Assembly: GCF_007004725.1 (NCBI RefSeq)
Contig: NZ_ML660166.1
Coordinates: 248,001 to 312,000, forward strand
Source: Aliikangiella coralliicola
GTDB lineage: Bacteria > Pseudomonadota > Gammaproteobacteria > Enterobacterales > Kangiellaceae
DNA length: 64,000 nt
Reading direction: 5' to 3'
Below are positions 1-64,000 of the stretch, one piece after another. Made by a program: the position numbers and the translations under genes. Each line of letters opens with the position of its first letter. Position 1 is the stretch's first letter. The notes beneath the pieces are model-generated. The model saw only the letters and a program-made list of their open reading frames with translations, did no database searches and was not told where the DNA came from.

Positions 1-3000
1 AAACTAACGAACATATTAAAATAATCGGTCATCTGGGTGAGATAAAGCGCAGTCTCTCGTTGCAAAAATTCCTCTAACGATTCCTTTTTTTCTGGCTGAG
101 AAGACTTGTAATCAATAATCCAGCGAACACCCGAGTCTACAAAAGTCCTGTCGATAATTCTGGTTAAATAATTGCCATGCTCCAGTTTTTTATGCAAAAT
201 CAGTTCACTTTCAGCTTCCTCTTTTGCACTCAAAACAAACCGTCCGAAATCATCATTGAGCGTCTCTTTCAATCCGTATAAAATTTTACTCACTGCATCA
301 TCCAACTCATCATCGGAAAACCAGTGAAGTTGTCTCAGTTGAGCGCTGGTTACTTGTGCCCAATTTTGCGGCAATTCGAATGCATCATGCCAATGTTCGC
401 TCACCCACTGCAATTGGCGATGTAAAACCGTTCCGATTGTGCTCGCTCCATCGGAAATCGCCTGGCCGAGTTCCTCCTGCGCTCCCGCAATCGCTTCACC
501 CGCAGGTAACTCATCAGGTATTGTTTGTTGCGGCATTTGAGCGGTACGAGAAATATTAACTTGCTTGATCATTCTAGATTCATAAAACGAGTCCACCGAC
601 TCAGATTTTTCTTGTTCAATTTGAACAGAATCAGCCAACTTTGAATTGATGTTTTTTCCTTCAAAGCCATTAATGATTTTAAAATCATCCTTAACACCTT
701 GCCATAGCATTGCAAGATAGCTTAGAGAAGTGGCCGGTTTATAAGCTGGCTCAGATGGCGAGCCAGATTTAGAATCAGTTTTTACATTACCTAAAAGATA
801 AAGGTTTTGCTTCGCACGAGTTGCGGCAACGTATAATACTCGCTGATCTTCATACTTTGATTTTTCATTATCTAAGTATGAAATATAACGGTAGACGCTA
901 TCATTTTCTCTACCGGTTTCTTTAGATATGGCGATAAGGTTATGTCCATTGCCTTCTTCATCTAACACTTGCGTCCATTTTAACAACACTTGATCTGCCA
1001 TTTTTTTGCCACTATCCAACCTGGGTAATATGACGGTATCAAACTCCAAGCCCTTCGATTTATGAATGGTCATCACTTGAACTTGACCATCAGCCGCGGG
1101 ACTTGAGGCCGCAAATAGTTGTTCAATCGCTTCGATTACCAGTTGACGATCATTCAATTCGCCACCTTCACTCAATTCCGATAATTTATCCAGACACACG
1201 AGCAAGTCATCTCGCTCGGATTGATAATCAAGCTGAGACAAACCACCCAACGCGACGAAACACCCCAACAGCCACTTACGAAAAGGTTTTCTTCCCTTAA
1301 ACCTGATTGTCGATTGCAAAATTGGTAGAATTTTTTCACACCGCGCTCGTGATCCTTTTGACATCATCGGCATTGCACGAACAATTCTTTCAGGTATCGA
1401 CATGCCTTGCTCTGTTTCTGTGAAAACCTGTTTAATATCCTGTAAATCAAGACCAAACCAGGGCGAACGCATACAAGCCGCCCATGACAATTCATCAAAC
1501 TGGTCGCACAACGCAAACGCCAGGCTAGTCAAATCTGATACGATTATTTTTTGCGAAAGCCGATCAATTTCAACCGCTTCAAAATCAATATTGTTTTGAT
1601 TAAGCAACTCGATAATTTCAGTGAAGTTTGTTCTGCTTCTCGCTAGAATTGCGAGGGTTTTCTTCTTTTCGAGTTGCCGGTTTTCATCAAGGTGACTTTG
1701 GACTATTTCAATAACTTTGTTGGCTTGTGCGATATTATTGTCCGCATCTACAGTGAAGAAACTTTCAACCTGGGCGCTCTTACTGCTTTGATTGAAAGCA
1801 ACAGAGTCAGCATAACTCACCGCTGAAAATGTCAAATCTTCTTCTTCCGGCATAATTTGGCTAAATTGCCTATTAACCCAGTCAACGATTGTTTTGTGAG
1901 AGCGAAAGTTGACTTTTAGCTGGCGAAATTTTGGTTTTATAATACCGATTCCTCGATTTCTAATTCTCATGAATAAGCTGACATTCGCGTCGCGAAACCG
2001 ATAAATCGATTGCATCGGATCGCCGACCAAAAATAAAGTTCGCCCACTATCGCGTTCCCAACCTGCCGTTAGCAATTTAATTAATTCGATCTGCGGCGTC
2101 GACGTATCCTGGAACTCATCAATAAGAATATGCTCCAATTTATAATCGAGTGCCAAAGCCAGATCTGAAGGCATATCTTCATGTCCAAGCGCTTCGAGAG
2201 AAGCAAGCGCCAGTTCGGAAAAGTCGATTACGTTATGACGACTAAAAACAATTTTGAGATGAGCTAACGCAACCGGTAATAGCGCGATGGCAGAATTTAA
2301 ACTTTGGTAGGTTTGTTCTTTGTCAGATTGTTCATGACTAAGAGGTTCAGAATCGAAGCCATCTTGTTCCGTGTGAACAAAATTGTAACGGTCGGGTAAA
2401 ATCGTTACCTGGTAAAGTAAGCTCCCGACACCTGAATGAGCCTTCAAACACTTAGCGATTTCGTCAACTCGTTTTTTGTTTTGTTTAAATTGTTGTTTTT
2501 CTATTTCGTCTTTGGCATTTTTTTCTGGTGGAAACCCGTTTTTTACATTGAAACGGCTGAGTATTTCTCCTTTACCACTCGCTTTCAAAAATAGTTCAGC
2601 GATAGCTTTCCACAAATACAACTCCTCAGCTAACTCAACTTCATGCTCAAAAAAGTCGCTCTCTTCGTAGTTGGCAGATATACAGGTCTTTTTGTCGAGC
2701 CAATCAGGACGGACAATTGCATCCACCGGTTGAAGGTCACACAAATAATGTTTAGTTACCTTTTCACTATTTCTCAACACAGCACTGGCTTGATTAAGCA
2801 AAGCCGGTAATTCACTAAGAACATCAACAGGAATTATGTCGTAAATGTTCTTCAACGTGTTTCGTACGACAACATCCAGAGAACGTGCCAGTAATTGCTG
2901 ATTAAACCGACGACCATGTGCGCCAATTTGCGCCAACCATTGCAACCTTTTCCCAAGCATTTGCGCGATCAATTCACTAACCAGATTTAGGTTATTATCT

Positions 3001-3530
3001 TTATGCTTAAGCAGCTGCTTAATATCTTCAGCAGTTTTATCGCCATTAGAAATAGATGCCAACAAATTATCTGCGGCCTCACGGTAATATTTAAATGCAT
3101 TTTCAGCAATCGCCGGCAGGGCTCCTGTCTGCGATAGCAATGGTAACGCAGCGCTCAAACTGGCCGATAAACTATCAATGGTAGTCACGTTCAAACGCGA
3201 AGCGTTTTCAACCAGATGCCAATTTTTTTCTTTGTCCCGTTTCAGTACCTTTTTTGCCATTTTCCAACGAAATCGTTCATGAGGCGCTTCTGGTTCTGGT
3301 CCTTGCGCTAAAGTTAATGCAGAGACCACTCGGCTTCGCATTTCAGCGGCTGCTTTTCGGGTAAAAGTAATCGCAAGAATATTTTCCGGTTTTTCTACAG
3401 CGGCTAACAACGCAAGGATTCTCTGAGTGAGTAACTCAGTCTTACCAGACCCTGCCGGAGCCTGCACAATATACGACTCAACCGGGTTAAGCACCTCTTC
3501 TCGCACTGACTGATCAATTACATTACTCAT
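1..3530 (-). CDS. UvrD/RecB-type helicase-nuclease, AddA-like (3' end outside window)
   Basis: Superfamily 1 helicase fused to a RecB-type nuclease, expected to process double-strand breaks with the AddB-like partner encoded just upstream. Reading from the ATG at 3530, Walker A APAGSGKT lies at residues 24-31, the Walker B motif DEFQDT starts at D471, and a late motif reads VMTIHKSKGLEF. The nuclease motif IIDYKSS has D1140 and K1142. The frame stays open to base 1, so only the extreme C-terminus is missing. Its start overlaps the partner's stop by 8 bp (ATGAGTAA), implying translational coupling. Family assignment is firm. Equating it with AddA rather than another UvrD/RecB fusion is an inference. 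Confidence 0.9.
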   Translation of the reverse strand, partial: MSNVIDQSVREEVLNPVESYIVQAPAGSGKTELLTQRILALLAAVEKPENILAITFTRKAAAEMRSRVVSALTLAQGPEPEAPHERFRWKMAKKVLKRDKEKNWHLVENASRLNVTTIDSLSASLSAALPLLSQTGALPAIAENAFKYYREAADNLLASISNGDKTAEDIKQLLKHKDNNLNLVSELIAQMLGKRLQWLAQIGAHGRRFNQQLLARSLDVVVRNTLKNIYDIIPVDVLSELPALLNQASAVLRNSEKVTKHYLCDLQPVDAIVRPDWLDKKTCISANYEESDFFEHEVELAEELYLWKAIAELFLKASGKGEILSRFNVKNGFPPEKNAKDEIEKQQFKQNKKRVDEIAKCLKAHSGVGSLLYQVTILPDRYNFVHTEQDGFDSEPLSHEQSDKEQTYQSLNSAIALLPVALAHLKIVFSRHNVIDFSELALASLEALGHEDMPSDLALALDYKLEHILIDEFQDTSTPQIELIKLLTAGWERDSGRTLFLVGDPMQSIYRFRDANVSLFMRIRNRGIGIIKPKFRQLKVNFRSHKTIVDWVNRQFSQIMPEEEDLTFSAVSYADSVAFNQSSKSAQVESFFTVDADNNIAQANKVIEIVQSHLDENRQLEKKKTLAILARSRTNFTEIIELLNQNNIDFEAVEIDRLSQKIIVSDLTSLAFALCDQFDELSWAACMRSPWFGLDLQDIKQVFTETEQGMSIPERIVRAMPMMSKGSRARCEKILPILQSTIRFKGRKPFRKWLLGCFVALGGLSQLDYQSERDDLLVCLDKLSELSEGGELNDRQLVIEAIEQLFAASSPAADGQVQVMTIHKSKGLEFDTVILPRLDSGKKMADQVLLKWTQVLDEEGNGHNLIAISKETGRENDSVYRYISYLDNEKSKYEDQRVLYVAATRAKQNLYLLGNVKTDSKSGSPSEPAYKPATSLSYLAMLWQGVKDDFKIINGFEGKNINSKLADSVQIEQEKSESVDSFYESRMIKQVNISRTAQMPQQTIPDELPAGEAIAGAQEELGQAISDGASTIGTVLHRQLQWVSEHWHDAFELPQNWAQVTSAQLRQLHWFSDDELDDAVSKILYGLKETLNDDFGRFVLSAKEEAESELILHKKLEHGNYLTRIIDRTFVDSGVRWIIDYKSSQPEKKESLEEFLQRETALYLTQMTDYFNMFVS

Positions 3531-6288
3531 CGCTGGATTTACTTTTTCCTGTGTCACTAACGGTTAATTCTTCTGCCTCGGGTTGCGTCTCAGATATCCT
3601 GCAAAAAGCTGAAAATTCGCAATATCGACACGATTCAGTTCTACTTTTGGGAGATACCGGCATATCACCGCTTGAAATTTTTTCAACCAGCGCTTCGAGG
3701 TTTCTCTTCCACTGTTGCGCAAGGGATGCCGACCTATCAATCAATTCGGCATTACTTTGTAAATATTTGGTTTTATCTTTTTCCTGTCCCAACCCTTTTT
3801 CTAAAAATCGATAAGTGGTTTCATCTGCTTTGTCATCACTTTTTTGATTTGATTTTTGTTCATTAAACCAAACGCCACTTATCGATATTTCGCCAGTTTT
3901 AATTTTAGCGTAGGATAAACTTTCAATCATTTCGTCACTACATGCCAAAACATAAGCAGGCATTTGGGCTTCTTCCGGTCTTTTTCCCAACCATTTTTTA
4001 AAATCCGTTTGCCCTGTTTTATAATCGATAATCTCAATGCTACCGCTTTGCTGTTCACTGTCATTAGTAATCCGATCAATTCGATCTACTCGAAATTTAA
4101 ACTCTAACTGACCGAGACGTAGACTTTTATCAACTTCTGTTTCAACTTCAAAAGGTTTGCGCGTCTTCTCTAATTCAAGCCACTCACAAATTTGTGAAAT
4201 AAGTTTTTGATATTCGATATCAATGATTTCCGCAGGCGCGCTGGCAAAGAGTTCAGATTCAAATTCAGATTTTGATGTTTCTAAAATACGCGCAACTTGT
4301 TGCTTAATTTCAGTTGGAGAAAGCGACAATAATTTTGCTTGAGTTTTTAGTTCATCCCACAAAAGCTCCATCGAACGATGTAGCCAGGCGCCTTTGGTTT
4401 TTGCTTCAATTCCCTTTACTTGCTGTTGCGTACCTCTCAATTGAAACTGAAACCTGGCCATCGCTTTAAACGGGCAACTGGCATATTGACCGAGTAGATA
4501 AGCACCACCGGAAATTTTACCGGCAGGCAGTTCCACATTGTCATCGTAACGCCAATGATAATCAGGAGTCACCGGCAACAAAGGCTCTAAGATTTGAGCG
4601 TTAATATTTTCCTCTGTTGGAAATCGAATAAAAAATGGAGATGCGGTGGAAAGTTCATCATCAGCTGCAACACTCTCGGTTATCCAGATTTGACTGGCAC
4701 TTTGTAATAAAGATTGCGACAAACTTTGAGCGTACTCAAACTCGCGCTCAGCAGAACATGACGGCATAGCGTTAGCTTGCTGAAAAGCAATTGGTAAAAA
4801 CGGGTTTGATTTTACTTTTTGCGGCCAATTATCGCGATTAAATCCAACTAAAATCGTCTTATCAAATACCAGACCGCTGGCCTCGAGAACTCCTAGCACA
4901 TGAACATTCGTTCTGTCGCTGGGAAGTTGGAAAGCGGTTTGCTTTAGCAGCTGTAATAAAAATTCTCGCGCGAGATTAACTTTAACTTTTTTATAGACGA
5001 TGGCTAACTTTGATGTTTGTTTTATCAGAGCCTTAAACTCAACCAATAACTTCTGCTCTGCCTCATCAAAGTCGTACTCATGGCACCAACCCCACTGGCG
5101 TAATACTGAATTCCAGAAATCCCCCCAGGCAGTCATCGTCCTTGAGTAATTTTGTCTATTTTGCAGTTCATCGATTCTTTGCCGTAAAACAGAAAGCTTT
5201 GAGGATTCCGGTGACTGGTCAATAGCATTAATTAAGTAATGGTAGGAATATTTCGCATAAGCCAACAAACCTTGTTGGTAAAGAAAGCGTTTGATTGAGC
5301 CTTCCTCTGCCCCCCAATTGATATATGGCGTGTTTTTGATAAATAACAGTGATTGCAGATCCAAGCCTGAGCTTTGAAAACTGATTATTTTAACTGCTGC
5401 CGACACCATCGGCATTTGCTGAATAGGCTGACCGGCAGACACATTGTATTGACATTTTTTGAGAGAATTCCATGGCAAAGATTCATCTGGCTGAAAATAG
5501 TCACTAAAGATTTGATGAACCAGGTCGAGATGACTTGCCAACTGATTAACAACAACGGCGACGGAAGTCGTCGATGAATCGGCGGCGGAATCTCTGGCTA
5601 TGGCTGCTGCAATTTCTACTTCCTGTCTAAAATCTAATACTTCAATTCTCGATACTTTATCTGCCGAGCATTTTGCTGTGAATTCATTCACTTCAATATT
5701 AAAAGACTGGCATTTCTTAAATAATGATTTTTCTGCCGGCGTTAGTTGGTTAAAACCGACCAAAACAATTTTCGTCGGCAGCCTGTCAGTAACCAGATCT
5801 AATCTATCTAATACGAAATTGGTAATCGCAAATTCTGGAATTAGTGCTTTATCCTGTAAAAATGACTCTAGTTGTTTGCTCCACCGAATAAAGTAATGGT
5901 GTTCCGGCACTTCAGCCTGTTCGATATCATCAATGCACAATTCCCATTGTATAAGGTTTCTGTACGCTTCCAACGCTTTTTCAGCAACCCCTAATTCGTT
6001 CGTCAGTTGCCAATTGTCTGTGTTGGCTATTTGTTCTTTTAACCAGGTTTTTAGTTCCAGGTTTCCAATAATTGACGGAATAGACTCGATAAATGAAATT
6101 TCCTGCCACAGGTTCTGCAACCATTGAGACAAAGATAAAACATCAGGTGCTCTTACAACTTGTCGCTCTGCTTCGTTCTTTAATGCACCAACGACCACTG
6201 CTCCCTGGGTTCGTGAGTTGGGTGTCAGTATTAAAGTCGAATCATCGACAAGCGTGGCCAGTTCATCGTAATTGATGCTGATGGGCAT
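3523..6288 (-). CDS. AddB-like PD-(D/E)XK nuclease, probable DNA repair protein
   Basis: 921-residue protein resembling the gammaproteobacterial AddB relatives called 'probable DNA repair protein'. The C-terminal nuclease carries IIDYKTG with D755 and K757. Four cysteines are placed as in the AddB 4Fe-4S nuclease: C605 in ASCPFKAMARF, then C887-x2-C890-x5-C896. The N-terminus begins LILTPNSRTQGAV, where AddB helicases would have Walker A, and no GKT/GKS is present. The helicase half is therefore probably inactive. First gene of a two-gene operon with the AddA-like helicase (8-bp overlap). The pair would stand in for RecBCD, though absence of recBCD cannot be judged from this window. Confidence 0.85.
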   Translation of the reverse strand: MPISINYDELATLVDDSTLILTPNSRTQGAVVVGALKNEAERQVVRAPDVLSLSQWLQNLWQEISFIESIPSIIGNLELKTWLKEQIANTDNWQLTNELGVAEKALEAYRNLIQWELCIDDIEQAEVPEHHYFIRWSKQLESFLQDKALIPEFAITNFVLDRLDLVTDRLPTKIVLVGFNQLTPAEKSLFKKCQSFNIEVNEFTAKCSADKVSRIEVLDFRQEVEIAAAIARDSAADSSTTSVAVVVNQLASHLDLVHQIFSDYFQPDESLPWNSLKKCQYNVSAGQPIQQMPMVSAAVKIISFQSSGLDLQSLLFIKNTPYINWGAEEGSIKRFLYQQGLLAYAKYSYHYLINAIDQSPESSKLSVLRQRIDELQNRQNYSRTMTAWGDFWNSVLRQWGWCHEYDFDEAEQKLLVEFKALIKQTSKLAIVYKKVKVNLAREFLLQLLKQTAFQLPSDRTNVHVLGVLEASGLVFDKTILVGFNRDNWPQKVKSNPFLPIAFQQANAMPSCSAEREFEYAQSLSQSLLQSASQIWITESVAADDELSTASPFFIRFPTEENINAQILEPLLPVTPDYHWRYDDNVELPAGKISGGAYLLGQYASCPFKAMARFQFQLRGTQQQVKGIEAKTKGAWLHRSMELLWDELKTQAKLLSLSPTEIKQQVARILETSKSEFESELFASAPAEIIDIEYQKLISQICEWLELEKTRKPFEVETEVDKSLRLGQLEFKFRVDRIDRITNDSEQQSGSIEIIDYKTGQTDFKKWLGKRPEEAQMPAYVLACSDEMIESLSYAKIKTGEISISGVWFNEQKSNQKSDDKADETTYRFLEKGLGQEKDKTKYLQSNAELIDRSASLAQQWKRNLEALVEKISSGDMPVSPKSRTESCRYCEFSAFCRISETQPEAEELTVSDTGKSKSSDE

Positions 6289-6608
6289 GAAATTAAGTTC
6301 TCTATTCGCTTTTTATTAGAATTTTTATCTGCAACTCTATCTAACATCGAAGAATCAAGTTATCTGATTGTCTTAGTTTAGTGGTCTTAGTTTAGTAAAA
6401 CTCAATCGATGACAGAAGAAACATTAAGCGCCTTCATTCGCTTAAAATAGCCGCTTAAAATTGCTTGAAACAAAGCCATTTACAATCGCAGATATTGTGG
6501 GGTACATATTAATGGGTTACAAGGCGCATTTTAAGGTCTAAACAGAAATGTTTTAAAGAATATTATGGTTTTGTTGATTTAGCAGGCCTTATCACTTTCT
6601 TTCAGGCA
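6289..6608. other. Intergenic region upstream of the AddB-like gene
   Basis: About 320 bp without a credible gene. It must hold the promoter of the minus-strand AddAB-like operon, because the small RNA upstream ends in its own terminator. I could not pick a convincing -35/-10 pair. Confidence 0.5.
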
Positions 6609-6610
6609 TT

Positions 6611-6640
6611 AAAAAAGGCAGCTAAGAAGCTGCCTTTTTT
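6611..6640 (-). terminator. Intrinsic terminator of the CsrB-like RNA
   Basis: Seven-bp perfect GC-rich stem GGCAGCT/AGCTGCC (6617-6623 with 6628-6634), 4-nt loop, and six T residues on either side. On the minus strand it ends the GGA-rich RNA. The A/T symmetry would let it work on the plus strand too. Confidence 0.9.
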
Positions 6641-6901
6641 AAATTTCTTCGACCTATCCAAGTATAATCCGTTGCCGTTTCCGATTTGGCTCCGTCAAAT
6701 TCCTCAAGTCCTTCTCTCAATTCCATTGACAGGTAACCCTTTTACCACTATCCAATAAATCCTTTGCAATCCATGCCGTCTTCCTGACATATTCCTTTCT
6801 CACACCTACTAAGTTCGTCTTTGAACTTATCCATCACACCAGTTTCCTACCGGTCGCTTTTCCCTTAAGCGGTGTTTCCTTGTCAATTCATCCTTGGCAC
6901 A
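6611..6901 (-). ncRNA. csrB: CsrB/RsmB-family CsrA-sequestering small RNA
   Basis: On the minus strand the roughly 290-nt stretch between a promoter-like element and a strong terminator contains 17 GGA trinucleotides (6657-6893). They are spaced about 10-20 nt apart, many in contexts such as AAGGA, CAGGA, ATGGA and TAGGA. This is the hallmark of CsrB/RsmB RNAs, which titrate the translational regulator CsrA/RsmA. No plausible open reading frame covers the region on this strand. It lies in a long gap between the AddAB-like operon and a kinase-like gene. The 5' end is estimated from the promoter and is good to about 10 nt. The family call comes from motif density and architecture, not from a covariance search. 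Confidence 0.82.
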
Positions 6902-6907
6902 GGAGAA

Positions 6908-6935
6908 ATTCTAGTCGAAACAGATTTACAAACAA
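6908..6935 (-). promoter_or_regulatory. Candidate sigma-70 promoter of the CsrB-like RNA
   Basis: Minus-strand -35 TTGTTT (6930-6935), 16-bp spacer, -10 TAGAAT (6908-6913). It would start transcription near 6901, just before the first GGA motif. Confidence 0.55.
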
Positions 6936-6958
6936 GCGAGAAGTTTCCAAGTTTTTGA

Positions 6959-6975
6959 AGGACAGCGATTGTCCT
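6959..6975. promoter_or_regulatory. Palindrome upstream of the CsrB-like RNA promoter
   Basis: Perfect inverted repeat AGGACA-N5-TGTCCT centred about 66 bp upstream of the inferred start. It sits where an upstream activator site of a BarA/UvrY (GacS/GacA) response regulator would lie. The half-site differs from the known TGTAAG-N6-CTTACA consensus, so the regulator's identity is open. Confidence 0.4.
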
Positions 6976-7077
6976 GACATTTGAAAAAAGTTAATAAATT
7001 ATATTTATCAATAAGTTAAGCGTTTTTTTATAAAATGGAAGGCATTAATTCTTAACTGTTTTTAGGCGATATCCCAC

Positions 7078-7104
7078 GGCTTTGTGAGAGATATCTCACA
7101 AGCC
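7078..7104. repeat. Inverted repeat in the gap after the CsrB-like RNA
   Basis: TGTGAGA (7083-7089) pairs with TCTCACA (7094-7100) across a GATA loop, extended by GGCT/AGCC with one bulged T. There is no T-tract on either side, so it does not look like an ordinary terminator. The rest of 6976-7317 is AT-rich with no gene that I can support. Confidence 0.5.
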
Positions 7105-7317
7105 CCCGAGGAAAAATCCTACACGACTTATTTTTCGGATTGGCGCATAAACTGGAACTCATTAAGAAATCAAACCAATAATCTCAATACGCGTTAAAAA
7201 AATCGAATTTGAGACCTTCGATTGCGGGAAATACAGCATCAAATTCTGAAACATCAAAGTTGATCATAGAGGTCAAAAAACAAACAATAGAACCGTCAAA
7301 GTTTGAATATTGTCGCT

Positions 7318-8439
7318 CTATTGGGATATTCCCACGGGATAAACCACAAAATCACGATACCCGGTAATAACCCTTTTTCTGCCAACAAGCTCATTATCGA
7401 GTGCCGCGTCACCTGTATCGGTTAATAAAGGCCTTCCATCTAATTGATTGAGTTTGGACTTGGTCGCAATCACCTCAAAATTTTTCCAGCCTGCCTGACG
7501 AATCACTTCGGGGCTGTACTGATGATTACCTCTGCCGAGTATATGCCCCTGGCCACCTATCACGGTAATGATAAACTTAAGTTGTTTTCCTTGCGCCAAT
7601 AGTTCGAGGAAATCTTTCTCAATGGCGTCTTCTCGGTATAGTTCGCCCTGAAAAACGATATCAGATCCAAGTAGTGTGTTGTTCAAATTAAGCTGTTCCA
7701 TCACTACCGCACAAGTTGTTCCAGAACCAATAACGTAATAAGTGTCGTCTTCCATTGACTCAATGACTTCCGCTGCAATATCGTCAAGGACAAGCTCTTC
7801 TAATTCTCGACCACCACTTTTGACCGCCTGAACATAAGCGAGTGCACCCGGGACATTAAGATTGCCATACTGCCTTGCTTTGACGACCCCCTCTCTGAAA
7901 GCATTTTCGTCAATATCCATCACATCTGCCGACAGCAAGCTCAAAATCTTACCTTCGATCATTTCCTTGACCAATAATCCCGCAGCCTGGGGAGTGATAG
8001 CGTAAACGCCTGAGTGAATCTTGACGCCGGCAGGAATACCAAGAACTAGCTGTTCTTCGTCACATACCTGGTAAATATTTCGCGCCGTTCCATCACCACC
8101 AGCAAACAACAACAGATCAACTCCCTGCTGCTGAATAACCTTAACCGCATTGCAGGTGTCCTTCTCGGTCGAAGGTTGTTCAGCCTGCACTAGCGTGTGA
8201 TATGAAAAACCGAGTCGACGGCATAGGTCTTCCCCCATATCTCCCGATACGGTAAACACTTCAAATGAGTCAGCTAGCGGCAATAGGACCTCGAGCGCAA
8301 TAGAAGCTTTTGACTGTGCAAGTTTGATCGCTCCCATCTGCATGGCTTTTTCGCGAATCGTTTGTCCATCGCTTCCTTTTAATCCAATACGCCCGCCGAT
8401 ACCAGCAAAAGGATTAACGATTAAGCCAAGTTTAAACAT
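7318..8439 (-). CDS. ATP-NAD kinase family protein (AcoX-like)
   Basis: 373-residue protein with the NAD-kinase/diacylglycerol-kinase fold signature. The N-terminus is GLIVNPFAGIGG (residues 5-16) and the nucleotide-binding motif GGDGT lies at 114-118, within LLLFAGGDGTARN. This matches the predicted ATP/polyphosphate-dependent NAD-kinase-like family related to AcoX, not the shorter canonical NadK. The true substrate of this family is not established. Its ATG lies inside the end of epmC (8-bp overlap, ATGTTTAA), so the two are co-translated. Confidence 0.8.
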   Translation of the reverse strand: MFKLGLIVNPFAGIGGRIGLKGSDGQTIREKAMQMGAIKLAQSKASIALEVLLPLADSFEVFTVSGDMGEDLCRRLGFSYHTLVQAEQPSTEKDTCNAVKVIQQQGVDLLLFAGGDGTARNIYQVCDEEQLVLGIPAGVKIHSGVYAITPQAAGLLVKEMIEGKILSLLSADVMDIDENAFREGVVKARQYGNLNVPGALAYVQAVKSGGRELEELVLDDIAAEVIESMEDDTYYVIGSGTTCAVVMEQLNLNNTLLGSDIVFQGELYREDAIEKDFLELLAQGKQLKFIITVIGGQGHILGRGNHQYSPEVIRQAGWKNFEVIATKSKLNQLDGRPLLTDTGDAALDNELVGRKRVITGYRDFVVYPVGISQ

Positions 8440-9034
8440 TTTGAATTCCCACTAGTGAAGACTGATTTTCATACTTTTCCTGACGGTCATCGACTAAAGT
8501 GTCAGGCAATATTTGCTGGATTGTTAAGTCGCGGTTAAAGTGTTGTCTTAATGTATTGAAGAGTAATGCCGCACGCGTTGGTAAAGAATCATTCATTAAA
8601 TAATCTTTTAGCTGCTCAGTCACCGATTTTTTGAATGATGCCGAAGCGTCAATGTTTTGCGAAACATTGTCAGCGGAAAAATTGAAAATATGATTACAGG
8701 CTAAAGAAAGCGCCCATTCTATCGCTTGCGGCTTAACCTCAACTTTTTCAAACTCAAGTTGTTCCTGTAACGATCGCCCTTCTGGTTTATACCAATATCC
8801 AAAATCATCCAGGCCACGACGTTTTACTCCGGCAACACACCAATGGGCGATTTCATGCAATGCGCTAGAGAGAAAGTCTTCTCGGGAGTATATGATAGCA
8901 GGCGATCCCCCTTTTGCCGCACGATAAAAGGGCTCGTCTGCGCCAATTTGTAAACGAACATTTTCACTCTGAAAGAACAGCTGATTAAAGATTTCTACCA
9001 ACTTATCTAACTTTGGGGCCTTACCCGACATCAT
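8432..9034 (-). CDS. epmC: Elongation factor P hydroxylase EpmC
   Basis: 200-residue protein matching EpmC (YfcM), which hydroxylates the lysyl-lysine that EpmA/EpmB install on elongation factor P. The metal-binding motif is HEIAHWC (H60, E61, H64), followed by a conserved stretch ending EVKPQAIEWALS. Length is close to the E. coli enzyme. Two adjacent ATGs (9034 and 9031) are possible starts, and neither has a strong ribosome site. It is the first gene of a pair with the downstream ATP-NAD kinase-like gene. Its presence predicts an EpmA/EpmB-modified EF-P elsewhere in the genome. Confidence 0.9.
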   Translation of the reverse strand: MMSGKAPKLDKLVEIFNQLFFQSENVRLQIGADEPFYRAAKGGSPAIIYSREDFLSSALHEIAHWCVAGVKRRGLDDFGYWYKPEGRSLQEQLEFEKVEVKPQAIEWALSLACNHIFNFSADNVSQNIDASASFKKSVTEQLKDYLMNDSLPTRAALLFNTLRQHFNRDLTIQQILPDTLVDDRQEKYENQSSLVGIQNV

Positions 9035-9207
9035 AAATCCAGGAATTCAACAAATTAGTAAGCAATTTTAATGCTCATTTGCAAACTATTCACTATAATT
9101 ATGGTAATTATCTTTGGGATTTTAATGATAACTGGATTCATTTTTAAATGATTTTGGTTTTAAACGGCGATATTCACTATTCCGTCTTCTAATCTCAATC
9201 AGAGTAA

Positions 9208-9233
9208 TTGATCAATTAGAAATACTTGATCAA
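9208..9233. repeat. Paired TTGATCAA palindromes
   Basis: Two copies of the 8-bp palindrome TTGATCAA, 18 bp apart, 40-66 bp upstream of the small gene at 9274. They could be a tandem operator on one face of the helix. No regulator can be named. Confidence 0.35.
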
Positions 9234-9273
9234 CTAAAGCTATTTAAGTCAGTCACTTTCAGTCAAAGTTGTT

Positions 9274-9528
9274 ATGAGTGAGCAAATTTTAAAAGTTGAA
9301 GCCGATCCTCGCGATCAAGCCTGTATTCAGATTACCCTGCGCCATTCTCCCAGAAAATTTCAATTCTGGCGCTCAGCGACGCCACAAGTGGTGGTGTACA
9401 AGGGCCATGGCAATAATTGGTATCGCCTGCCGTCGTTTAAACCCGCACCATCGAGATTAATTCCTTTACTTAAAGCGATTTCTTACGGGCCGCAATTTAA
9501 GCACCTCCGCTACAGAATTTATAACTAG
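9274..9528 (+). CDS. Small conserved-looking protein, unknown function
   Basis: 84-residue basic soluble protein rich in aromatics (KFQFWRSATPQVVVYKGHGNNWYRLP), with no signal peptide or membrane segment. I do not recognise the family. It is supported as a gene by an intact frame filling the gap between divergent genes, a compact folded-looking composition and no overlap with another gene. It runs convergently into fabR, with only 20 bp between the two stop codons. Confidence 0.6.
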   Translation: MSEQILKVEADPRDQACIQITLRHSPRKFQFWRSATPQVVVYKGHGNNWYRLPSFKPAPSRLIPLLKAISYGPQFKHLRYRIYN

Positions 9529-9548
9529 GGCGTGTTGCCCTGATCTGA

Positions 9549-10154
9549 CTATTTCCCCAAATGCTGCAACTTGGCGCCAGCAGCAATATATCTAAGCTGA
9601 GTTATCGCCCGTTTGGCAATTTGATCGCGCTGACCGGGTTTTGAATCTAGCGCTTCTGCCCCGGCATTAAATACAATGGCAACCATGGCTTCCGCCTGGG
9701 CGTAGGCAGCTTCTCTTTCGTACCCGATAGATTGCATGAAATCAGTAAGCTCAACGATGAAATACTGAATTTCCCTGGCAACCGCCTGACGCATGGTTAA
9801 AGCTGTTCCTGATCGCTCATGAAAAAGCAGACGAAAAATATTTGGGTTACTCTCGGAAAACTCCATGAAGGTTTCCACCGAGGTGTAAATAACGCTACCG
9901 CCTTTTTCAAATCTTTTTCGCGCCTTACGCATTAACTGACGAAGTGCGAGACCACATTCATCAACCAGCGTTAGCCCAAGTTCTTCCATATCTTTGAAAT
10001 GTCGATAAAAAGAGGTAGGCGCAATTTGTGCTTCTCTAGCAACCTCTCGCAAACTTAAACTGGCAAAACTTTTATCCGCGCTAAGCTGACCTAACGCCGC
10101 TTCAATAATTGCACGACGGGTTCTTTCTTTTTGTTGCGAACGACTGATAGCCAT
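9549..10154 (-). CDS. fabR: TetR-type repressor of unsaturated fatty acid synthesis, FabR
   Basis: 201 residues with strong block identity to E. coli Fab[21 protein letters not shown] in the helix-turn-helix, then [32 protein letters not shown] and [13 protein letters not shown]. FabR senses the balance of unsaturated to saturated acyl thioesters and represses unsaturated fatty acid genes. Here it is divergent from a delta-9 desaturase, and a FabR-type operator lies between them (10301-10318). In this organism it therefore probably controls desaturation directly, like the DesT/desaturase pair of Pseudomonas. The C-terminus is shorter than in E. coli. Confidence 0.92.
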
Positions 10155-10258
10155 AAGGAATTGATTTTATTAAATATTGTTTTTAATTTCAAAATTAGCA
10201 CACAGTTTACACGAAAATAGTGAGCAACAAAATTTTGACAAAGCATTGGATTCTCACA

Positions 10259-10287
10259 TTGCTTTTAACGTGACGCATGGCTATACT
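10259..10287 (+). promoter_or_regulatory. Candidate promoter of the desaturase gene
   Basis: -35 TTGCTT (10259-10264), 17-bp spacer, -10 TATACT (10282-10287), predicting a start near 10294. The FabR-like operator begins about 7 bp downstream, a position suited to repression. Confidence 0.6.
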
Positions 10288-10300
10288 TCGAAACAAATTC

Positions 10301-10318
10301 AGCGCACATTTGTACGCT
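10301..10318. promoter_or_regulatory. FabR operator
   Basis: AGCGCACATTTGTACGCT: half-sites AGCGCACA and TGTACGCT around a 2-bp centre, a palindrome with one mismatch. It closely matches the FabR site as I recall it for E. coli (AGCGTACA-N2-TGTTCGCT type). It lies between fabR and the desaturase, just downstream of the promoter. Confidence 0.78.
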
Positions 10319-10404
10319 TAAATTGAAGCTTAATTGATGATCGATTTATTGATAGTTGATTTGTTGGTAATAATGTAATTAATCATTCACAGGATTTCTT
10401 TACA

Positions 10405-11598
10405 ATGCAGTCTCATAATTCACCGGAAAAATCCCAGAATTTGGCTACAAACTCTCAAACCCCGAACGGCACTTCTCACAAACCTAAACTGATTTGGCTG
10501 AATATATTAGTCTTCTCAATTACCTTTGCTATCGCATTAGTTGGATTGCCTGTTTACGCTTATTTTTACGATTTTGATGTTCAGACCATCATTGCCTTCA
10601 TCGTTGCAACTGGCTTTTGTGGTATGTCCATTACAGCAGGTTATCATCGACTGTGGTCACACAGAGCTTATGAAACCAACATTTTTATTCGCTTTATTTA
10701 TGCCATTGGTGGTGCCTTTGCTATTCAAAACAGTGCGCTTCACTGGAGTTCCGATCACCGTGTTCACCACCGACATGTCGATGATAATGATATCGACCCC
10801 TACTCAGCTAAACGTGGTTTTTGGTATTCCCACATCGGTTGGATGTTGCGAGAGTATCAACAGCATCGCTACAGCGATTATAAGAATGTTCGCGACTTAC
10901 AAAGAGATCCTATCGTGATGTGGCAACACAGAAATTACTTAATGCTGGTCGTGTTGACTAATTTTGGTTTCCCGCTTTTATTTGGTCTTATCAACGGAAA
11001 TATCGTCGGCAGTTTATTATTAATTGGCGTTACTCGTCTGGTTGTCAGTCACCATGTCACTTTCTTTATCAACTCTTTGGCTCACATGTGGGGCAGCCAA
11101 CCTTATAGCGACCAAAACACGGCAAAAGACAACCCTCTGGTTGCATTGCTCACATACGGCGAAGGCTACCATAACTTCCATCACGCGTTTCAATATGATT
11201 ATCGTAACGCAATCAAATGGTGGCAGTTTGACCCAACCAAATGGTTTATCAAGTCATTGAGTTGGCTCGGTCTGGCTAAAAACCTGAAAAAGATTTCAGA
11301 AGAAAAAATCAATCAGGCAATCGCTAAGCAACAACTTAACAAAACTTGCTGCAAATTGATGAATTTAAGTTTGCCTGATAGAGAAGAAGTTTTAGCAAAG
11401 GTGCAGCAAGAGTACGATGAACTATTAGAAAGAATGACAGCATTTTATAAAGCGCAAAGAGCCTGGTTGGAAGTCACCAAAGACCAACTGGTAGAAAATG
11501 TTGAGAAGAGCAATATTTCTCAACAGTACAATGAATTAAAAATAAGCTGGTTTGAACAGCGAAAAAACTGGCATAGTTTAATTCACCAGTATGCATAA
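10405..11598 (+). CDS. Delta-9 acyl desaturase (membrane di-iron)
   Basis: 397-residue integral membrane desaturase introducing a cis double bond into saturated acyl chains. The three histidine boxes are present: H81RLWSH86, H118RVHH122 and H256NFHH260 (GEGYHNFHH). Hydrophobic segments lie at about residues 30-75, 92-112 and 173-215. The C-terminal 110 residues are charged and helical, unlike the short tails of many bacterial homologues. Placement opposite fabR with an intervening operator indicates control by membrane-lipid unsaturation. Start chosen at the ATG following AGGATTTCTTTACA. Confidence 0.92.
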   Translation: MQSHNSPEKSQNLATNSQTPNGTSHKPKLIWLNILVFSITFAIALVGLPVYAYFYDFDVQTIIAFIVATGFCGMSITAGYHRLWSHRAYETNIFIRFIYAIGGAFAIQNSALHWSSDHRVHHRHVDDNDIDPYSAKRGFWYSHIGWMLREYQQHRYSDYKNVRDLQRDPIVMWQHRNYLMLVVLTNFGFPLLFGLINGNIVGSLLLIGVTRLVVSHHVTFFINSLAHMWGSQPYSDQNTAKDNPLVALLTYGEGYHNFHHAFQYDYRNAIKWWQFDPTKWFIKSLSWLGLAKNLKKISEEKINQAIAKQQLNKTCCKLMNLSLPDREEVLAKVQQEYDELLERMTAFYKAQRAWLEVTKDQLVENVEKSNISQQYNELKISWFEQRKNWHSLIHQYA

Positions 11599-11630
11599 TC
11601 CATAGGCATAGAAACAGCCCCCTCAGCAAT

Positions 11631-11660
11631 TAGCTGGATTATTGGTTTGTGATCCAGCTA
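11631..11660 (+). terminator. Hairpin after the desaturase gene
   Basis: Perfect 9-bp stem TAGCTGGAT/ATCCAGCTA with a 12-nt loop, 33 bp after the desaturase stop codon. It lacks a T-tract, so it may be a weak or factor-assisted terminator or an mRNA-stabilising end. Confidence 0.4.
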
Positions 11661-11816
11661 CCATATTACCGTCCAATGATGGTTCATTAAAAAATAATTC
11701 AGTTTATAATGACATTGTTTTCGTACTCACTCTATTTTTTTGGGATCTGGTTTTCTTTTGCGATCTCATTATTGAATAGTTAAGAATAGCGTCATTAAAA
11801 ATTAAAAGGAAAAAAA

Positions 11817-12179
11817 ATGAACTTCAAATACTTGGCCATTGCCGCGGTTTCTTTGCTTTCTCTCAATGTGGCAGCAAAGGAAGAAAGTCACCACCACAAC
11901 TTTACCAAAGAAGTGGCCGCCTTCCACGACGTTTTGGCACCCTTGTGGCATTCACCTGATGGCAAACAGAAACAAACTGATACTTGTGCCAAAGTCGCCA
12001 AGTTAAAAAAGCTCGCCACAGATATCCCGCAAAGCGAACAATTAACAAAAAATCTAACTGCACTGGCAGAGACTTGTAATCAAGATCAGAAGTTGTTTGA
12101 TAAAGCTTTTCATCATGTTCACCTCGCATTTCATAACATCAGTGATGCCAAAAAAGCTCACAAAAAACATAAGGAGTAG
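11817..12179 (+). CDS. Small secreted histidine-rich protein, unknown function
   Basis: 120 residues with a signal peptide (MNFKYLAIAAVSLLSLNVAA, cleavage near residue 20). The mature part is helical and histidine-rich, with clusters HHH, FHDVLAPLWH, FHHVHLAFH and a terminal KKAHKKHKE, plus two cysteines. The pattern suggests a periplasmic four-helix-like or metal-binding protein, but I do not recognise the family. It has a good ribosome site (AAAAGGA) and is monocistronic, with its own terminator downstream. Confidence 0.75.
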   Translation: MNFKYLAIAAVSLLSLNVAAKEESHHHNFTKEVAAFHDVLAPLWHSPDGKQKQTDTCAKVAKLKKLATDIPQSEQLTKNLTALAETCNQDQKLFDKAFHHVHLAFHNISDAKKAHKKHKE

Positions 12180-12216
12180 TAAGACGGATTTAGTGTGACT
12201 GAATTAGTATGATTGG

Positions 12217-12253
12217 GTGGACGCTACCAATTTTTTTAGCGTCCACTTATTTT
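12217..12253 (+). terminator. Intrinsic terminator after the His-rich protein gene
   Basis: Ten-bp perfect stem GTGGACGCTA/TAGCGTCCAC with a 10-nt loop followed by TTATTTT. It separates the plus-strand gene from the convergent trhO. Confidence 0.75.
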
Positions 12254-12293
12254 GCAGTGAAAGGAAGTCTAACTATCAGAAAAAGTACAAAAC

Positions 12294-13295
12294 TTATTGG
12301 CTTGCTTTACCTTGCTGACTAAGTTCTCTTAGTCTTTCTTTCTGTTGTTTTTTCTCTGCGCGTCTTTGCAATAATTCTTTTTCTGCGTCACCGCCAATAT
12401 GCTGCTGACCTCTGCATTTGGCTAGTTGAATTTGTTTTTCTCGCTCAAGATATCGTGCTTTTTGTTCAGGCGTTGTTTTATCGTAACAATAAGGACAACT
12501 CACACCTTGTACAAATTTTTCGTTTTGTTTATCTTGCTCGGTAATTGGTAATCGACAAGCATTACATTGATCATAACTGCCAGGCTTTAATTCATGATCA
12601 ACCGTCACTCGGTCGTCAAATACAAAACACTCTCCATTCCATGTTGACTGCTCTTTCGGCACTTCTTCGAGATATTTTAGAATGCCGCCTTTTAAATGAT
12701 AAACTTCGTCAAACCCTTGTTGTTTTAAATACGCGGTAGACTTTTCGCAGCGAATCCCACCGGTGCAAAACATCGCAACTTTTTTGTGCTTGGATGGATT
12801 TAAATGGGTATCGACATATTCAGGAAACTCTCGAAATGTTTCAGTCTTAGGATTAACCGCATTATCGAAAGTCCCTACCGCAACTTCATAATCATTTCGA
12901 GTATCGACAAGAATAACATCAGGATCATTAATCAAATCGTTCCAGTCCTTAGGCTCGACATAGGTCCCTACCACCTGGTTTGGGTCAATGTTCTCTACTC
13001 CCATGGTCACAATTTCTTTCTTTAACTTAACTCTGGTGCGTTTAAATGGAGCGCTTTGTGATATTGATTCTTTAGTGACAATATTGTCTAGTCCAGGCTG
13101 TATTTCGAGCCAGACTAACAGACTATCAATTGCCTCTCGCGATCCGGAAACAGTGCCGTTAATTCCTTCATGAGCAAGTAACAAAGTGCCGCGAATTTGA
13201 TTCGCTAACATGAAATCTAATAGAGGTTGACGAAGAGATTGGTAATTTTCAAGCGCCACAAATTTATATAGCGCGCATACGATATATTTTGACAT
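12294..13295 (-). CDS. trhO: tRNA uridine(34) hydroxylase TrhO (rhodanese-related)
   Basis: 333-residue rhodanese-family protein matching TrhO/YceA, which makes 5-hydroxyuridine at the tRNA wobble position. Order: an acylphosphatase-like N-terminal domain ([13 protein letters not shown]), a rhodanese domain with catalytic C177 in [10 protein letters not shown], then a cysteine-rich segment (C-x2-C...C-x2-C, CNACRLP and CPYCYD). A charged helical tail follows. I chose the ATG at 13295, preceded by GGAAG, over an upstream TTG. Transcribed alone. Confidence 0.92.
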
Positions 13296-13619
13296 GAGTA
13301 CTTCCAACTGCGGTCTGAAGCGTAAATTCAGAGCATTAATTAAGAACGGAGAATTATAATTAAAAAGTTAGTAGAGGCAAGAAAATTGTTTATAAATTAA
13401 ACAAGTTTTTCTCGTTTTTATAGAATTTAGGCGTAATTAGCTGATTTTAATGAAAAATAATGATACCGGAACGCGCATACTTATCAACGATAGCACTTCT
13501 TTTGCGCTTAAATCTCACTACAAACTTCGTAATTCTCAATGAACTGGCTAGTAAAACGAGTTACAGCCAGTTCCAGTTAATTGCTTGTCTGGATGAGCGA
13601 TACCCCATAGTGTGACAGC
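13296..13619. other. Intergenic region with a long-stem hairpin
   Basis: No gene is supported. A perfect 9-bp inverted repeat GAACTGGCT (13541-13549)/AGCCAGTTC (13565-13573) with a 15-nt loop lies past the stop of the SnoaL-like gene on the minus strand. It has no T-tract and may act as a transcript end. The remainder is AT-rich. Confidence 0.45.
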
Positions 13620-14042
13620 TTACTTCGCAGACAATACTCTCATCATAATATCATCAGCAACGACGCCACTTTGCATCAGCATCGAAGCAAAGTCCCAGGT
13701 TTCATGGCTTTCAACCACCTGACCATCTCGAAAACGAACTATGGCAGTCCCGGAAAAATTGACAGGCTTTGATGACTCTTGATGGGTGCCGTAAACATGA
13801 GCATGAAATGCCACAAAGTCGCCCGAATCGACTATTTTCCTCACTTCAATTCGGATATCGGGAAAAGTCGAAGTAAATTGTTCCCAAACCTGCTTGAAGT
13901 CGCTTCTGCTAACAGGTTCCGGTGAGTAGTTGCCATGAAGTTGTGCATCCTCAGCCATCAATTCATCAATAGCTTTTGGGTTACGTGGTTCGCACCAAAC
14001 TTCTTGAAACCAACGATTAACTAATTCAGAATTTGTACTCAT
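13620..14042 (-). CDS. SnoaL-like / NTF2-fold protein
   Basis: 140-residue protein of the SnoaL-like polyketide-cyclase/ester-cyclase superfamily. It has the usual helix-rich start (ELVNRWFQEVW), then DAQLHGNY, a strand region with FHAHVYGTH and a final strand pair around GTAIVRFRDGQVVESHETWD. The fold is a cone-shaped alpha+beta barrel. Members bind small hydrophobic ligands or act in catabolism, and the function here is unknown. It has a strong ribosome site (AAGGAGA) and stands alone. Confidence 0.75.
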   Translation of the reverse strand: MSTNSELVNRWFQEVWCEPRNPKAIDELMAEDAQLHGNYSPEPVSRSDFKQVWEQFTSTFPDIRIEVRKIVDSGDFVAFHAHVYGTHQESSKPVNFSGTAIVRFRDGQVVESHETWDFASMLMQSGVVADDIMMRVLSAK

Positions 14043-14281
14043 TAAGTTCTCCTTAATTTTAACACCAGTCTGGAAATGGTTTGTTAACTAGGTGAACCTT
14101 GATAGAAATCACTTTCTATCCTGAACTCGTGATAGGAATAACCAGAAAGATAATCAAGATCTCGTTCTTAATTATAGCTTTTTTAACCAGAAGCGCGCAG
14201 GAACATAAGGTTGCGAGAAAAGGACAATAAAACGAAAGCTACAACAGTCAACAACTTTATACTGTTGTAGCAATGATGATG

Positions 14282-14440
14282 TTATTTTGTCGTAAGCCAC
14301 AGAGCATGGATTACGCCAGGTAAAAACATCAAAATGCAGAGAATGATATTGATCACGAGATCTTTACCCGCTCCCTTTTTGAGAAATACTGCAACAGGTG
14401 GTAATAAAATCGCTAGAATAATTAATAAAACTTTGTTCAT
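14282..14440 (-). CDS. Pmp3/YqaE-family small membrane protein
   Basis: 52-residue protein (MNKVLLIILAILLPPVAVF...). It has two hydrophobic segments separated by a short KKGAGKD loop, and PP plus PGVIHALW in the positions typical of the Pmp3/YqaE proteolipid family. These proteins sit in the membrane and are linked to salt and membrane-potential stress. The gene is short but complete, with ATG at 14440 and TAA at 14282-14284. Confidence 0.8.
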   Translation of the reverse strand: MNKVLLIILAILLPPVAVFLKKGAGKDLVINIILCILMFLPGVIHALWLTTK

Positions 14441-14775
14441 ATCGCTTTTCCTTCAATGACGACAAACATATAGTATGTTTGCAGATGCACTATTTTTGTT
14501 TTTGAGCCACTTTAAAAGCAGCTCTCGAAACTCCCTTAAACGTAGACCATGTTTTTTAGAGTGCCAACTCTCAATCGCAATAATCCCCAATAAGAAATTA
14601 TTTCGATAATAAAAAATTAGTTTTTCAGAAAAATATGATCCGTAACCAGCAGAACAACTTTGATCAGCAGTATTAGAATATTTATTTTATCAATAAAACT
14701 TAAATCAATAATTGAGATAATGCAAAGTTTTTTGAGGAAACTTCAGGATCTCAATCGTTAATGAAGAGAAAAGTC
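14441..14775. other. AT-rich intergenic region
   Basis: About 335 bp with no credible ORF, hairpin or operator. It presumably carries the promoter of the Pmp3-like gene. Confidence 0.5.
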
Positions 14776-15366
14776 TTATAGCAAGTGCGTTCTGATTTTT
14801 GAATAACAATCTTCAGTACGCTTAAAATGATGACCACTCATCCCAAGCTTTTCAGACGCTTTAATATTTGGCAAACTGTCATCGATAAAAAAGGTTTCTG
14901 ACGGTAATAACTTATAACGATTGAGAAGTATTTCGAAAATTTTGGTGTCAGGTTTCATACATTTCTCGTGTCCAGAAATGACAATTCCTGAGAACAAACT
15001 AAAAAACTTTTGTTCCTTGACAAAATCATAAGTTTCTACTGACATATTCGATAAACAATACATCGCTATTTTAGCTTTGTGGAAATCATTCATTAATTCA
15101 ATCGACTGAGCGATAGGTAGCAACGAACGCTTAGCAGTTAACAACGCCTGTTCGACGATATTAGTTTCAAGATTTGTCGCTTTGGAAACTCTGGTCACGA
15201 CGGACTGTTCAGACATAATTCCGTGATCCATGTCTAACCAGTCCTGGTGCTCGAAAAGTCGATTTTTCAATAACTCTCGATCGACCTGGCTAACATTGAG
15301 CGAATCAAGAATTTTATTCGTATTCCAGTCGAGCACGACGTTGCCCAAATCAAACACAACTTTCAT
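14776..15366 (-). CDS. HAD-superfamily phosphatase, YihX-like
   Basis: 196-residue haloacid-dehalogenase-type hydrolase. Motif I is FDLGNVVLDWN with nucleophile D6, motif II CLSNMS, motif III K in GHEKCMKPD, and motif IV FFIDDSLPNIKASEKLGM. The DLGN form of motif I is characteristic of the YihX group (glucose-1-phosphate phosphatase in E. coli), but the substrate here cannot be read from sequence. Start supported by GAGAG upstream. Downstream of prmB on the same strand, but 244 bp away, so probably a separate unit. Confidence 0.82.
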   Translation of the reverse strand: MKVVFDLGNVVLDWNTNKILDSLNVSQVDRELLKNRLFEHQDWLDMDHGIMSEQSVVTRVSKATNLETNIVEQALLTAKRSLLPIAQSIELMNDFHKAKIAMYCLSNMSVETYDFVKEQKFFSLFSGIVISGHEKCMKPDTKIFEILLNRYKLLPSETFFIDDSLPNIKASEKLGMSGHHFKRTEDCYSKIRTHLL

Positions 15367-15610
15367 TTTATCTCTCTATCTAAAGATTCATAGTGCGCTA
15401 CTTTAAATTCTAGCATCGAAAAAAAATAATAACAGAGCGGATAAGAGCAACAACCAAACATATCTCGATTTTTATTTTAATAATGTTGTAGTTGTTAAGA
15501 AAAATCAGAATATATTGGTTCTCTCTATCCTTAAAACTCAATATATCCTTCATTAAATGAACTTCAAATAAATTTTGGGCAGTATTGATTAAACATTTAA
15601 TCGCCCACGT

Positions 15611-16552
15611 CTAAATGTTTTCGAGCTGTTCTTTAGTCAATAAAAACACGCCATGCCCACCTCTTTCAAATTCAAGCCAAGTGAAGCCAAGTGTTGGGTA
15701 TAAGTGCTCCAGGGCTGCCGCACTATTACCCACTTCAACAACGAGAATACCATCCTTTTCGAGGTAAGCATTGGCCTGCTTTAACAGCCGATGGGTTAAA
15801 TCTAATCCATCAACGCCTGAAACCAAACCTAGCTTCGGCTCAGCTAAGAATTCCTCTGGAATTTCGTCAAAGTCTTCTTCATCGACGTAAGGCGGGTTCG
15901 ATACAATAATATCGTATCTCTTTTGTGGAATTTGATCGAACAAGTCAGATTGATAAAAAGAAACATTTTCTTGTTGTAACTTCTCTCGATTAATTTCAGC
16001 CACGTCAATGCAATCAACAGAAATATCTCCCCCGTCAACGACGGCATGGGGAAAATACTGCCCACAAGCGATTGCAATGCAGCCACTACCGGTACATAGA
16101 TCAAGGATATTGTTAACACGATTAGCGTCGATCCACGGCTGAAATTGGCCTTCAATTAACTCAGCAATTGGAGAACGTGGCACCAGCACTCTTTCATCGA
16201 CATAATATTCACTACCGCAAAAATTAGCTTTATTGGTCAGGTATGCCAGTGGAATTTTCTCGTTAATTCTACGGCCGATTCGCTCCACTAACATCTGTTT
16301 TTCAGATTTCGTTAAACGACATTGTAAAATAGTATCGGGGGTATCATCGGGCAAACTCAAACTCTGCAAAACGAGCGCGACCGCTTCATCCCAGGGATTA
16401 TCCGTACCATGGCCATAAAAAAGTGCATATTCATCGAAACGAGAATACCCCCAGCGAATAACATCCTGAATTGAGCTCAAATCTTGTATCGCTTCATCAA
16501 GTATGCTCTGTTTAATTTCAGCTGTGTTTTCTTGCGTGCTATTTAGGGTCAT
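15611..16552 (-). CDS. prmB: 50S ribosomal protein L3 N5-glutamine methyltransferase PrmB
   Basis: 313-residue class I SAM-dependent methyltransferase with the glutamine-methyltransferase motif NPPY (SNPPYVDEEDF) and SAM-binding motif ILDLCTGSGCIA. The all-helical N-terminal domain contains IRWGYSRFDEYALFYGHGTDNPWDEA, diagnostic of PrmB over PrmC. It methylates a glutamine in ribosomal protein L3. It starts 20 bp after the acyltransferase gene ends and is likely co-transcribed with it. Confidence 0.92.
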   Translation of the reverse strand: MTLNSTQENTAEIKQSILDEAIQDLSSIQDVIRWGYSRFDEYALFYGHGTDNPWDEAVALVLQSLSLPDDTPDTILQCRLTKSEKQMLVERIGRRINEKIPLAYLTNKANFCGSEYYVDERVLVPRSPIAELIEGQFQPWIDANRVNNILDLCTGSGCIAIACGQYFPHAVVDGGDISVDCIDVAEINREKLQQENVSFYQSDLFDQIPQKRYDIIVSNPPYVDEEDFDEIPEEFLAEPKLGLVSGVDGLDLTHRLLKQANAYLEKDGILVVEVGNSAAALEHLYPTLGFTWLEFERGGHGVFLLTKEQLENI

Positions 16553-16572
16553 TGATATTACTCAGTTGTTTT

Positions 16573-17376
16573 TTAATAACTAGCAGCATTTTTATCACCA
16601 GCATTATTTCGGCTGCCTGGACGATTGTCTTCACTCTCACACGGTTGATCGAGTGCAGACAGCATTCGATTCCTGACCTTACTAACCAGAGCGCGACGCT
16701 CCTCAACAGAAAACTCAGCGGCGTCAATTGGCTTGCAAACTTCAACAGAAATTTCTTGTCCCAGATAAAGCGTTAGATCATCACCAGCCTGAACTTTATG
16801 GATATCCTTGATCACCATAGGAACAATTAACGCCTCAGTATCTAACGCTAAATGAAAGCCGCCTCGTTTAAATTTAGCCAACTTGCCATCTTTAGAGCGA
16901 GTTCCTTCCGGCGCTACCCACAAAATAATACCGTCCAGCATTTTCTGTCTGGCGATTTTCAAATCCATTCGTGATTGTTCGCGGTTATTTCTATCAACAG
17001 AAACAAATTCTCCCTTTCTTAGTGCAGTAGCAAAAACAGGGATCTTAAATAGTTCTTTTTTGGTCAGCATCCGCAGACTGGTATTGAGTGCAACGGCACT
17101 GATAGGAATATCGTAAAGGCTACTGTGATTGCACATCACAATGACCGGTCGTTGACCACTACTCGGCATGTTATCTAATCCGATCACATTGACCTTTACC
17201 TGAATAAGTCCTAATAGCTTTTCTGCCCACCGATACATGGTTTTATTAACATAAGTTCGAAAATCGCGTGATACAAAAGACCCTAGAATAACTTTCATGC
17301 TATACCAGAATGTAAACACGCCAGTCATAAATGCGATCCAACAAAATCTTAATTTACTCGCTTTTTTACCTGTCAT
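16573..17376 (-). CDS. 1-acyl-sn-glycerol-3-phosphate acyltransferase (PlsC family)
   Basis: 267-residue membrane-bound acyltransferase making phosphatidic acid from lysophosphatidic acid. It has an N-terminal hydrophobic segment at about residues 11-33, catalytic NHSSLYD (H84, D89), a substrate motif near FVDR-like FVSVDRNN and EGTRS at 157-161. The C-terminal tail is polar. A good ribosome site (AAGG) precedes the ATG. Followed closely by prmB. Confidence 0.88.
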   Translation of the reverse strand: MTGKKASKLRFCWIAFMTGVFTFWYSMKVILGSFVSRDFRTYVNKTMYRWAEKLLGLIQVKVNVIGLDNMPSSGQRPVIVMCNHSSLYDIPISAVALNTSLRMLTKKELFKIPVFATALRKGEFVSVDRNNREQSRMDLKIARQKMLDGIILWVAPEGTRSKDGKLAKFKRGGFHLALDTEALIVPMVIKDIHKVQAGDDLTLYLGQEISVEVCKPIDAAEFSVEERRALVSKVRNRMLSALDQPCESEDNRPGSRNNAGDKNAASY

Positions 17377-17445
17377 ACTAAACCTTAAAATTCAACAGCC
17401 TGTTGGCTGGTAATCTCACAATCTTCTTCACTCAAACAATAAAAC

Positions 17446-17910
17446 TTAAACTCTCGGCAAGTAGCTATGGTTCACTTTTCCTACACCATTTTTATCAAAT
17501 TCAATTTTAACAACCTGCGCAGTCTGGAACCCGTAAATTTCACAATCGGGGGAAAGATATTGACATAGCCGGGCGACAATCGGCATATGACTGACAACAA
17601 TTAACTTTTCAAATTTGGCGGCAAGCAAAAAATCCCCAAGTAAATGAGGATCAGCAAAATGAACAAGTAAATCTTCCGTCTCAAAAGGTTTGTCTATTGC
17701 CAAACTTTGATGAACAATTTGTGCAGTTTCCTGAGTTCGTCGAAATGGACTGACTAGCATATTATCCGGCAGTTCGACTTCAGTTTTTATTAACTGCTCG
17801 GCGACATCGGCAGCCTGTGATTTTCCTACTGCTGAAAGAGCCCGATTAAAATCAGTATCAAACTCACTCTCAGCCAAGCCGTGTCGCATTATCCATAATG
17901 TTTTAAGCAT
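17446..17910 (-). CDS. sixA: Phosphohistidine phosphatase SixA
   Basis: 154-residue member of the histidine phosphatase superfamily. The catalytic RHG motif is at residues 9-11 (WIMRHGLAE), the second arginine lies in SPFRRTQETA, and the second histidine is in VVSHMPIVARLCQYL. Size and pattern fit SixA, which dephosphorylates histidine-phosphorylated phosphotransfer proteins. Ribosome site AAGGG. It lies 27 bp downstream of the adenosine-kinase-like gene and is probably part of the same transcript. Confidence 0.85.
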   Translation of the reverse strand: MLKTLWIMRHGLAESEFDTDFNRALSAVGKSQAADVAEQLIKTEVELPDNMLVSPFRRTQETAQIVHQSLAIDKPFETEDLLVHFADPHLLGDFLLAAKFEKLIVVSHMPIVARLCQYLSPDCEIYGFQTAQVVKIEFDKNGVGKVNHSYLPRV

Positions 17911-17937
17911 AACAATTGCCCTTAAGCGGTTATTTTT

Positions 17938-18945
17938 TTAAACAACTAACTTTTTCGCAAAAGAATTAACTATCGCAAATTTTTCTTCGGTTAATCTTGG
18001 ACCAAATTGAGTCACCAGCTGCGCTGAAGCAAAACTTGCCAGTTCTCCAGCTTGCTCCAATGTTAGCCCCTGTGTTACAGCATGTAAAAAGCTGCCAGCG
18101 AACAAATCTCCGGCACCGTTGGTATCAATAGCCTCTACCTTATTGCCTTCAATTTTTATGGTTTTATTTTGCTCGACGATGATTGCCCCTTCCGCCCCCA
18201 GGGTAATGACAACAGTTTTTGCCAATTTCGATAACGCATTTGCTGCATCTTCTATATTATCGCAACCGGAATATAAAGTGGCTTCGTCAAAATTACAAAA
18301 CAAAATATCAACGCCGTCGCCAATGATGGCATCAAGACCATCTCGACAAAACTTCACCATATTGGGATCTGATAGTGAAAAAGCGGTTTTAACGCCGTTT
18401 TCTTGCGCATATTTCTTAGCTTTTAATACCGCCTCTAACGCAACCGGAGAACTTGAAAGATAACCTTCAACGTAAAGATATTCAGAATTTATTAGCGCTT
18501 CTTCATCAATTTGCTCGTACCCGATGTTGCCGGTAATACCAAGAAAAGTATTCATAGTACGATCAGCATCCTCGGTGATCATGACCAGACATTTACCGGT
18601 CTTTCCCTGTTCAAGTGATTCGTTAGAAAGGTTACTGTGAACACCATGAGCAAGCAAATCGTCTCGGTAAAATCGACCAGTTTCATCATCAGCCACTTTG
18701 CAAGAATAAAAACACTGTGACCCGAATGACTGCGCGCCGATAATCGTGTTAGCTGCAGATCCGCCACATGCACGAGAATGATGTTTCCCCTGAAAAGCTT
18801 GAAAAAGTGCTTCCTGACGATCTTCCTCAATCAACGTCATTACCCCTTTTTCAACCTCTAGCTCCACAAGTTCCTGAGGATTCGTTTCAATCTCAAAATC
18901 TACCAACGCGTTACCAATACCATATACCTGATATTTTTTTGCCAT
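17938..18945 (-). CDS. Adenosine kinase-like PfkB-family sugar kinase
   Basis: 335-residue ribokinase-fold kinase. Signatures: GGSAANTI in the first PfkB motif region, GKTGKCLVMITEDADRTM, and the catalytic anion-hole motif DTNGAGDLFAGSF with base D280. The N-terminus (YQVYGIGNALVDFE) is typical of the bacterial adenosine kinase group, which phosphorylates adenosine to AMP. Ribokinase-family paralogues are hard to separate by sequence alone. Ribosome site AGGTG. First gene of a probable operon with sixA. Confidence 0.82.
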   Translation of the reverse strand: MAKKYQVYGIGNALVDFEIETNPQELVELEVEKGVMTLIEEDRQEALFQAFQGKHHSRACGGSAANTIIGAQSFGSQCFYSCKVADDETGRFYRDDLLAHGVHSNLSNESLEQGKTGKCLVMITEDADRTMNTFLGITGNIGYEQIDEEALINSEYLYVEGYLSSSPVALEAVLKAKKYAQENGVKTAFSLSDPNMVKFCRDGLDAIIGDGVDILFCNFDEATLYSGCDNIEDAANALSKLAKTVVITLGAEGAIIVEQNKTIKIEGNKVEAIDTNGAGDLFAGSFLHAVTQGLTLEQAGELASFASAQLVTQFGPRLTEEKFAIVNSFAKKLVV

Positions 18946-19150
18946 TTAATTCACCTGTGCCTATGTCACTTGCTTATGCTTTATGATCAAGCCTAATATC
19001 AAACTTGTAAGCAAACCTTGAGATATTTTTCATCGATGTCGTTAGCCGGCTTCATTCATCAATGTATGTCGTCAAAACTAGCATTCAATGCCAGCTTTCA
19101 ATGCCATTGATAAAACCAAACAACGGGTCTGCTTTGCGCTTATCTACCAA

Positions 19151-19173
19151 GCCCCTGAAAGTTGGGGCATTTT
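19151..19173 (+). terminator. Weak hairpin upstream of the PTPS gene
   Basis: Five-bp stem GCCCC/GGGGC (19151-19155, 19164-19168) followed by ATTTT, 60 bp before the next plus-strand gene. It might be a short attenuator or chance. Confidence 0.25.
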
Positions 19174-19230
19174 AACAGATTGTTGTGGTAAAATTGCACC
19201 TACCATTCGTATTTTTCGTAAATTCCTTTC

Positions 19231-20082
19231 ATGCAGGCATTATTTGTAGACAATCTTACTGTGATCGATTTCGCTTATTTTCACCCTGAGCGGGGTATTG
19301 TGGGTGAAAGTTTGATACTCGATGTAACGCTTTTCGGCGAGCTAAACGACGAAGGAATGCTGTTTGATTTCTCTTTTGTTAAAAAGCGAATAAAGTCATG
19401 CGTTGATAGCCTTGTTGACCACAAATTTCTGGTCGCTAAACAACAGGCTGAAATTGAAATAAGTGAATCACCTCAACATCTTAATATCACTTTAAAGAGC
19501 ACCACCGGGGACTACTACGAGCACATCAGCCCACACGAAGCCGTTTATTTCGTTGATGCAGAATCTGTAACCCCAGAGACAATCTCAACCGCGATTAACA
19601 GCGAAATCATGGAAATACTCCCTGACAACGTCAAAAAACTTACACTAGGCCTGCGTGCAGAAGACATCCAAAAAGATTTTTATCATTACAGTCATGGGCT
19701 TAAGAAACATTTTGGCGACTGTCAACGGATCGCTCACGGTCATCGCTCAAAAATAGAAGTCTGGGAAAATGAGCACTACGCACCAGATTGGACGTCACAT
19801 ATTGCTGAAATCTGGCGAGACATCTACCTCGCGACTGAAGAAGACATACAAGATACGAAAATCATTAATGGTCAAAAGTATTACGTATTTCGATACCATG
19901 CTAACCAGGGTATGTTTCAACTGACCATTCCTCAAAATGACTGCCACATTATTCAGACAGATACGACCGTTGAATTAATTGCAGATTATCTGGCTAATTA
20001 CCTGAAAGCTAAAAAACCGGACTCCAATTTTAAAGTCAAAGCCTACGAAGGTGTCGATAAAGGAGCGATTGTATCAGTTTAA
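19231..20082 (+). CDS. Tandem 6-pyruvoyl-tetrahydropterin synthase-fold protein (QueD-like)
   Basis: 283 residues, about twice the size of QueD, made of two PTPS-type halves. The second half (from about residue 145) keeps the catalytic-site pattern: a histidine in HYSHGL, C164 and H169-G-H171 (DCQRIAHGHR), and a late TTVELIADYL. The first half (residues 1-140) shares the frame, with DFAYFHPERG, VDHKFLVA and VTPETISTAI, but lacks the cysteine and the HGH pair, so it looks catalytically dead. QueD makes 6-carboxy-tetrahydropterin for queuosine. The substrate of this fused form is unproven. Confidence 0.78.
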   Translation: MQALFVDNLTVIDFAYFHPERGIVGESLILDVTLFGELNDEGMLFDFSFVKKRIKSCVDSLVDHKFLVAKQQAEIEISESPQHLNITLKSTTGDYYEHISPHEAVYFVDAESVTPETISTAINSEIMEILPDNVKKLTLGLRAEDIQKDFYHYSHGLKKHFGDCQRIAHGHRSKIEVWENEHYAPDWTSHIAEIWRDIYLATEEDIQDTKIINGQKYYVFRYHANQGMFQLTIPQNDCHIIQTDTTVELIADYLANYLKAKKPDSNFKVKAYEGVDKGAIVSV

Positions 20083-20271
20083 GGGGTATTTTTTAGCAAG
20101 TAGGAGAAAAGACTATACCATCAGCATATTCTTGATTTGCCAGAATCTGTTTTTGCCAACACCTGGTTTTGCCAACATAAGTCCATATGGAATTATTTTC
20201 AGTGTACAAGTGTTAGCTGAAAATGTATGATGACAAGCCACATTGCCAGAAAATAACACAAGGTAACTTAA

Positions 20272-20940
20272 GTGGCTTCAATTCAAGCAGTTTCAAACGC
20301 GCGCGCCTCAGCGGCAAAAGCGCCTGCCTATAGCTCACGGGAAGAACTTCTCAATTCGCTGACTCATGGTATCGGCTTTATTGTTGCCATTATTGGACTG
20401 GTATATTTAATCTTAAGAGCCGAAGGTACTATCGCAGTAACTAGCGTCAGCATTTACGGCGGTACATTGATTTTGATGTTTCTCGCTTCAACGGTTTATC
20501 ACTCTATCAGTAATCCCGAATGGAAAAGACGACTGAAGGTGCTGGACCACTCGGCCATTTACCTCTTGATCGCCGGCACTTATACTCCGATTCTTCTGGT
20601 TTCCATCACTGGTACACTGTCGATCGTCAGCATCGTTTTTATCTGGTCACTGGCGGTGTTTGGAGTTGGCTTTAAGTTATTCACCGGAACGCGTTTTCCA
20701 AAAATTTCCGTGGGTACTTATCTTGCCATGGGATGGTTTGCGATTGCCCTGATTTATCCTTTGACCCAGGCGATTCCCATGGGTGGATTATGGTTACTTT
20801 TGGCTGGCGGAATTCTCTTTAGTGTTGGCGTTCTTTTCTATGTCGCTAAACATAAAAAGTACACCCATGCGATATGGCATTTGTTTGTTTTAGGCGGTTG
20901 TATTTGCCACTTTTATACCGTTTATTATTTTGTCATTTAA
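20272..20940 (+). CDS. Hemolysin III / PAQR-family membrane protein (YqfA-like)
   Basis: 222 residues with seven hydrophobic segments. The PAQR/hemolysin III signatures are NSLTHGIGF near the first helix, STVYHSI, LDHSAIYLLIAGTYTP and a final HAIWHLFVLGG with paired histidines. Family members are membrane hydrolase-like proteins tied to membrane-fluidity homeostasis or cytolysis, and the activity here is unknown. The start is a GTG preceded by AAGG at a normal distance. Confidence 0.85.
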   Translation: MASIQAVSNARASAAKAPAYSSREELLNSLTHGIGFIVAIIGLVYLILRAEGTIAVTSVSIYGGTLILMFLASTVYHSISNPEWKRRLKVLDHSAIYLLIAGTYTPILLVSITGTLSIVSIVFIWSLAVFGVGFKLFTGTRFPKISVGTYLAMGWFAIALIYPLTQAIPMGGLWLLLAGGILFSVGVLFYVAKHKKYTHAIWHLFVLGGCICHFYTVYYFVI

Positions 20941-21263
20941 GATTAAATTCAGGACAAATTATTTTCATTTATTTTCTATTTTCACTTGTTTTTTTAACTT
21001 TGGTTTCGCGCGCTCACTATTTTTTGTGAGACTGAAGTTAAAAAAATCTCCTTGTTATTAACAGTTATAAACACGAAATTCAGATCAAAAAAAACGTAAA
21101 TTTTACCAAATAATATTAAACACGCCGTTAAATAATCTCAAACCCAGAAGATTTTTCAATTTCCTCAAAAAGCTAACAAATTTCTCGCTACGCTTTACGT
21201 TGGCGACAAAAACTTGCGGTAGGGAGGCGCCCTAATACCCAAAGAGAAATAAGAGGAATAATA
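20941..21263. other. Intergenic region upstream of the secreted carboxypeptidase
   Basis: About 320 bp, AT-rich in the first two thirds and more GC-rich just before the gene (21195-21235). I see only a short CTCAC/GTGAG hairpin and a ribosome site (AAGAGGA). The protease promoter must lie here. Confidence 0.45.
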
Positions 21264-23720
21264 ATGAAAAACGTATACAAAATAAAAGCTGCGTCTGCTT
21301 TGATTTTTGCCTGCGTGTCATTCGGCGCGAGTTCGAATGATGACAGCGCAAATATCGCTCGGACTAATCCGAATCTGGCAGAACAAACCCTTCATGCACT
21401 CGAGCAAGAAAAATCAACGACCAATATTTATCGAGCTTATTTTCCAAATGAAGATATTGCCCGTAAAGCGTCGATAACATTTCATTCTCAATTGTTAGAG
21501 TCGAATATAGAAAGCGGTTTTTTAATTCTGCAACTCTCCGCAGAAGATATAGAAAGACTCAACGCTTTTGGATTTAAAATGAAGCCTGCGCCAGAATTTA
21601 TAAAGCGCCGAAATCAGCGTTTGGAAAATATTCAGCAGCAACTGATGCGCAACCGAACGAATCAGTCTAATACCTTATCTCCTGATAATTCCATTCAAGC
21701 AATCCCGGGATATCCCTGTTATGAGACAGTGGAAGAAACTTTTACCGCTGCAGAAGGAATCGTGAGCGCTAACCCAACTTTCGCGCAGTTAATTGATATT
21801 GGCGATTCCTGGGAAAAATCTCAAAGTTCTGGTGGTTATGATCTTCGCGTGTTGAAACTAACCAACTCTAATGTGAGTGGAGATAAGCCGAAACTCTTTA
21901 TTAACAGTGCCATTCATGCACGAGAGTATACGACTGCGCCGCTAAACCTGGCATTTGCACGTTGGCTGGTTGATGGTTATGGCACGAATGCCGATGCGAC
22001 CTGGATAATGGATCATCATGAAGTCCACCTGTTGCTACAGGCCAATCCTGACGGCAGAAAAAAGGCAGAAACCGGGCTATCCTGGCGTAAAAATACCAAC
22101 CAGAATTATTGTGGTGCGACCTCAAACAGCCGTGGCACTGACCTGAACAGAAATTTTTCTTCACGCTGGAATATCACCAACGGACAAGGTTCTAGTGGCA
22201 ATCAATGTAGCTCGACTTTCCGTGGCCCGTCAGCGGCATCCGAGCCGGAAACCCAGGCAATGGAAAGTTATGTTCGCTCCATTTTTCCAGACCGCAGAGG
22301 ACCCAATGATAGTGACGCCGCGCCTTCTGATACCAGCGGTATTCATCTGGATATTCACAGTTATAGTGAATTAGTGCTCTGGCCATGGGGTGATAAAAGT
22401 TCAGCGGCGCCGAACGGCACAGCTTTACAAACCCTCGGAAGACGCTTTGCTTATTTCAATGGTTATTACCCGCAGCAATCAATCGGACTTTATCCAACCG
22501 ACGGCACCACCGACAATATTAGCTATGGCGAACTCGGTGTACCGGCCTACACTTTCGAACTGGGTACCAGCTTTTTCCAAAGTTGCTCAGTCTACGAAAA
22601 TAATATCCTGCCGGGCAATCTGCCGGCATTAGTTTACGCAGCCAAAGTTGTGCGAGCCCCCTATGTTACACCGTCAGGACCTAGTACCACAGGCATCACC
22701 ATTAACGGCAGTAGCAATTCAGGGACCATTCCTCCGGGCTCTACCGGAACGCTAGCGGCAACGGCAACTGATACCCAGTTTAGTACCAGAAATGGCTCTG
22801 AATCGACTCAAAATATCACCGCTGCAGAATATTACATTGACACTCCCCCCTGGGTTAGCGGCGCTTCTGCCAACGCTCTTTCAGCAGCAGACGGTAATTT
22901 TAACAGCACTTCTGAAGGCATTACCGCCACAATTAATACTTCCGGGTTAAGCGAAGGTCAACACATCGTTTACCTCCGCTCAAGAGATGCAAGCGGTACC
23001 TGGGGACCAGTATCGGCAATTTTTCTTGTTGTATCCGGCGATGTGCCACCTGACGATAGCAAGCTGGAAAACGGGGTAGCCAAGTCTAATCTGTCCGGTG
23101 CAAGCGGCTCTGAAACATTCTTCTACCTTGAAGTGCCAGCAGAAGCTAATACTTTAAATTTCGTCTTGTCTGGCGGCAGTGGCGATGCAGATCTCTATGT
23201 TCGATATGGTAGCAAACCAACCACGGGTACCTGGGACTGCCGTCCTTATCGAAATGGCAACGAAGAAACCTGTACAATTACCAACATTCAGGCTGGCACC
23301 TACCATGTAATGCTTCGAGGATATCGAGCCTACAGCGGAACAAGCGTGACGGGAACCTATACGATTGGTTCAGGCGGTGAAGATTTTGAAAATACCACCA
23401 ACGTCAACATTCCAGATAACAATTCCACCGGCGTAACCAGCTCAATCAGTGTCGATCGTAGCGGCGCATCAGGAACGGTTTCAGTCGAAGTTGAAATTGT
23501 GCATACCTACATCGGCGACTTAAAAGTCGATTTGATTGCCCCAGACGGGTCTAGCTACTCCCTGCATAATCGGACTGGCGGCTCTTCAAATAATATCAAT
23601 CAAACCTACACAGCCAATGTTGGCTCTGTGGATTCGTTGGGCACCTGGCAACTTAAAGTGAGCGACCATGCTCGAATTGACACGGGATATATTGATCGTT
23701 GGAAAATCATTTTTCCTTAG
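21264..23720 (+). CDS. Secreted M14 zinc carboxypeptidase with PPC and P domains
   Basis: 818-residue exported protease. Order: signal peptide (residues 1-22, ending FGASS), propeptide, then the M14 catalytic domain with zinc ligands H218 and E221 (HAREYTTAPL) and H365 (LDIHSYSE). The catalytic E432 lies in YTFELGTSFF. A linker/Ig-like region follows, then a bacterial pre-peptidase C-terminal domain (SGGSGDADLYVRYG, with the paired-cysteine segment DCRPYRNGNEETC). A proprotein-convertase P domain ends the protein (YIGDLKVDLIAPDGSSYSLH). It removes C-terminal residues from extracellular peptides and probably leaves by type II secretion. It converges on another secreted protease. Confidence 0.9.
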   Translation: MKNVYKIKAASALIFACVSFGASSNDDSANIARTNPNLAEQTLHALEQEKSTTNIYRAYFPNEDIARKASITFHSQLLESNIESGFLILQLSAEDIERLNAFGFKMKPAPEFIKRRNQRLENIQQQLMRNRTNQSNTLSPDNSIQAIPGYPCYETVEETFTAAEGIVSANPTFAQLIDIGDSWEKSQSSGGYDLRVLKLTNSNVSGDKPKLFINSAIHAREYTTAPLNLAFARWLVDGYGTNADATWIMDHHEVHLLLQANPDGRKKAETGLSWRKNTNQNYCGATSNSRGTDLNRNFSSRWNITNGQGSSGNQCSSTFRGPSAASEPETQAMESYVRSIFPDRRGPNDSDAAPSDTSGIHLDIHSYSELVLWPWGDKSSAAPNGTALQTLGRRFAYFNGYYPQQSIGLYPTDGTTDNISYGELGVPAYTFELGTSFFQSCSVYENNILPGNLPALVYAAKVVRAPYVTPSGPSTTGITINGSSNSGTIPPGSTGTLAATATDTQFSTRNGSESTQNITAAEYYIDTPPWVSGASANALSAADGNFNSTSEGITATINTSGLSEGQHIVYLRSRDASGTWGPVSAIFLVVSGDVPPDDSKLENGVAKSNLSGASGSETFFYLEVPAEANTLNFVLSGGSGDADLYVRYGSKPTTGTWDCRPYRNGNEETCTITNIQAGTYHVMLRGYRAYSGTSVTGTYTIGSGGEDFENTTNVNIPDNNSTGVTSSISVDRSGASGTVSVEVEIVHTYIGDLKVDLIAPDGSSYSLHNRTGGSSNNINQTYTANVGSVDSLGTWQLKVSDHARIDTGYIDRWKIIFP

Positions 23721-23784
23721 CCGTTAGATTTTAGCGTTAGATTTTGGCGTTAAATCCTAGCGTTAATTTCTTGCATTAACCTCT
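23719..23784. repeat. Five degenerate 13-bp tandem repeats
   Basis: Starting at the carboxypeptidase stop codon, five units of 13-14 bp follow, built on AGCGTTAGATTTT / GGCGTTAAATCCT / AGCGTTAATTTCT. They end exactly where the shared terminator begins. Slipped-strand expansion in noncoding DNA is the simplest explanation. Confidence 0.7.
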
Positions 23785-23814
23785 AAAAAGGCTCGTCAAT
23801 TGACGAGCCTTTTT
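23785..23814. terminator. Bidirectional terminator between convergent proteases
   Basis: Perfect 20-bp palindrome GGCTCGTCAATTGACGAGCC flanked by AAAAA and TTTTT. It can end both the plus-strand carboxypeptidase and the minus-strand astacin-like protease transcripts. Confidence 0.92.
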
Positions 23815-23883
23815 AGTGAAAAGTTCTTCAGTAACACTCGCTAACTCGCCTAATTAAAAGCAACCATTAGCTTTTAGAAATTA

Positions 23884-26184
23884 TCACTTTATTACCAACA
23901 TTTTCGCTCCATCACTGCTCCACTTCGCATTCAGGTCAAGGCCAGAAAAATCTCTAAACGCGTAAACACCGATATACCAGGTACCCGCTTGTGGATTAAC
24001 GAAACTACAACTCTCATTGTTACCGTTCAGATACGGGCGACAGTAATAATACTGAGCACTGGGGTAAGCACCATACCGAACATAAAGGTCACTATCACCT
24101 GATCCATTTAAGAGACTGATATCAAATTTGGACGTACCAAATGGAATATCAATCGGAAAGTATCGCCACTCTCCTTGCAGCCCCGCCATATCCGACACAA
24201 AGTAGCTTCCTCCCCCTTTTGCTTTTGTATAGGCGCCTTTCAGGGTCACGTTTTCGAATGATTGATAACCGACAAGATGGATAAAGTAACGACCTGCTTT
24301 CGGCTTTTGAATGGTGCAAACTTCACTATTACCATTTATCCATGGCCTGCAATCAAACTCAGTTAACGTTGGCGCTTCACCAAAGCGAACATAAAGATCG
24401 GCATCGCCGGTTCCGCCGCTAACCGTTACAACTAATTCATCCATAAGCGCCGGTACGTCTAACAAATATTGGATAGTTTCACCTTGTGTTGCACTTAACG
24501 AATTTAAAGGCTCGTTGTTAGTGAGAATATTATCTGTACTGGAATCAAGCGAGTAAGTCGCGACAAGGTCAACGTACTCAAAAGATCGCTCTGAAGGTTC
24601 CAGCGTGACGTACCAGATGCCCGCTTGCGGGTTTTGAATTTCGATATATTCTTCATTAGCGCTATTCGTTGAGCGATAATCTGAGTCACTATTGCTGGGC
24701 TGGCGACCATGACTCACAAACAAATCCATTAACCCGCCCTGCTTTCCTTCAAAATTTGAGGTTCGAATTTCCAGTTTTTTCGCTCCTTGCGGAACATCAA
24801 TATGGTAAATTTGCGAACCTTTTGAGCGCAAATCTTTGCGAGGTTTTCCGTTAATCAACCCCCAGCGAGAATCACCATTACAATTCACATGCGAACCATC
24901 TGCAACCGGATTAATCACCAGGTTATCGCTACCGATTTTATTTGACAAAAACTCTAGCGACTCACACGAGTACACATCAACAAAATTACCAGAAATATCG
25001 ATAGAACTAATTAAGGGTAAAAAACTCCATTCTCCAGGAATGACATCAAGTTGATTATGAGTTGCCTTAAGTGATTTTAAACGATTCGGTAACTTTTCCA
25101 GGATCTCAATATTTTCATTAGAAACGTCCAGATTTTCTAAATATCTGAAATTTTCAATTCCTGACAAAGAAGAAATTTTTCCCTCTCCCGGCGTCTTGAT
25201 TGAAGTCACATTAAGCGCTTCGATACTATTGATTTCACCGTCACCATCAGTATCAAATTGGCTGACTAGAAAACGCTTAAATTCGGTGTCAGTAAAAGAG
25301 AGTTTTTTAGCGCCGTATTGTGACGCGACATTGAGTTGATCGCCGCCGCTAATATAACTTCTCTGGCCGGCTATATTAACAAAAGCTTGATAATCACTTT
25401 TTGGTTCAATGGTTCGCTGACCATTTTTGGAGTAAGCATAGAGGTCGTAATGCATCACAGACATAAAATCATATTCGCCGTAATCAGTGGTTGCATGTTT
25501 GGAAAAATTATAAGCCATACCATCTTTAACATTATCGAGATGGATATCAACAAATTGGTCGCGATCACTCCGTTGTTGCTCATGCCACATTCCTAAACTG
25601 TGTCCTAACTCGTGAACAATGACATAAAGCGAGCCCCAATTAACCATTGATAAGATTTGTTTACCACCAACCATACCAACCGTCGCATAATTGCGGGAAT
25701 CATTTTGTACGTAGATATAGTTTGGTTGATCAGTTCGTTCAATGAACTCGAGTTTAGCAATACTACTCCAGATTTCAGTTGCCTCGATGAAACGCTGACG
25801 GTTTTCAGCAATCACCTGATCATCAAATTGATAATAAACTTTTCCATCACTCCACTGACTTTTTGAAATATCAAATTTATTGATATGATATTTCGATGCC
25901 CGATTTTTATACTGCTTATTATCCGTACTTTCGATTTTACGACTGTCGTTATCACTATTAACCAGTAACAACATATCGCCTGAACGAATATAAGTTTTTC
26001 CATCGAGGTGAAAGAGATTATCGGGGGCAATTGAAAATATTTTTTCACCAAGTAATTTATTTTTTGAGGACAATTTTTCTACAGACGATGTTGAAACAAT
26101 CTCTGACGAATTCTTCGCACTTATCAATCCAGTGGCTAAAAATCCAACACATGTCAGAGCGATGCAAGCGCTCGCTTTTTTCAT
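23884..26184 (-). CDS. Secreted astacin-family (M12A) metalloprotease with LRR-like and PPC domains
   Basis: 766 residues from the ATG at 26184, which has ribosome site AAGGA and opens a signal peptide. An in-frame extension upstream is less likely. The catalytic domain has the astacin zinc motif H191ELGHSLGMWHE with H195 and H201, and a Met-turn SVMHY (M244). Next come an EF-hand-like loop (DTDGDGEINSIEA) and a short leucine-rich stretch (LENLDVSNENIEIL...LKSLKATHNQL). Three bacterial pre-peptidase C-terminal domains follow, two with the pattern GDxDLYVRYG/FG and paired cysteines. It is a secreted endopeptidase. The LRR insert between catalytic and PPC domains is unusual. Confidence 0.9.
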   Translation of the reverse strand: MKKASACIALTCVGFLATGLISAKNSSEIVSTSSVEKLSSKNKLLGEKIFSIAPDNLFHLDGKTYIRSGDMLLLVNSDNDSRKIESTDNKQYKNRASKYHINKFDISKSQWSDGKVYYQFDDQVIAENRQRFIEATEIWSSIAKLEFIERTDQPNYIYVQNDSRNYATVGMVGGKQILSMVNWGSLYVIVHELGHSLGMWHEQQRSDRDQFVDIHLDNVKDGMAYNFSKHATTDYGEYDFMSVMHYDLYAYSKNGQRTIEPKSDYQAFVNIAGQRSYISGGDQLNVASQYGAKKLSFTDTEFKRFLVSQFDTDGDGEINSIEALNVTSIKTPGEGKISSLSGIENFRYLENLDVSNENIEILEKLPNRLKSLKATHNQLDVIPGEWSFLPLISSIDISGNFVDVYSCESLEFLSNKIGSDNLVINPVADGSHVNCNGDSRWGLINGKPRKDLRSKGSQIYHIDVPQGAKKLEIRTSNFEGKQGGLMDLFVSHGRQPSNSDSDYRSTNSANEEYIEIQNPQAGIWYVTLEPSERSFEYVDLVATYSLDSSTDNILTNNEPLNSLSATQGETIQYLLDVPALMDELVVTVSGGTGDADLYVRFGEAPTLTEFDCRPWINGNSEVCTIQKPKAGRYFIHLVGYQSFENVTLKGAYTKAKGGGSYFVSDMAGLQGEWRYFPIDIPFGTSKFDISLLNGSGDSDLYVRYGAYPSAQYYYCRPYLNGNNESCSFVNPQAGTWYIGVYAFRDFSGLDLNAKWSSDGAKMLVIK

Positions 26185-26805
26185 TAGAAATTCCTTAGTT
26201 TTTTTGCTGATAAATAGACCAACTACAGAAAAAGTTGGGTGGTATTTGCGGGCCGAGAGTCTATCGATTTTTAATGACAAAGTCGTGAATTTTTTTAAAA
26301 CATTTGATCTTAATCAAAATGAACAAGAACAAAAAACAAAAAAATCTCTCGGTTGAATTGAAAAATAAAATAAACCAAACAACTTGGATTTTTTTGTAAT
26401 TTTCAGAGGTGCTTTTATGTTTAGCTTTCGCAATAAATCGCACAACTATTTAGTAAAAAAATGAATAGGAATTAATCAATTTTTTCATCAATACATTTGG
26501 CTTAGTTTATTCATTAATCGTATCAATCAATCGTTTAAGTCAAATCATTTTAAAACCAGGGATCGCGAATCTTTGGTCAATCTTCAACCAGGCGATATGC
26601 TAGACCATTTTATTATATGATAATTTTGTACTTGACTAATTCAATACCAAACTGTACTTTATTGCTTATGCAATAATAATTTTTTGATTAATTTTTGGTA
26701 AAATTTAAACAAAAATCTAAACTATGCAGTAACAAGCAAAACAACGATAAACCAACAGTAATCAACCAAACAGTAACGCAACATTGAAAATTTAGGTTAA
26801 CAATT
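26185..26805. other. Long AT-rich divergent promoter region
   Basis: About 620 bp between the divergent astacin-like protease and nitroreductase genes, with no credible gene. It contains a perfect FNR-type box (26304-26317) on the protease side. The rest is very AT-rich. Confidence 0.5.
26304..26317. promoter_or_regulatory. FNR/Anr-type box
   Basis: TTGATCTTAATCAA is an exact match to the FNR consensus TTGAT-N4-ATCAA. It lies about 120-135 bp upstream of the astacin-like protease start. In such AT-rich DNA a chance match is possible. Confidence 0.45.
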
Positions 26806-27480
26806 ATGCAGGAACACGACTCAAAACCATTGCCCGACTTTATCGAATATTCTCCAGAGGAAATGGAACAACGATCTGAAGAGTTTTATAACGAGATTAA
26901 GCGACGACACACGGTTCGAATGTTTTCGGACCGTCCGGTAGATAGAAAAATTATCGAAAACTGCTTGAAAGCTGCGGGTACTGCACCGAGTGGCGCCAAT
27001 CACCAACCTTGGCATTTTGCCGTCATTAGTAACCCGGAAGTTAAAACTGCAATTCGCGATGCCGCAGAAAAAGAAGAACGTGCATTTTACGAAGGCAGAG
27101 CCGGGGAAGAATGGCTGGATGCGCTGTCACCTTTAGGTACCGACGATCACAAACCTTACCTAGAAAAAGCCCCCTGGCTAATCGCTATTTTTGCGCAACA
27201 ACGTGGTGGAGTGACCGTTGAAGAAGAGCGTAAAAATTACTACGTTAGAGAGTCTGTCGGCATCGCTACCGGGTTCTTGATTAACGCCTTACATCACTCT
27301 GGCTTAACCACTTTAACTCACACTCCAAAACCAATGACTTTTTTGAATGAAATATGCCAACGGCCTAAAACAGAAAAAGCTTACATTCTGTTAGTTGTTG
27401 GTTATCCATCGGATGACGCAACCATACCGGATCATGCGACAATCAAAAAGCCGCTAGAAGATATTTGCAGCTTTATCTAG
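26806..27480 (+). CDS. Nitroreductase-fold flavoprotein, iodotyrosine deiodinase-like
   Basis: 224-residue FMN-binding protein of the nitroreductase superfamily. The FMN-binding start is [13 protein letters not shown], followed by [12 protein letters not shown]. The active-site lid carries E91, Y95 and K116 ([15 protein letters not shown]...HKPYLE). These three residues bind the amino acid part of halotyrosine in iodotyrosine deiodinases, and plain nitroreductases lack them. It probably reductively dehalogenates halotyrosines, plausible in a marine bacterium. Start supported by AGG upstream. No obvious operon partner. Confidence 0.83.
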
Positions 27481-27684
27481 TGTAGAATTCGGTTAAGTTT
27501 GAAACAAATGAATCGGTGAGTGGTTCTTTATCTGTCGCGGTGTCGCAAAACATGATAAAAAATCTCTCACCCAAATAAAAATGAAGTACTTCGACAAGAC
27601 CCTTTACTTTTATCCCAAGTTCAGGCTATTTCGTCATCAAAACGCCTTTCTAAAATACAAAACGCATTTATAAAATAAAAACAT

Positions 27685-28275
27685 CTATTTATTACTTTTT
27701 TTCCACCAGCGAATAATTTCTCTTTGATCAGCGGTGATTGTTTCTTTGTTAGAAAGTTTACTCTGGGCATGTCCAGCAAGCATTGATTCTGTTTTGTCTT
27801 CGAGTTTCGCCAACAACTCCATCAAAGTTAATTTCTCATCTTCTTCAAGTACCGATTCTAACTCCCTGGTCCGCTCATTTATCTCATGGCATAGCCTTTG
27901 GTACACGCTTTTGCCCTTTTCTGTTAGCACCAGGTATTTGACTTTTTTGTTTGCGTCATTTGGCGCTGAATCGATCATCTCTAACGAACGCAAAGTTTTT
28001 ACTGCTCGACTAACCGTATATGAGTCCAGGCGAGATTGATAAGCGATATCAGCGGCTTTTATTGGCATATAAGAACCAATGTTTAAAATTGTGCGTAACT
28101 CACGTGGCTCTAATTCAATAATGTCGCGTATAGCAACGTCACGATTTAATTGAAGTAAATTACTCACAACCGCGATTTGAAATGGCAAATGATCATATAA
28201 ATCCAACGGTTTTTCCAATTGTTCGGTTAATTCAAACGCTTGCTTTCTCTTTCGTGTAATTCGATATTTATGCAT
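27685..28275 (-). CDS. MarR-family transcriptional regulator
   Basis: 196-residue winged-helix regulator. The helix-turn-helix lies around PIKAADIAYQSRLDSYTVSRAVKTLRSLEMI and the wing in NKKVKYLVLTEKGKSVYQRL. About 40 charged residues follow the domain. MarR proteins usually respond to phenolic or oxidative ligands. It is transcribed 101 bp downstream of selO on the same strand. No target can be named. Confidence 0.82.
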   Translation of the reverse strand: MHKYRITRKRKQAFELTEQLEKPLDLYDHLPFQIAVVSNLLQLNRDVAIRDIIELEPRELRTILNIGSYMPIKAADIAYQSRLDSYTVSRAVKTLRSLEMIDSAPNDANKKVKYLVLTEKGKSVYQRLCHEINERTRELESVLEEDEKLTLMELLAKLEDKTESMLAGHAQSKLSNKETITADQREIIRWWKKSNK

Positions 28276-28376
28276 CGTAGTGTTCCGTGATTCAAATGTG
28301 ATTATTATTGGTTACCGATTGTTTAGTGAAACATGTATTGCTAAACGCTTATTACTTTTGATTGCTTGAAAAATGC

Positions 28377-29960
28377 TTATGAACTACATGACAGCATAGA
28401 ACATCCTGCCTTAAAACGCGCCCATTCAGGTCTTTTTTTATTATAGTCTTCATATTCCGGCTGCTCATCATAAGGATTCTGCATTATCGTGAGTAATTTT
28501 TCCACTTCAGAAAAGTCGCCCTTAGTTGCTTTATCAATTGCAACCTGAGTAAGATAATTTCGCAGCACATACTTTGGATTGACAGCGTTCATGATCGCTC
28601 GACGTGATTCGTCATCCAGATTTTGCTGTTGTATTCTCTCGAAATATTTTTTTAACCAGTTAATAACTTTTTTGCGAGTCGACTCGTCAAGAGCCGTGAG
28701 ATTATAATAAGCAGGCTCTACTGTTTGAAATAATTCTTCGTCGGTATAGTTTTTAGTCGATTTAAATTGGCTTAACAAACGAAAAAATATCGTCATATCG
28801 GTTTCTGCTAAACACAAAATTTCAAACAGTTCGCTAATTAACTTCTGGTCACTATCACCTTGATGATTTTCCCAACCTAATTTGCCCGCATACATTTTTT
28901 GAGATTTTTCTTCATAATAACTGGCAAACTGATTGATAGACTTCTCTAAATTTTCGGTTCGCTCTATGATCAAAGCAATTGCGTTAGCAAACTGGTAAAG
29001 ATTCCACTGAGCTACTTTCGGCTGATTACCAAAGGAATAACGACGACCTTCTGAATCAGTCGTATTGGGCGTCCAATGGGGATCATATCCCTCAAGCCAG
29101 CCGTACGGGCCATAATCAATCGTTAAACCCAGCACAGAAATATTATCGGTATTCATCACCCCGTGAACGAATCCAACCCTCATCCAGTGCACGACCATAT
29201 CAGCGGTTCGACGACAAACTTCATCAAACCACTGCTCGTAAACCTCAATGCAAGGCTCTCCCAAGTGAGGAAAATCATGACGAATGGTGAAATCAATGAG
29301 CTGTTTTAAAATCGTTCGTTCTTGCCTGGCGGCCAATAACTGGTAATTTCCCAGTCGAAGAAATGAAGGAGCAACTCGGCAAACAACTGCCCCCGGCTCC
29401 AGTTCAGGATGACCATCGTAAAACATATCGCGCATCACTTTTTCGCCAGTCAAAATAATACTGAGTGCTCGCGTTGTTGGAACTCCCAGGTGATGCATCG
29501 CTTCGCTACATAGAAACTCTCTAATTGATGAACGTAACACAGCCAAACCATCAGCTGTCCTGGAATAAGGTGTGAGACCGGCGCCTTTAAGTTGAAGCGT
29601 CTGATTACAACCATCAACATCAACGACTTCACCTAGATTAATCGCTCGGCCATCGCCAAGTTGCCCTGCCCAGTGTCCAAACTGGTGTCCACCATAGCAC
29701 ATGGCGAATGGCTGCATGCCGTCAATCACTCGGTTACCGACAAAGGTTTCCGCAAACCAGCGGCTTCGCGTATCTTTTTCAGTCAATCCTATCAGTGACG
29801 CCACTTCTGAAGAGACTCCTACGACGGTAGGTTCTGCAACCTTTGTCGGTTCAACCAACGAGTAACAGGCGCCAAAAACCTGCCTTGGGGTAGAACTCTT
29901 ATCTGAGTCTGCCGGCAACTGTTCAACAAATCGATTGTTAAATTTTAATGGTATATTCAT
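28377..29960 (-). CDS. selO: Protein adenylyltransferase SelO
   Basis: 527-residue pseudokinase-fold enzyme that transfers AMP to protein hydroxyls. Matches the SelO/YdiU family: YGGHQFGHWAGQLGDGRA, then KGAGLTPYSRTADGLAVLRS. The HGVMNTDN and IDYGPYGWL blocks carry metal-binding Asn/Asp. The C-terminus is CSMLSCSS, a Cys form of the redox tail that is CxxU in selenoprotein homologues. I chose the ATG at 29960 over an upstream TTG. It follows the ATP-grasp gene by 83 bp. Confidence 0.93.
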   Translation of the reverse strand: MNIPLKFNNRFVEQLPADSDKSSTPRQVFGACYSLVEPTKVAEPTVVGVSSEVASLIGLTEKDTRSRWFAETFVGNRVIDGMQPFAMCYGGHQFGHWAGQLGDGRAINLGEVVDVDGCNQTLQLKGAGLTPYSRTADGLAVLRSSIREFLCSEAMHHLGVPTTRALSIILTGEKVMRDMFYDGHPELEPGAVVCRVAPSFLRLGNYQLLAARQERTILKQLIDFTIRHDFPHLGEPCIEVYEQWFDEVCRRTADMVVHWMRVGFVHGVMNTDNISVLGLTIDYGPYGWLEGYDPHWTPNTTDSEGRRYSFGNQPKVAQWNLYQFANAIALIIERTENLEKSINQFASYYEEKSQKMYAGKLGWENHQGDSDQKLISELFEILCLAETDMTIFFRLLSQFKSTKNYTDEELFQTVEPAYYNLTALDESTRKKVINWLKKYFERIQQQNLDDESRRAIMNAVNPKYVLRNYLTQVAIDKATKGDFSEVEKLLTIMQNPYDEQPEYEDYNKKRPEWARFKAGCSMLSCSS

Positions 29961-30043
29961 CAAGGTTAGTGTTTTAAAGGTCCATTGCTCAAATAGTTGT
30001 TGGTTAACGATAGATTACCAAATAACTACTCATTGCATAATAA

Positions 30044-30940
30044 CTACTCAATGACGCCCAATCGTTTCATTCGTCTTTGCATCGCTTCAACATAACGCCG
30101 CGGGGACTCTGGATCAAGATTAAAATAAAGTGAAGGTTCAATAAGTTCTGCTTCCATTAGCGCAAAACAACTGTTGGTAGCATCTGAATTATCTCTTACA
30201 AAATCCAATCTCGCATAGAGTAACGATTGACCGACAACATCTAAAACTCGTTCTGCATGTCGCTTGAGCGCAGCTTCAGGTTCAACTTTTTTCAGTAGCC
30301 CCCCAAACTCTTCCTGCACTCTGAAATCATTTGTCTTTGGCTTTTTCAAAACCGTGTGACTGTACTCGCCATCAAAATAAAAAATAGAAAACTCGCCCTC
30401 GTCGATAATTGCCTGACTAAACGACTGAATCATACAACTTCTTTGTTGAAATGCGTCCACGAGTGCCGAAGACTTCTCGATTGCCTGCGAAGGCGTTAAT
30501 CGAAAAGTATTAAAAGCACCGGCGCTAATGCAGGGTTTGATAACAATTTCTTCCGCTTGCAATTGTTCAAAAAAATCATTGATTTCATTCTCGTCGATTG
30601 AGTCACGCCAAAGTGTTGGCAGAATTTGAATGCCTTTTGATTCGAGATCTCGAAGGTATTTTTTATCGATATTCCAACGGACGATATCTAACGGGTTATC
30701 CAGATGCGCAGAAGAGTTTTCGATCTGTTGAAGCGTTTCGATGAACTTATCTGAATTGAGTTGGTAATCCCAAGTTGAACGAATCATGACCAGGTTATAT
30801 TGATCCCAGTCGACACCTTGTTGTTGCCAGGAAACCGTTTCAAATTCCCAATTGGCTTTTTTCAAAGGCGCATGGAGCAAATCGTCATAGACCATGTGTC
30901 CTTCGAGATTATCCATAGAAAGAATTGCGCATTTGTTCAT
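30044..30940 (-). CDS. ATP-grasp family ligase, substrate unknown
   Basis: 298-residue ATP-grasp protein resembling glutathione-synthetase-like and DcsG-like ligases. The N-terminal substrate domain has VMIRSTWDYQ. The ATP-grasp core follows with NIDKKYLRDLESKGIQILPT, EIVIKPCISAGAFNTFR, and metal ligands in LMEAELIEPSLYF. Such enzymes join a carboxylate to an amine or thiol using ATP. Nothing nearby identifies the substrate. Ribosome site AGAG. It lies between purL and selO, separated from purL by a terminator. Confidence 0.75.
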   Translation of the reverse strand: MNKCAILSMDNLEGHMVYDDLLHAPLKKANWEFETVSWQQQGVDWDQYNLVMIRSTWDYQLNSDKFIETLQQIENSSAHLDNPLDIVRWNIDKKYLRDLESKGIQILPTLWRDSIDENEINDFFEQLQAEEIVIKPCISAGAFNTFRLTPSQAIEKSSALVDAFQQRSCMIQSFSQAIIDEGEFSIFYFDGEYSHTVLKKPKTNDFRVQEEFGGLLKKVEPEAALKRHAERVLDVVGQSLLYARLDFVRDNSDATNSCFALMEAELIEPSLYFNLDPESPRRYVEAMQRRMKRLGVIE

Positions 30941-30999
30941 GGCGTTACTCTTTTTCCATTTGCTTTAAAGGCGAATTTGCGAAATTGACGCAACAAAAA

Positions 31000-31022
31000 A
31001 ACGGACCATAAGCCCGTTTTTT
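31000..31022 (-). terminator. purL terminator
   Basis: Minus-strand stem ACGGGC/GUCCGU (one G-U pair), 5-nt loop, flanked by seven A and seven T residues, 10 bp beyond the purL stop codon. Confidence 0.75.
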
Positions 31023-31032
31023 TAGCGGTAGA

Positions 31033-34000
31033 TTAACCGACCCATACTCTCACATTTCTAAACATTCGAGTCCAGGGTCCGTCTTCACCCCACTCAGTTG
31101 GTGCGTATGAGTTTTGCACCGTTCGAGCCACACGTTCTGGGTGCGGCATCATTACTGTCACCCGACCATCAGTTGTGGTTAGTGCAGTAATTCCGTGCAA
31201 AGAGCCATTCGGATTACTTGGGTATTGAGTGGCAACCTGCCCATAGTTATCGATAAAGCGCGCCGCCACCATACCAGAATTGTTTGCCGCATGAGCCGCT
31301 TCGTCACTTTCGTACTCAGCCCTTCCTTCACCGTGGGATACAGCAATTGGAATTCGCGAACCTTCCATTCCCTGAAGAAATATTGACGGGCTCTTAGCCA
31401 CTTCAACCATCGAAAAACGCGCTTCAAATTGCTCAGAAATGTTTCTGACAAAGTGTGGCCAGTGATCGGTCCCCGGAATAATCGACCGCAGATTTGATAA
31501 CATTTGACAGCCATTGCATATCCCTAGCGTAAATGTATCTTTTCTTTCAAAGAAAGCTTTAAACTGCGACTTTAACTGGCTGTTAAACAAAATTGATTTC
31601 GCCCAACCTTCGCCCGCACCTAAAACATCACCATAAGAAAAACCACCGCAAGCAACCAATCCAACAAAATCATCGAGACTCACTCTTTTCGCATGTAAAT
31701 CGCTCATGTGAACATCAATAGCATTAAAGCCCGCTTTAATAAACGCCGCTGCCATTTCCAAATGACTGTTGACACCCTGCTCACGCAAAATAGCAACTTT
31801 CGGTTTGTGTTCGACGTCTAAAAATTCGGCGGCGACATCTTCTGCCGGATCAAAAGTCAGGTGCGGTACAATGCCAGGGTTGCCGCTATCCAAACGCAGA
31901 TTTTTTTCTTCCAGCGCACACTTTGGATTATCTCTTAGTGCTTGCATCTGGTAAGTGGTTTCTGACCAGATTGAACGTAGTTCGGTTAACTCACGGTTAA
32001 GCCACTCAGCGCCTGAGTGAGAAACTTTAACGACCATTTCCTTAGTGACAGTTCCGATCACGTGAGAAACATCGCCTAATTCAAATTGCGTCAGTGTTTG
32101 CATCACTTTCTTGCAATGCTTTTCCGCAACCTGAATAACACATCCTAATTCTTCGTTAAACAACACGTTAAATGCTTCACTGGAAAGAGTACCTAGATCA
32201 ACATCAACACCGCAGTGGCCCGCAAATGCCATTTCAACAAGTGTTGTAATTAAACCGCCATCAGAACGATCATGATAAGCCTGCAATTGGCCTTCTGAAT
32301 TTAAGTGCTGAATTGCCTGGAAGAAATGTTTGAAACTTTCCGCAGACTCAACATCCGCACACTCATCGCCAAGTTGATTGAAAACTTGCGACAAAGCTGT
32401 TGCACCGAGACGGTTTTTACCATGGCCAAGATCAATTAAGATCAACCGGCTGTCGCCATCTTGATTGAGTTGAGGTGTGAGTGATTTACGCACATCAGTA
32501 ACAGGGGCAAACGCTGTGACTATCAACGATAACGGCGCAGTCACATTCTTTTCTTGTACTACGCCGTCATTTTCTTCCTGCCACACAGTGCGCATTGACA
32601 TGGAGTCTTTACCAACCGGAATGGCTATCCCCAATTTAGGGCATAAATCCATGCCGACCGCTTCAACCGCCTCAAATAAACCTGCGTCTTCACCACTAGC
32701 GCCACACGCCGCCATCCAGTTCGCAGATAAACGAATTTTACTAATATCTTCAATTTTTGCCGCGGCAATATTGGTGATAGATTCTGCAACAGCCATTCTC
32801 GCAGAAGCGCCATAGTTTAAATTAGCTGCGGGGGTTCTCTCACCCATAGCCATTGCTTCACCACAATTTGCAGACAAACTTGACGTAGTAACCGCACAAT
32901 CGGCAACAGGAACTTGCCATGGACCAACCATCTGATCTCGGTGGGATAATCCACCCACGGTTCGATCGCCAATTGTAATCAAGAAAGTTTTATCGGCAAC
33001 AGTAGGCAAACTCAAAACTCGATTAAGTGCTTCATCTAATGTCGCTTCAATCTGAACTTTGCTTTTCACAACCTGGGCAGACTCAACAGTGCGGTGCATC
33101 TTCGGCGGCTTACCAAATAAGACATCCATCGGTAGATCTACCGGCTTATTATCGAAATGTTCATCGCTTAGGGTTAAATGTTCTGCCTCAGTCGCCTCGC
33201 CCAATACTGCAAACGGGCAACGCTCTCTTTCGCAAATTTCACTGAACTCGGTTAACTTTTCAGGCGCAACCGCCATCACATATCTTTCTTGAGACTCATT
33301 GCACCAGACTTCAACCGGGCTCATTCCCGGCTCATCATTTGGTACACGACGTAACTCGAACGAGCCGCCTCGCCCACCATCATGGACTAACTCAGGAACA
33401 GCATTTGACAATCCACCGGCACCAATATCATGAATAAATTCGATTGGATTGTTCTCGCCCATCGACCAGCAACGATCAATAACTTCCTGACAACGACGCT
33501 CCATTTCCGGGTTATCCCGTTGCACAGAAGCAAAATCTAAATTCTCGTCACTGGTGCCAGAAGCCATTGACGAAGCAGCACCGCCGCCAAGACCAATTAA
33601 CATTGCCGGTCCACCGAGGACAATCACATGGTATCCAGGCTTGATTTCCGCTTTCTGAATATGCTGCTCGCGAATATTCCCCATACCGCCAGCAATCATT
33701 ATTGGCTTGTGGTAACCGCGCACTTGTTCACCAAAATCAAACTCGATATTTTGCTGATAGGTACGGAAATAACCGCAAAGGTTCGGCCGCCCAAATTCAT
33801 TATTGAATGCCGCGCCGCCGAGTGGTCCTTCAATCATAATATCTAGCGCAGATACAATACGGCTCGGTTTTCCGTAATGCTTTTCCCATGGTTGGGCGAA
33901 TCCGGGGATTTCCAGGTTAGAAACACTAAACCCATTTAAACCAGCTTTTGGCTTACCACCACGGCCAGTCGCGCCTTCATCTCGAATTTCGCCACCAGAG

Positions 34001-34938
34001 CCGGTCGAAGCGCCGGGAAACGGAGAAATTGCGGTTGGATGATTGTGTGTTTCAACTTTCATTAAAATATGGATAGGTTCCAGATGATAACGATATTCAC
34101 CTGAATCGGCTTCAGACCACAGACGCGGTTGCTCGTGGCCTTCAATAACTGCAGCATTGTCACTGTATGCTGACAACACGCCATCTGGCGAGACTTTGTG
34201 TGTATTTCTGATCATGGCAAACAGTGAAGTGTCTTTATCTTCACCGTCAATCGTCCAGCTGGCATTAAATATTTTGTGCCGGCAATGCTCAGAATTCGCC
34301 TGAGCAAACATCATCAGTTCAACATCTGTCGGGTTACGCTGTAATTCTACAAAGCGCTCCACCAGGTAATCAATTTCATCGTCGGCCAATGCCAGACCGA
34401 GTGATTGGTTGGCATCAACCAGGGCTTCTCGACCGCCTGTGAGCACATCAACCTGGGTGAGTGGTTTGGGAGATTCATGTTGAAATAGCACTTCAGCCGC
34501 CTGAAGTTTATCAAACACGCTTTCCATCATGCGGTCATGTAACAAAGGGAGCAATTGTTGAAGAGCACTATCGTCTAGATCTCGACCTTCATTATCCTGG
34601 CAGTACCAGCTGACTCCCCTCTCCAGGCGAATGATCTCACTTAAACCGCAGTTATGTGCGATGTCAGTCGCTTTAGACGACCAGGGTGAAATTGTTCCCT
34701 GACGCGGTGTCACCAATACGAATGCGCCCTTGGTTTCCTTAACCAGTTTGCGCGAACCGTAGGTTAATAATTTTTTCAGTGTGTCGAGTTTAGCCTCGGA
34801 TAACTCAGATTGTAAGTCAGCAAAATGGACATATTCAGCATAGATTTGTCCAAGATTTGCGACTAGTTTTTTTCCTTCGTTGAGTAATTTCTGTGTTCTG
34901 AACTGCGATAAAGCGGGTGCACCACGGAGAATAAGCAT
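31033..34938 (-). CDS. purL: Phosphoribosylformylglycinamidine synthase PurL
   Basis: Large single-chain enzyme of about 1300 residues for the fourth step of purine synthesis. It has the N-terminal domain ([17 protein letters not shown]), the FGAM synthase ATP-binding core ([20 protein letters not shown]) and the C-terminal glutamine amidotransferase. The amidotransferase nucleophile is in [13 protein letters not shown] and the His in MPHPERV. Start set at the ATG for [14 protein letters not shown], matching the family N-terminus. A TTG 15 bp upstream is the alternative. Divergent from mltF, as in E. coli and many relatives. Confidence 0.96.
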
Positions 34939-35425
34939 ACTGATTTGACTCAAAATGTGGGTTGTAAATCAAGGCGCAATAATACGCTAATTTGAATCAA
35001 TTATGTACCCAATTTCACCGATTGTTTACTAGAAATTTCGTTCTAATGAGCTCGAAGTCTTCAAAAATAGACCAATCGACGAATAACCGACCGATAACCA
35101 TTCAATCAATTGAGATAATCATCATATTCAAAATTTTTATTAATCCCTACTCAATCACCTCCTCTCGCCCGTCAGCCCTCGCGAAATCTCGTTTTGAGAG
35201 CAATTCAGGGTAAAAAATCTACATCCCGTTACAAACCGCCTGTCTAATCTAGCTTGCGTATTTGGCTGTTAACAACGATAATTCAGATAAAACGGATTAA
35301 AATCAATCACTTGAAGAGGCTTAACCGGAAACGTTGAGCCTGGGCAGGTCCGCGGAGGCCAGCAAGTAACAGGACTCGGGAGAAATTATCGTACTTGCTA
35401 GAACGTCAGGTACAGACTCAAAATT
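34939..35425. other. purL/mltF divergent region with a structured mltF leader
   Basis: No credible gene. Near mltF two stable stems follow each other. One is AGGCTTAAC/GTTGAGCCT (35317-35341, 7-nt loop, one wobble). The other is AGCAAGTA (35361-35368) with TACTTGCT (35392-35399), closing a 23-nt internal segment. The second lies 27 nt before the start codon. This suggests a structured 5' untranslated region that I cannot match to a known riboswitch. Confidence 0.5.
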
Positions 35426-36919
35426 ATGCAGAAATTATTATCTTTCACTCAAAAATGCATTAATTTTAAGGTGTTCGCTCGTCAGGACTTTCGGGCTTAT
35501 TTCGTCACAACTTTAATTCTTCTAACCAACGCCTGCTCCAAACAACATACCCCATCCAAATTGGAACAAATCAAGCAACGGGGTACCCTCAATGTTGTCA
35601 CTCGCAATAGCCCGACAACTTATTATGAAAATGCCGATGGTTTTGCCGGTGTTGAATATGAACTGGTAACCCAGTTTGCCGAGTCTCTTGGCGTAAAACC
35701 CAATTTTATCGTCAACGATAATCTGAAAGAAATTTCCGATATGGTTAACTCAGGCGAAGTTGATTTCGCCGCGGCAGGTCTCACGGTAACGCCACAACGG
35801 GAACAAAATCTCAGATTCGCCCCAACTTACCAACGAATTACCTCGAAGCTGGTTTTTAAACAGGGGAAAAAATGGCCGAGAAATATCTCTCAGTTAGAGG
35901 GCGAGCTGAGAGTGGTTGCCCACTCTTCCTACTCACAGGAATTACTTAAACTGAAGCCAAAATATCCTCAGCTTCATTGGTCAGAAACCACGGAACAAAC
36001 TGCTGAAGAATTACTAATGATGGTGTTAGACGAAACGATTGATTACACCATTGTTGACTCCACCGAACTAGCCTTGAATCGACGCTTTCATCCTGAACTC
36101 GCAGTCGCATTCACAATTGGTAAACCACAAAGTTTAGCCTGGGCTTTTTCGCAAACCGACGACTACTCTCTATTTTCCAAAGCTATCGAATTTTTCGGTC
36201 AACAAAATGCAAACGGAAAAATTTCTCACATTCAGGAAAAGTATTACAGCCATGTAGAAAAATTTGATTACGTGGGTGCTAGACAATTTCACCGCGCGGC
36301 ACAGAAAAAGCTCGATCAATATAAAAATTATTTTGTGAATGCTGCAGGCGAAGATATCGATTGGCGATTGTTGGCGGCGGTAAGCTACCAGGAGTCACAC
36401 TGGAAACCCAAAGCCAAATCTCCAACAGGCGTTAGAGGCATGATGATGCTCACTTTAAATACCGCTCGTCAGCTTGGCGTTACCAACCGGCTCGACGTCA
36501 AACAAAGTATCAACGGCGGCGCAAAATATTTTCGCAAGGTAAAGCGCAGGGTTCCAGATCGAATTGAAGAACCTGATCGAACATGGTTTGCGCTTGCCGG
36601 TTATAATGTCGGCTGGGGGCATGTTGAAGACGCTCGCATCATTACTCAAATGCAAGGTGGCAACGCAGATAAATGGTCGGAAGTAAAGGAACGACTACCG
36701 TTACTGCAGAAGAAAAAATGGTATAAAAAAACCAAACATGGTTATGCTCGCGGCGGCGAACCAGTGAAATACGTGACTAACATACGTCGCTATTATGATG
36801 TTCTAGTTTGGCTAGATGAAGAACAACAGGCCCCTGAACCAACACCGGAAGAGAAAAATCAGGAAACCCGCGTTGCTTCGAAGCAATCAGACGCCGAAGA
36901 AGTCACCGTTAATCCCTAA
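35426..36919 (+). CDS. mltF: Membrane-bound lytic transglycosylase MltF
   Basis: 497-residue two-domain murein hydrolase. A periplasmic solute-binding-protein-type domain (about residues 45-265, GTLNVVTRNSPTTYYE...) precedes the lytic transglycosylase domain. The catalytic E323 lies in SYQESHWKPKAKSPTGVRGM, followed by FALAGYNVGWGH. E. coli MltF shares both blocks nearly residue for residue. The N-terminus ends in a lipobox-like LTNAC (C37), so it may be a lipoprotein here. It cleaves glycan strands to 1,6-anhydro-muropeptides. Divergent from purL. Confidence 0.93.
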   Translation: MQKLLSFTQKCINFKVFARQDFRAYFVTTLILLTNACSKQHTPSKLEQIKQRGTLNVVTRNSPTTYYENADGFAGVEYELVTQFAESLGVKPNFIVNDNLKEISDMVNSGEVDFAAAGLTVTPQREQNLRFAPTYQRITSKLVFKQGKKWPRNISQLEGELRVVAHSSYSQELLKLKPKYPQLHWSETTEQTAEELLMMVLDETIDYTIVDSTELALNRRFHPELAVAFTIGKPQSLAWAFSQTDDYSLFSKAIEFFGQQNANGKISHIQEKYYSHVEKFDYVGARQFHRAAQKKLDQYKNYFVNAAGEDIDWRLLAAVSYQESHWKPKAKSPTGVRGMMMLTLNTARQLGVTNRLDVKQSINGGAKYFRKVKRRVPDRIEEPDRTWFALAGYNVGWGHVEDARIITQMQGGNADKWSEVKERLPLLQKKKWYKKTKHGYARGGEPVKYVTNIRRYYDVLVWLDEEQQAPEPTPEEKNQETRVASKQSDAEEVTVNP

Positions 36920-37256
36920 AACATTTATCTCTTGCACTAATTTCTAATTCGTTTCGACATTACATCTCGTCTGAACTGGCAATGTCTGAATTGGTCATCG
37001 TTTTTTGATCGCATTTCTTTAAATCATCTTATCAGCCATCATTTTATGTAACAATTTCCGCCTCTGCCTAGTCTCTGAGTTTTTGTACAGATATCAAGCA
37101 AAATCAATAGATTATGCAATTTTTCGAGGCTTGACTATACTGCTTTCTAAGTAAGTATTTTTTACGCACAAATCTGAACAAATTCATATATCAAACTGAG
37201 AACAATCATTTGATTATTTAGACCAGATAAATCATCTAAAAATTACGGGAACACAC
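36920..37256. other. Intergenic region upstream of the chemoreceptor gene
   Basis: About 340 bp, AT-rich, with no gene or clear terminator. I looked for a FliA-type motility promoter and did not find a good match. Confidence 0.45.
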
Positions 37257-39281
37257 ATGCTGCAGCTGCTTCTAAAACCAGGCCTGGAAATCATTGGTAG
37301 ACTCTCAATTACTCGTAAGTTCCTACTCATTTTTATTCTTTACCTGTTTCCTGTCGGGTATGTTGCCTACTATGCAATTAGTAAACACCAGGCAGCCATT
37401 GCCGCGACTCAGGAAGAATTAGAGCATTTGGAACTCGTCAACGCATTTAAACCACTGTTTGTGAACACGGCCAAATCAAGGGGCTTAACCAACGCCTACT
37501 TGAACGGTAATGAGTCGGCCAGAAGCGAAATTTCGGGTGTGCAAGCGCTAATCGATAGTCAGTTTTCAAGCATCACAAATCACCCTGTTTTCGAGAAGCT
37601 TTCAGCTGAATTAAAAGGTGAAGTGTCAACGACTAGTACATCATGGAAAGAGCTGAAGTCTGATGCGCTAAATCTCGAAGCAGATGCCTCTTTTGATCGC
37701 CATTCAAATCTGGTCGCCGATCTTCACGCTACCATAAAATCTATTCGCGAACAAAGCACGCTGATGATCGATTCAGAAGCTCACACGTCTTTTTTGATCA
37801 ATAGTTTCGTAAGCGAATTACCGCTGATTGTGGAAATAACGGGACAAACTCGCGGCATGGGAGCAGGTATCGCAGCAAAGGGCAGTTTTTCAGCAGACAC
37901 TTTTATCGCCCTGTCCAACTACTACAAGCAACTAATGATCGCACAAAACGCCATTAAGCGAAGTTTTGATGGCGCTTTTGGTACCAGTAACGAACTCTCC
38001 TCGCTTCAAGGGACTTATGACACTTTCAATCAGGCAGTCGAAAGTTTCTTGAAAACCACCAAAAGTAGACTATTGGACCCCGATAAAATTGAAATCTCTT
38101 CCAATGAGTATTTTTCCCAGGGAACCCAGGTCGTAGAGAAAACACTTTCACTTTATGACGCGACCTATCAACAGCTAAAAAAGTCGCTTAATCAAAGGAA
38201 AGGCGAAACAGAAATGGAGGTGCTAATTAATATTCTATCGTCGATCGCTTTGCTTATCGGCGCTATTTACTTATTCGCCTGTTTTTCTAAAAATATTCTT
38301 AATTCAATTAATCGAGTAAAAGAATGTGTCAATGCTGTCGCTGATGGTGACCTGACGGTTAAAGTTGAAATTCAATCAAATGACGAAATGAAAACGATTG
38401 GCGATGACATCAATAAGATGATCGAAAATACTAAGTCACTAGTTTGCAAAGTACTATCGGCAACGAATGATCTGGTCGACACAGCAGAGCAAAACAACCA
38501 GTCATCGGTGAAGACCAGCGAACGTATTTCACAACAAAATATTGAAGTAGAACAAGTAGCCACTGCAATGAATCAAATGTCGGCCACCGTACAAGAAGTC
38601 GCTAACAATGCCGAGCAGACAGCATCGTCAACCGCCAGTGCTGATACCGATTCGAAAGCTGGCTATCGAATTGTACAAAGCACGATAGATTCGATCAGTG
38701 AGCTGGCCAATGAATTAAGTAACGCGTCTTCTTCCATTCACGAACTCCAGGCTAGCGTTGATGGAATTGGTTCGGTGCTTGACGTCATTCAGGGTATCGC
38801 CGATCAAACCAATTTACTCGCGCTGAATGCCGCCATTGAAGCCGCCAGAGCAGGTGAAAGTGGCCGCGGTTTTGCCGTTGTCGCCGATGAAGTAAGAACT
38901 CTGGCTAGCAAAACTCAGGAGTCCACAGAAGAAATTAGACACATGATTGATAAATTACAAACTTCAGCTTCTCTGTCTGTCAAAGCGATGAATAGTGGTA
39001 ACGATAAAAGCCAGCAAACCGTTGGCGACGCTCAAAAAGCCGGCGATGCGTTGAAACAGATCTCAGAATCTGTTGGACATATCAGCTTAATGGGCGAGCA
39101 AATCGCCTCAGCAGCCACTCAGCAAACCAGCGTTGCCGATGAAATCAATCGCAGCATCATGAGCGTTAAAGAAATTTCAGAATTGACCGGACAAGCAGCG
39201 CAAGATTCAGCTGAAAACAGCCAATTTTTAAATGACGTTGCCGCCAACTTAAAAGCACTGGTTGCTCAATTTAGAGTTTAA
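37257..39281 (+). CDS. Methyl-accepting chemotaxis protein
   Basis: 674-residue membrane chemoreceptor. TM1 is at about residues 21-43, a helical periplasmic sensor region (about 45-320) follows, then TM2 near 322-345, HAMP ([22 protein letters not shown]) and the cytoplasmic signalling hairpin. The hairpin tip is [20 protein letters not shown] (about residue 515 onward), followed by [15 protein letters not shown]. The sensor contains [17 protein letters not shown], reminiscent of NIT-type nitrate/nitrite-sensing helical domains, but I would not assign a ligand. It transmits to CheA/CheW. Confidence 0.93.
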
Positions 39282-39521
39282 TGCTCATAATCTCTCAATT
39301 TATATTATCCTCACAGTCGATGACCAGGCCAGTAAATAACGGTCATTGACTGGTATTTTAAACTGCAGCACTAATTTTCTGGCAAATAACCTGAACTCTG
39401 AATAAATAAAACGAAAAACTCAAATTAATTGCGATATTCAACTTACCGTTGGCGACAACTAGATTGTACAGACACCAATTCCAAATGGCTTTCTAACTCG
39501 AAAAGTATTTTCGACATCCAA
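39282..39521. other. Gap between the chemoreceptor and the TetR operon
   Basis: No gene is visible. A loosely paired region around 39318-39350 (two competing short stems) may end the chemoreceptor transcript, but it is not a convincing intrinsic terminator. Confidence 0.35.
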
Positions 39522-39550
39522 TTGACTATTTAGGACGACTGCCCTACAAT
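39522..39550 (+). promoter_or_regulatory. Promoter of the tetR-yciI-tag operon
   Basis: -35 TTGACT (39522-39527), 17-bp spacer, -10 TACAAT (39545-39550), each one or two changes from consensus. Predicted start near 39557. Confidence 0.8.
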
Positions 39551-39568
39551 TTTAGGACGGCCGTCCTA
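39531..39568. promoter_or_regulatory. Two TetR-type operators overlapping the operon promoter
   Basis: Perfect 16-bp palindrome TAGGACGGCCGTCCTA (39553-39568) across the predicted start site, and a diverged copy TAGGACGACTGCCCTA (39531-39546) in the spacer and -10. Centres are 22 bp apart, about two helical turns. Position and symmetry fit autorepression by the TetR protein encoded immediately downstream. Confidence 0.82.
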
Positions 39569-39573
39569 GAGTG

Positions 39574-39629
39574 CTATATATCAAAACCTATATGTCAAAA
39601 TCTATACATCGAAATCTATATGTCAAAAT
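39574..39629 (+). repeat. Four 14-bp tandem repeats running into the tetR start codon
   Basis: Four consecutive 14-bp units, consensus CTATATGTCAAAAT (second and fourth identical, others 2-3 changes). The fourth contains the ATG of the regulator gene (39620). The second also carries an ATG, but out of frame. No good Shine-Dalgarno precedes the real start. Confidence 0.85.
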
Positions 39630-40183
39630 TAGCGACTAAAGATATCATTGTTGAAATTGCTGATCAGTTGTTTTACCAGCAAGGCTATCAACATACATCA
39701 TTTGCAGATATATCAAATGAGGTCGGTATATCACGCGGTAACTTCTACCATCACTTTAAAAGCAAAGACGACATACTTGATGCTGTTATTCAAAGACGTT
39801 TAGCGAATACTGAAAAAATGCTGAACGATTGGCAGGAAGACGAACAGACATCCCTTGAACAAATAAGGTGTTTTATCAATATTCTGATTATGAATCGCGC
39901 AAAGATAAAACTCTATGGTTGTCCGGTAGGTACATTAACAACTGAATTAGCCAAGCTGGATCATCCGTCACTTATTGACGCTAATAAAGTTTTTTCTCTT
40001 TTTGCTGATTGGCTAGAAAAGCGTTTTTTAGATTTGGGACAAAAGGAAAATGCAAAAGAATTAGCTTTACATTTATTGGCTCGTAGTCAAGGTATAGCAA
40101 CTATTGCCAGTGCATTTCAGGATGAGACGGTTCTTTACAGAGAAGTCGAAACATTAAATGAATGGCTTACGACTTATAGTTAA
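39620..40183 (+). CDS. TetR-family repressor
   Basis: 187-residue regulator. The helix-turn-helix is TSFADISNEVGISRGNFYHHFKSKDDIL split as usual at about residues 26-52, with an all-helical ligand domain after it. The GNFYHHFKSKD block is typical of the group that binds TAGGACGG-like palindromes, consistent with the two operators in its own promoter. It leads a compact operon: yciI-like gene 23 bp downstream and tag a further 17 bp on. The ligand is unknown. An electrophile or alkylating signal would fit the presence of tag. Confidence 0.85.
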   Translation: MSKLATKDIIVEIADQLFYQQGYQHTSFADISNEVGISRGNFYHHFKSKDDILDAVIQRRLANTEKMLNDWQEDEQTSLEQIRCFINILIMNRAKIKLYGCPVGTLTTELAKLDHPSLIDANKVFSLFADWLEKRFLDLGQKENAKELALHLLARSQGIATIASAFQDETVLYREVETLNEWLTTYS

Positions 40184-40206
40184 CCAGAAAAGATGAGGTA
40201 ATCAAC

Positions 40207-40497
40207 TTGTTTATCGTATTTTTAAGATTTTCTGCTAATAAAGCAAAAGCTCCTGACTTTATTCAAGGACATAAAGCTTGGATACAACAAGGTATAAAGG
40301 AAGGTCTATTCCTGATTGTGGGTAGCCTTCAACCTGATCAGGGGGGCTGCATCATTGCGAATAATATTGAAAAAGAAGCTCTGGAATCCCGCATTAGTGA
40401 AGATCCTTTTGTGACTGAAAACATTGTTAAGGCAGAAGTTTTTGAAGTGACCCCATCTATGACCATAGAAAATCTTCAATTTTTGATGGCTGCATAA
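40207..40497 (+). CDS. YciI-family protein
   Basis: 96-residue ferredoxin-like-fold protein of the YciI/YCII family (FIVFLRFSANKAKAPDFIQGHKAWIQQG...PDQGGCIIA...DPFVTENIVKAEVFEV). It has the conserved His in GHKAW and the Asp in EDPF that suggest a small hydrolase or dehydrochlorinase-like active site. The start is a TTG preceded by GAGG, because no ATG precedes the conserved first strand. Second gene of the tetR operon. Its biochemical role in this setting is not known. Confidence 0.8.
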   Translation: MFIVFLRFSANKAKAPDFIQGHKAWIQQGIKEGLFLIVGSLQPDQGGCIIANNIEKEALESRISEDPFVTENIVKAEVFEVTPSMTIENLQFLMAA

Positions 40498-40514
40498 ATA
40501 AAGGAATAAAAAAA

Positions 40515-41120
40515 ATGGAAAAAACGAAAAAAGGCGCTGATGGTAAGCTTCGCTGCCAATGGTGCGCAGTTAGCGATGATTATATTGCTTATCATGATAA
40601 TGAATGGGGATACCCTGTTAGCAATGATCAACGATTGTTTGAGAAAATCTGCCTGGAAGGATTTCAGTCTGGCCTAAGTTGGCGCACAATTTTGACTAAA
40701 CGAGAGAACTTCCGAAAGGCATTTAAACAGTTCGATTTTAACAAAGTCGCCAAGTTTACCGATAAAGATATAGAGAAATTGCTTCAGAACGAAGGCATTA
40801 TTCGTCACCGGGGAAAAATTGAAGCCACGATAAATAATGCAAAGCAAGCGAAGAAAATGGTAGAGAAAGAAGGCTCACTCGCAGCATTTTTCTGGCGTTA
40901 TGAACCAGAAAGTATAACAAATAAGCCTCAGTCCATTTCAACCAGTGATGAATCTATCGCCATGTCTAAAGAGCTTAAAAAACGAGGGTGGAAATTTGTT
41001 GGCCCAACAACAGCGTATGCGTTTATGCAAGCAATGGGTTTGGTAAATGATCATTCTGAAGATTGTAGCTTTCGCGCTAAAGCAGCCAAAGCTCGCAATC
41101 AATTTAAAAAACCTGTTTAA
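40515..41120 (+). CDS. tag: DNA-3-methyladenine glycosylase I (Tag)
   Basis: 201-residue base-excision enzyme removing 3-methyladenine from alkylated DNA. It has the structural zinc ligands C14, H27, H180 and C184 and the family blocks YIAYHDNEWGYP and EGFQSGLSWRTILTKRENFR. The C-terminal block is KFVGPTTAYAFMQAMGLVNDH. Length is close to E. coli Tag. Last gene of the tetR-yciI-tag operon. Control by a dedicated TetR is unusual, since tag is constitutive in E. coli. Confidence 0.93.
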   Translation: MEKTKKGADGKLRCQWCAVSDDYIAYHDNEWGYPVSNDQRLFEKICLEGFQSGLSWRTILTKRENFRKAFKQFDFNKVAKFTDKDIEKLLQNEGIIRHRGKIEATINNAKQAKKMVEKEGSLAAFFWRYEPESITNKPQSISTSDESIAMSKELKKRGWKFVGPTTAYAFMQAMGLVNDHSEDCSFRAKAAKARNQFKKPV

Positions 41121-41173
41121 AAGCTGACATAGCTGAATTTAGTTTATTTGACCGGATAGTCAACAGCTTTACG

Positions 41174-41267
41174 TGTAGTAGTTCAAACTTAATTGGAGTC
41201 ATTAATATCATTACTCAAGCCAAGTCTGAACTACTACATCAGAGCTACTACACCTGAACTATTACAA
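41174..41267. repeat. Inverted and tandem repeats after tag
   Basis: A perfect 12-bp inverted repeat TGTAGTAGTTCA (41174-41185)/TGAACTACTACA (41227-41238) with a 41-nt spacer. The right arm is the first of three 14-bp tandem units (41226-41267) of type CTGAACTACTACAT. It could form a long-loop hairpin ending the tag transcript. Its origin is unclear. Confidence 0.65.
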
Positions 41268-41367
41268 CTAATTCAACTTAGTATTCTTACATATTTATCG
41301 GATCGCAAACTCATAGAAAAATATAAGCTTAACTATTTTAGTTGCGAGTTATTTATTTCATATTGAA

Positions 41368-42378
41368 CTACAGCTCACATTCTCTTTCAGACGTTCGCCA
41401 AATGACAGGCTCCCAATATAATTCTTTAAACACCCTACTTCGCTTCGCACGAATAAACTTTGCGCCAAGGTAATAGGTCATGTTTGGCTTTACATCGATC
41501 TCAATTGGTTTCGCTTTTTGCATTCCGCGGGTGCGTCTCAAAAAAGGATCGGTAATCAATTCGTGAAGTTTTATGATATGTTTGCCCGGCGAAAGCCTGA
41601 AGCTATGACGCGTCCTAATCACACCTCGGTCGTCAATGGTATTGATAAAGGCAGGATAAATATCTTTCGTCTCAGGTGGTCGAAAGAATACAGAAACTTC
41701 TCCACAAGCATTTTCATCAAGCATACTTTTATCATCTGCATTCTGACTATTGTTCTCACTGTCATCACCGGCTTCACTCAACAAAGCCGTCTTAAAAACA
41801 GGTTGCGATCCAATTTCTAATTTAATACCAGGTATATAATCGCCAGCCATTTCTACGACAGCCTGTTTAATATTGCCATTACGATTAAAAGCTAATCTTA
41901 ATTCTTGTCCAGGTGTGAGTTGTTGTAACTGTTCTAACGCAGCATTACTGGAAGTTGCCTCAACTTCAATGTCGTTGATGGCAACAATTTTGTCACCGCG
42001 ATTAATATTGATTTTTTCCGCCAGGCTTCCGGGCGCGACAGAAAGTACGGAATAACCTTGCTCCACATTTTCTACATCCAGAACCATTCCCAGACTAGCT
42101 TGTTGTTGTGCCGGTAGCTCAATGGCAAAGTAAAAGTCATCGATATTTCTACCTGCTTTACGTTCATTTTCGGTAATCGCCAACACGGTTCCTTTTATCT
42201 GCCCTTCCAGTTGATTAAGCAATAGCTGGGATTCCGGGGTAAATTCAGAAGCTTTCTCCAATAAAACTTCCGGCGAAGTTCTGCGCTCATCAGGCGCGGC
42301 GAGTACCAAACTTCCTGAAACCCAAACAAACCATAATAAAATAATACTCATCAGTTTCATCAGTCTATTCTCCATCAT
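41368..42378 (-). CDS. Exported PDZ-domain protein of the ECF operon
   Basis: 336 residues. Signal peptide (LWFVWVSGSLVLAA), then a PDZ domain at about residues 80-175 (VLSVAPGSLAEKININRGDKIVAINDIEV). A C-terminal beta-rich region follows (about 235-336; LSPGKHIIKLHELI and KPNMTYYLGAKF), like domains found in envelope lipid- or protein-binding proteins. No protease catalytic domain is seen. The start ATG overlaps the anti-sigma stop (TAATG), so it is the third gene of the sigma/anti-sigma operon. It may deliver or sense the envelope signal; that role is an inference. Confidence 0.75.
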   Translation of the reverse strand: MMENRLMKLMSIILLWFVWVSGSLVLAAPDERRTSPEVLLEKASEFTPESQLLLNQLEGQIKGTVLAITENERKAGRNIDDFYFAIELPAQQQASLGMVLDVENVEQGYSVLSVAPGSLAEKININRGDKIVAINDIEVEATSSNAALEQLQQLTPGQELRLAFNRNGNIKQAVVEMAGDYIPGIKLEIGSQPVFKTALLSEAGDDSENNSQNADDKSMLDENACGEVSVFFRPPETKDIYPAFINTIDDRGVIRTRHSFRLSPGKHIIKLHELITDPFLRRTRGMQKAKPIEIDVKPNMTYYLGAKFIRAKRSRVFKELYWEPVIWRTSERECEL

Positions 42379-42974
42379 TAAATTTTAACTATTTCCGGAC
42401 GCTTTGCGGACTCAAGTAATTGTTCAATCAATCGTTGGCGTTGCTGCCACAATTGAACCTTTTCGTCGCTTCCAAGCCGCTGGATGTAGGCTTGTTGTAA
42501 CGCTTTATCAACAACGCTGAGCTCAACCTGTAAACGTTTGAAATTTGCTTCATCTAGATGATTCAGCATCAATTGACGATTGAGTTGTTGTTGCAGCAGA
42601 TCATTCTGCTCGATCAAACTTTTTAGTTTCTGTGAATGCGCTAGTTGATTCTCAGACATGCTCTGGTCTAACTGACCGGCCTTTTCTGACGGCCAGAGAA
42701 AAAACAACACCAAACTCAGCGATGCCACCAATGCAAAGCTACTGAATCGCCAAAAAGAAACCTGTTTTCTGGCTTGCTGTTGCTCCACTTGAAATTGATA
42801 AGCCTGACTGACGCGAAGCCAACCATTCTCCGGTGCAGGCACCTCCGGCAATGCCCTCAATCTCTGCCGTAAGTTTTCGAGGTTCGCTATTTTCTGCTGA
42901 CATTGATGGCAATCCGCTATGTGTGATCGAGCATTGCTATCAAGTTCTATTAGTTGTTCATCACTTAAGTGCAT
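42378..42974 (-). CDS. Zinc-finger anti-sigma factor
   Basis: 198-residue membrane protein. The N-terminal ZAS motif H18-x3-C22-x2-C25 (SHIADCHQC) is the signature of zinc-containing anti-sigma factors. A single transmembrane helix lies near residues 75-93 (FALVASLSLVLFFLW), and the roughly 100-residue periplasmic part is helical, probably coiled coil. It overlaps the sigma gene by 14 bp, so the two are translationally coupled. It should hold the sigma factor inactive at the inner membrane until a signal releases it. Confidence 0.85.
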   Translation of the reverse strand: MHLSDEQLIELDSNARSHIADCHQCQQKIANLENLRQRLRALPEVPAPENGWLRVSQAYQFQVEQQQARKQVSFWRFSSFALVASLSLVLFFLWPSEKAGQLDQSMSENQLAHSQKLKSLIEQNDLLQQQLNRQLMLNHLDEANFKRLQVELSVVDKALQQAYIQRLGSDEKVQLWQQRQRLIEQLLESAKRPEIVKI

Positions 42975-43536
42975 TCTGACGCTCCTGTTGTTTCTCCGCC
43001 AGTTGCTTCAACGCAGCATAAGCTCGAAATAAAGTAATTTTGGAAAAACTTTCAGACTTACCAAATAAGTTTGCAATTTCTCTGTGGCTGTAGCCTTCAA
43101 CTTCGTGCAACAATAAAACAGCCCTTGCAGTAGTTGATAAACGAGACAAAAAGCTGTCAAGATCTCTACAGACATCTAACCAGCTTTGATTAAACAAATC
43201 CTTCGACTCACTTTTCAGTAATTCGTCTTCACCCACCAGATGAATTCGGTTGTTACTTCTTATTCGGTTAATGGTTTCGTGAATAACGATCTGTTTGAGC
43301 CAGGAGGCGAATCTTCCATCACCTCGAAAACTTTCAATTCGACGCATAACTTTGACAAAACTTTCTTGCATCACATCTTGCGCCATTGTGGTTTGATCGC
43401 AAATTCTTAGCGCCACTGAATAACAGGCATTAGCATAGGTACGATATATTTGCTCAAAGGCTTTCATATCTCCTCGTTTCGCTTGCTCGACGACTTCTTC
43501 TGGCAACTCTTGTTGAAACCCAATTTTCGTCGTCAT
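42961..43536 (-). CDS. ECF-type RNA polymerase sigma factor
   Basis: 191-residue sigma-70 family protein with only regions 2 and 4. Region 2 is at about residues 22-92 (DMKAFEQIYRTYANACYSVALRI, then FRGDGRFASWLKQIVIHETIN). Region 4 is at about 125-178 (LSTTARAVLLLHEVEGYSHREIANLF). It is RpoE-like in layout, encoded with a membrane anti-sigma factor and an exported PDZ protein. It probably drives an envelope-stress or surface regulon, and autoregulation is likely. I could not identify its promoter sequence. Confidence 0.9.
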   Translation of the reverse strand: MTTKIGFQQELPEEVVEQAKRGDMKAFEQIYRTYANACYSVALRICDQTTMAQDVMQESFVKVMRRIESFRGDGRFASWLKQIVIHETINRIRSNNRIHLVGEDELLKSESKDLFNQSWLDVCRDLDSFLSRLSTTARAVLLLHEVEGYSHREIANLFGKSESFSKITLFRAYAALKQLAEKQQERQNALK

Positions 43537-43913
43537 CTATTTGATCACCATTTCGCAATGCTTTTTGTTAAGAACATTCAGTTACTATTGACTCAGGAAA
43601 ACTATCACGGAATCAAAACACTTACTATTTAAGACAAACTAAAAATAAAAACCGTTACATTAAAATTAGCATTCAACCTCATATCTCACAACGCAAACGG
43701 TTCATTTGTTTGACGGCCCCCAAGCGCATTCACCCTCGCAATATTGTTATTTGTAAATCCACCAGTACCTCATTGAGCGCTATGTCACAAAAATTTCATT
43801 TTTATGTCAGCGTCTTTTAAATAATTGGTCACCGAGATGTAACAAAAATTAGTCAAAGTTCCCGCGTTATCGTGAGCGCAATGGGCGCTCATCAAGTCAG
43901 CTTGGAGAGGTCT
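43537..43913. other. Divergent region between the ECF sigma and nuclease genes
   Basis: About 375 bp, AT-rich toward the sigma gene, with no supported gene. A strong ribosome site (GGAGAGG, 43903-43909) marks the nuclease start. Promoters for both divergent units must be here. Confidence 0.45.
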
Positions 43914-46412
43914 ATGAAACAAAAAATTTTAGCAACGACATTATTATCTATAATGGGGACATCATTAGTTAACGCAGCGCCGTCGGGGCTGTTTATTTCA
44001 GAGTATATCGAGGGTTCGAGTAACAATAAAGCGCTCGAAATCGCTAACACTAGTGAAAGTAATATCGACTTATCAGAATACCAGTTGAAGATGTACTTCA
44101 ATGGGAATTCTAGTGCAGGATTAACCATTAACCTTGAAGGAAATGTTCAGCCGGGTCAGGTTCACGTGATTGCCCATGCTCGTGCAAACGACGAAATCTT
44201 AAACGTAGCAAATCAAACGCAAGGTTCTGGCTGGTTTAACGGTGACGATGCCATCGTGCTTTTAAAAAATAATACTATCGTTGATAGTATCGGTCAGATA
44301 GGTTTCGATCCCGGTAGTGAGTGGGGCCAGGATTTGCAAAGTACCAAAGATAATACATTACGTAGAAATCTGAATATTGAGAACGGAGACACCGATCCCA
44401 ACAACGCTTTTTTTCCAGCTGACGAGTGGTCTGGTTATGCCAAAGACAGCTTCGATGACCTTGGAAAAATTGATTCTGTAGAGCCCCCCGTAGAATTTTC
44501 CTGCAATGAGCCTGCGGAGTTTATTCACAATATTCAGGGAACTGGCACAAGCACTCCGATGCAAGGTCAAGCGATAGAAGTTGAAGCGATCGTTGTCGGT
44601 GACTTTCAACAAAGCGATCAGCTTCGCGGGTTCTTTTTACAAGAGGAAGATAGCGATCAAGATAACAATGCACAAACTTCTGAAGGTATATTTGTTTACG
44701 ATAATGGATTTGGCACTGATGTTAAACTCGGCGATAAAGTGAGAGTCGCAGGCTACGCCAGCGAATATGGCGGTACCACACAAATCAGCAGTGTCAGCCA
44801 ACTCGCTATTTGTGCAAACAATCAAGATGTCACTCCTGCGATTGTCCACTTACCTTTTACTTCTGCTGAACAAGCTGAACAGTTTGAAGGTATGAGCATC
44901 ATCATTGAGCAAACTTTAACGGTATCAGAAAACTATAACCTGGCACGCTACGGCGAATTAGTGTTATCCAACGGGCGCCTGTTTAACCCGACCAACATTG
45001 TTTCTCCCGGTGATGAAGCCAACTCAATGCAGGCAAAAAATGACCTGAATCGGATTATTCTGGATGACGGTAGTACACGCCAAAATCCCGCCGAAATTGG
45101 TTTTCCGCAGCCAGGGCTTTCCGCCTACAACACTGTCAGAGGTGGTGATACTCTGTCTTTGCTCCATGGCGTCATGCATCAGGCTTTCGGTAGCTATCGC
45201 GTTCAGCCAACGGCCGAGCCAGATTTCCACTCAAACAACATGAGAACTTATCGACCTGAAATAGAAGATTCGCCTTTGTATATCGCTAGCTTCAATGTTC
45301 TCAACTACTTCAATGGTGACGGACTTGGCGGAGAATTTCCAACAGCTCGTGGTGCTGATACTCCTGCGGAATTTGAACGTCAGAGAAATAAGATAATTAA
45401 TGCAATAGCAGCAATGGATGCCGATATTATAGGCCTGATGGAAATTGAAAATGATGGATACGACGGCAACAGCGCGATTGCAGATTTAGTGAATGGACTA
45501 AACAATGCAACAGGTAAAAACTACACCTTTGTACAACCTGGCGATGAGTTACCTGGTTCTGATCAAATTGCGGTCGGTATTATCTATAACCAGGACAAAA
45601 TAGATACAGCTGGTACTGCAGCAACTTTGTCAACCGGTGCTTTCTCAGATAAAAATAGACAACCGTTAGTGCAAAGCTTTCGTGAAATTGAAAGTAATGG
45701 CGAATTCACTGTTGTTGTGAATCACTTTAAATCAAAAGGTAGTTGCCCATCAGATACCACCGATATCAACGCTGCGCAAGGCGATGGACAAGGCTGCTGG
45801 AACTCAATTCGAACAGAAGCATCGCAAGAATTGGCTAGCTGGCTTGATACCAATCCAACCGGCCTGAAAGATAAAGATATTTTAATCATTGGAGACCTCA
45901 ACGCCTATGCAATGGAAGATCCGGTTACAACACTTGAAGCAATGGGCTATGAAAATCTACTGAAAAAATATAGCGGAGAACTCAATTATTCTTATGTTTT
46001 CTATGGGCAAGCCGGCACGTTAGATCATGCATTATCAAACAGCCAACTTGCTTCGCAAATTATCGATACGACCGAATGGCATATTAATACCGATGAGCCC
46101 CGCGCACTTGATTACAACTTGGAGTACAAGACATCAGAACAACAACTATCACTTTATAGTGAAGAACCTTTTCGTGCTTCAGATCACGACCCTATTGTGA
46201 TTGGTCTGAATCTAAAGCCGAAGACAGATATCAATAATGATGGCAGACTTAACTTTCGTGATATCTTTGCCGTCATTCGTCACATGCGCCAAGCTGCAAC
46301 CGGTAAAAATCGGCGTTATGATCTGAACCAGGATCATCGAATTAACTTCAAGGACGTTAGAATTGTAATCAGAGCAATTTTCAAAGCCAGGGGACACCGC
46401 AGGCTTCATTAA
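43914..46412 (+). CDS. ExeM/NucH-type extracellular endonuclease
   Basis: 832 residues from the ATG after GGAGAGG, opening a signal peptide (MKQKILATTLLSIMGTSLVNA). Domains: a lamin-tail-like domain (LFISEYIEGSSNNKALEIAN), an OB-fold region, then an endonuclease/exonuclease/phosphatase domain. The catalytic blocks are ASFNVLNYFNGDG, GLMEIENDG, IIGDLNAYAMEDP and FRASDHDP. The C-terminus has two dockerin-like calcium loops (DINNDGRLNFRD and DLNQDHRINFKD). It degrades extracellular DNA, supplying phosphate and nucleosides or remodelling biofilm. Dockerin-like repeats outside cellulosomes are unusual but known in secreted marine enzymes. Confidence 0.9.
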   Translation: MKQKILATTLLSIMGTSLVNAAPSGLFISEYIEGSSNNKALEIANTSESNIDLSEYQLKMYFNGNSSAGLTINLEGNVQPGQVHVIAHARANDEILNVANQTQGSGWFNGDDAIVLLKNNTIVDSIGQIGFDPGSEWGQDLQSTKDNTLRRNLNIENGDTDPNNAFFPADEWSGYAKDSFDDLGKIDSVEPPVEFSCNEPAEFIHNIQGTGTSTPMQGQAIEVEAIVVGDFQQSDQLRGFFLQEEDSDQDNNAQTSEGIFVYDNGFGTDVKLGDKVRVAGYASEYGGTTQISSVSQLAICANNQDVTPAIVHLPFTSAEQAEQFEGMSIIIEQTLTVSENYNLARYGELVLSNGRLFNPTNIVSPGDEANSMQAKNDLNRIILDDGSTRQNPAEIGFPQPGLSAYNTVRGGDTLSLLHGVMHQAFGSYRVQPTAEPDFHSNNMRTYRPEIEDSPLYIASFNVLNYFNGDGLGGEFPTARGADTPAEFERQRNKIINAIAAMDADIIGLMEIENDGYDGNSAIADLVNGLNNATGKNYTFVQPGDELPGSDQIAVGIIYNQDKIDTAGTAATLSTGAFSDKNRQPLVQSFREIESNGEFTVVVNHFKSKGSCPSDTTDINAAQGDGQGCWNSIRTEASQELASWLDTNPTGLKDKDILIIGDLNAYAMEDPVTTLEAMGYENLLKKYSGELNYSYVFYGQAGTLDHALSNSQLASQIIDTTEWHINTDEPRALDYNLEYKTSEQQLSLYSEEPFRASDHDPIVIGLNLKPKTDINNDGRLNFRDIFAVIRHMRQAATGKNRRYDLNQDHRINFKDVRIVIRAIFKARGHRRLH

Positions 46413-46425
46413 TCATCAAATTAGC

Positions 46426-46462
46426 AAACGCGTTGAAAATAGCCCGGCTAATCAACGCGTTT
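46426..46462 (+). terminator. Hairpin after the nuclease gene
   Basis: Perfect 11-bp stem AAACGCGTTGA/TCAACGCGTTT with a 15-nt loop, 13 bp past the stop. No long T-run follows, so it is a probable but imperfect terminator. Confidence 0.55.
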
Positions 46463-46643
46463 AGCTATCCCCTCTTTTACTGGCAATATTCATAAAAATA
46501 ACTTCGATAAGACCCCGCTACCAAAGCCAAAAACACAAAAAGTCAGGTTTCTTTATTAACCAATATTAATCAGCATCAATCAGCGAAAAACGTCTCGACT
46601 TGACGAAATTCAATCTTACCTCCATGATTAATAATAAAGATGT

Positions 46644-48167
46644 ATGACTGTTCAGACGTTTATGCCGCCAAATCGCGCTAGCTTATCCAATTGTTTTATA
46701 ACTTTAACCAGGTTGCTGATACTCTGTCAGGCCCTTATTTCGCTCAGTATTTTTGCCCAGCCAGCCCAATTCCCAAACTTCACCGATAGCAAAGCGCCAG
46801 ACGGTGAGTCTACAAAGCATACTGTCGATTCCCTTCTTACTAGTGAAGAAAAAGCTTTCATAGCTCACTCGAAACCTCTGACGGTTTGCAGTGTGTCACT
46901 ATCAGCCGGTCCCGATTCAAGTTTGGATATTGTCAGACTTATTACTCGGCAAACAGGCTTAAACTTCAAACCAAGCACACCGCTTTCGTGGCCTGAAGGA
47001 TTAAAAAATCTGGCTAACAAAAAGTGTGATGTATTACCTTGGGCCACCGAAACAGAACCACGCAAGCAGACTATGAATTTTACTACGCCTTACGCAAGAA
47101 TCGTAAGGGTGGTTGTCACCAGACATGCACAACCTTTTATACCAGATATTATCCATCATATTGACAAAGTGTTCGTGGTGGAGTTTAACAACGCCGTCAT
47201 AGAGCAATTGAGAGAAAAATATCCGGGTATAAAATTAGTACACACAGCTCACACTTCTGACTCACTCGACATGGTCATTGATGGCAATGCTTTTGCGAGT
47301 ATTGCGAACCTCTATTCGGTTAGCCATTTATTTAATAACCGATCAATTAAAAGCCTGAAAATAGCCGGTAGTCTACCGTCCGCATTTGATGATATTGTCT
47401 CTCTCTCTACCAGAAAAGAAGACGCTATTCTGCATAGCATTTTACAAAAGTCTATCCAAACTATTGATCCCAGAGCCATTAATAACTTTCTTAGCCAGGG
47501 GGCGACGCTAAAATTTGAAACAGGGTTTGACTACCAATTACTTTGGCAAATTTCCGGCGCGGCGACTCTGGTCTTAGTTATATTTTTCTGGTGGAACCGA
47601 CGACTGTCTGCGTTGAATGAAAAATTAGCAAAAGCTCATTCAGAACTTGCGATTAAATCAATGGAGCTGGAGGCACTTTCGATTACCGATCCGTTGACTA
47701 AAATTTTTAATCGATTAAAAATGGATCAAGTCTTAATTACAGAGTTAAATCGAGCGGAACGCTACCGCCGACCACTCTCGATAATCATGATCGACCTGGA
47801 TCATTTTAAACGCATCAATGATAACTATGGACATATTATTGGTGACTTAGTACTTTTCAGAGCAGCCCAGGAGTTAAGGAACAACCTGCGACACAATGAC
47901 CTGTTAGGGCGCTGGGGTGGCGAAGAGTTTTTAGTCATTTGCCCTGAAGCAGATTCTAATGAAGCGACAACGGTTGCTGAAAAACTTAGAAATAGCTTGA
48001 AATCTACCCGCTTTGATCAAGTTAAACAGGTCACTGCCAGTTTTGGATTAACAACCTGGCAACCGGGTGACACTCAGCAACAAATTATTACCCGCGCAGA
48101 CAACGCCCTGTACGAAGCAAAGCGACTAGGTAGAGACAGAGTTGTTTTTCAAAAAACAAATGATTGA
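46644..48167 (+). CDS. Diguanylate cyclase with periplasmic solute-binding sensor
   Basis: 507-residue membrane enzyme. Signal/anchor near residues 20-40, a periplasmic SBP_bac_3-type domain (about 65-285), and a TM helix near 300-318 (SGAATLVLVIFFWW). A short coiled coil leads into the GGDEF domain. The active site is GGEEF (about residue 425) and the inhibitory I-site RHND sits exactly five residues before it, so product inhibition by c-di-GMP is expected. The sensor type usually binds amino acids or related small ligands. It lies between two secreted-enzyme genes, but nothing proves a link. Confidence 0.92.
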   Translation: MTVQTFMPPNRASLSNCFITLTRLLILCQALISLSIFAQPAQFPNFTDSKAPDGESTKHTVDSLLTSEEKAFIAHSKPLTVCSVSLSAGPDSSLDIVRLITRQTGLNFKPSTPLSWPEGLKNLANKKCDVLPWATETEPRKQTMNFTTPYARIVRVVVTRHAQPFIPDIIHHIDKVFVVEFNNAVIEQLREKYPGIKLVHTAHTSDSLDMVIDGNAFASIANLYSVSHLFNNRSIKSLKIAGSLPSAFDDIVSLSTRKEDAILHSILQKSIQTIDPRAINNFLSQGATLKFETGFDYQLLWQISGAATLVLVIFFWWNRRLSALNEKLAKAHSELAIKSMELEALSITDPLTKIFNRLKMDQVLITELNRAERYRRPLSIIMIDLDHFKRINDNYGHIIGDLVLFRAAQELRNNLRHNDLLGRWGGEEFLVICPEADSNEATTVAEKLRNSLKSTRFDQVKQVTASFGLTTWQPGDTQQQIITRADNALYEAKRLGRDRVVFQKTND

Positions 48168-48590
48168 AGCGGGCATTAACAAGAACACTCATCACTTTTT
48201 CAAGTGTAAATAAAAATATACAAATACGACTTTTTGTGAACATATGCACATTATTCAAGTCAGAACTTAATGATGACTTTCAAGTCACAAATACTTCATC
48301 AAATATTTCTATCAAAAAAGCTATTTCGTCAACTGACTCCCTTTCACATTTTTTACATTTCAAGTTACTCAGATAAACAAAGCAATTATTTCGCTCACAT
48401 TCGTCAACAAAAATGTATTTCTCTATACATTTGTAATTTACTAATGTTTTTAAAAATAATGACACCCTATATTAAATTATTTTCATAATTGTTAGTAATT
48501 TTAGTGACGCAACAAAAATCTCTAATTTAGATTTTATTTCATTTTAATGACAAAAATGATATCTATTTGCTTTAAACATGACTAATTCAC

Positions 48591-48619
48591 TTGCAAAATG
48601 ACAACGCTATCATTATCGT
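48591..48619 (+). promoter_or_regulatory. Candidate chitinase promoter
   Basis: -35 TTGCAA (48591-48596), 17-bp spacer, -10 TATCGT (48614-48619). The spacer coincides with the first operator, as expected for a repressor-blocked promoter. Confidence 0.4.
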
Positions 48620-48637
48620 AATGACAGCGCTGCCAAT
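48597..48637. promoter_or_regulatory. Tandem LacI-type (NagR-like) operators
   Basis: Two 18-bp palindromes with central CG: AATGACAACGCTATCATT (48597-48614) and AATGACAGCGCTGCCAAT (48620-48637), centres 23 bp apart. The shape AATGACA-N4-TGTCATT with central CG is that of LacI-family regulators. From memory it resembles the NagR sites that control chitin and N-acetylglucosamine genes in Shewanella and relatives. Position upstream of a chitinase supports this. Confidence 0.62.
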
Positions 48638-48786
48638 AATTAATTCATGCCGTATGGTCGCCAATAATAACAAACACTCCCAGAGTCCATCATCGTTAAG
48701 TTGTCGTTGTCAGTAGTCAATTGGGTTTTAGCCTTTTAGCGGGTTGGGATACCTGGGTATTTTACTAATAGCGAGGAGGAGGAATT

Positions 48787-51768
48787 ATGTTTAATCACTC
48801 ATGGCCGCAGAGACGAACTTCACAGTTTCGAAGTTTTTGTCTCGCGGTGTTCAGTACTTTCATCATTTCAATATTTTCTAGTTTCAATTTACAGGCAGCA
48901 ACAACTGCTGATCATAACAAACAAGTTGTCGGCTACATTACTCAATGGGCACCCTGGAAGGACACAAAAGCAGGTTTTGCCGTTAAAGGTGCAGCAAACC
49001 ACCTGAACGTGGATATGAGTAAATATACAATATTAAATTTTTCTTTCTTTGGTGTTGCTGTTGACGGCTCTCTTCACTCTGGCGATTTCCGCAACAAAGA
49101 GATATACAAAGAAGGTACGGTTCAACAACCAGCAGAGTTACTCAACGGAGACGTATACAGTAGTTGGGACTATTACTTGCTCTATGGAGAGCTCGCACCA
49201 ACCTACAACATGAACGATGATGCAGAAGCCCAAGGCTTTGTATTAGAAGGAAACGGCTGGAAAAATACGGTAACAGGACTTTCAGGCGCAATGCCAATTC
49301 CGGTAAAAAAACCAGGTGGTCAACCAGGTCTTATCGAACTCGCACAAAGCAAAGGCGTGAAAGTAATGGCGTCAATTGGTGGCTGGAGTATGTGTCGTCA
49401 CTTTCCAGAAATGGCGGCCGATCCGGCAAAGCGTGCTAAGTTTATTGAAGGTGTCGCGCAGCTGATGAAAATTGGCTTTGACGGTATTGATCTTGATTGG
49501 GAATATCCAGGTCCGTTCAGCGGCATGAATTTTACTGGTACTGAAGCAGACTATGGTAACTTCTTAACACTAGTAAAAGAAATCAGAGCAGAGATTGGCC
49601 CTGATAAACTGATCACCGCAGCTTTTTCTGCTGCAACCGCTAAACTTGAAGGCTTCGACTGGGTTGAACTAGACAAGTACATGGATCTGTACAACATGAT
49701 GACCTACGACTTTAATGGTGGATGGTCAAATATTGCAGGTCACAACTCGCCTTTATACCCATACTCTGGCGCGGAAATCTCAGAATTTAACTGGAACCAC
49801 ACTGCACAATGGATGCTAAATAAAGGCATACCAAGCCGCAAAATAAATATGGGCGTTCCTTTTTACGGTCGCGGTGTTGTCACAGAAGGAACCGCAGACT
49901 TGAATGCGCCAACTCACAAAGTGGACATTGTCATTCAGCCAGATGGCCCTGTATCAAGCGCCGGTGACTTCGTCAACTGGCCTAAAGATGTTTACGATGC
50001 AACTCCTAACTATTTCTTCGTAAAACAAAAACAAAGTGACGGTTGGTCAGTACACTGGGATGATGAAGCAAAAGTCCCTTACATGACAAAAGATAAATAC
50101 TTTTTAAGTTATGACAACGAAGAATCGATCGGACTTAAAGCACAATATGTTAATGATTATGATTTTGGAGGTGTGATTGTTTGGGCGGTATCCGGTGATC
50201 AACAGTGTCTGGATGGTTACACTATGCATGGCAAATTGCCAAAATGTAATCGTCTAAATCCAACGCTAGCGAACAAACTTAATGAGGTATTTGCAACCGG
50301 CTGCCAAGGTTGTCCAAATGTGAGAATAACTTCACCGTCATCAAACGATCACTTCGCACCCGGCAGCAATATTGTGATAGAAGTAGCGGCAAGTGATGCA
50401 GATGGAAGCATCACCAAAGTTGATTATTATGCCAATGGTAATCAAATTGGTAGCAGCAGTTCAGCGCCCTTCTCTTTCACCTGGAATAATGTGGCCGAGG
50501 GTACTTACGACTTAACTGCAACAGCTTACGACAATAATAACAATAATAAAGAATCTCCGAAGGTCCGTATCGCCGTTAACGAAGATCACCTGCGACCAGA
50601 AGTTTCCATCACTAAACCTGACGATCAAATCGTTCAAGATCAATTAGCCAGCGTCACACTTGAAGCGTCGGCGGTTTACGATAATGGCAATATTACTTCA
50701 GTTGAATTCGCTATCGGTAACACAACAATAAACGGTAGTTCATCGGGCAACAATTTATATTCAGCGCAATGGAATCCAACTCGCTATGGAGAACATCAAC
50801 TATCTGTCACTGCGACAAACAATGTCGGCTACAGTAAAACAGTGTCAAAAACCTTTAGCATAATCCAGTGTACTGGTACGCCATGGGATGCAAGCGCGGT
50901 TTATAACGGTGGTGCAGAAGTGCTTTATGACGGGAAAATCTATCGAGCTAAATGGTGGACTAGAGGCGACCAACCAGATGTTAGTAACGTTTGGGATTTC
51001 GTGAAAGATTGTGATCCAACGATTCCTGATCCCGCGCCAGTTGTCAACATCACTTCACCAGCCGATGGTGCTGTTTTTAATCTTGGTACAGCAATCGAGT
51101 TTAGTGTAAATGCGGCAGACGAAAATGGCTCTGTTATCAAAGTTGACTTTTACTCGAACGACTCGCTTATCGCGACTTCAACGAGCGAACCTTACACAAC
51201 GACTATCAGCAATGCTGCGGTTGGAAACTACGCACTTAAAGCGATAGCAACAGACAATGACAACAATAGTGGTGCGGCGGTTGTCAATATCAGTGTTCAA
51301 GATCCTAATACCAATATTCCGCCGACGGCTGATTTTGATACTGCAATTGATGGTTTGACCGTGAGTTTCACTGACATGAGTAGTGATTCTGATGGACAAG
51401 TTGTCAGCCGCCAGTGGAATTTTGGCGACGGTAGTAATTCAACTGATACGAATCCAACTCATACCTATGCCGCAGGTACCTATACAGTGACTTTAACCGT
51501 CACTGATGACGACGGCGATGCTTCAACGCCGGTGACTAAAACAGTGACAGTTAGCGATTCTACTGGTGGTCAATGTGATGGTATTGACGATTATCCAGTC
51601 GGTCATGGTAGTTACGCGGGAGGAAGCCAGGTGCAAAACAATGGCGATCTTTATGAGTGTAAACCATTCCCTTATGAAGGATGGTGTAATCAAAGCGCCA
51701 CAGCTTATGAGCCAGGAGTTGGTTGGGCCTGGTCTGACGCATGGATAAAAGTTTCATCTTGTCAATAA
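48787..51768 (+). CDS. Secreted GH18 chitinase with Ig-like, PKD and chitin-binding domains
   Basis: 993-residue exported chitinase. Signal peptide to about residue 37, then a GH18 catalytic domain with the DxxDxDxE motif D232, D235, D237, E239 (catalytic acid E239) inside GFDGIDLDWEYPG. Two Ig-like domains follow (about 515-690). A type 3 chitin-binding domain (WDASAVYNGGAEVLYDGKIY, then AKWW) sits near 700-740. A third Ig-like domain, a PKD domain (SRQWNFGDGSNSTDTNPTHTY) and a C-terminal cysteine-rich carbohydrate-binding-like module complete it. It hydrolyses insoluble chitin outside the cell. NagR-like operators upstream suggest induction by GlcNAc. Confidence 0.94.
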   Translation: MFNHSWPQRRTSQFRSFCLAVFSTFIISIFSSFNLQAATTADHNKQVVGYITQWAPWKDTKAGFAVKGAANHLNVDMSKYTILNFSFFGVAVDGSLHSGDFRNKEIYKEGTVQQPAELLNGDVYSSWDYYLLYGELAPTYNMNDDAEAQGFVLEGNGWKNTVTGLSGAMPIPVKKPGGQPGLIELAQSKGVKVMASIGGWSMCRHFPEMAADPAKRAKFIEGVAQLMKIGFDGIDLDWEYPGPFSGMNFTGTEADYGNFLTLVKEIRAEIGPDKLITAAFSAATAKLEGFDWVELDKYMDLYNMMTYDFNGGWSNIAGHNSPLYPYSGAEISEFNWNHTAQWMLNKGIPSRKINMGVPFYGRGVVTEGTADLNAPTHKVDIVIQPDGPVSSAGDFVNWPKDVYDATPNYFFVKQKQSDGWSVHWDDEAKVPYMTKDKYFLSYDNEESIGLKAQYVNDYDFGGVIVWAVSGDQQCLDGYTMHGKLPKCNRLNPTLANKLNEVFATGCQGCPNVRITSPSSNDHFAPGSNIVIEVAASDADGSITKVDYYANGNQIGSSSSAPFSFTWNNVAEGTYDLTATAYDNNNNNKESPKVRIAVNEDHLRPEVSITKPDDQIVQDQLASVTLEASAVYDNGNITSVEFAIGNTTINGSSSGNNLYSAQWNPTRYGEHQLSVTATNNVGYSKTVSKTFSIIQCTGTPWDASAVYNGGAEVLYDGKIYRAKWWTRGDQPDVSNVWDFVKDCDPTIPDPAPVVNITSPADGAVFNLGTAIEFSVNAADENGSVIKVDFYSNDSLIATSTSEPYTTTISNAAVGNYALKAIATDNDNNSGAAVVNISVQDPNTNIPPTADFDTAIDGLTVSFTDMSSDSDGQVVSRQWNFGDGSNSTDTNPTHTYAAGTYTVTLTVTDDDGDASTPVTKTVTVSDSTGGQCDGIDDYPVGHGSYAGGSQVQNNGDLYECKPFPYEGWCNQSATAYEPGVGWAWSDAWIKVSSCQ

Positions 51769-51781
51769 TTTTACTTTAACC

Positions 51782-51827
51782 AAAGCCCGTTGAACGAAAC
51801 TTAAAAATAATTTGTTCAATGGGCTTT
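51782..51827. terminator. Terminator after the chitinase
   Basis: 14-bp stem AAAGCCCGTTGAAC/GTTCAATGGGCTTT with one G-U pair and an 18-nt loop, followed by ATTAATTT. It may also serve the convergent kinase gene. Confidence 0.7.
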
Positions 51828-51890
51828 ATTAATTTGAAAAATGACAATAAGTAATCCGAAAAAATTGATTCAACAACAATAGTCAACAGA

Positions 51891-53507
51891 TTAGTTTTTA
51901 ATCCACTTCGTTAAAATTTTATCGATCCCCGGCGCTTCTAAAGGTTTCGAAACGAAATCGCTCATGCCACATTTAACGCATTCCTCGTGGTCAGAATCTA
52001 ACATATTCGCTGTTAATGCAATAATAGGAACGTCTTTACCACTATCAAGCGAGCGAATAATCCTGGTTGCCTCGTAACCATCAAGTATTGGCATTTCACA
52101 ATCCATAAAAACTAAATCATAAGACTTTTGTCTGAACTCCCCAATCGCCTCGAGCCCATTTTCTGCGATACCCACTTCATGCCCTAAACGCTCAAGAATA
52201 TCTAATGTAACAATTCGATTAATCGGGTTATCTTCTACAAGCAGAATGCTCAACTGCCTGCTTGTTATTGCAACATTGCCACTTTTCAATTTCTCCTGAT
52301 CCGACATATCATCACAAATTCCAAAGTGAATATTAAATCGAAAAGTTGTACCGACCCCGAGTTCACTCGTCACCGTAATTGTTCCTTCCATTAGTTCGCA
52401 TAAATTTTTTACGATTTCCAGGCCTAGTCCAGTTCCGCCATATTTGCGACTGGTAGAAGCTTCGGCTTGCGAATAAGACTTAAATAACTTAGGTAAATTT
52501 TCCTCTGAAATACCAATTCCGGTATCTTCAACGACCCCCTCGATGGCAATGCGCGAACCTTCGATTCCCTTATTCAAAAGCCTGACATTAATACTTCCCC
52601 ATTTGGTAAATTTAATTGCATTACTTATCAAGTTAATCAGAATTTGTTGTAATCGGGTGGGATCTCCCACGATGAATTGTGGAACATTATTTTCCATACT
52701 GATATTCAGTTGTAACTTCGCAGCAGCAACTTGAGGCTTAAATAAAACACTCACTTCTCGAATGATTGCAGCAAGATCAAATACGATATTTTCAAGTGGC
52801 AACTTACCCGCTTCAATTTTAGAAAAGTCCAGAATATCATTCAGAATGTTAACCAGCAGCTTCCCCGAACTTTTAATTGTATCAGCGTAGTCTCGTTGAA
52901 TACTATTAAGCTCCGTTCGCAACAGCATATCCGTTAGACCAACCACAGCATTTACCGGCGTTCGAATTTCATGACTCATATGCGCAAGGAACTTCGATTT
53001 CGCTTTAGTCGCTGCCTCTGCAATATTTTTTTCCTGTTGGTTATGCTTTGCAATCGTAATATAGCGATAGGCCCGAAGCGCGGTGACTAACGATGTCGTT
53101 AGTCTGGCAACCGATAGTTCCGCTTTGTTCAAATAATCATTGATACCATATTCTCGAATTGTCATCTCTTCAGGAACCATTCCAGGTTGTCCTGTTCTTA
53201 ATATAATCTGCATTTCGATATTGCCTAAAACATGCCGAATATATTCAACTAATTTTAGTCCCGCATCATCGCTCTCCATCACAACATCGATGAAACCAAC
53301 AGCAATGTTATTATTATCCTCGAGAATCTTTTCAGCTTCTCGCGCACTATATGCCGTGAGTATCTCAATAGGCTGATCTTCAAATGTAAATTTGTTTAAT
53401 ACCATCTTGGTAACGGTATGAACATCAATATCATCATCAACAACAAGCACTTTCCAGATCTCTTGATCGCCAATATCGCTTAGTTGTAAATTGGATTTTT
53501 CAGTCAT
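51891..53507 (-). CDS. Cytoplasmic hybrid histidine kinase with two receiver domains
   Basis: 538 residues from the ATG at 53507 (a TTG 24 bp upstream is possible). Order: a receiver domain (phospho-acceptor D74 in GFIDVVM), a linker helix, HisKA with H179 (MSHEIRTPVNAVVG), an ATPase domain (N-box LISNAIKF, DTGIGIS, GGTGLGLEI) and a C-terminal receiver with D469 (FMDCEMPILDGYEA). No membrane segment or PAS domain is seen, so it is driven by phosphorylation from another kinase or by a partner protein. It stands alone, convergent to the chitinase. Confidence 0.9.
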   Translation of the reverse strand: MTEKSNLQLSDIGDQEIWKVLVVDDDIDVHTVTKMVLNKFTFEDQPIEILTAYSAREAEKILEDNNNIAVGFIDVVMESDDAGLKLVEYIRHVLGNIEMQIILRTGQPGMVPEEMTIREYGINDYLNKAELSVARLTTSLVTALRAYRYITIAKHNQQEKNIAEAATKAKSKFLAHMSHEIRTPVNAVVGLTDMLLRTELNSIQRDYADTIKSSGKLLVNILNDILDFSKIEAGKLPLENIVFDLAAIIREVSVLFKPQVAAAKLQLNISMENNVPQFIVGDPTRLQQILINLISNAIKFTKWGSINVRLLNKGIEGSRIAIEGVVEDTGIGISEENLPKLFKSYSQAEASTSRKYGGTGLGLEIVKNLCELMEGTITVTSELGVGTTFRFNIHFGICDDMSDQEKLKSGNVAITSRQLSILLVEDNPINRIVTLDILERLGHEVGIAENGLEAIGEFRQKSYDLVFMDCEMPILDGYEATRIIRSLDSGKDVPIIALTANMLDSDHEECVKCGMSDFVSKPLEAPGIDKILTKWIKN

Positions 53508-54126
53508 AAGTAATTCGTCGCTTTCAGGCAAATCAGGTCATTTACGTGTAGCATTGAGTAAGGTTATATTCCTTAATATTCTGTCCGATCATAAAAGTTT
53601 TACTGGTCGGTTTTTCCTTATAAGACAATGGGTTGATGGGTTGTCTATTAACCTGAATTCATGATAAAAATAGTCATTTTGCACAACAGTCTTTGATAAA
53701 TGAACTTCATCACCAACGACCAATAATACTTTTATCTTGAACTCAAATTATTCGTGATATTTCATTTTAGTGTAGTAGAAATTGTGAAAATATGCCTGCG
53801 AGCCAACTATTTTTGGCTTAAAATTTAGCATAAGAAAATGTAGTTAAAATTTAATATTCAGAAAGGTCGGAGCTACTCAATGTCAAGATTAGGTCACTTT
53901 GAAACGCCCCTAACCTGCGGAAGAAGGCTATTTCTACAGTAAGAAGGATACTCTCGACACAACGATTTGCAGTACAAAAAACAAAATATTAATCTATCAG
54001 ACCAAATAAAAACTTCTAACCGGAAATAAAGATCAGGCAGTTTAGTCTGAAACGAGCTATAGCTAAACCAATATAAAATGAGATCAAGAAAATCGAGAGA
54101 TTTTTATTCTGTCATTTTATATTGAT
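53508..54126. other. Intergenic region downstream of the DUF418 gene
   Basis: About 620 bp without a supported gene. It contains a 7-bp stem CCGATCA/TGGTCGG followed by TTTTT on the plus strand (53585-53615), a terminator shape with no obvious plus-strand gene before it. Around 53865-53975 the base composition is richer, but I find no convincing RNA fold or ORF. Confidence 0.4.
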
Positions 54127-55341
54127 TCAGCTATCAGTTATCGCCTCGTTTTGTTTGAGCACGGGTTTGCCCCGATAGCATAGTCTCCAAAGATACTCTA
54201 ACGGTCCTGAATTAAAGCGTCTAAACCACACTTGAGCAAAAATAAACTGAATAGCCAGGATAACCAATGTTATAAAAAAGAGTTCACCTCGGCATACCTT
54301 TCCATACAGCCCCAACCCCCAGCCATAAAATATAAAGGCGCAAATCAGACTTTGAGCAATATATAAAGTTAAGGCAACACGACCAACCTTGGCTAAAGCT
54401 GACTTTAGTTTCAGAAACTGATCAGAACATCCCCATAAAACCAGCAAACAGAGATAAGCATAGGCTAAACTGAGCGTCCCCACGTAAAAGCACAGAGACA
54501 GCACTGTCGTGAAAAACTGATAGTCAAAACCGCTCTGAATATAGAAATAACTACTCAATGTACTCGCCGGTAAACCAATCCCCAGGCCAATAGCCAGACC
54601 CACCTGGTAATTTCCTTCGCCTTCAAAGAAACCAGAACGCGCCAATGCGATTCCAATTAACATTAATCCAGTACAGCGCCATAAGGTAAAGTAAATCAAA
54701 TCAGAAGTTTGACGGCTTAAAGCCGTCTCAACGCGAGCCGGTGTCAAACTGAGCCAACTACCATCATACGCTCGTACCATCTCATCAACTTTCTTGAGGT
54801 CAGTGGCCCAAAAATCAGGTGTTGTTGTAACGTCATTAATATTTGAACTGACAGCAATAAGTTCAGAAATGGCACGGTAAACGTCGGGGACGACTGGAGT
54901 AATTATCAGAACGACGCCAAGACTAACCAACCACTTAACAGCGAGATTTCGAGCAAAAAATGCGAATAAGCCACAGATAGCATAGGCAACCAGAATATCT
55001 CCATCCCAAATCAAATAAGCATGTGCTAGCCCAATCACAATCAACGAAACACTCCGTTTTAAATAGGCTGCGACCGGACTCTCGTTGCGACGAAAATAAC
55101 TTTGCGAAAATAAGCAAATCCCGACTCCGAACATGACCGCCAATATCGGCATAAACCGTTGCTTAATCAAGCTGTACTCAAAAAACCAGACCCACTGATC
55201 AAATAAGCTAAAATCACCCAGCACTAACGGGTTATAACGTGCAATACTCGGTGTTGAAAGGTAATTAATATTGATAAAAAGTATTGCCAGGATAACAACC
55301 CCTCGGATCATATCCAGATTCATGTGTCGGCTTTTTCCCAT
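54127..55341 (-). CDS. DUF418-domain membrane protein (YeiB-like)
   Basis: 404-residue polytopic membrane protein with about nine or ten hydrophobic segments. The N-terminus NLDMIRGVVILAILFININ is the acyltransferase-3/OpgC-like signature of the YeiB family. The C-terminal DUF418 part has VGRVALTLYIAQSLICAFIFY and ends GPLEYLWRLCYRGKP. Function unproven; such proteins are suspected to modify or move envelope molecules. Ribosome site GGAAG. Transcribed alone. Confidence 0.85.
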   Translation of the reverse strand: MGKSRHMNLDMIRGVVILAILFININYLSTPSIARYNPLVLGDFSLFDQWVWFFEYSLIKQRFMPILAVMFGVGICLFSQSYFRRNESPVAAYLKRSVSLIVIGLAHAYLIWDGDILVAYAICGLFAFFARNLAVKWLVSLGVVLIITPVVPDVYRAISELIAVSSNINDVTTTPDFWATDLKKVDEMVRAYDGSWLSLTPARVETALSRQTSDLIYFTLWRCTGLMLIGIALARSGFFEGEGNYQVGLAIGLGIGLPASTLSSYFYIQSGFDYQFFTTVLSLCFYVGTLSLAYAYLCLLVLWGCSDQFLKLKSALAKVGRVALTLYIAQSLICAFIFYGWGLGLYGKVCRGELFFITLVILAIQFIFAQVWFRRFNSGPLEYLWRLCYRGKPVLKQNEAITDS

Positions 55342-55661
55342 ACTCTACTTCCTTCAGGCTTATTGTTTTGTTCAATCTTTTATTAGATAAAATCTCGTTA
55401 TATCAAGTAATATTAATAACTTACGTTCAGTTTTATTGCTATTGATTTTGGTGAAGATTTGGTGAAGTGCGATTATTAAGGTACTTATGATTGCACTAAA
55501 AAGTAGAAAACGAGCAACAATGCAAGCATTTGCTAATTGAAGCCGACAGGGGAAATAGAGTGAAAAACAGATTGTGCTAGTGATTCGCCAGCACAATCAA
55601 TGTTAAGAAGGCCATCTCAGAATTTAATTTAACTGAAATTGAGTTTATAAAATAGGGTCCG
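55342..55661. other. Intergenic region between the YceI and DUF418 genes
   Basis: About 320 bp, AT-rich, no credible gene or strong hairpin. Confidence 0.45.
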
Positions 55662-56264
55662 TTAAGGTGCTATCGATTTGCCATCGTAAACAAGTGTCAC
55701 CATAACTGGGACAGCAGTTGAAATGGAAGGAAGGCTCGCTAACTCTCTCAACTTGTTAATTCCATCAACCAGGGAAAAAGTTGCAGCATTAACAATAACC
55801 GGTTTTAAGGTCGAAACCTGAATTTTGTTATTAGCCAGCTTGGTTACTGAAAACTCTCCTTCTAACTCCGATTCGATTCCATGCAACGATAATTTTAACT
55901 TTAGCGGTTGCTGTTTAGAAGTGCCGGGTTTCAATCGTTTAATTTTATCGGCATTGACCATCGCTGAAATTGTCGCTTTAGGAAATTTATCCACCTCAAA
56001 AAGATGCTGCTTCATTCGCTCATTACGAATTGGAATCATCGACTCAACACTCGCCAAATCAATAGACACTTTAGCTTGCCCAGACTCAGTTAAAACACCA
56101 CTGATGTTTTTGAAAGTATGCGTTTCCGCTACCGCAGATTTTTTAACCGAAACAAAGTACACACTGGACATCTCAGAATTTAATATCCATTCTTGCTTCG
56201 CAAACACTTGAAAACTGACTGATGTCAGCACCAGTAGTAATCCTTTAATAATTAGCTTTTTCAT
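55662..56264 (-). CDS. YceI-family periplasmic protein
   Basis: About 200 residues. Signal peptide (MKKLIIKGLLLVLTSVSFQVFA), then the YceI lipocalin-like barrel with VYFVSVKKSAVAETHTFKNISG, KQHLFEVDKFPKATISA and a late LKPVIVNAATFSL. YceI proteins bind amphiphilic or isoprenoid molecules in the periplasm. Two ATGs compete. I chose 56264, since the GAGAG ribosome site directly abuts the one at 56270. No operon partner is evident. Confidence 0.83.
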   Translation of the reverse strand: MKKLIIKGLLLVLTSVSFQVFAKQEWILNSEMSSVYFVSVKKSAVAETHTFKNISGVLTESGQAKVSIDLASVESMIPIRNERMKQHLFEVDKFPKATISAMVNADKIKRLKPGTSKQQPLKLKLSLHGIESELEGEFSVTKLANNKIQVSTLKPVIVNAATFSLVDGINKLRELASLPSISTAVPVMVTLVYDGKSIAP

Positions 56265-56447
56265 TTTCATCTCTCATTAAAATCTCATAGTGTCATGTTT
56301 AAGCGACATGTTTCGTGGAGATGGAATTAAAACAGAATTTAATTAAATTACAAGAGAATTAGCCCGGTAAGTTAATGAGATGGACTTACTAATCTATCGG
56401 GCTGAATCATTAGAACCAAGCTTTAGTCGTGTTTTTTAAGGACTCTC

Positions 56448-56786
56448 TTAATAACCAAGCGCTCTGGCGAAACAGAAGTTATCAATTCTTTTAGTATCAT
56501 CGACGTAAATTCTTAACGGCTTATTTGCTGTTCGTGCAGTTAATGCAACCGAAAGCATATGCTCGTCGGTACTGCGAATGAGTACATATCGAGTACTGCA
56601 GGTTGTACTCGCAGACCATGTCAAAGAAGCCATCTCTAATTGAACTACTCCTTGCCAGCCAGAATAGGTCGTGTCTTCTTTCGAATAGAAGAACAAGTTG
56701 ACAATATCTTTGGGGCCATCAGAATCCACATTTGTCGCGAACACATTTGATGAAGTAAAAAACAACAACCATAGTAATTTTTTCAT
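56448..56786 (-). CDS. Small secreted two-cysteine protein, paralogue A
   Basis: 112 residues with signal peptide (MKKLLWLLFFTSSNVFA). The mature chain of about 95 residues is beta-rich with two cysteines: one before a strand (TTCSTRYVLI) and one near the end (DNFCFARALGY). Between them is the block MLSVALTARTANKPLRIYV. The same arrangement occurs in the next two genes upstream, so I read the three as diverged paralogues. Strong ribosome site AAGGAG. Function and family not recognised. Likely periplasmic or secreted, with a disulfide. Confidence 0.72.
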   Translation of the reverse strand: MKKLLWLLFFTSSNVFATNVDSDGPKDIVNLFFYSKEDTTYSGWQGVVQLEMASLTWSASTTCSTRYVLIRSTDEHMLSVALTARTANKPLRIYVDDTKRIDNFCFARALGY

Positions 56787-56823
56787 TTAAACTCCTTATT
56801 AAAAATAACTTAATTAATACATA

Positions 56824-57147
56824 TTATTCAGTGTGTAAACCAGTCAATCTACACGAACCGCCTGAGTCGACTGTATAATCCATTCTCACAATTTTCCACT
56901 TTGCTGATTTAGCCGCCATCACCATGGACAGCTGTGCCCGACCACTTTCTTTAGGCGTCCCATCAGAGTTAGATAATCGAATATACATAATTTGGAACTT
57001 ACATTGCGGTAAACCTTCTACTGTATAAAAACCTGCGGTCGATTGACTTTCTGAAAATATCCTTTTCACTGTTTTGGCTTCTAAAAGCTGGTCGGCGAAT
57101 ACTAACGAAGGGAACATTAATAACATAAAACAAATTAACTTTTTCAC
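56824..57147 (-). CDS. Small secreted two-cysteine protein, paralogue B
   Basis: 107 residues starting at a GTG preceded by GGAGA. Signal peptide KKLICFMLLMFPSLVFA. The mature part has the trio pattern: cysteine before a strand (PQCKFQIMYIRL), block QLSMVMAAKSAKWKIVRM, and a late cysteine (GGSCRLTGL). It lies 37 bp upstream of paralogue A and is probably co-transcribed with it. The mature protein has no other cysteine, fitting one disulfide. Function unknown. Confidence 0.7.
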   Translation of the reverse strand: MKKLICFMLLMFPSLVFADQLLEAKTVKRIFSESQSTAGFYTVEGLPQCKFQIMYIRLSNSDGTPKESGRAQLSMVMAAKSAKWKIVRMDYTVDSGGSCRLTGLHTE

Positions 57148-57293
57148 TTACTATTTTCTCCATTTAACAATCTAAAAAACTTAAGAGTTAAAATCGTTTT
57201 AACTTTTCCCATAGATTAAACTTAGCTTGGTAGATCGATAGAATAGACTACAAGTCTATTCTGTAGCGCTCATCAGTCAGAATGTATGAACTT

Positions 57294-57605
57294 TTAATAA
57301 TCTTGATAAATATACGAAATGAGTATGTCAGAACTTTGTGTGCAGTCAGAAACAACTACCGAAACTTTAGTTTTCGTGGACGAAGCAGCTAACAACATAG
57401 AATACCAAGCACGAGAAGTTTCATCACCCAAATTAAAATAATAATATCGATGGGAATTTCCTTGTGATTGACACGAGTCATTTTTTAATCTGAAGTAGAC
57501 TTTACCATTGTGAGGATAAATTCTGGCAACTTCACCAACTCCCCCTTCGCCAAAAGACGGCATAGAGATTATTAGTAATGCTAAAAAAATAAACGCTTTT
57601 TTCAT
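57294..57605 (-). CDS. Small secreted two-cysteine protein, paralogue C
   Basis: 103 residues from the ATG at 57605 (ribosome site AAGGA). An upstream in-frame extension would bury the signal peptide. Signal peptide KKAFIFLALLIISMPSFG. The mature part carries cysteine NDSCQSQ before a strand (HRYYYFNL), block WYSMLLAASSTKTKVSVVV, and a late cysteine (SDCTQSSDI). It is the first of three similar genes, 146 bp before paralogue B. The pattern is clearest here. Function unknown. Confidence 0.72.
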   Translation of the reverse strand: MKKAFIFLALLIISMPSFGEGGVGEVARIYPHNGKVYFRLKNDSCQSQGNSHRYYYFNLGDETSRAWYSMLLAASSTKTKVSVVVSDCTQSSDILISYIYQDY

Positions 57606-57940
57606 AATAATTCCTTTAGATAGTAATTGACGGTTAATATCATCAAAATAATTATCACCTATCCAAACAACAAACAATTATCAATATTCAGACAATGACT
57701 ATAAAAATTCGGACATTGTTTTTGAATCAATAGGCTACACGCATGCCAAAGGCGCCAATTCAGATTAAGAAGCAAAACAAAGTAAGATATATATGGAGTT
57801 TGAACTAACTGAATGGAAAAATCCGTTTCAAAACTACTTCCAACTACATCTACAAAATAACCGAAACAAGTATCAATTAATCGGCGATATGTCAATCAAA
57901 AATATCTCAATTTACAATTGTGAATTTCTACAAATTGGAT
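57606..57940. other. Intergenic region upstream of the small secreted trio
   Basis: About 335 bp, no supported gene. It should carry the promoter of the trio. I see no strong operator. Confidence 0.4.
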
Positions 57941-58489
57941 TTATGACTCGTTCGCCATTTCTATTTGCTTGAGATCATCCTCATCAAGCAGTCTATTGAC
58001 ACAAGCATTAAAAGGTTCTTCCTTGTCTTCAAAAAAGAAATTATAAATTTCCGTCTCATATTGAGACCCTATTTCAATCCTTCCATGAATAACCATATTG
58101 TGGCCATCTTGTAGGGCTTTATAAATGTTTTCTGTTTGCGAGTCGTTAAACACAAATGCGGGGCCCCAATATTGCAACTCCGCATGAAGATAATTTTGAT
58201 GAAACTCGGGAATATATTCTTTGTCATCGATTTCGATTTTCTGCACGCTTCCCACTTCCAGTTCAATATGGGAAGGCTCTCCAACAAAAATGGCAAGCTT
58301 GGGACTTGAATCAAGGTATCGCAGAGTTGACGTGATATTCAAATAACCAATATATTTTCGGTTAAAAAAACCACCGGCAAAAGGAAAAGTTAATACACAG
58401 TAGTCTTCTGACTGCTCGTAGCGATAATCTGGAAAGTCACCGCATGAAGTTAACAATAACCCTAAAATAACAATACTGATTTTTTTCAT
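57941..58489 (-). CDS. Predicted lipoprotein, unknown function
   Basis: 182 residues. Type II signal peptide with lipobox LLTSC (cysteine at residue 16), followed by Gly-Asp; Asp at +2 or +3 can affect inner-membrane retention. The mature part is acidic, of mixed alpha/beta character, rich in aromatics and ends in a charged helix. No family recognised. Its ATG overlaps the rluB stop by 4 bp (ATGA), so it is translated with rluB. That coupling is unusual for an envelope lipoprotein. Confidence 0.75.
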   Translation of the reverse strand: MKKISIVILGLLLTSCGDFPDYRYEQSEDYCVLTFPFAGGFFNRKYIGYLNITSTLRYLDSSPKLAIFVGEPSHIELEVGSVQKIEIDDKEYIPEFHQNYLHAELQYWGPAFVFNDSQTENIYKALQDGHNMVIHGRIEIGSQYETEIYNFFFEDKEEPFNACVNRLLDEDDLKQIEMANES

Positions 58490-59322
58490 CGTCGATGTAT
58501 TTTTCTAGCTTTTAACCGTTTATTCGTTTGACGTTTACGATTGGACTGTTGCAAAGTTTTTGCACTAACACTTTTCTTCAACCCAACCAGCTCTTCAAAA
58601 ACTCCAAGCTCTTTCAAATCTAACTCGCTCCAGCGTCCTCGCTTTAGTGAACGTGGCAGCTCAAAACTTCCGTATTGAATTCGATGTAATCGAGAAACCT
58701 GAGTTTCAACGGCTTCCCACATTCTGCGCACTTCGCGATTTTTTCCTTCCCGTAACACAACGTGATACCAATGGTTACTGCCTTCACCGCCCGCGTCGTT
58801 GATGGATTCAAATTTTGCGTATCCATCCTCTAGCTCAACACCACGCGTCAACTTTTTAATAATTTCTTCGGTCACTTGACCGCGTACTCTCACGGCATAC
58901 TTTCGCATTATCTGGTGCGTTGGATGCATCAGACGATTCGCCAACTCACCATCATTAGTAAAAAACATGAGCCCGCTTGTATTAATGTCCAGACGTCCAA
59001 CATTAATCCAACGTGCATTTTTAACTTGAGGCAAATTATCGAAAACTGTTGGCCTGCCTTGGGGATCTTTGCGCGAGCAAATTTCTCCTTCTGGTTTATG
59101 ATATGCCAACATACGACGCTGAAAGTCTTCTTTTGCGGTAACTTGAAGAATTTTTCCGTCGACTCGAATTTTATCTTTCCCACTAGCTCTATCGCCCAGT
59201 TCAGCAATGCTACCATTAACACTTACTCGGCCTGCTTTAATCCAGGTTTCAGCTTCACGTCGAGAACATAACCCTGCGTGAGCAATAATTTTTTGCAGCT
59301 TTTCGTTTTCCATAGAGATCAT
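58486..59322 (-). CDS. rluB: 23S rRNA pseudouridine synthase RluB
   Basis: 278 residues: an S4 RNA-binding domain at the N-terminus (EKLQKIIAHAGLCSRREAETWIKAGRVSVNG), then the RsuA/RluB-type catalytic domain. The active-site Asp is in NVGRLDINTSGLMFFTNDG and the RNA-contact block is REGKNREVRRMWEAV. The tail is basic and repetitive (KQTNKRLKARKIHRR), typical of RluB. It isomerises U2605 of 23S rRNA. An ATG 9 bp further in is an alternative start. Follows scpB by 85 bp. Confidence 0.92.
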   Translation of the reverse strand: MISMENEKLQKIIAHAGLCSRREAETWIKAGRVSVNGSIAELGDRASGKDKIRVDGKILQVTAKEDFQRRMLAYHKPEGEICSRKDPQGRPTVFDNLPQVKNARWINVGRLDINTSGLMFFTNDGELANRLMHPTHQIMRKYAVRVRGQVTEEIIKKLTRGVELEDGYAKFESINDAGGEGSNHWYHVVLREGKNREVRRMWEAVETQVSRLHRIQYGSFELPRSLKRGRWSELDLKELGVFEELVGLKKSVSAKTLQQSNRKRQTNKRLKARKIHRR

Positions 59323-59407
59323 TTCACTGTGTTAGTCGTCGAGTTAACTGCTAGTTACTTCGACAGATAATCAGGTTGTTTTTTTGAACAATCCTAAATT
59401 TAATACC

Positions 59408-60523
59408 TTACCCCAACTTATCTGAGTCCACAGTATCAGTAGCGACTTCTTCAGTTTCAAATTCGATGTCATCCTTTGTCGCTTGTTGATCCAGCTGGTT
59501 TTCCGCCGCTATATCTTCCTCATCTAATTGGCTTAAATCGTCGACCTCAGGATTGCCCTGTGGCGTTTGATTTAAACTGTCTTGATTTAAATTGTCTACG
59601 TATAAACTATCTAAATCGTGAGATGGGGTTAAATCAATATCTTCTTTTATTTCTTGTTCAATATCTTCGCGACTTTCAGCGTTTTGAGTGAGAGAACTAT
59701 CCTCCGTTTCCAGAGAGCTCTGGTTGAGAGTCTCACTTTCAGGATTGTGTTCATCCAGGCTATCTTCGACAGGCGGAACTTCAAGTTGAGCTTCATCATT
59801 AGAGTCTGACGTAACTTCACTTTCGTCGCCGATATCATCATCGTCAATACTACCGTCATTGATATCACTGTCATCGATAGAATCGATATCTGCGGAGTCT
59901 ACAAACTCAGCAACGCTATCTGATTCGGCTGAAATATCTGATGAATCCTCAGCTCCTGGTTCTGTCAACTCTAATTCGGGATTAAGATCATCAAGATCCT
60001 TGATTTCAGCCAGGGACGGTAGCTCATCCAGACTTTTCATATTAAAGTAATCTAAAAATTGTTTCGTCGTAGCATATAGCGCAGGACGTCCGGGAACATC
60101 CCGATGACCCACAACTCTGATCCATTCTCGTTCAAGCATTGTTCTAACAATATTACTGCTGACACCAACACCACGCACTTCTTCAATTTCCGCGCGGGTA
60201 ACAGGTTGTCGATAAGCAATTAACGCTAACGTTTCCAAGTAGGCTCTGGAATATTTAGCAGGCTTTTCTTCCCATAAACGGCCTATCCATTCAGCATAAT
60301 CTTGACGAGCCTGATAACGATAACCACTGGCAACATCTTTCAATTCAATGCCTCGCCCCTCACAATCTTGTTGCAGCTGAGAGAGTGCTTCTTTTATACG
60401 GCTCGCGGGTGGACATTCTTCGTCTTCAAACAACCCAGTCATCTGCTCGATACTCATGGGTTTATTTATCGCCATTAGTGCGGCTTCAAGAATATTTTTT
60501 AATTTGTTATCGTCAATGCTCAT
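59408..60523 (-). CDS. scpB: SMC-Scp complex subunit ScpB with long acidic tail
   Basis: 371 residues. The first roughly 170 form the normal ScpB tandem winged-helix region (LKNILEAALMAINKPMS; YLETLALIAYRQPVTRAEIEEVRGV; WIRVVGHRDVPGRPALYATT). ScpB bridges ScpA and the SMC heads in chromosome segregation. Residues about 175-371 are an extreme Asp/Glu/Ser-rich, low-complexity and probably disordered tail (DDSDINDGSIDDDDIGDESE) that doubles the family's usual size. Between scpA and rluB in a conserved order. Confidence 0.92.
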   Translation of the reverse strand: MSIDDNKLKNILEAALMAINKPMSIEQMTGLFEDEECPPASRIKEALSQLQQDCEGRGIELKDVASGYRYQARQDYAEWIGRLWEEKPAKYSRAYLETLALIAYRQPVTRAEIEEVRGVGVSSNIVRTMLEREWIRVVGHRDVPGRPALYATTKQFLDYFNMKSLDELPSLAEIKDLDDLNPELELTEPGAEDSSDISAESDSVAEFVDSADIDSIDDSDINDGSIDDDDIGDESEVTSDSNDEAQLEVPPVEDSLDEHNPESETLNQSSLETEDSSLTQNAESREDIEQEIKEDIDLTPSHDLDSLYVDNLNQDSLNQTPQGNPEVDDLSQLDEEDIAAENQLDQQATKDDIEFETEEVATDTVDSDKLG

Positions 60524-60670
60524 TAATCAGTGTTATCTCTAATCTGTTCTATTGCTAACTTTGTTTAATGTAATAGTTTAATTTAAAAAATTCGATGGTG
60601 TAGTTTTGTTTCTACGAAAATACTTTTAGTGTCGTTTGTTCAAATTGATGCTCCCCATCAATAACAACAA

Positions 60671-61786
60671 TTATTGAATTCGTGCTCTTACATGAACGGG
60701 TGCATAGGGTTCGCTCTGTACCAATTCGATCAACGACTCTTTGGTCAATTCCATCACAGCCAGAAAAGTCACAACAATTCCCATTCGCCCCTCTTCGACG
60801 CGGAACAATGACACAAAATCAGTAAATCCATCGGCAGACAAAATAGCCAACACATGGCCCATTTTCTCTCTTATCGAAAGTGTCTCTTTTTGAATGTGAT
60901 GGTGGGTAAACATTTCAGCGCGCTTTAACACATCTTTCAACGCTAACAAAAGGTCTTTTATATCCACATCAGGTAAAGGCTTACTTAAATGCAATTCTGG
61001 TGTTTCTGCGCCAGCCTGGAAAATGTCTTTTTCCATTCTTGGCATCTCGTCAATATCTTGAGCAGCTTTTTTAAATCGCTCATATTCTTGCAAACGGCGA
61101 ATCAAATCCGCTCGCGGATCTTCCTCATCCTCATCCAGTTTCGGCCGAGGCAACAACACACGACTTTTGATTTCCGCTAACATAGCCGCCATTACCAAAT
61201 ATTCAGCGGCCAATTCAAGATTGATTGCCTTCATCAACTCTACATATTCCATGTATTGCTCAGTAATATGCGCGATAGGAATATTCAAGATATCGACATT
61301 TTGACGTTTGATTAAATAGAGTAATAAATCGAGTGGCCCCTCAAAGGCCTCCAAAAAGACTTCCAATGCATCAGGTGGGATATAAAGATCTTGGGGAACA
61401 TCATTAATCGGTTCACCTTCAACTACCGCAAAGTGCATTTCTTCCTGAGAAAAAGCTTCGCCGGTAAGAATACCTTGTTGCTCAGGCGGGGAAGTAGACG
61501 GGCTATCTGCACCTTCAGTTTTTTCGTCTTGTGCAACTCCTTCATCTTGCGCAGATGCTTTATTTTCCCCTGAAGCCCCATCAAACAGCCCATTTTGCAC
61601 AACGGATTGCCCAGGTTCTTCTACCTGGTTGCTTTCACGTGATTCATTAAGTTGAGGCGCATCCTGAGCGTCTGTCTCAGACTCAAGTTGCTTATCAGAA
61701 AGACGACCAGTCTCAGAACTTGTTTCTAATGTAGAAGCTTCTTCTGGACTTTCAGCTCCCTTTTCAAGGGTTTCAATATCACTCAT
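60671..61786 (-). CDS. scpA: Segregation and condensation protein ScpA with acidic N-terminal extension
   Basis: 371 residues. The kleisin core begins near residue 117 (MHFAVVEGEPINDV), with the diagnostic FEGPLDLLLYLIKRQNVDIL at 148-167 and a C-terminal winged helix (VTFLAVMELTKESLIEL). The first 116 residues are acidic, low-complexity and rich in Ser/Gln/Glu. They have no counterpart in typical ScpA, but the frame is fully open and starts 29 bp after trpS. An internal start at M117 has an AGGAAG only 2 nt away, too close to be ideal. It links SMC heads together with ScpB. Confidence 0.92.
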   Translation of the reverse strand: MSDIETLEKGAESPEEASTLETSSETGRLSDKQLESETDAQDAPQLNESRESNQVEEPGQSVVQNGLFDGASGENKASAQDEGVAQDEKTEGADSPSTSPPEQQGILTGEAFSQEEMHFAVVEGEPINDVPQDLYIPPDALEVFLEAFEGPLDLLLYLIKRQNVDILNIPIAHITEQYMEYVELMKAINLELAAEYLVMAAMLAEIKSRVLLPRPKLDEDEEDPRADLIRRLQEYERFKKAAQDIDEMPRMEKDIFQAGAETPELHLSKPLPDVDIKDLLLALKDVLKRAEMFTHHHIQKETLSIREKMGHVLAILSADGFTDFVSLFRVEEGRMGIVVTFLAVMELTKESLIELVQSEPYAPVHVRARIQ

Positions 61787-61815
61787 TATTCAGCTTACAA
61801 ACTCAATTCTGGTGG

Positions 61816-63033
61816 TTATCGGTATGATAACCCCATAACTTCTCGGACATCATCCATCGTTTCCTTCGCAATGTCACGGGCTTTTTCCGAGCCCTCAGCG
61901 ATGATGCCACGAACAATTTCTGGATTTTCTTCAAATTCTCTCGCCCGCTCTCGAAACTCACTGGTTTCTTTTAAAACACAATCAATCACAGGCTTCTTAC
62001 ATTCCAGACACCCAATACCGGCTGTCGTACAGCCTTCTTTGACCCAACTCTTAACATCCTCAGGTGAATAAACTTCGTGCAACTGCCACACGGGGCACAC
62101 ATCAGGGTTTCCCGGATCACTCAGTCTTACCCGAGCCGGATCGGTCTGCATTCGTTTAATCTTATTTTCAATGGATTCAGGCTCTTCACGCATTTCTATA
62201 ATATTTTTATAAGACTTCGACATTTTCTGTCCATCGAGTCCAGGCATTTTAGAAACGGGTGTTAATAGCGCCTGAGGTTCAGGCAATATGATTTTTCCGC
62301 CACCTTCCAGGTAACCGTTAAGTCGTTCCTTATCACCCAAAGAAATACTTGAGTGTCCTTCAACAAGTGCGCGTGCTTTTGCTAGCGACTCTTCATTTCC
62401 TTCCTGCACAAAATCACGTCGTAAGTTATTGTATAACTTGGCATTCTTTTTACCGAGCTTTTTTACAGCAGCTTCGGCTTTTTCTTCAAAACCGGCTTCT
62501 TTACCATAAAAGTGGTTGAATCTGCGGGCGATTTCTCGCGACATTTCAACATGTGGAACCTGATCTTGGCCAACAGGCACACTGCCAGCTTTATAAAGTA
62601 AAATATCAGCTGTTTGTAATAACGGGTATCCTAAAAAACCGTAGGTACTTAGATCTTTTTCGGTGAGCTTTTCTTGTTGCTCTTTGTAGGTAGGCACTCG
62701 CTCAAGCCAACTTAACGGCGTTAGCATCGACAAAAGTAAGTGTAATTCCGCGTGCTCAGGCACTTTAGACTGGACAAACAGCGTCGCCGAACCTGGGTTA
62801 ATTCCTGCAGCCAGCCAGTCAACAACCATATCCCAGACAGAATTTTCAATAATTTGAGGATTATCGTAATGAGTTGTCAATACATGCCAGTCAGCGACAA
62901 AAAAGAAACATTCGTGCTCATGTTGTAATTTCGTCCAATTTTTAAGAACACCATGATAATGCCCCAAATGCAGACGACCTGACGCACGCATTCCCGATAA
63001 AACGCGCTGATTCTGAAGGCCCAGACCGCTCAA
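61816..63033 (-). CDS. trpS: Tryptophan-tRNA ligase TrpS, Fe-S-type with insertion
   Basis: 405 residues against about 330 for the E. coli enzyme. Class I signatures: HLGHYHG near residue 22 and KMSKS in LDGQKMSKSYKN. A roughly 60-residue insertion lies between the QDQVPHVEMSREIARRFN block and KMSKS. Four cysteines C313-x21-C335-x6-C342-x2-C345 resemble the 4Fe-4S site of Thermotoga TrpRS, which E. coli TrpRS lacks. The start is TTG at 63033 with GGGGA upstream, because the conserved VLSGMRASG block begins before the first ATG. First gene of the scpA-scpB-rluB cluster. Confidence 0.9.
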   Translation of the reverse strand: MSGLGLQNQRVLSGMRASGRLHLGHYHGVLKNWTKLQHEHECFFFVADWHVLTTHYDNPQIIENSVWDMVVDWLAAGINPGSATLFVQSKVPEHAELHLLLSMLTPLSWLERVPTYKEQQEKLTEKDLSTYGFLGYPLLQTADILLYKAGSVPVGQDQVPHVEMSREIARRFNHFYGKEAGFEEKAEAAVKKLGKKNAKLYNNLRRDFVQEGNEESLAKARALVEGHSSISLGDKERLNGYLEGGGKIILPEPQALLTPVSKMPGLDGQKMSKSYKNIIEMREEPESIENKIKRMQTDPARVRLSDPGNPDVCPVWQLHEVYSPEDVKSWVKEGCTTAGIGCLECKKPVIDCVLKETSEFRERAREFEENPEIVRGIIAEGSEKARDIAKETMDDVREVMGLSYR

Positions 63034-63333
63034 ACTGCTTTCCCCATTCTCTAATCTTTAAAATACGAACGCAGCATTATACCGAAGCTTACTATAAATG
63101 GTTAATACAAATTGAATTCTGGCGGTGATTAGCACAAAAATTCTTCAGGTTGTAACCAGAGTGCGGATAGACGAACAATATTCGCTTATTGATTATCTAT
63201 ATGACATCTATGAAGTCCATGACCCCTTTTAAACTTGAGCCCTGCTATCAGATGGAAAATACCAGATTTGCAAAGCTTTTAATAACCAATCGGCATTTGA
63301 CCCTTCAGGTCCATCCCAGTTATTTTTCACTTT
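63034..63333. other. Divergent trpS/pheL promoter region
   Basis: 300 bp with no supported gene. A possible plus-strand promoter is TTGACC (63297-63302), 18-bp spacer, TATTTT (63321-63326). It would start transcription almost at the pheL ATG. It is the best candidate I see, but a weak one. Confidence 0.4.
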
Positions 63334-63411
63334 ATGAAGCAGGCACAACACAGCAAATATTTCTTTTTTATGTTTTTCCATTCTCATGGGGAAGTTTTCT
63401 GTTGTTCATAG
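63334..63411 (+). CDS. pheL: pheA leader peptide (PheL), attenuation control
   Basis: 25-codon reading frame with six phenylalanines, five of them clustered as FFF-M-FF (MKQAQHSKYFFFMFF). It ends 15 nt before a strong terminator, 160 bp upstream of pheA. This is the layout of the classical pheA attenuator: ribosome stalling at Phe codons when Phe-tRNA is scarce prevents terminator formation. GGGGAAGTTTT (63388-63398) can pair with AAAACCTCCC (63428-63437), the terminator's left arm, supplying the antiterminator. No clear ribosome site precedes the ATG, which lowers confidence in the exact start. Confidence 0.68.
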   Translation: MKQAQHSKYFFFMFFHSHGEVFCCS

Positions 63412-63426
63412 GCCACTTGATTAACT

Positions 63427-63456
63427 AAAAACCTCCCTGACGGGAGGTTTTTTTTA
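63427..63456 (+). terminator. pheA attenuator terminator
   Basis: Seven-bp perfect stem ACCTCCC/GGGAGGT (63431-63437, 63442-63448), 4-nt loop, preceded by AAAA and followed by a run of eight T. It lies between pheL and pheA. Confidence 0.9.
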
Positions 63457-63570
63457 GCCCTTTTATAATGTAATCAGACAATCTATTATGAGTTTGACGC
63501 AAAACCGGGTTAACCAGGAATAGTTCGTTCAATAAGATATAAAACAGTCACAACATCTGAGGAATCCTCT

Positions 63571-64000
63571 ATGACGGAATCGAAATCGTCTCAGTCAGAA
63601 CCACCAGTCATGCCACTGAGTGATATTCGTGAAGAAATCAGTCAGCTAGACAATAGTTTGCTGACGTTATTTGCCAGAAGACGCGAACTGAGTCTGGCGG
63701 TCGCGGTGAATAAACAGTCGAGCCTTAAACCGATCCGGGATCAGCAGAGAGAACAGGAATTACTCGAATACCTGGTAGATGAAGGAAGTAAACTGGGGCT
63801 AGATTCACACTATGTGACACGACTATTCCACGCGATTATAGAAGACTCACTAGCAGTCCAACGAAAATACCTGCAATCTCAGTCTAATCCGAACACTAAA
63901 CCGCAATTAATTACCACCATCGCGATGTTAGGTGGCGAAGGTTCTTATTCTTACCTTGCAGCTGCTAAACACTTTAGTAACAGCAACAATACGTATCATG
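63571..64000 (+). CDS. pheA: Bifunctional chorismate mutase/prephenate dehydratase PheA (3' part outside window)
   Basis: First 143 codons of PheA. A chorismate mutase domain spans about residues 17-105 (LSDIREEISQLDNSLLTLFARRRELSLAVAVNK; later YVTRLFHAIIEDSLAVQ). After a short linker the prephenate dehydratase domain begins (IAMLGGEGSYSYLAAAKHF). It converts chorismate to prephenate and then phenylpyruvate for phenylalanine synthesis. The ATG at 63571 follows GAGGAATCCTCT. The downstream regulatory ACT domain is expected beyond the window. Expression is probably controlled by the upstream pheL attenuator. Confidence 0.94.
   Translation, partial: MTESKSSQSEPPVMPLSDIREEISQLDNSLLTLFARRRELSLAVAVNKQSSLKPIRDQQREQELLEYLVDEGSKLGLDSHYVTRLFHAIIEDSLAVQRKYLQSQSNPNTKPQLITTIAMLGGEGSYSYLAAAKHFSNSNNTYH

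Follow-up and report, generated by a model that had tools for sequence, protein, structure and literature searches.

The closest described systems belong to the Csr family of CsrA-titrating small RNAs (sRNAs). For csrB of E. coli, the available part of the published account (PMC4682653) centres the palindrome at -183/-182 and gives a TGTAGGAGA element 5 bp beyond it, as well as a putative IHF site between the palindrome and the promoter. The lineage-restricted Csr sRNA Pf1 of Pseudoalteromonas is described, in the part of its report that is available (PMC9927453), as having 21 GGA motifs and a putative GacA site and as regulating glycogen synthesis in E. coli; all 260 of its database matches are given there as lying in Pseudoalteromonas. 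For Kangiella and Aliikangiella (Kangiellaceae), we found no description of a Csr sRNA among the titles and abstract openings listed in searches of the openly licensed literature.

The window analyzed here is a stretch of 64,000 nt (C7:248001-312000) from the 7.04 Mb assembly of Aliikangiella coralliicola (genome label G000). The minus strand of positions 6611-6901 very probably encodes a CsrA-titrating sRNA of the CsrB kind, judging from its sequence and that of its relatives. We hold with strong confidence to the whole proposal, in which the locus is a CsrB/RsmB-type sRNA gene activated by phosphorylated UvrY (UvrY-P) and IHF, with an RNA that titrates CsrA. An earlier note, made from the letters of the window, had proposed a CsrB/RsmB-type RNA at this place; that reading is supported, mostly through evidence beyond the note's own, namely the UvrY box, the IHF consensus, the spacing, the circuit genes and the relatives. 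Two outcomes that the note had named as refuting it, GGAs outside loops and a lack of conservation in related genomes, did not occur in the fold model or in the relatives. The marks of the CsrA-sponge class that we looked for were many GGAs mostly in loops or single strands, a non-coding RNA with its own intrinsic terminator, a UvrY/GacA box upstream of the promoter, and a genome encoding CsrA, UvrY/GacA and BarA/GacS. The predicted sRNA and both of its flanking genes lie on the minus strand (Table 1).

Table 1. Features of the predicted sRNA locus, in positions of the window
Feature	Position	Strand	Remarks
Predicted CsrB/RsmB-type sRNA	6611-6900	-	About 290 nt, 17 GGA; 5' end predicted from an alignment with the +1 of E. 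coli csrB
Perfect UvrY/GacA palindrome TGTGAGATATCTCTCACA	7083-7100	-	Its start is 200 nt ahead of the predicted +1 (E. coli csrB: 191)
Degenerate second element GTGGGATATCGCC	7065-7077	-	Aligns with the TGTAGGAGA that follows the palindrome of E. coli csrB after 5 bp
IHF consensus site TATCAATAAGTTA	7006-7018	+	82 nt after the box start
Putative core promoter	6908-6935	-	Weak -35-like TTGTTT (6935-6930) and -10-like TAGAAT (6913-6908), read from an alignment
Conserved 3' hairpin GGA(GCC)AAATCGGAAAC(GGC)AA	6672-6693	-	GGA in the loop; pattern search and covariation
Intrinsic-terminator-like hairpin, then TTTTTT	6609-6642	-	Nearly symmetrical; placed on the plus strand by the scan
ATP-NAD-kinase-family gene (PF01513, PF20143)	7318-8439	-	Directly upstream of the predicted sRNA
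EpmC	8432-9034	-	Next after the ATP-NAD-kinase-family gene
TIGR03623 'probable DNA repair protein', PD-(D/E)XK nuclease	3523-6288	-	Downstream of the predicted sRNA

As read from the sequence, the UvrY box, the IHF consensus and their spacing within 6611-7100 match the layout of E. coli csrB. Only two places in the entire assembly fit the UvrY pattern without a mismatch, and the palindrome is one of them; it stands upstream of the putative promoter at a conserved distance. Across ten loci whose 5' end was chosen by motif, the box lies 190-195 nt from that end in eight non-Kangiella loci and 177 nt from it in one Kangiella locus; the tenth (G022) is without a box because its contig starts there. 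IHF sites were counted in 36 loci with a UvrY-type box, comprising 16 non-Kangiella loci (the window included) and 20 of Kangiella. Both strands were searched from 30 to 170 nt past the box start, and the best match per locus was scored. Outside this count stand G022 (box lost to the contig end), G002/OB12 (RNA incomplete), G007, G015 and copies 2 and 3 of G011. A perfect consensus was present in 19 of the 36 loci, against 0.78 expected from shuffles, and was located 80-83 nt after the box start in 18 of these 19 and at 92 nt in G012; the match was imperfect in the remaining 17. Matches with at most one mismatch were found in 34 of 36 loci (12.6 expected), some of them at other positions. In our own scan of E. 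coli csrB, IHF consensus matches lie 86-101 nt after the box start.

The core promoter itself is poorly marked. The earlier note had described a promoter-like element, whereas a consensus promoter scan reported no promoter at 6908-6935; what stands of that description is a TAGAAT and a poor -35 hexamer, read by eye from an alignment with relatives and E. coli csrB. We suggest that the promoter architecture (UvrY box, IHF site and spacing) may be a better handle than the RNA itself for finding CsrA sponges.

Seventeen GGA motifs occur on the minus strand of 6611-6901, at positions 6893, 6879, 6863, 6847, 6832, 6795, 6784, 6772 and 6762 in the 5' part and 6753, 6724, 6711, 6703, 6693, 6682, 6670 and 6659 in the 3' part. 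The earlier count of 17 in about 240 nt was reproduced; it is the maximum per 240 nt across the minus strand of the window, and it exceeds that of every one of 200 dinucleotide shuffles of this strand, in which the maximum averaged 10.3 and reached 14 at the highest. That the motifs stand in CsrA-binding contexts, as had also been claimed, holds for the 11 that have an A two bases ahead (ANGGA) and fails for the other six; a single one reads CAGGA, and most are AAGGA, ATGGA or ACGGA. The sole other spot in the window with at least 10 GGA per 240 nt lies on the minus strand at ~52.3-52.6 kb.

The predicted fold of the window RNA has an energy of -76.5 kcal/mol (z -3.64, terminator included). 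In this model the GGAs lie mostly in loops or single strands, as a CsrB-type reading would have it: the mean unpaired probability is 0.74 at GGA against 0.48 overall, and GGAs exceed the rest of the RNA by 0.33, a gap equalled or surpassed in 2 of 40 shuffles. The model pairs the GGA at 6659. When 11 of the 36 RNAs were folded, no more than 2 of 40 shuffles were as exposed in eight of them; exposure was not clearly above shuffles in G013 (11/40), K185 (3/40) and K203 (21/40).

One GGA-loop hairpin near the 3' end recurs. An automatic hairpin finder was dropped, having chosen different hairpins in different RNAs, and the hairpin was instead located by a pattern with a fixed GGA and a restricted choice of letters at the stem ends, which left pairing free. 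In every one of the 16 non-Kangiella RNAs, the hairpin GGA(RCY)...GGA...(RGY)AA is found 79-99 nt from the 3' end; it shows compensatory changes among them, with 93.3% of alignment cells paired and 10 cells changed on both sides. Across these 16 rows, which are related and not independent, and under a pattern that limited stem-end letters without forcing partners, the covariation score was 0.496 against 0.277 when shuffled; none of 500 shuffles reached it, and it fell to 0.125 or less when the partner was slid. On two other measures, 'pairs with a change on both sides' and 'further pair types', 206 of 500 shuffles did at least as well as the alignment. There are four pairs in the stem, of which one is invariant, and pair 7-17 is unpaired in four rows and gapped in four.

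The intrinsic terminator that the earlier note placed at the 3' end was borne out as a terminator-like hairpin. Read on the minus strand, a stem GGCAGC...GCTGCC, bordered by A6 and T6, is followed by the T-run, and the hairpin is conserved in relatives. The terminator scan reported it on the plus strand only, because the stem swallows the T-run.

The GGA array is conserved in related genomes, with a counterpart of the predicted sRNA in 39 of 40 Kangiellaceae genomes, A. coralliicola included; in the one exception, G015 (93% complete), no locus was found. Relatives keep a GGA array (6 to 41 motifs), the upstream box and the terminator while sequence and length (148 to about 564 nt) diverge, and much of the RNA outside the conserved 3' stretch aligns poorly between them, with GGAs recurring. 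A covariance model of the 3' 125 nt, R1, was built from nine sequences (G000, G001, G003, G004, G005, G006, G013, G018 and G022). Because bare terminators match R1 at ~E 1e-5 and weaker, a threshold of E 1e-9 or better was used, and a figure of 40/40 genomes matching R1 was rejected as a count of the RNA. At this threshold R1 matches 15 of the 40 family genomes, which are the nine of the seed and G008, G009, G011, G012, G016 and G019. G021 and G024 match at E 3e-7 and 1e-7 and have the box and 18 GGAs. When 61 genomes were searched at the DNA level, 25 had matches, largely bare terminators, and for this reason only matches with a UvrY-type box and a GGA cluster were accepted.

Fifteen non-Kangiella relatives have the box and an RNA with 12-26 GGAs, once 41. 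In each of the 20 Kangiella genomes, a relaxed pattern finds a UvrY-type box that starts 27-73 nt past the end of the kinase match and precedes a terminator-ended RNA of 148-175 nt with 6-10 GGAs; R1 gave no match above noise in these genomes. G002 (OB12) has a UvrY-type box and a tandem array, and in G007 the kinase gene is followed by an imperfect box and a cluster of 15 GGAs. Neither the DNA search nor R1 found a paralogue in the A. coralliicola genome, where the next best R1 match (36.1 bits) is this same terminator read on the other strand and the rest score 31.7 bits or less. When R1 was run on 197 sampled genomes of the order, under stricter filters that lose weak matches, it matched only G000 and G009 at 1e-7. 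Both are Kangiellaceae, so that within this sample the model gave no match beyond the family.

The sRNA directly follows the ATP-NAD-kinase-family gene in 28 of 40 genomes, comprising seven of the window's genus (box 37-317 nt after the kinase match), the 20 Kangiella and G007. The box is 2.7-4.5 kb from the kinase gene in G008, G011, G012 and G018, and no kinase gene was found in the 10-16 kb stretch analyzed in each of four genomes of genus g4 (G009, G013, G016 and G019); in this tally G022 is at a contig end, and G021 and G024 are outside the check. Most of the family, though not all of it, thus shares this position. A TIGR03623 homologue adjoins the RNA in five relatives (G001, G004, G005, G012 and G018). 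Among 80 kinase-gene loci, seven reach at least 12 GGA per 240 nt, with those of L061-L065 downstream of the kinase gene. Two loci outside Kangiellaceae, L102 and L128, have 12 GGA per 240 nt each, on the other side of the kinase gene; the other 70 of 72 non-Kangiellaceae loci (L069-L140) have fewer than 12 within ~4 kb of it.

These data have to be set against other readings of the locus. The GGA array could be a mere purine-rich intergenic stretch or an mRNA untranslated region, with no role in titrating CsrA. It does lie between genes of the same strand in an A/G-rich segment (35% A, 31% G), and dinucleotide shuffles of the 297-nt segment alone average 10.9 GGA (sd 2.1); since 7 of 2000 such shuffles reach at least 17, the density is partly, not wholly, a matter of purine-rich composition. 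Composition or an untranslated region is nevertheless a very unlikely account, as the GGA array, the UvrY-type box, its spacing and the terminator are shared across the family despite divergence in sequence and length, and the GGA-loop hairpin recurs outside Kangiella.

We give just as little credence to a UvrY-controlled sRNA that would mainly base-pair with mRNAs (Hfq type) and bind CsrA as a lesser activity. Such an RNA would fit the strong sequence conservation of GGAGCC...GGCAACGGATT near the 3' end, but the conserved 3' hairpin there shows a GGA in its loop and covarying stem pairs, and the rest of the RNA largely aligns poorly, yet its GGAs recur. A small protein is the least credible product of all. 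Although stop-to-stop stretches of 77 and 68 codons are open on the plus strand, they run opposite to the strand of the box, the promoter and the GGA array, and the large length changes between relatives also argue against coding. On the strand of the predicted sRNA the longest frame has 39 codons, and the earlier statement that the stretch holds no open reading frame is, by frame length, correct for this strand.

A CsrA sponge would also have its partners in the genome. A. coralliicola encodes CsrA, UvrY/GacA and BarA/GacS, every one above its curated cut-off: two CsrA genes score 118.4 and 84.9 bits (NCBIfam cut-off 73), UvrY/GacA scores 342.7 bits (cut-off 280) and BarA, a protein of 948 aa, scores 920.7 bits (cut-off 890). 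The second CsrA, at C1:121964 (L033:1459-1656), is divergent, with 48% identity to the main CsrA. In the mechanism that we infer, BarA (GacS) would phosphorylate UvrY (GacA), and UvrY-P would bind the palindrome; IHF would bend the DNA at its site, and the promoter near 6935-6908 would fire. The resulting RNA of ~290 nt, ending near 6611, would bind CsrA dimers through its 17 GGAs, mostly in loops and single strands, and titrate CsrA off mRNAs, thereby switching the CsrA regulon. With the predicted sRNA, the BarA/UvrY/Csr circuit of this marine family would be complete on paper.

Of the two perfect UvrY boxes in the genome, the second (C10 near 278193; L035:1197-1421) has no GGA cluster, with at most 8 per 240 nt. 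This box and a perfect one in G002 (C213; L212:1179-1400) each lie ~100 nt upstream of a DUF6316-type gene, at 97 nt (own genome) and 118 nt (G002) from box start to ATG. The encoded proteins are 73-74 aa long and 39% identical to each other, and one of the two passes the Pfam cut-off. The DUF6316-type small-protein gene is possibly a second direct target of UvrY, which, if true, would give BarA/UvrY a further output besides the sponge.

Sponge size varies widely within the family. The number of GGAs runs from 6-10 in the small-genome Kangiella through 12-26 in most relatives to 41 in G006, whose homologue (L055:5170-5733) is 564 nt long with no tandem repeats called; for E. coli CsrB, the available part of PMC7652899 gives 22 GGAs, roughly half as many. 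In OB12/G002 (L063:5262-5738), a tandem array of 41- and 40-nt units with several GGAs per unit is interrupted by a gap of N and by the end of the contig, and 40 GGA were counted in the 556 nt up to the contig end, 100 N included. G011 (L177) has three successive csr-like RNA genes within 2.4 kb, with UvrY-type boxes at 4642, 5718 and 7054; copies 1 and 3 have 14 and 15 GGAs, and copy 2, with an interrupted T-run, is outside the count. Precedents for multiple copies are csrB1/csrB2 of Shewanella (PMC3171408) and the csrB duplication of Vibrio (PMC6262261), as given in the available parts of these sources. This natural series, differing roughly sevenfold in sponge size and with tandem repeats and gene triplication visible as routes of expansion, makes the elastic number of GGA sites a useful natural experiment. 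Tentatively, and aware that the odds are against it, we propose that GGA number is the means by which Kangiellaceae adjust the capacity of a single CsrA sponge and that UvrY may directly drive the DUF6316-type gene as well. Elsewhere in the A. coralliicola genome, the 18-mer TGTTAGTAATGTCTTAAA occurs in either orientation at C2:65575, C2:454741, C3:5207 and C3:541724, a recurrence at four places that suggests a dispersed repeat.

The expectation that standard annotation would miss this RNA proved right for Rfam, in which no family reached its gathering score anywhere in the window. The predicted sRNA thus falls outside RF00018 (CsrB), RF00084 (CsrC) and RF00166 (PrrB/RsmZ) by that measure. The search with Rfam CsrB/RsmB models that the earlier note had proposed gave no CsrB match in the region up to E 10; a permissive scan returned sub-threshold matches to PrrB/RsmZ (14.4 bits, E 1.1, gathering 44) and CsrC (12.2 bits, E 0.43, terminator part only, gathering 61). 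As a positive control, E. coli csrB scored 380.4 bits with Rfam CsrB. Among seven loci of relatives scanned for Csr matches up to E 1, CsrC scored 24.4 bits (E 0.0012, full model) in G001, 21.2 bits (terminator part) in G018 and 17.3 bits in G005, against the gathering score of 61, and a gathering-score scan of six further relative loci returned nothing. The curated families therefore miss this clade where it was looked for. Being CsrB-like in promoter, GGAs and circuit yet below Rfam gathering scores, the predicted sRNA is, as a well-supported reading, a new clade of the CsrB/RsmB-type CsrA sponge, a kind already known.

Pf1 and the predicted sRNA, likened by description only from the available part of the Pf1 report (PMC9927453), are both Csr-type with GGAs and a putative GacA site. 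CsrC of E. coli differs in that csrC is without an apparent IHF site in the available text of PMC4682653, whereas a consensus site is present here. The likeness to E. coli CsrB extends to many GGAs, 22 in E. coli according to the part of PMC7652899 available and 17 here. It further includes a UvrY palindrome ~190-200 nt upstream of +1 with a TGTAGGAGA-like second element just after it, an IHF consensus between box and promoter, an intrinsic terminator and the BarA/UvrY/CsrA genes. The two differ in length (~290 nt against 369 nt in E. coli) and in position, as E. coli csrB sits between syd and yqcC and the predicted sRNA between the ATP-NAD-kinase-family and TIGR03623 genes, so that the two loci are not positional orthologues. 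The Kangiella versions, at 148-175 nt and 6-10 GGA, are nearer in size to RsmZ of Pseudomonas (RF00166, model length 133), and the pathway logic of Pseudomonas RsmY/RsmZ is the same as that proposed for the predicted sRNA.
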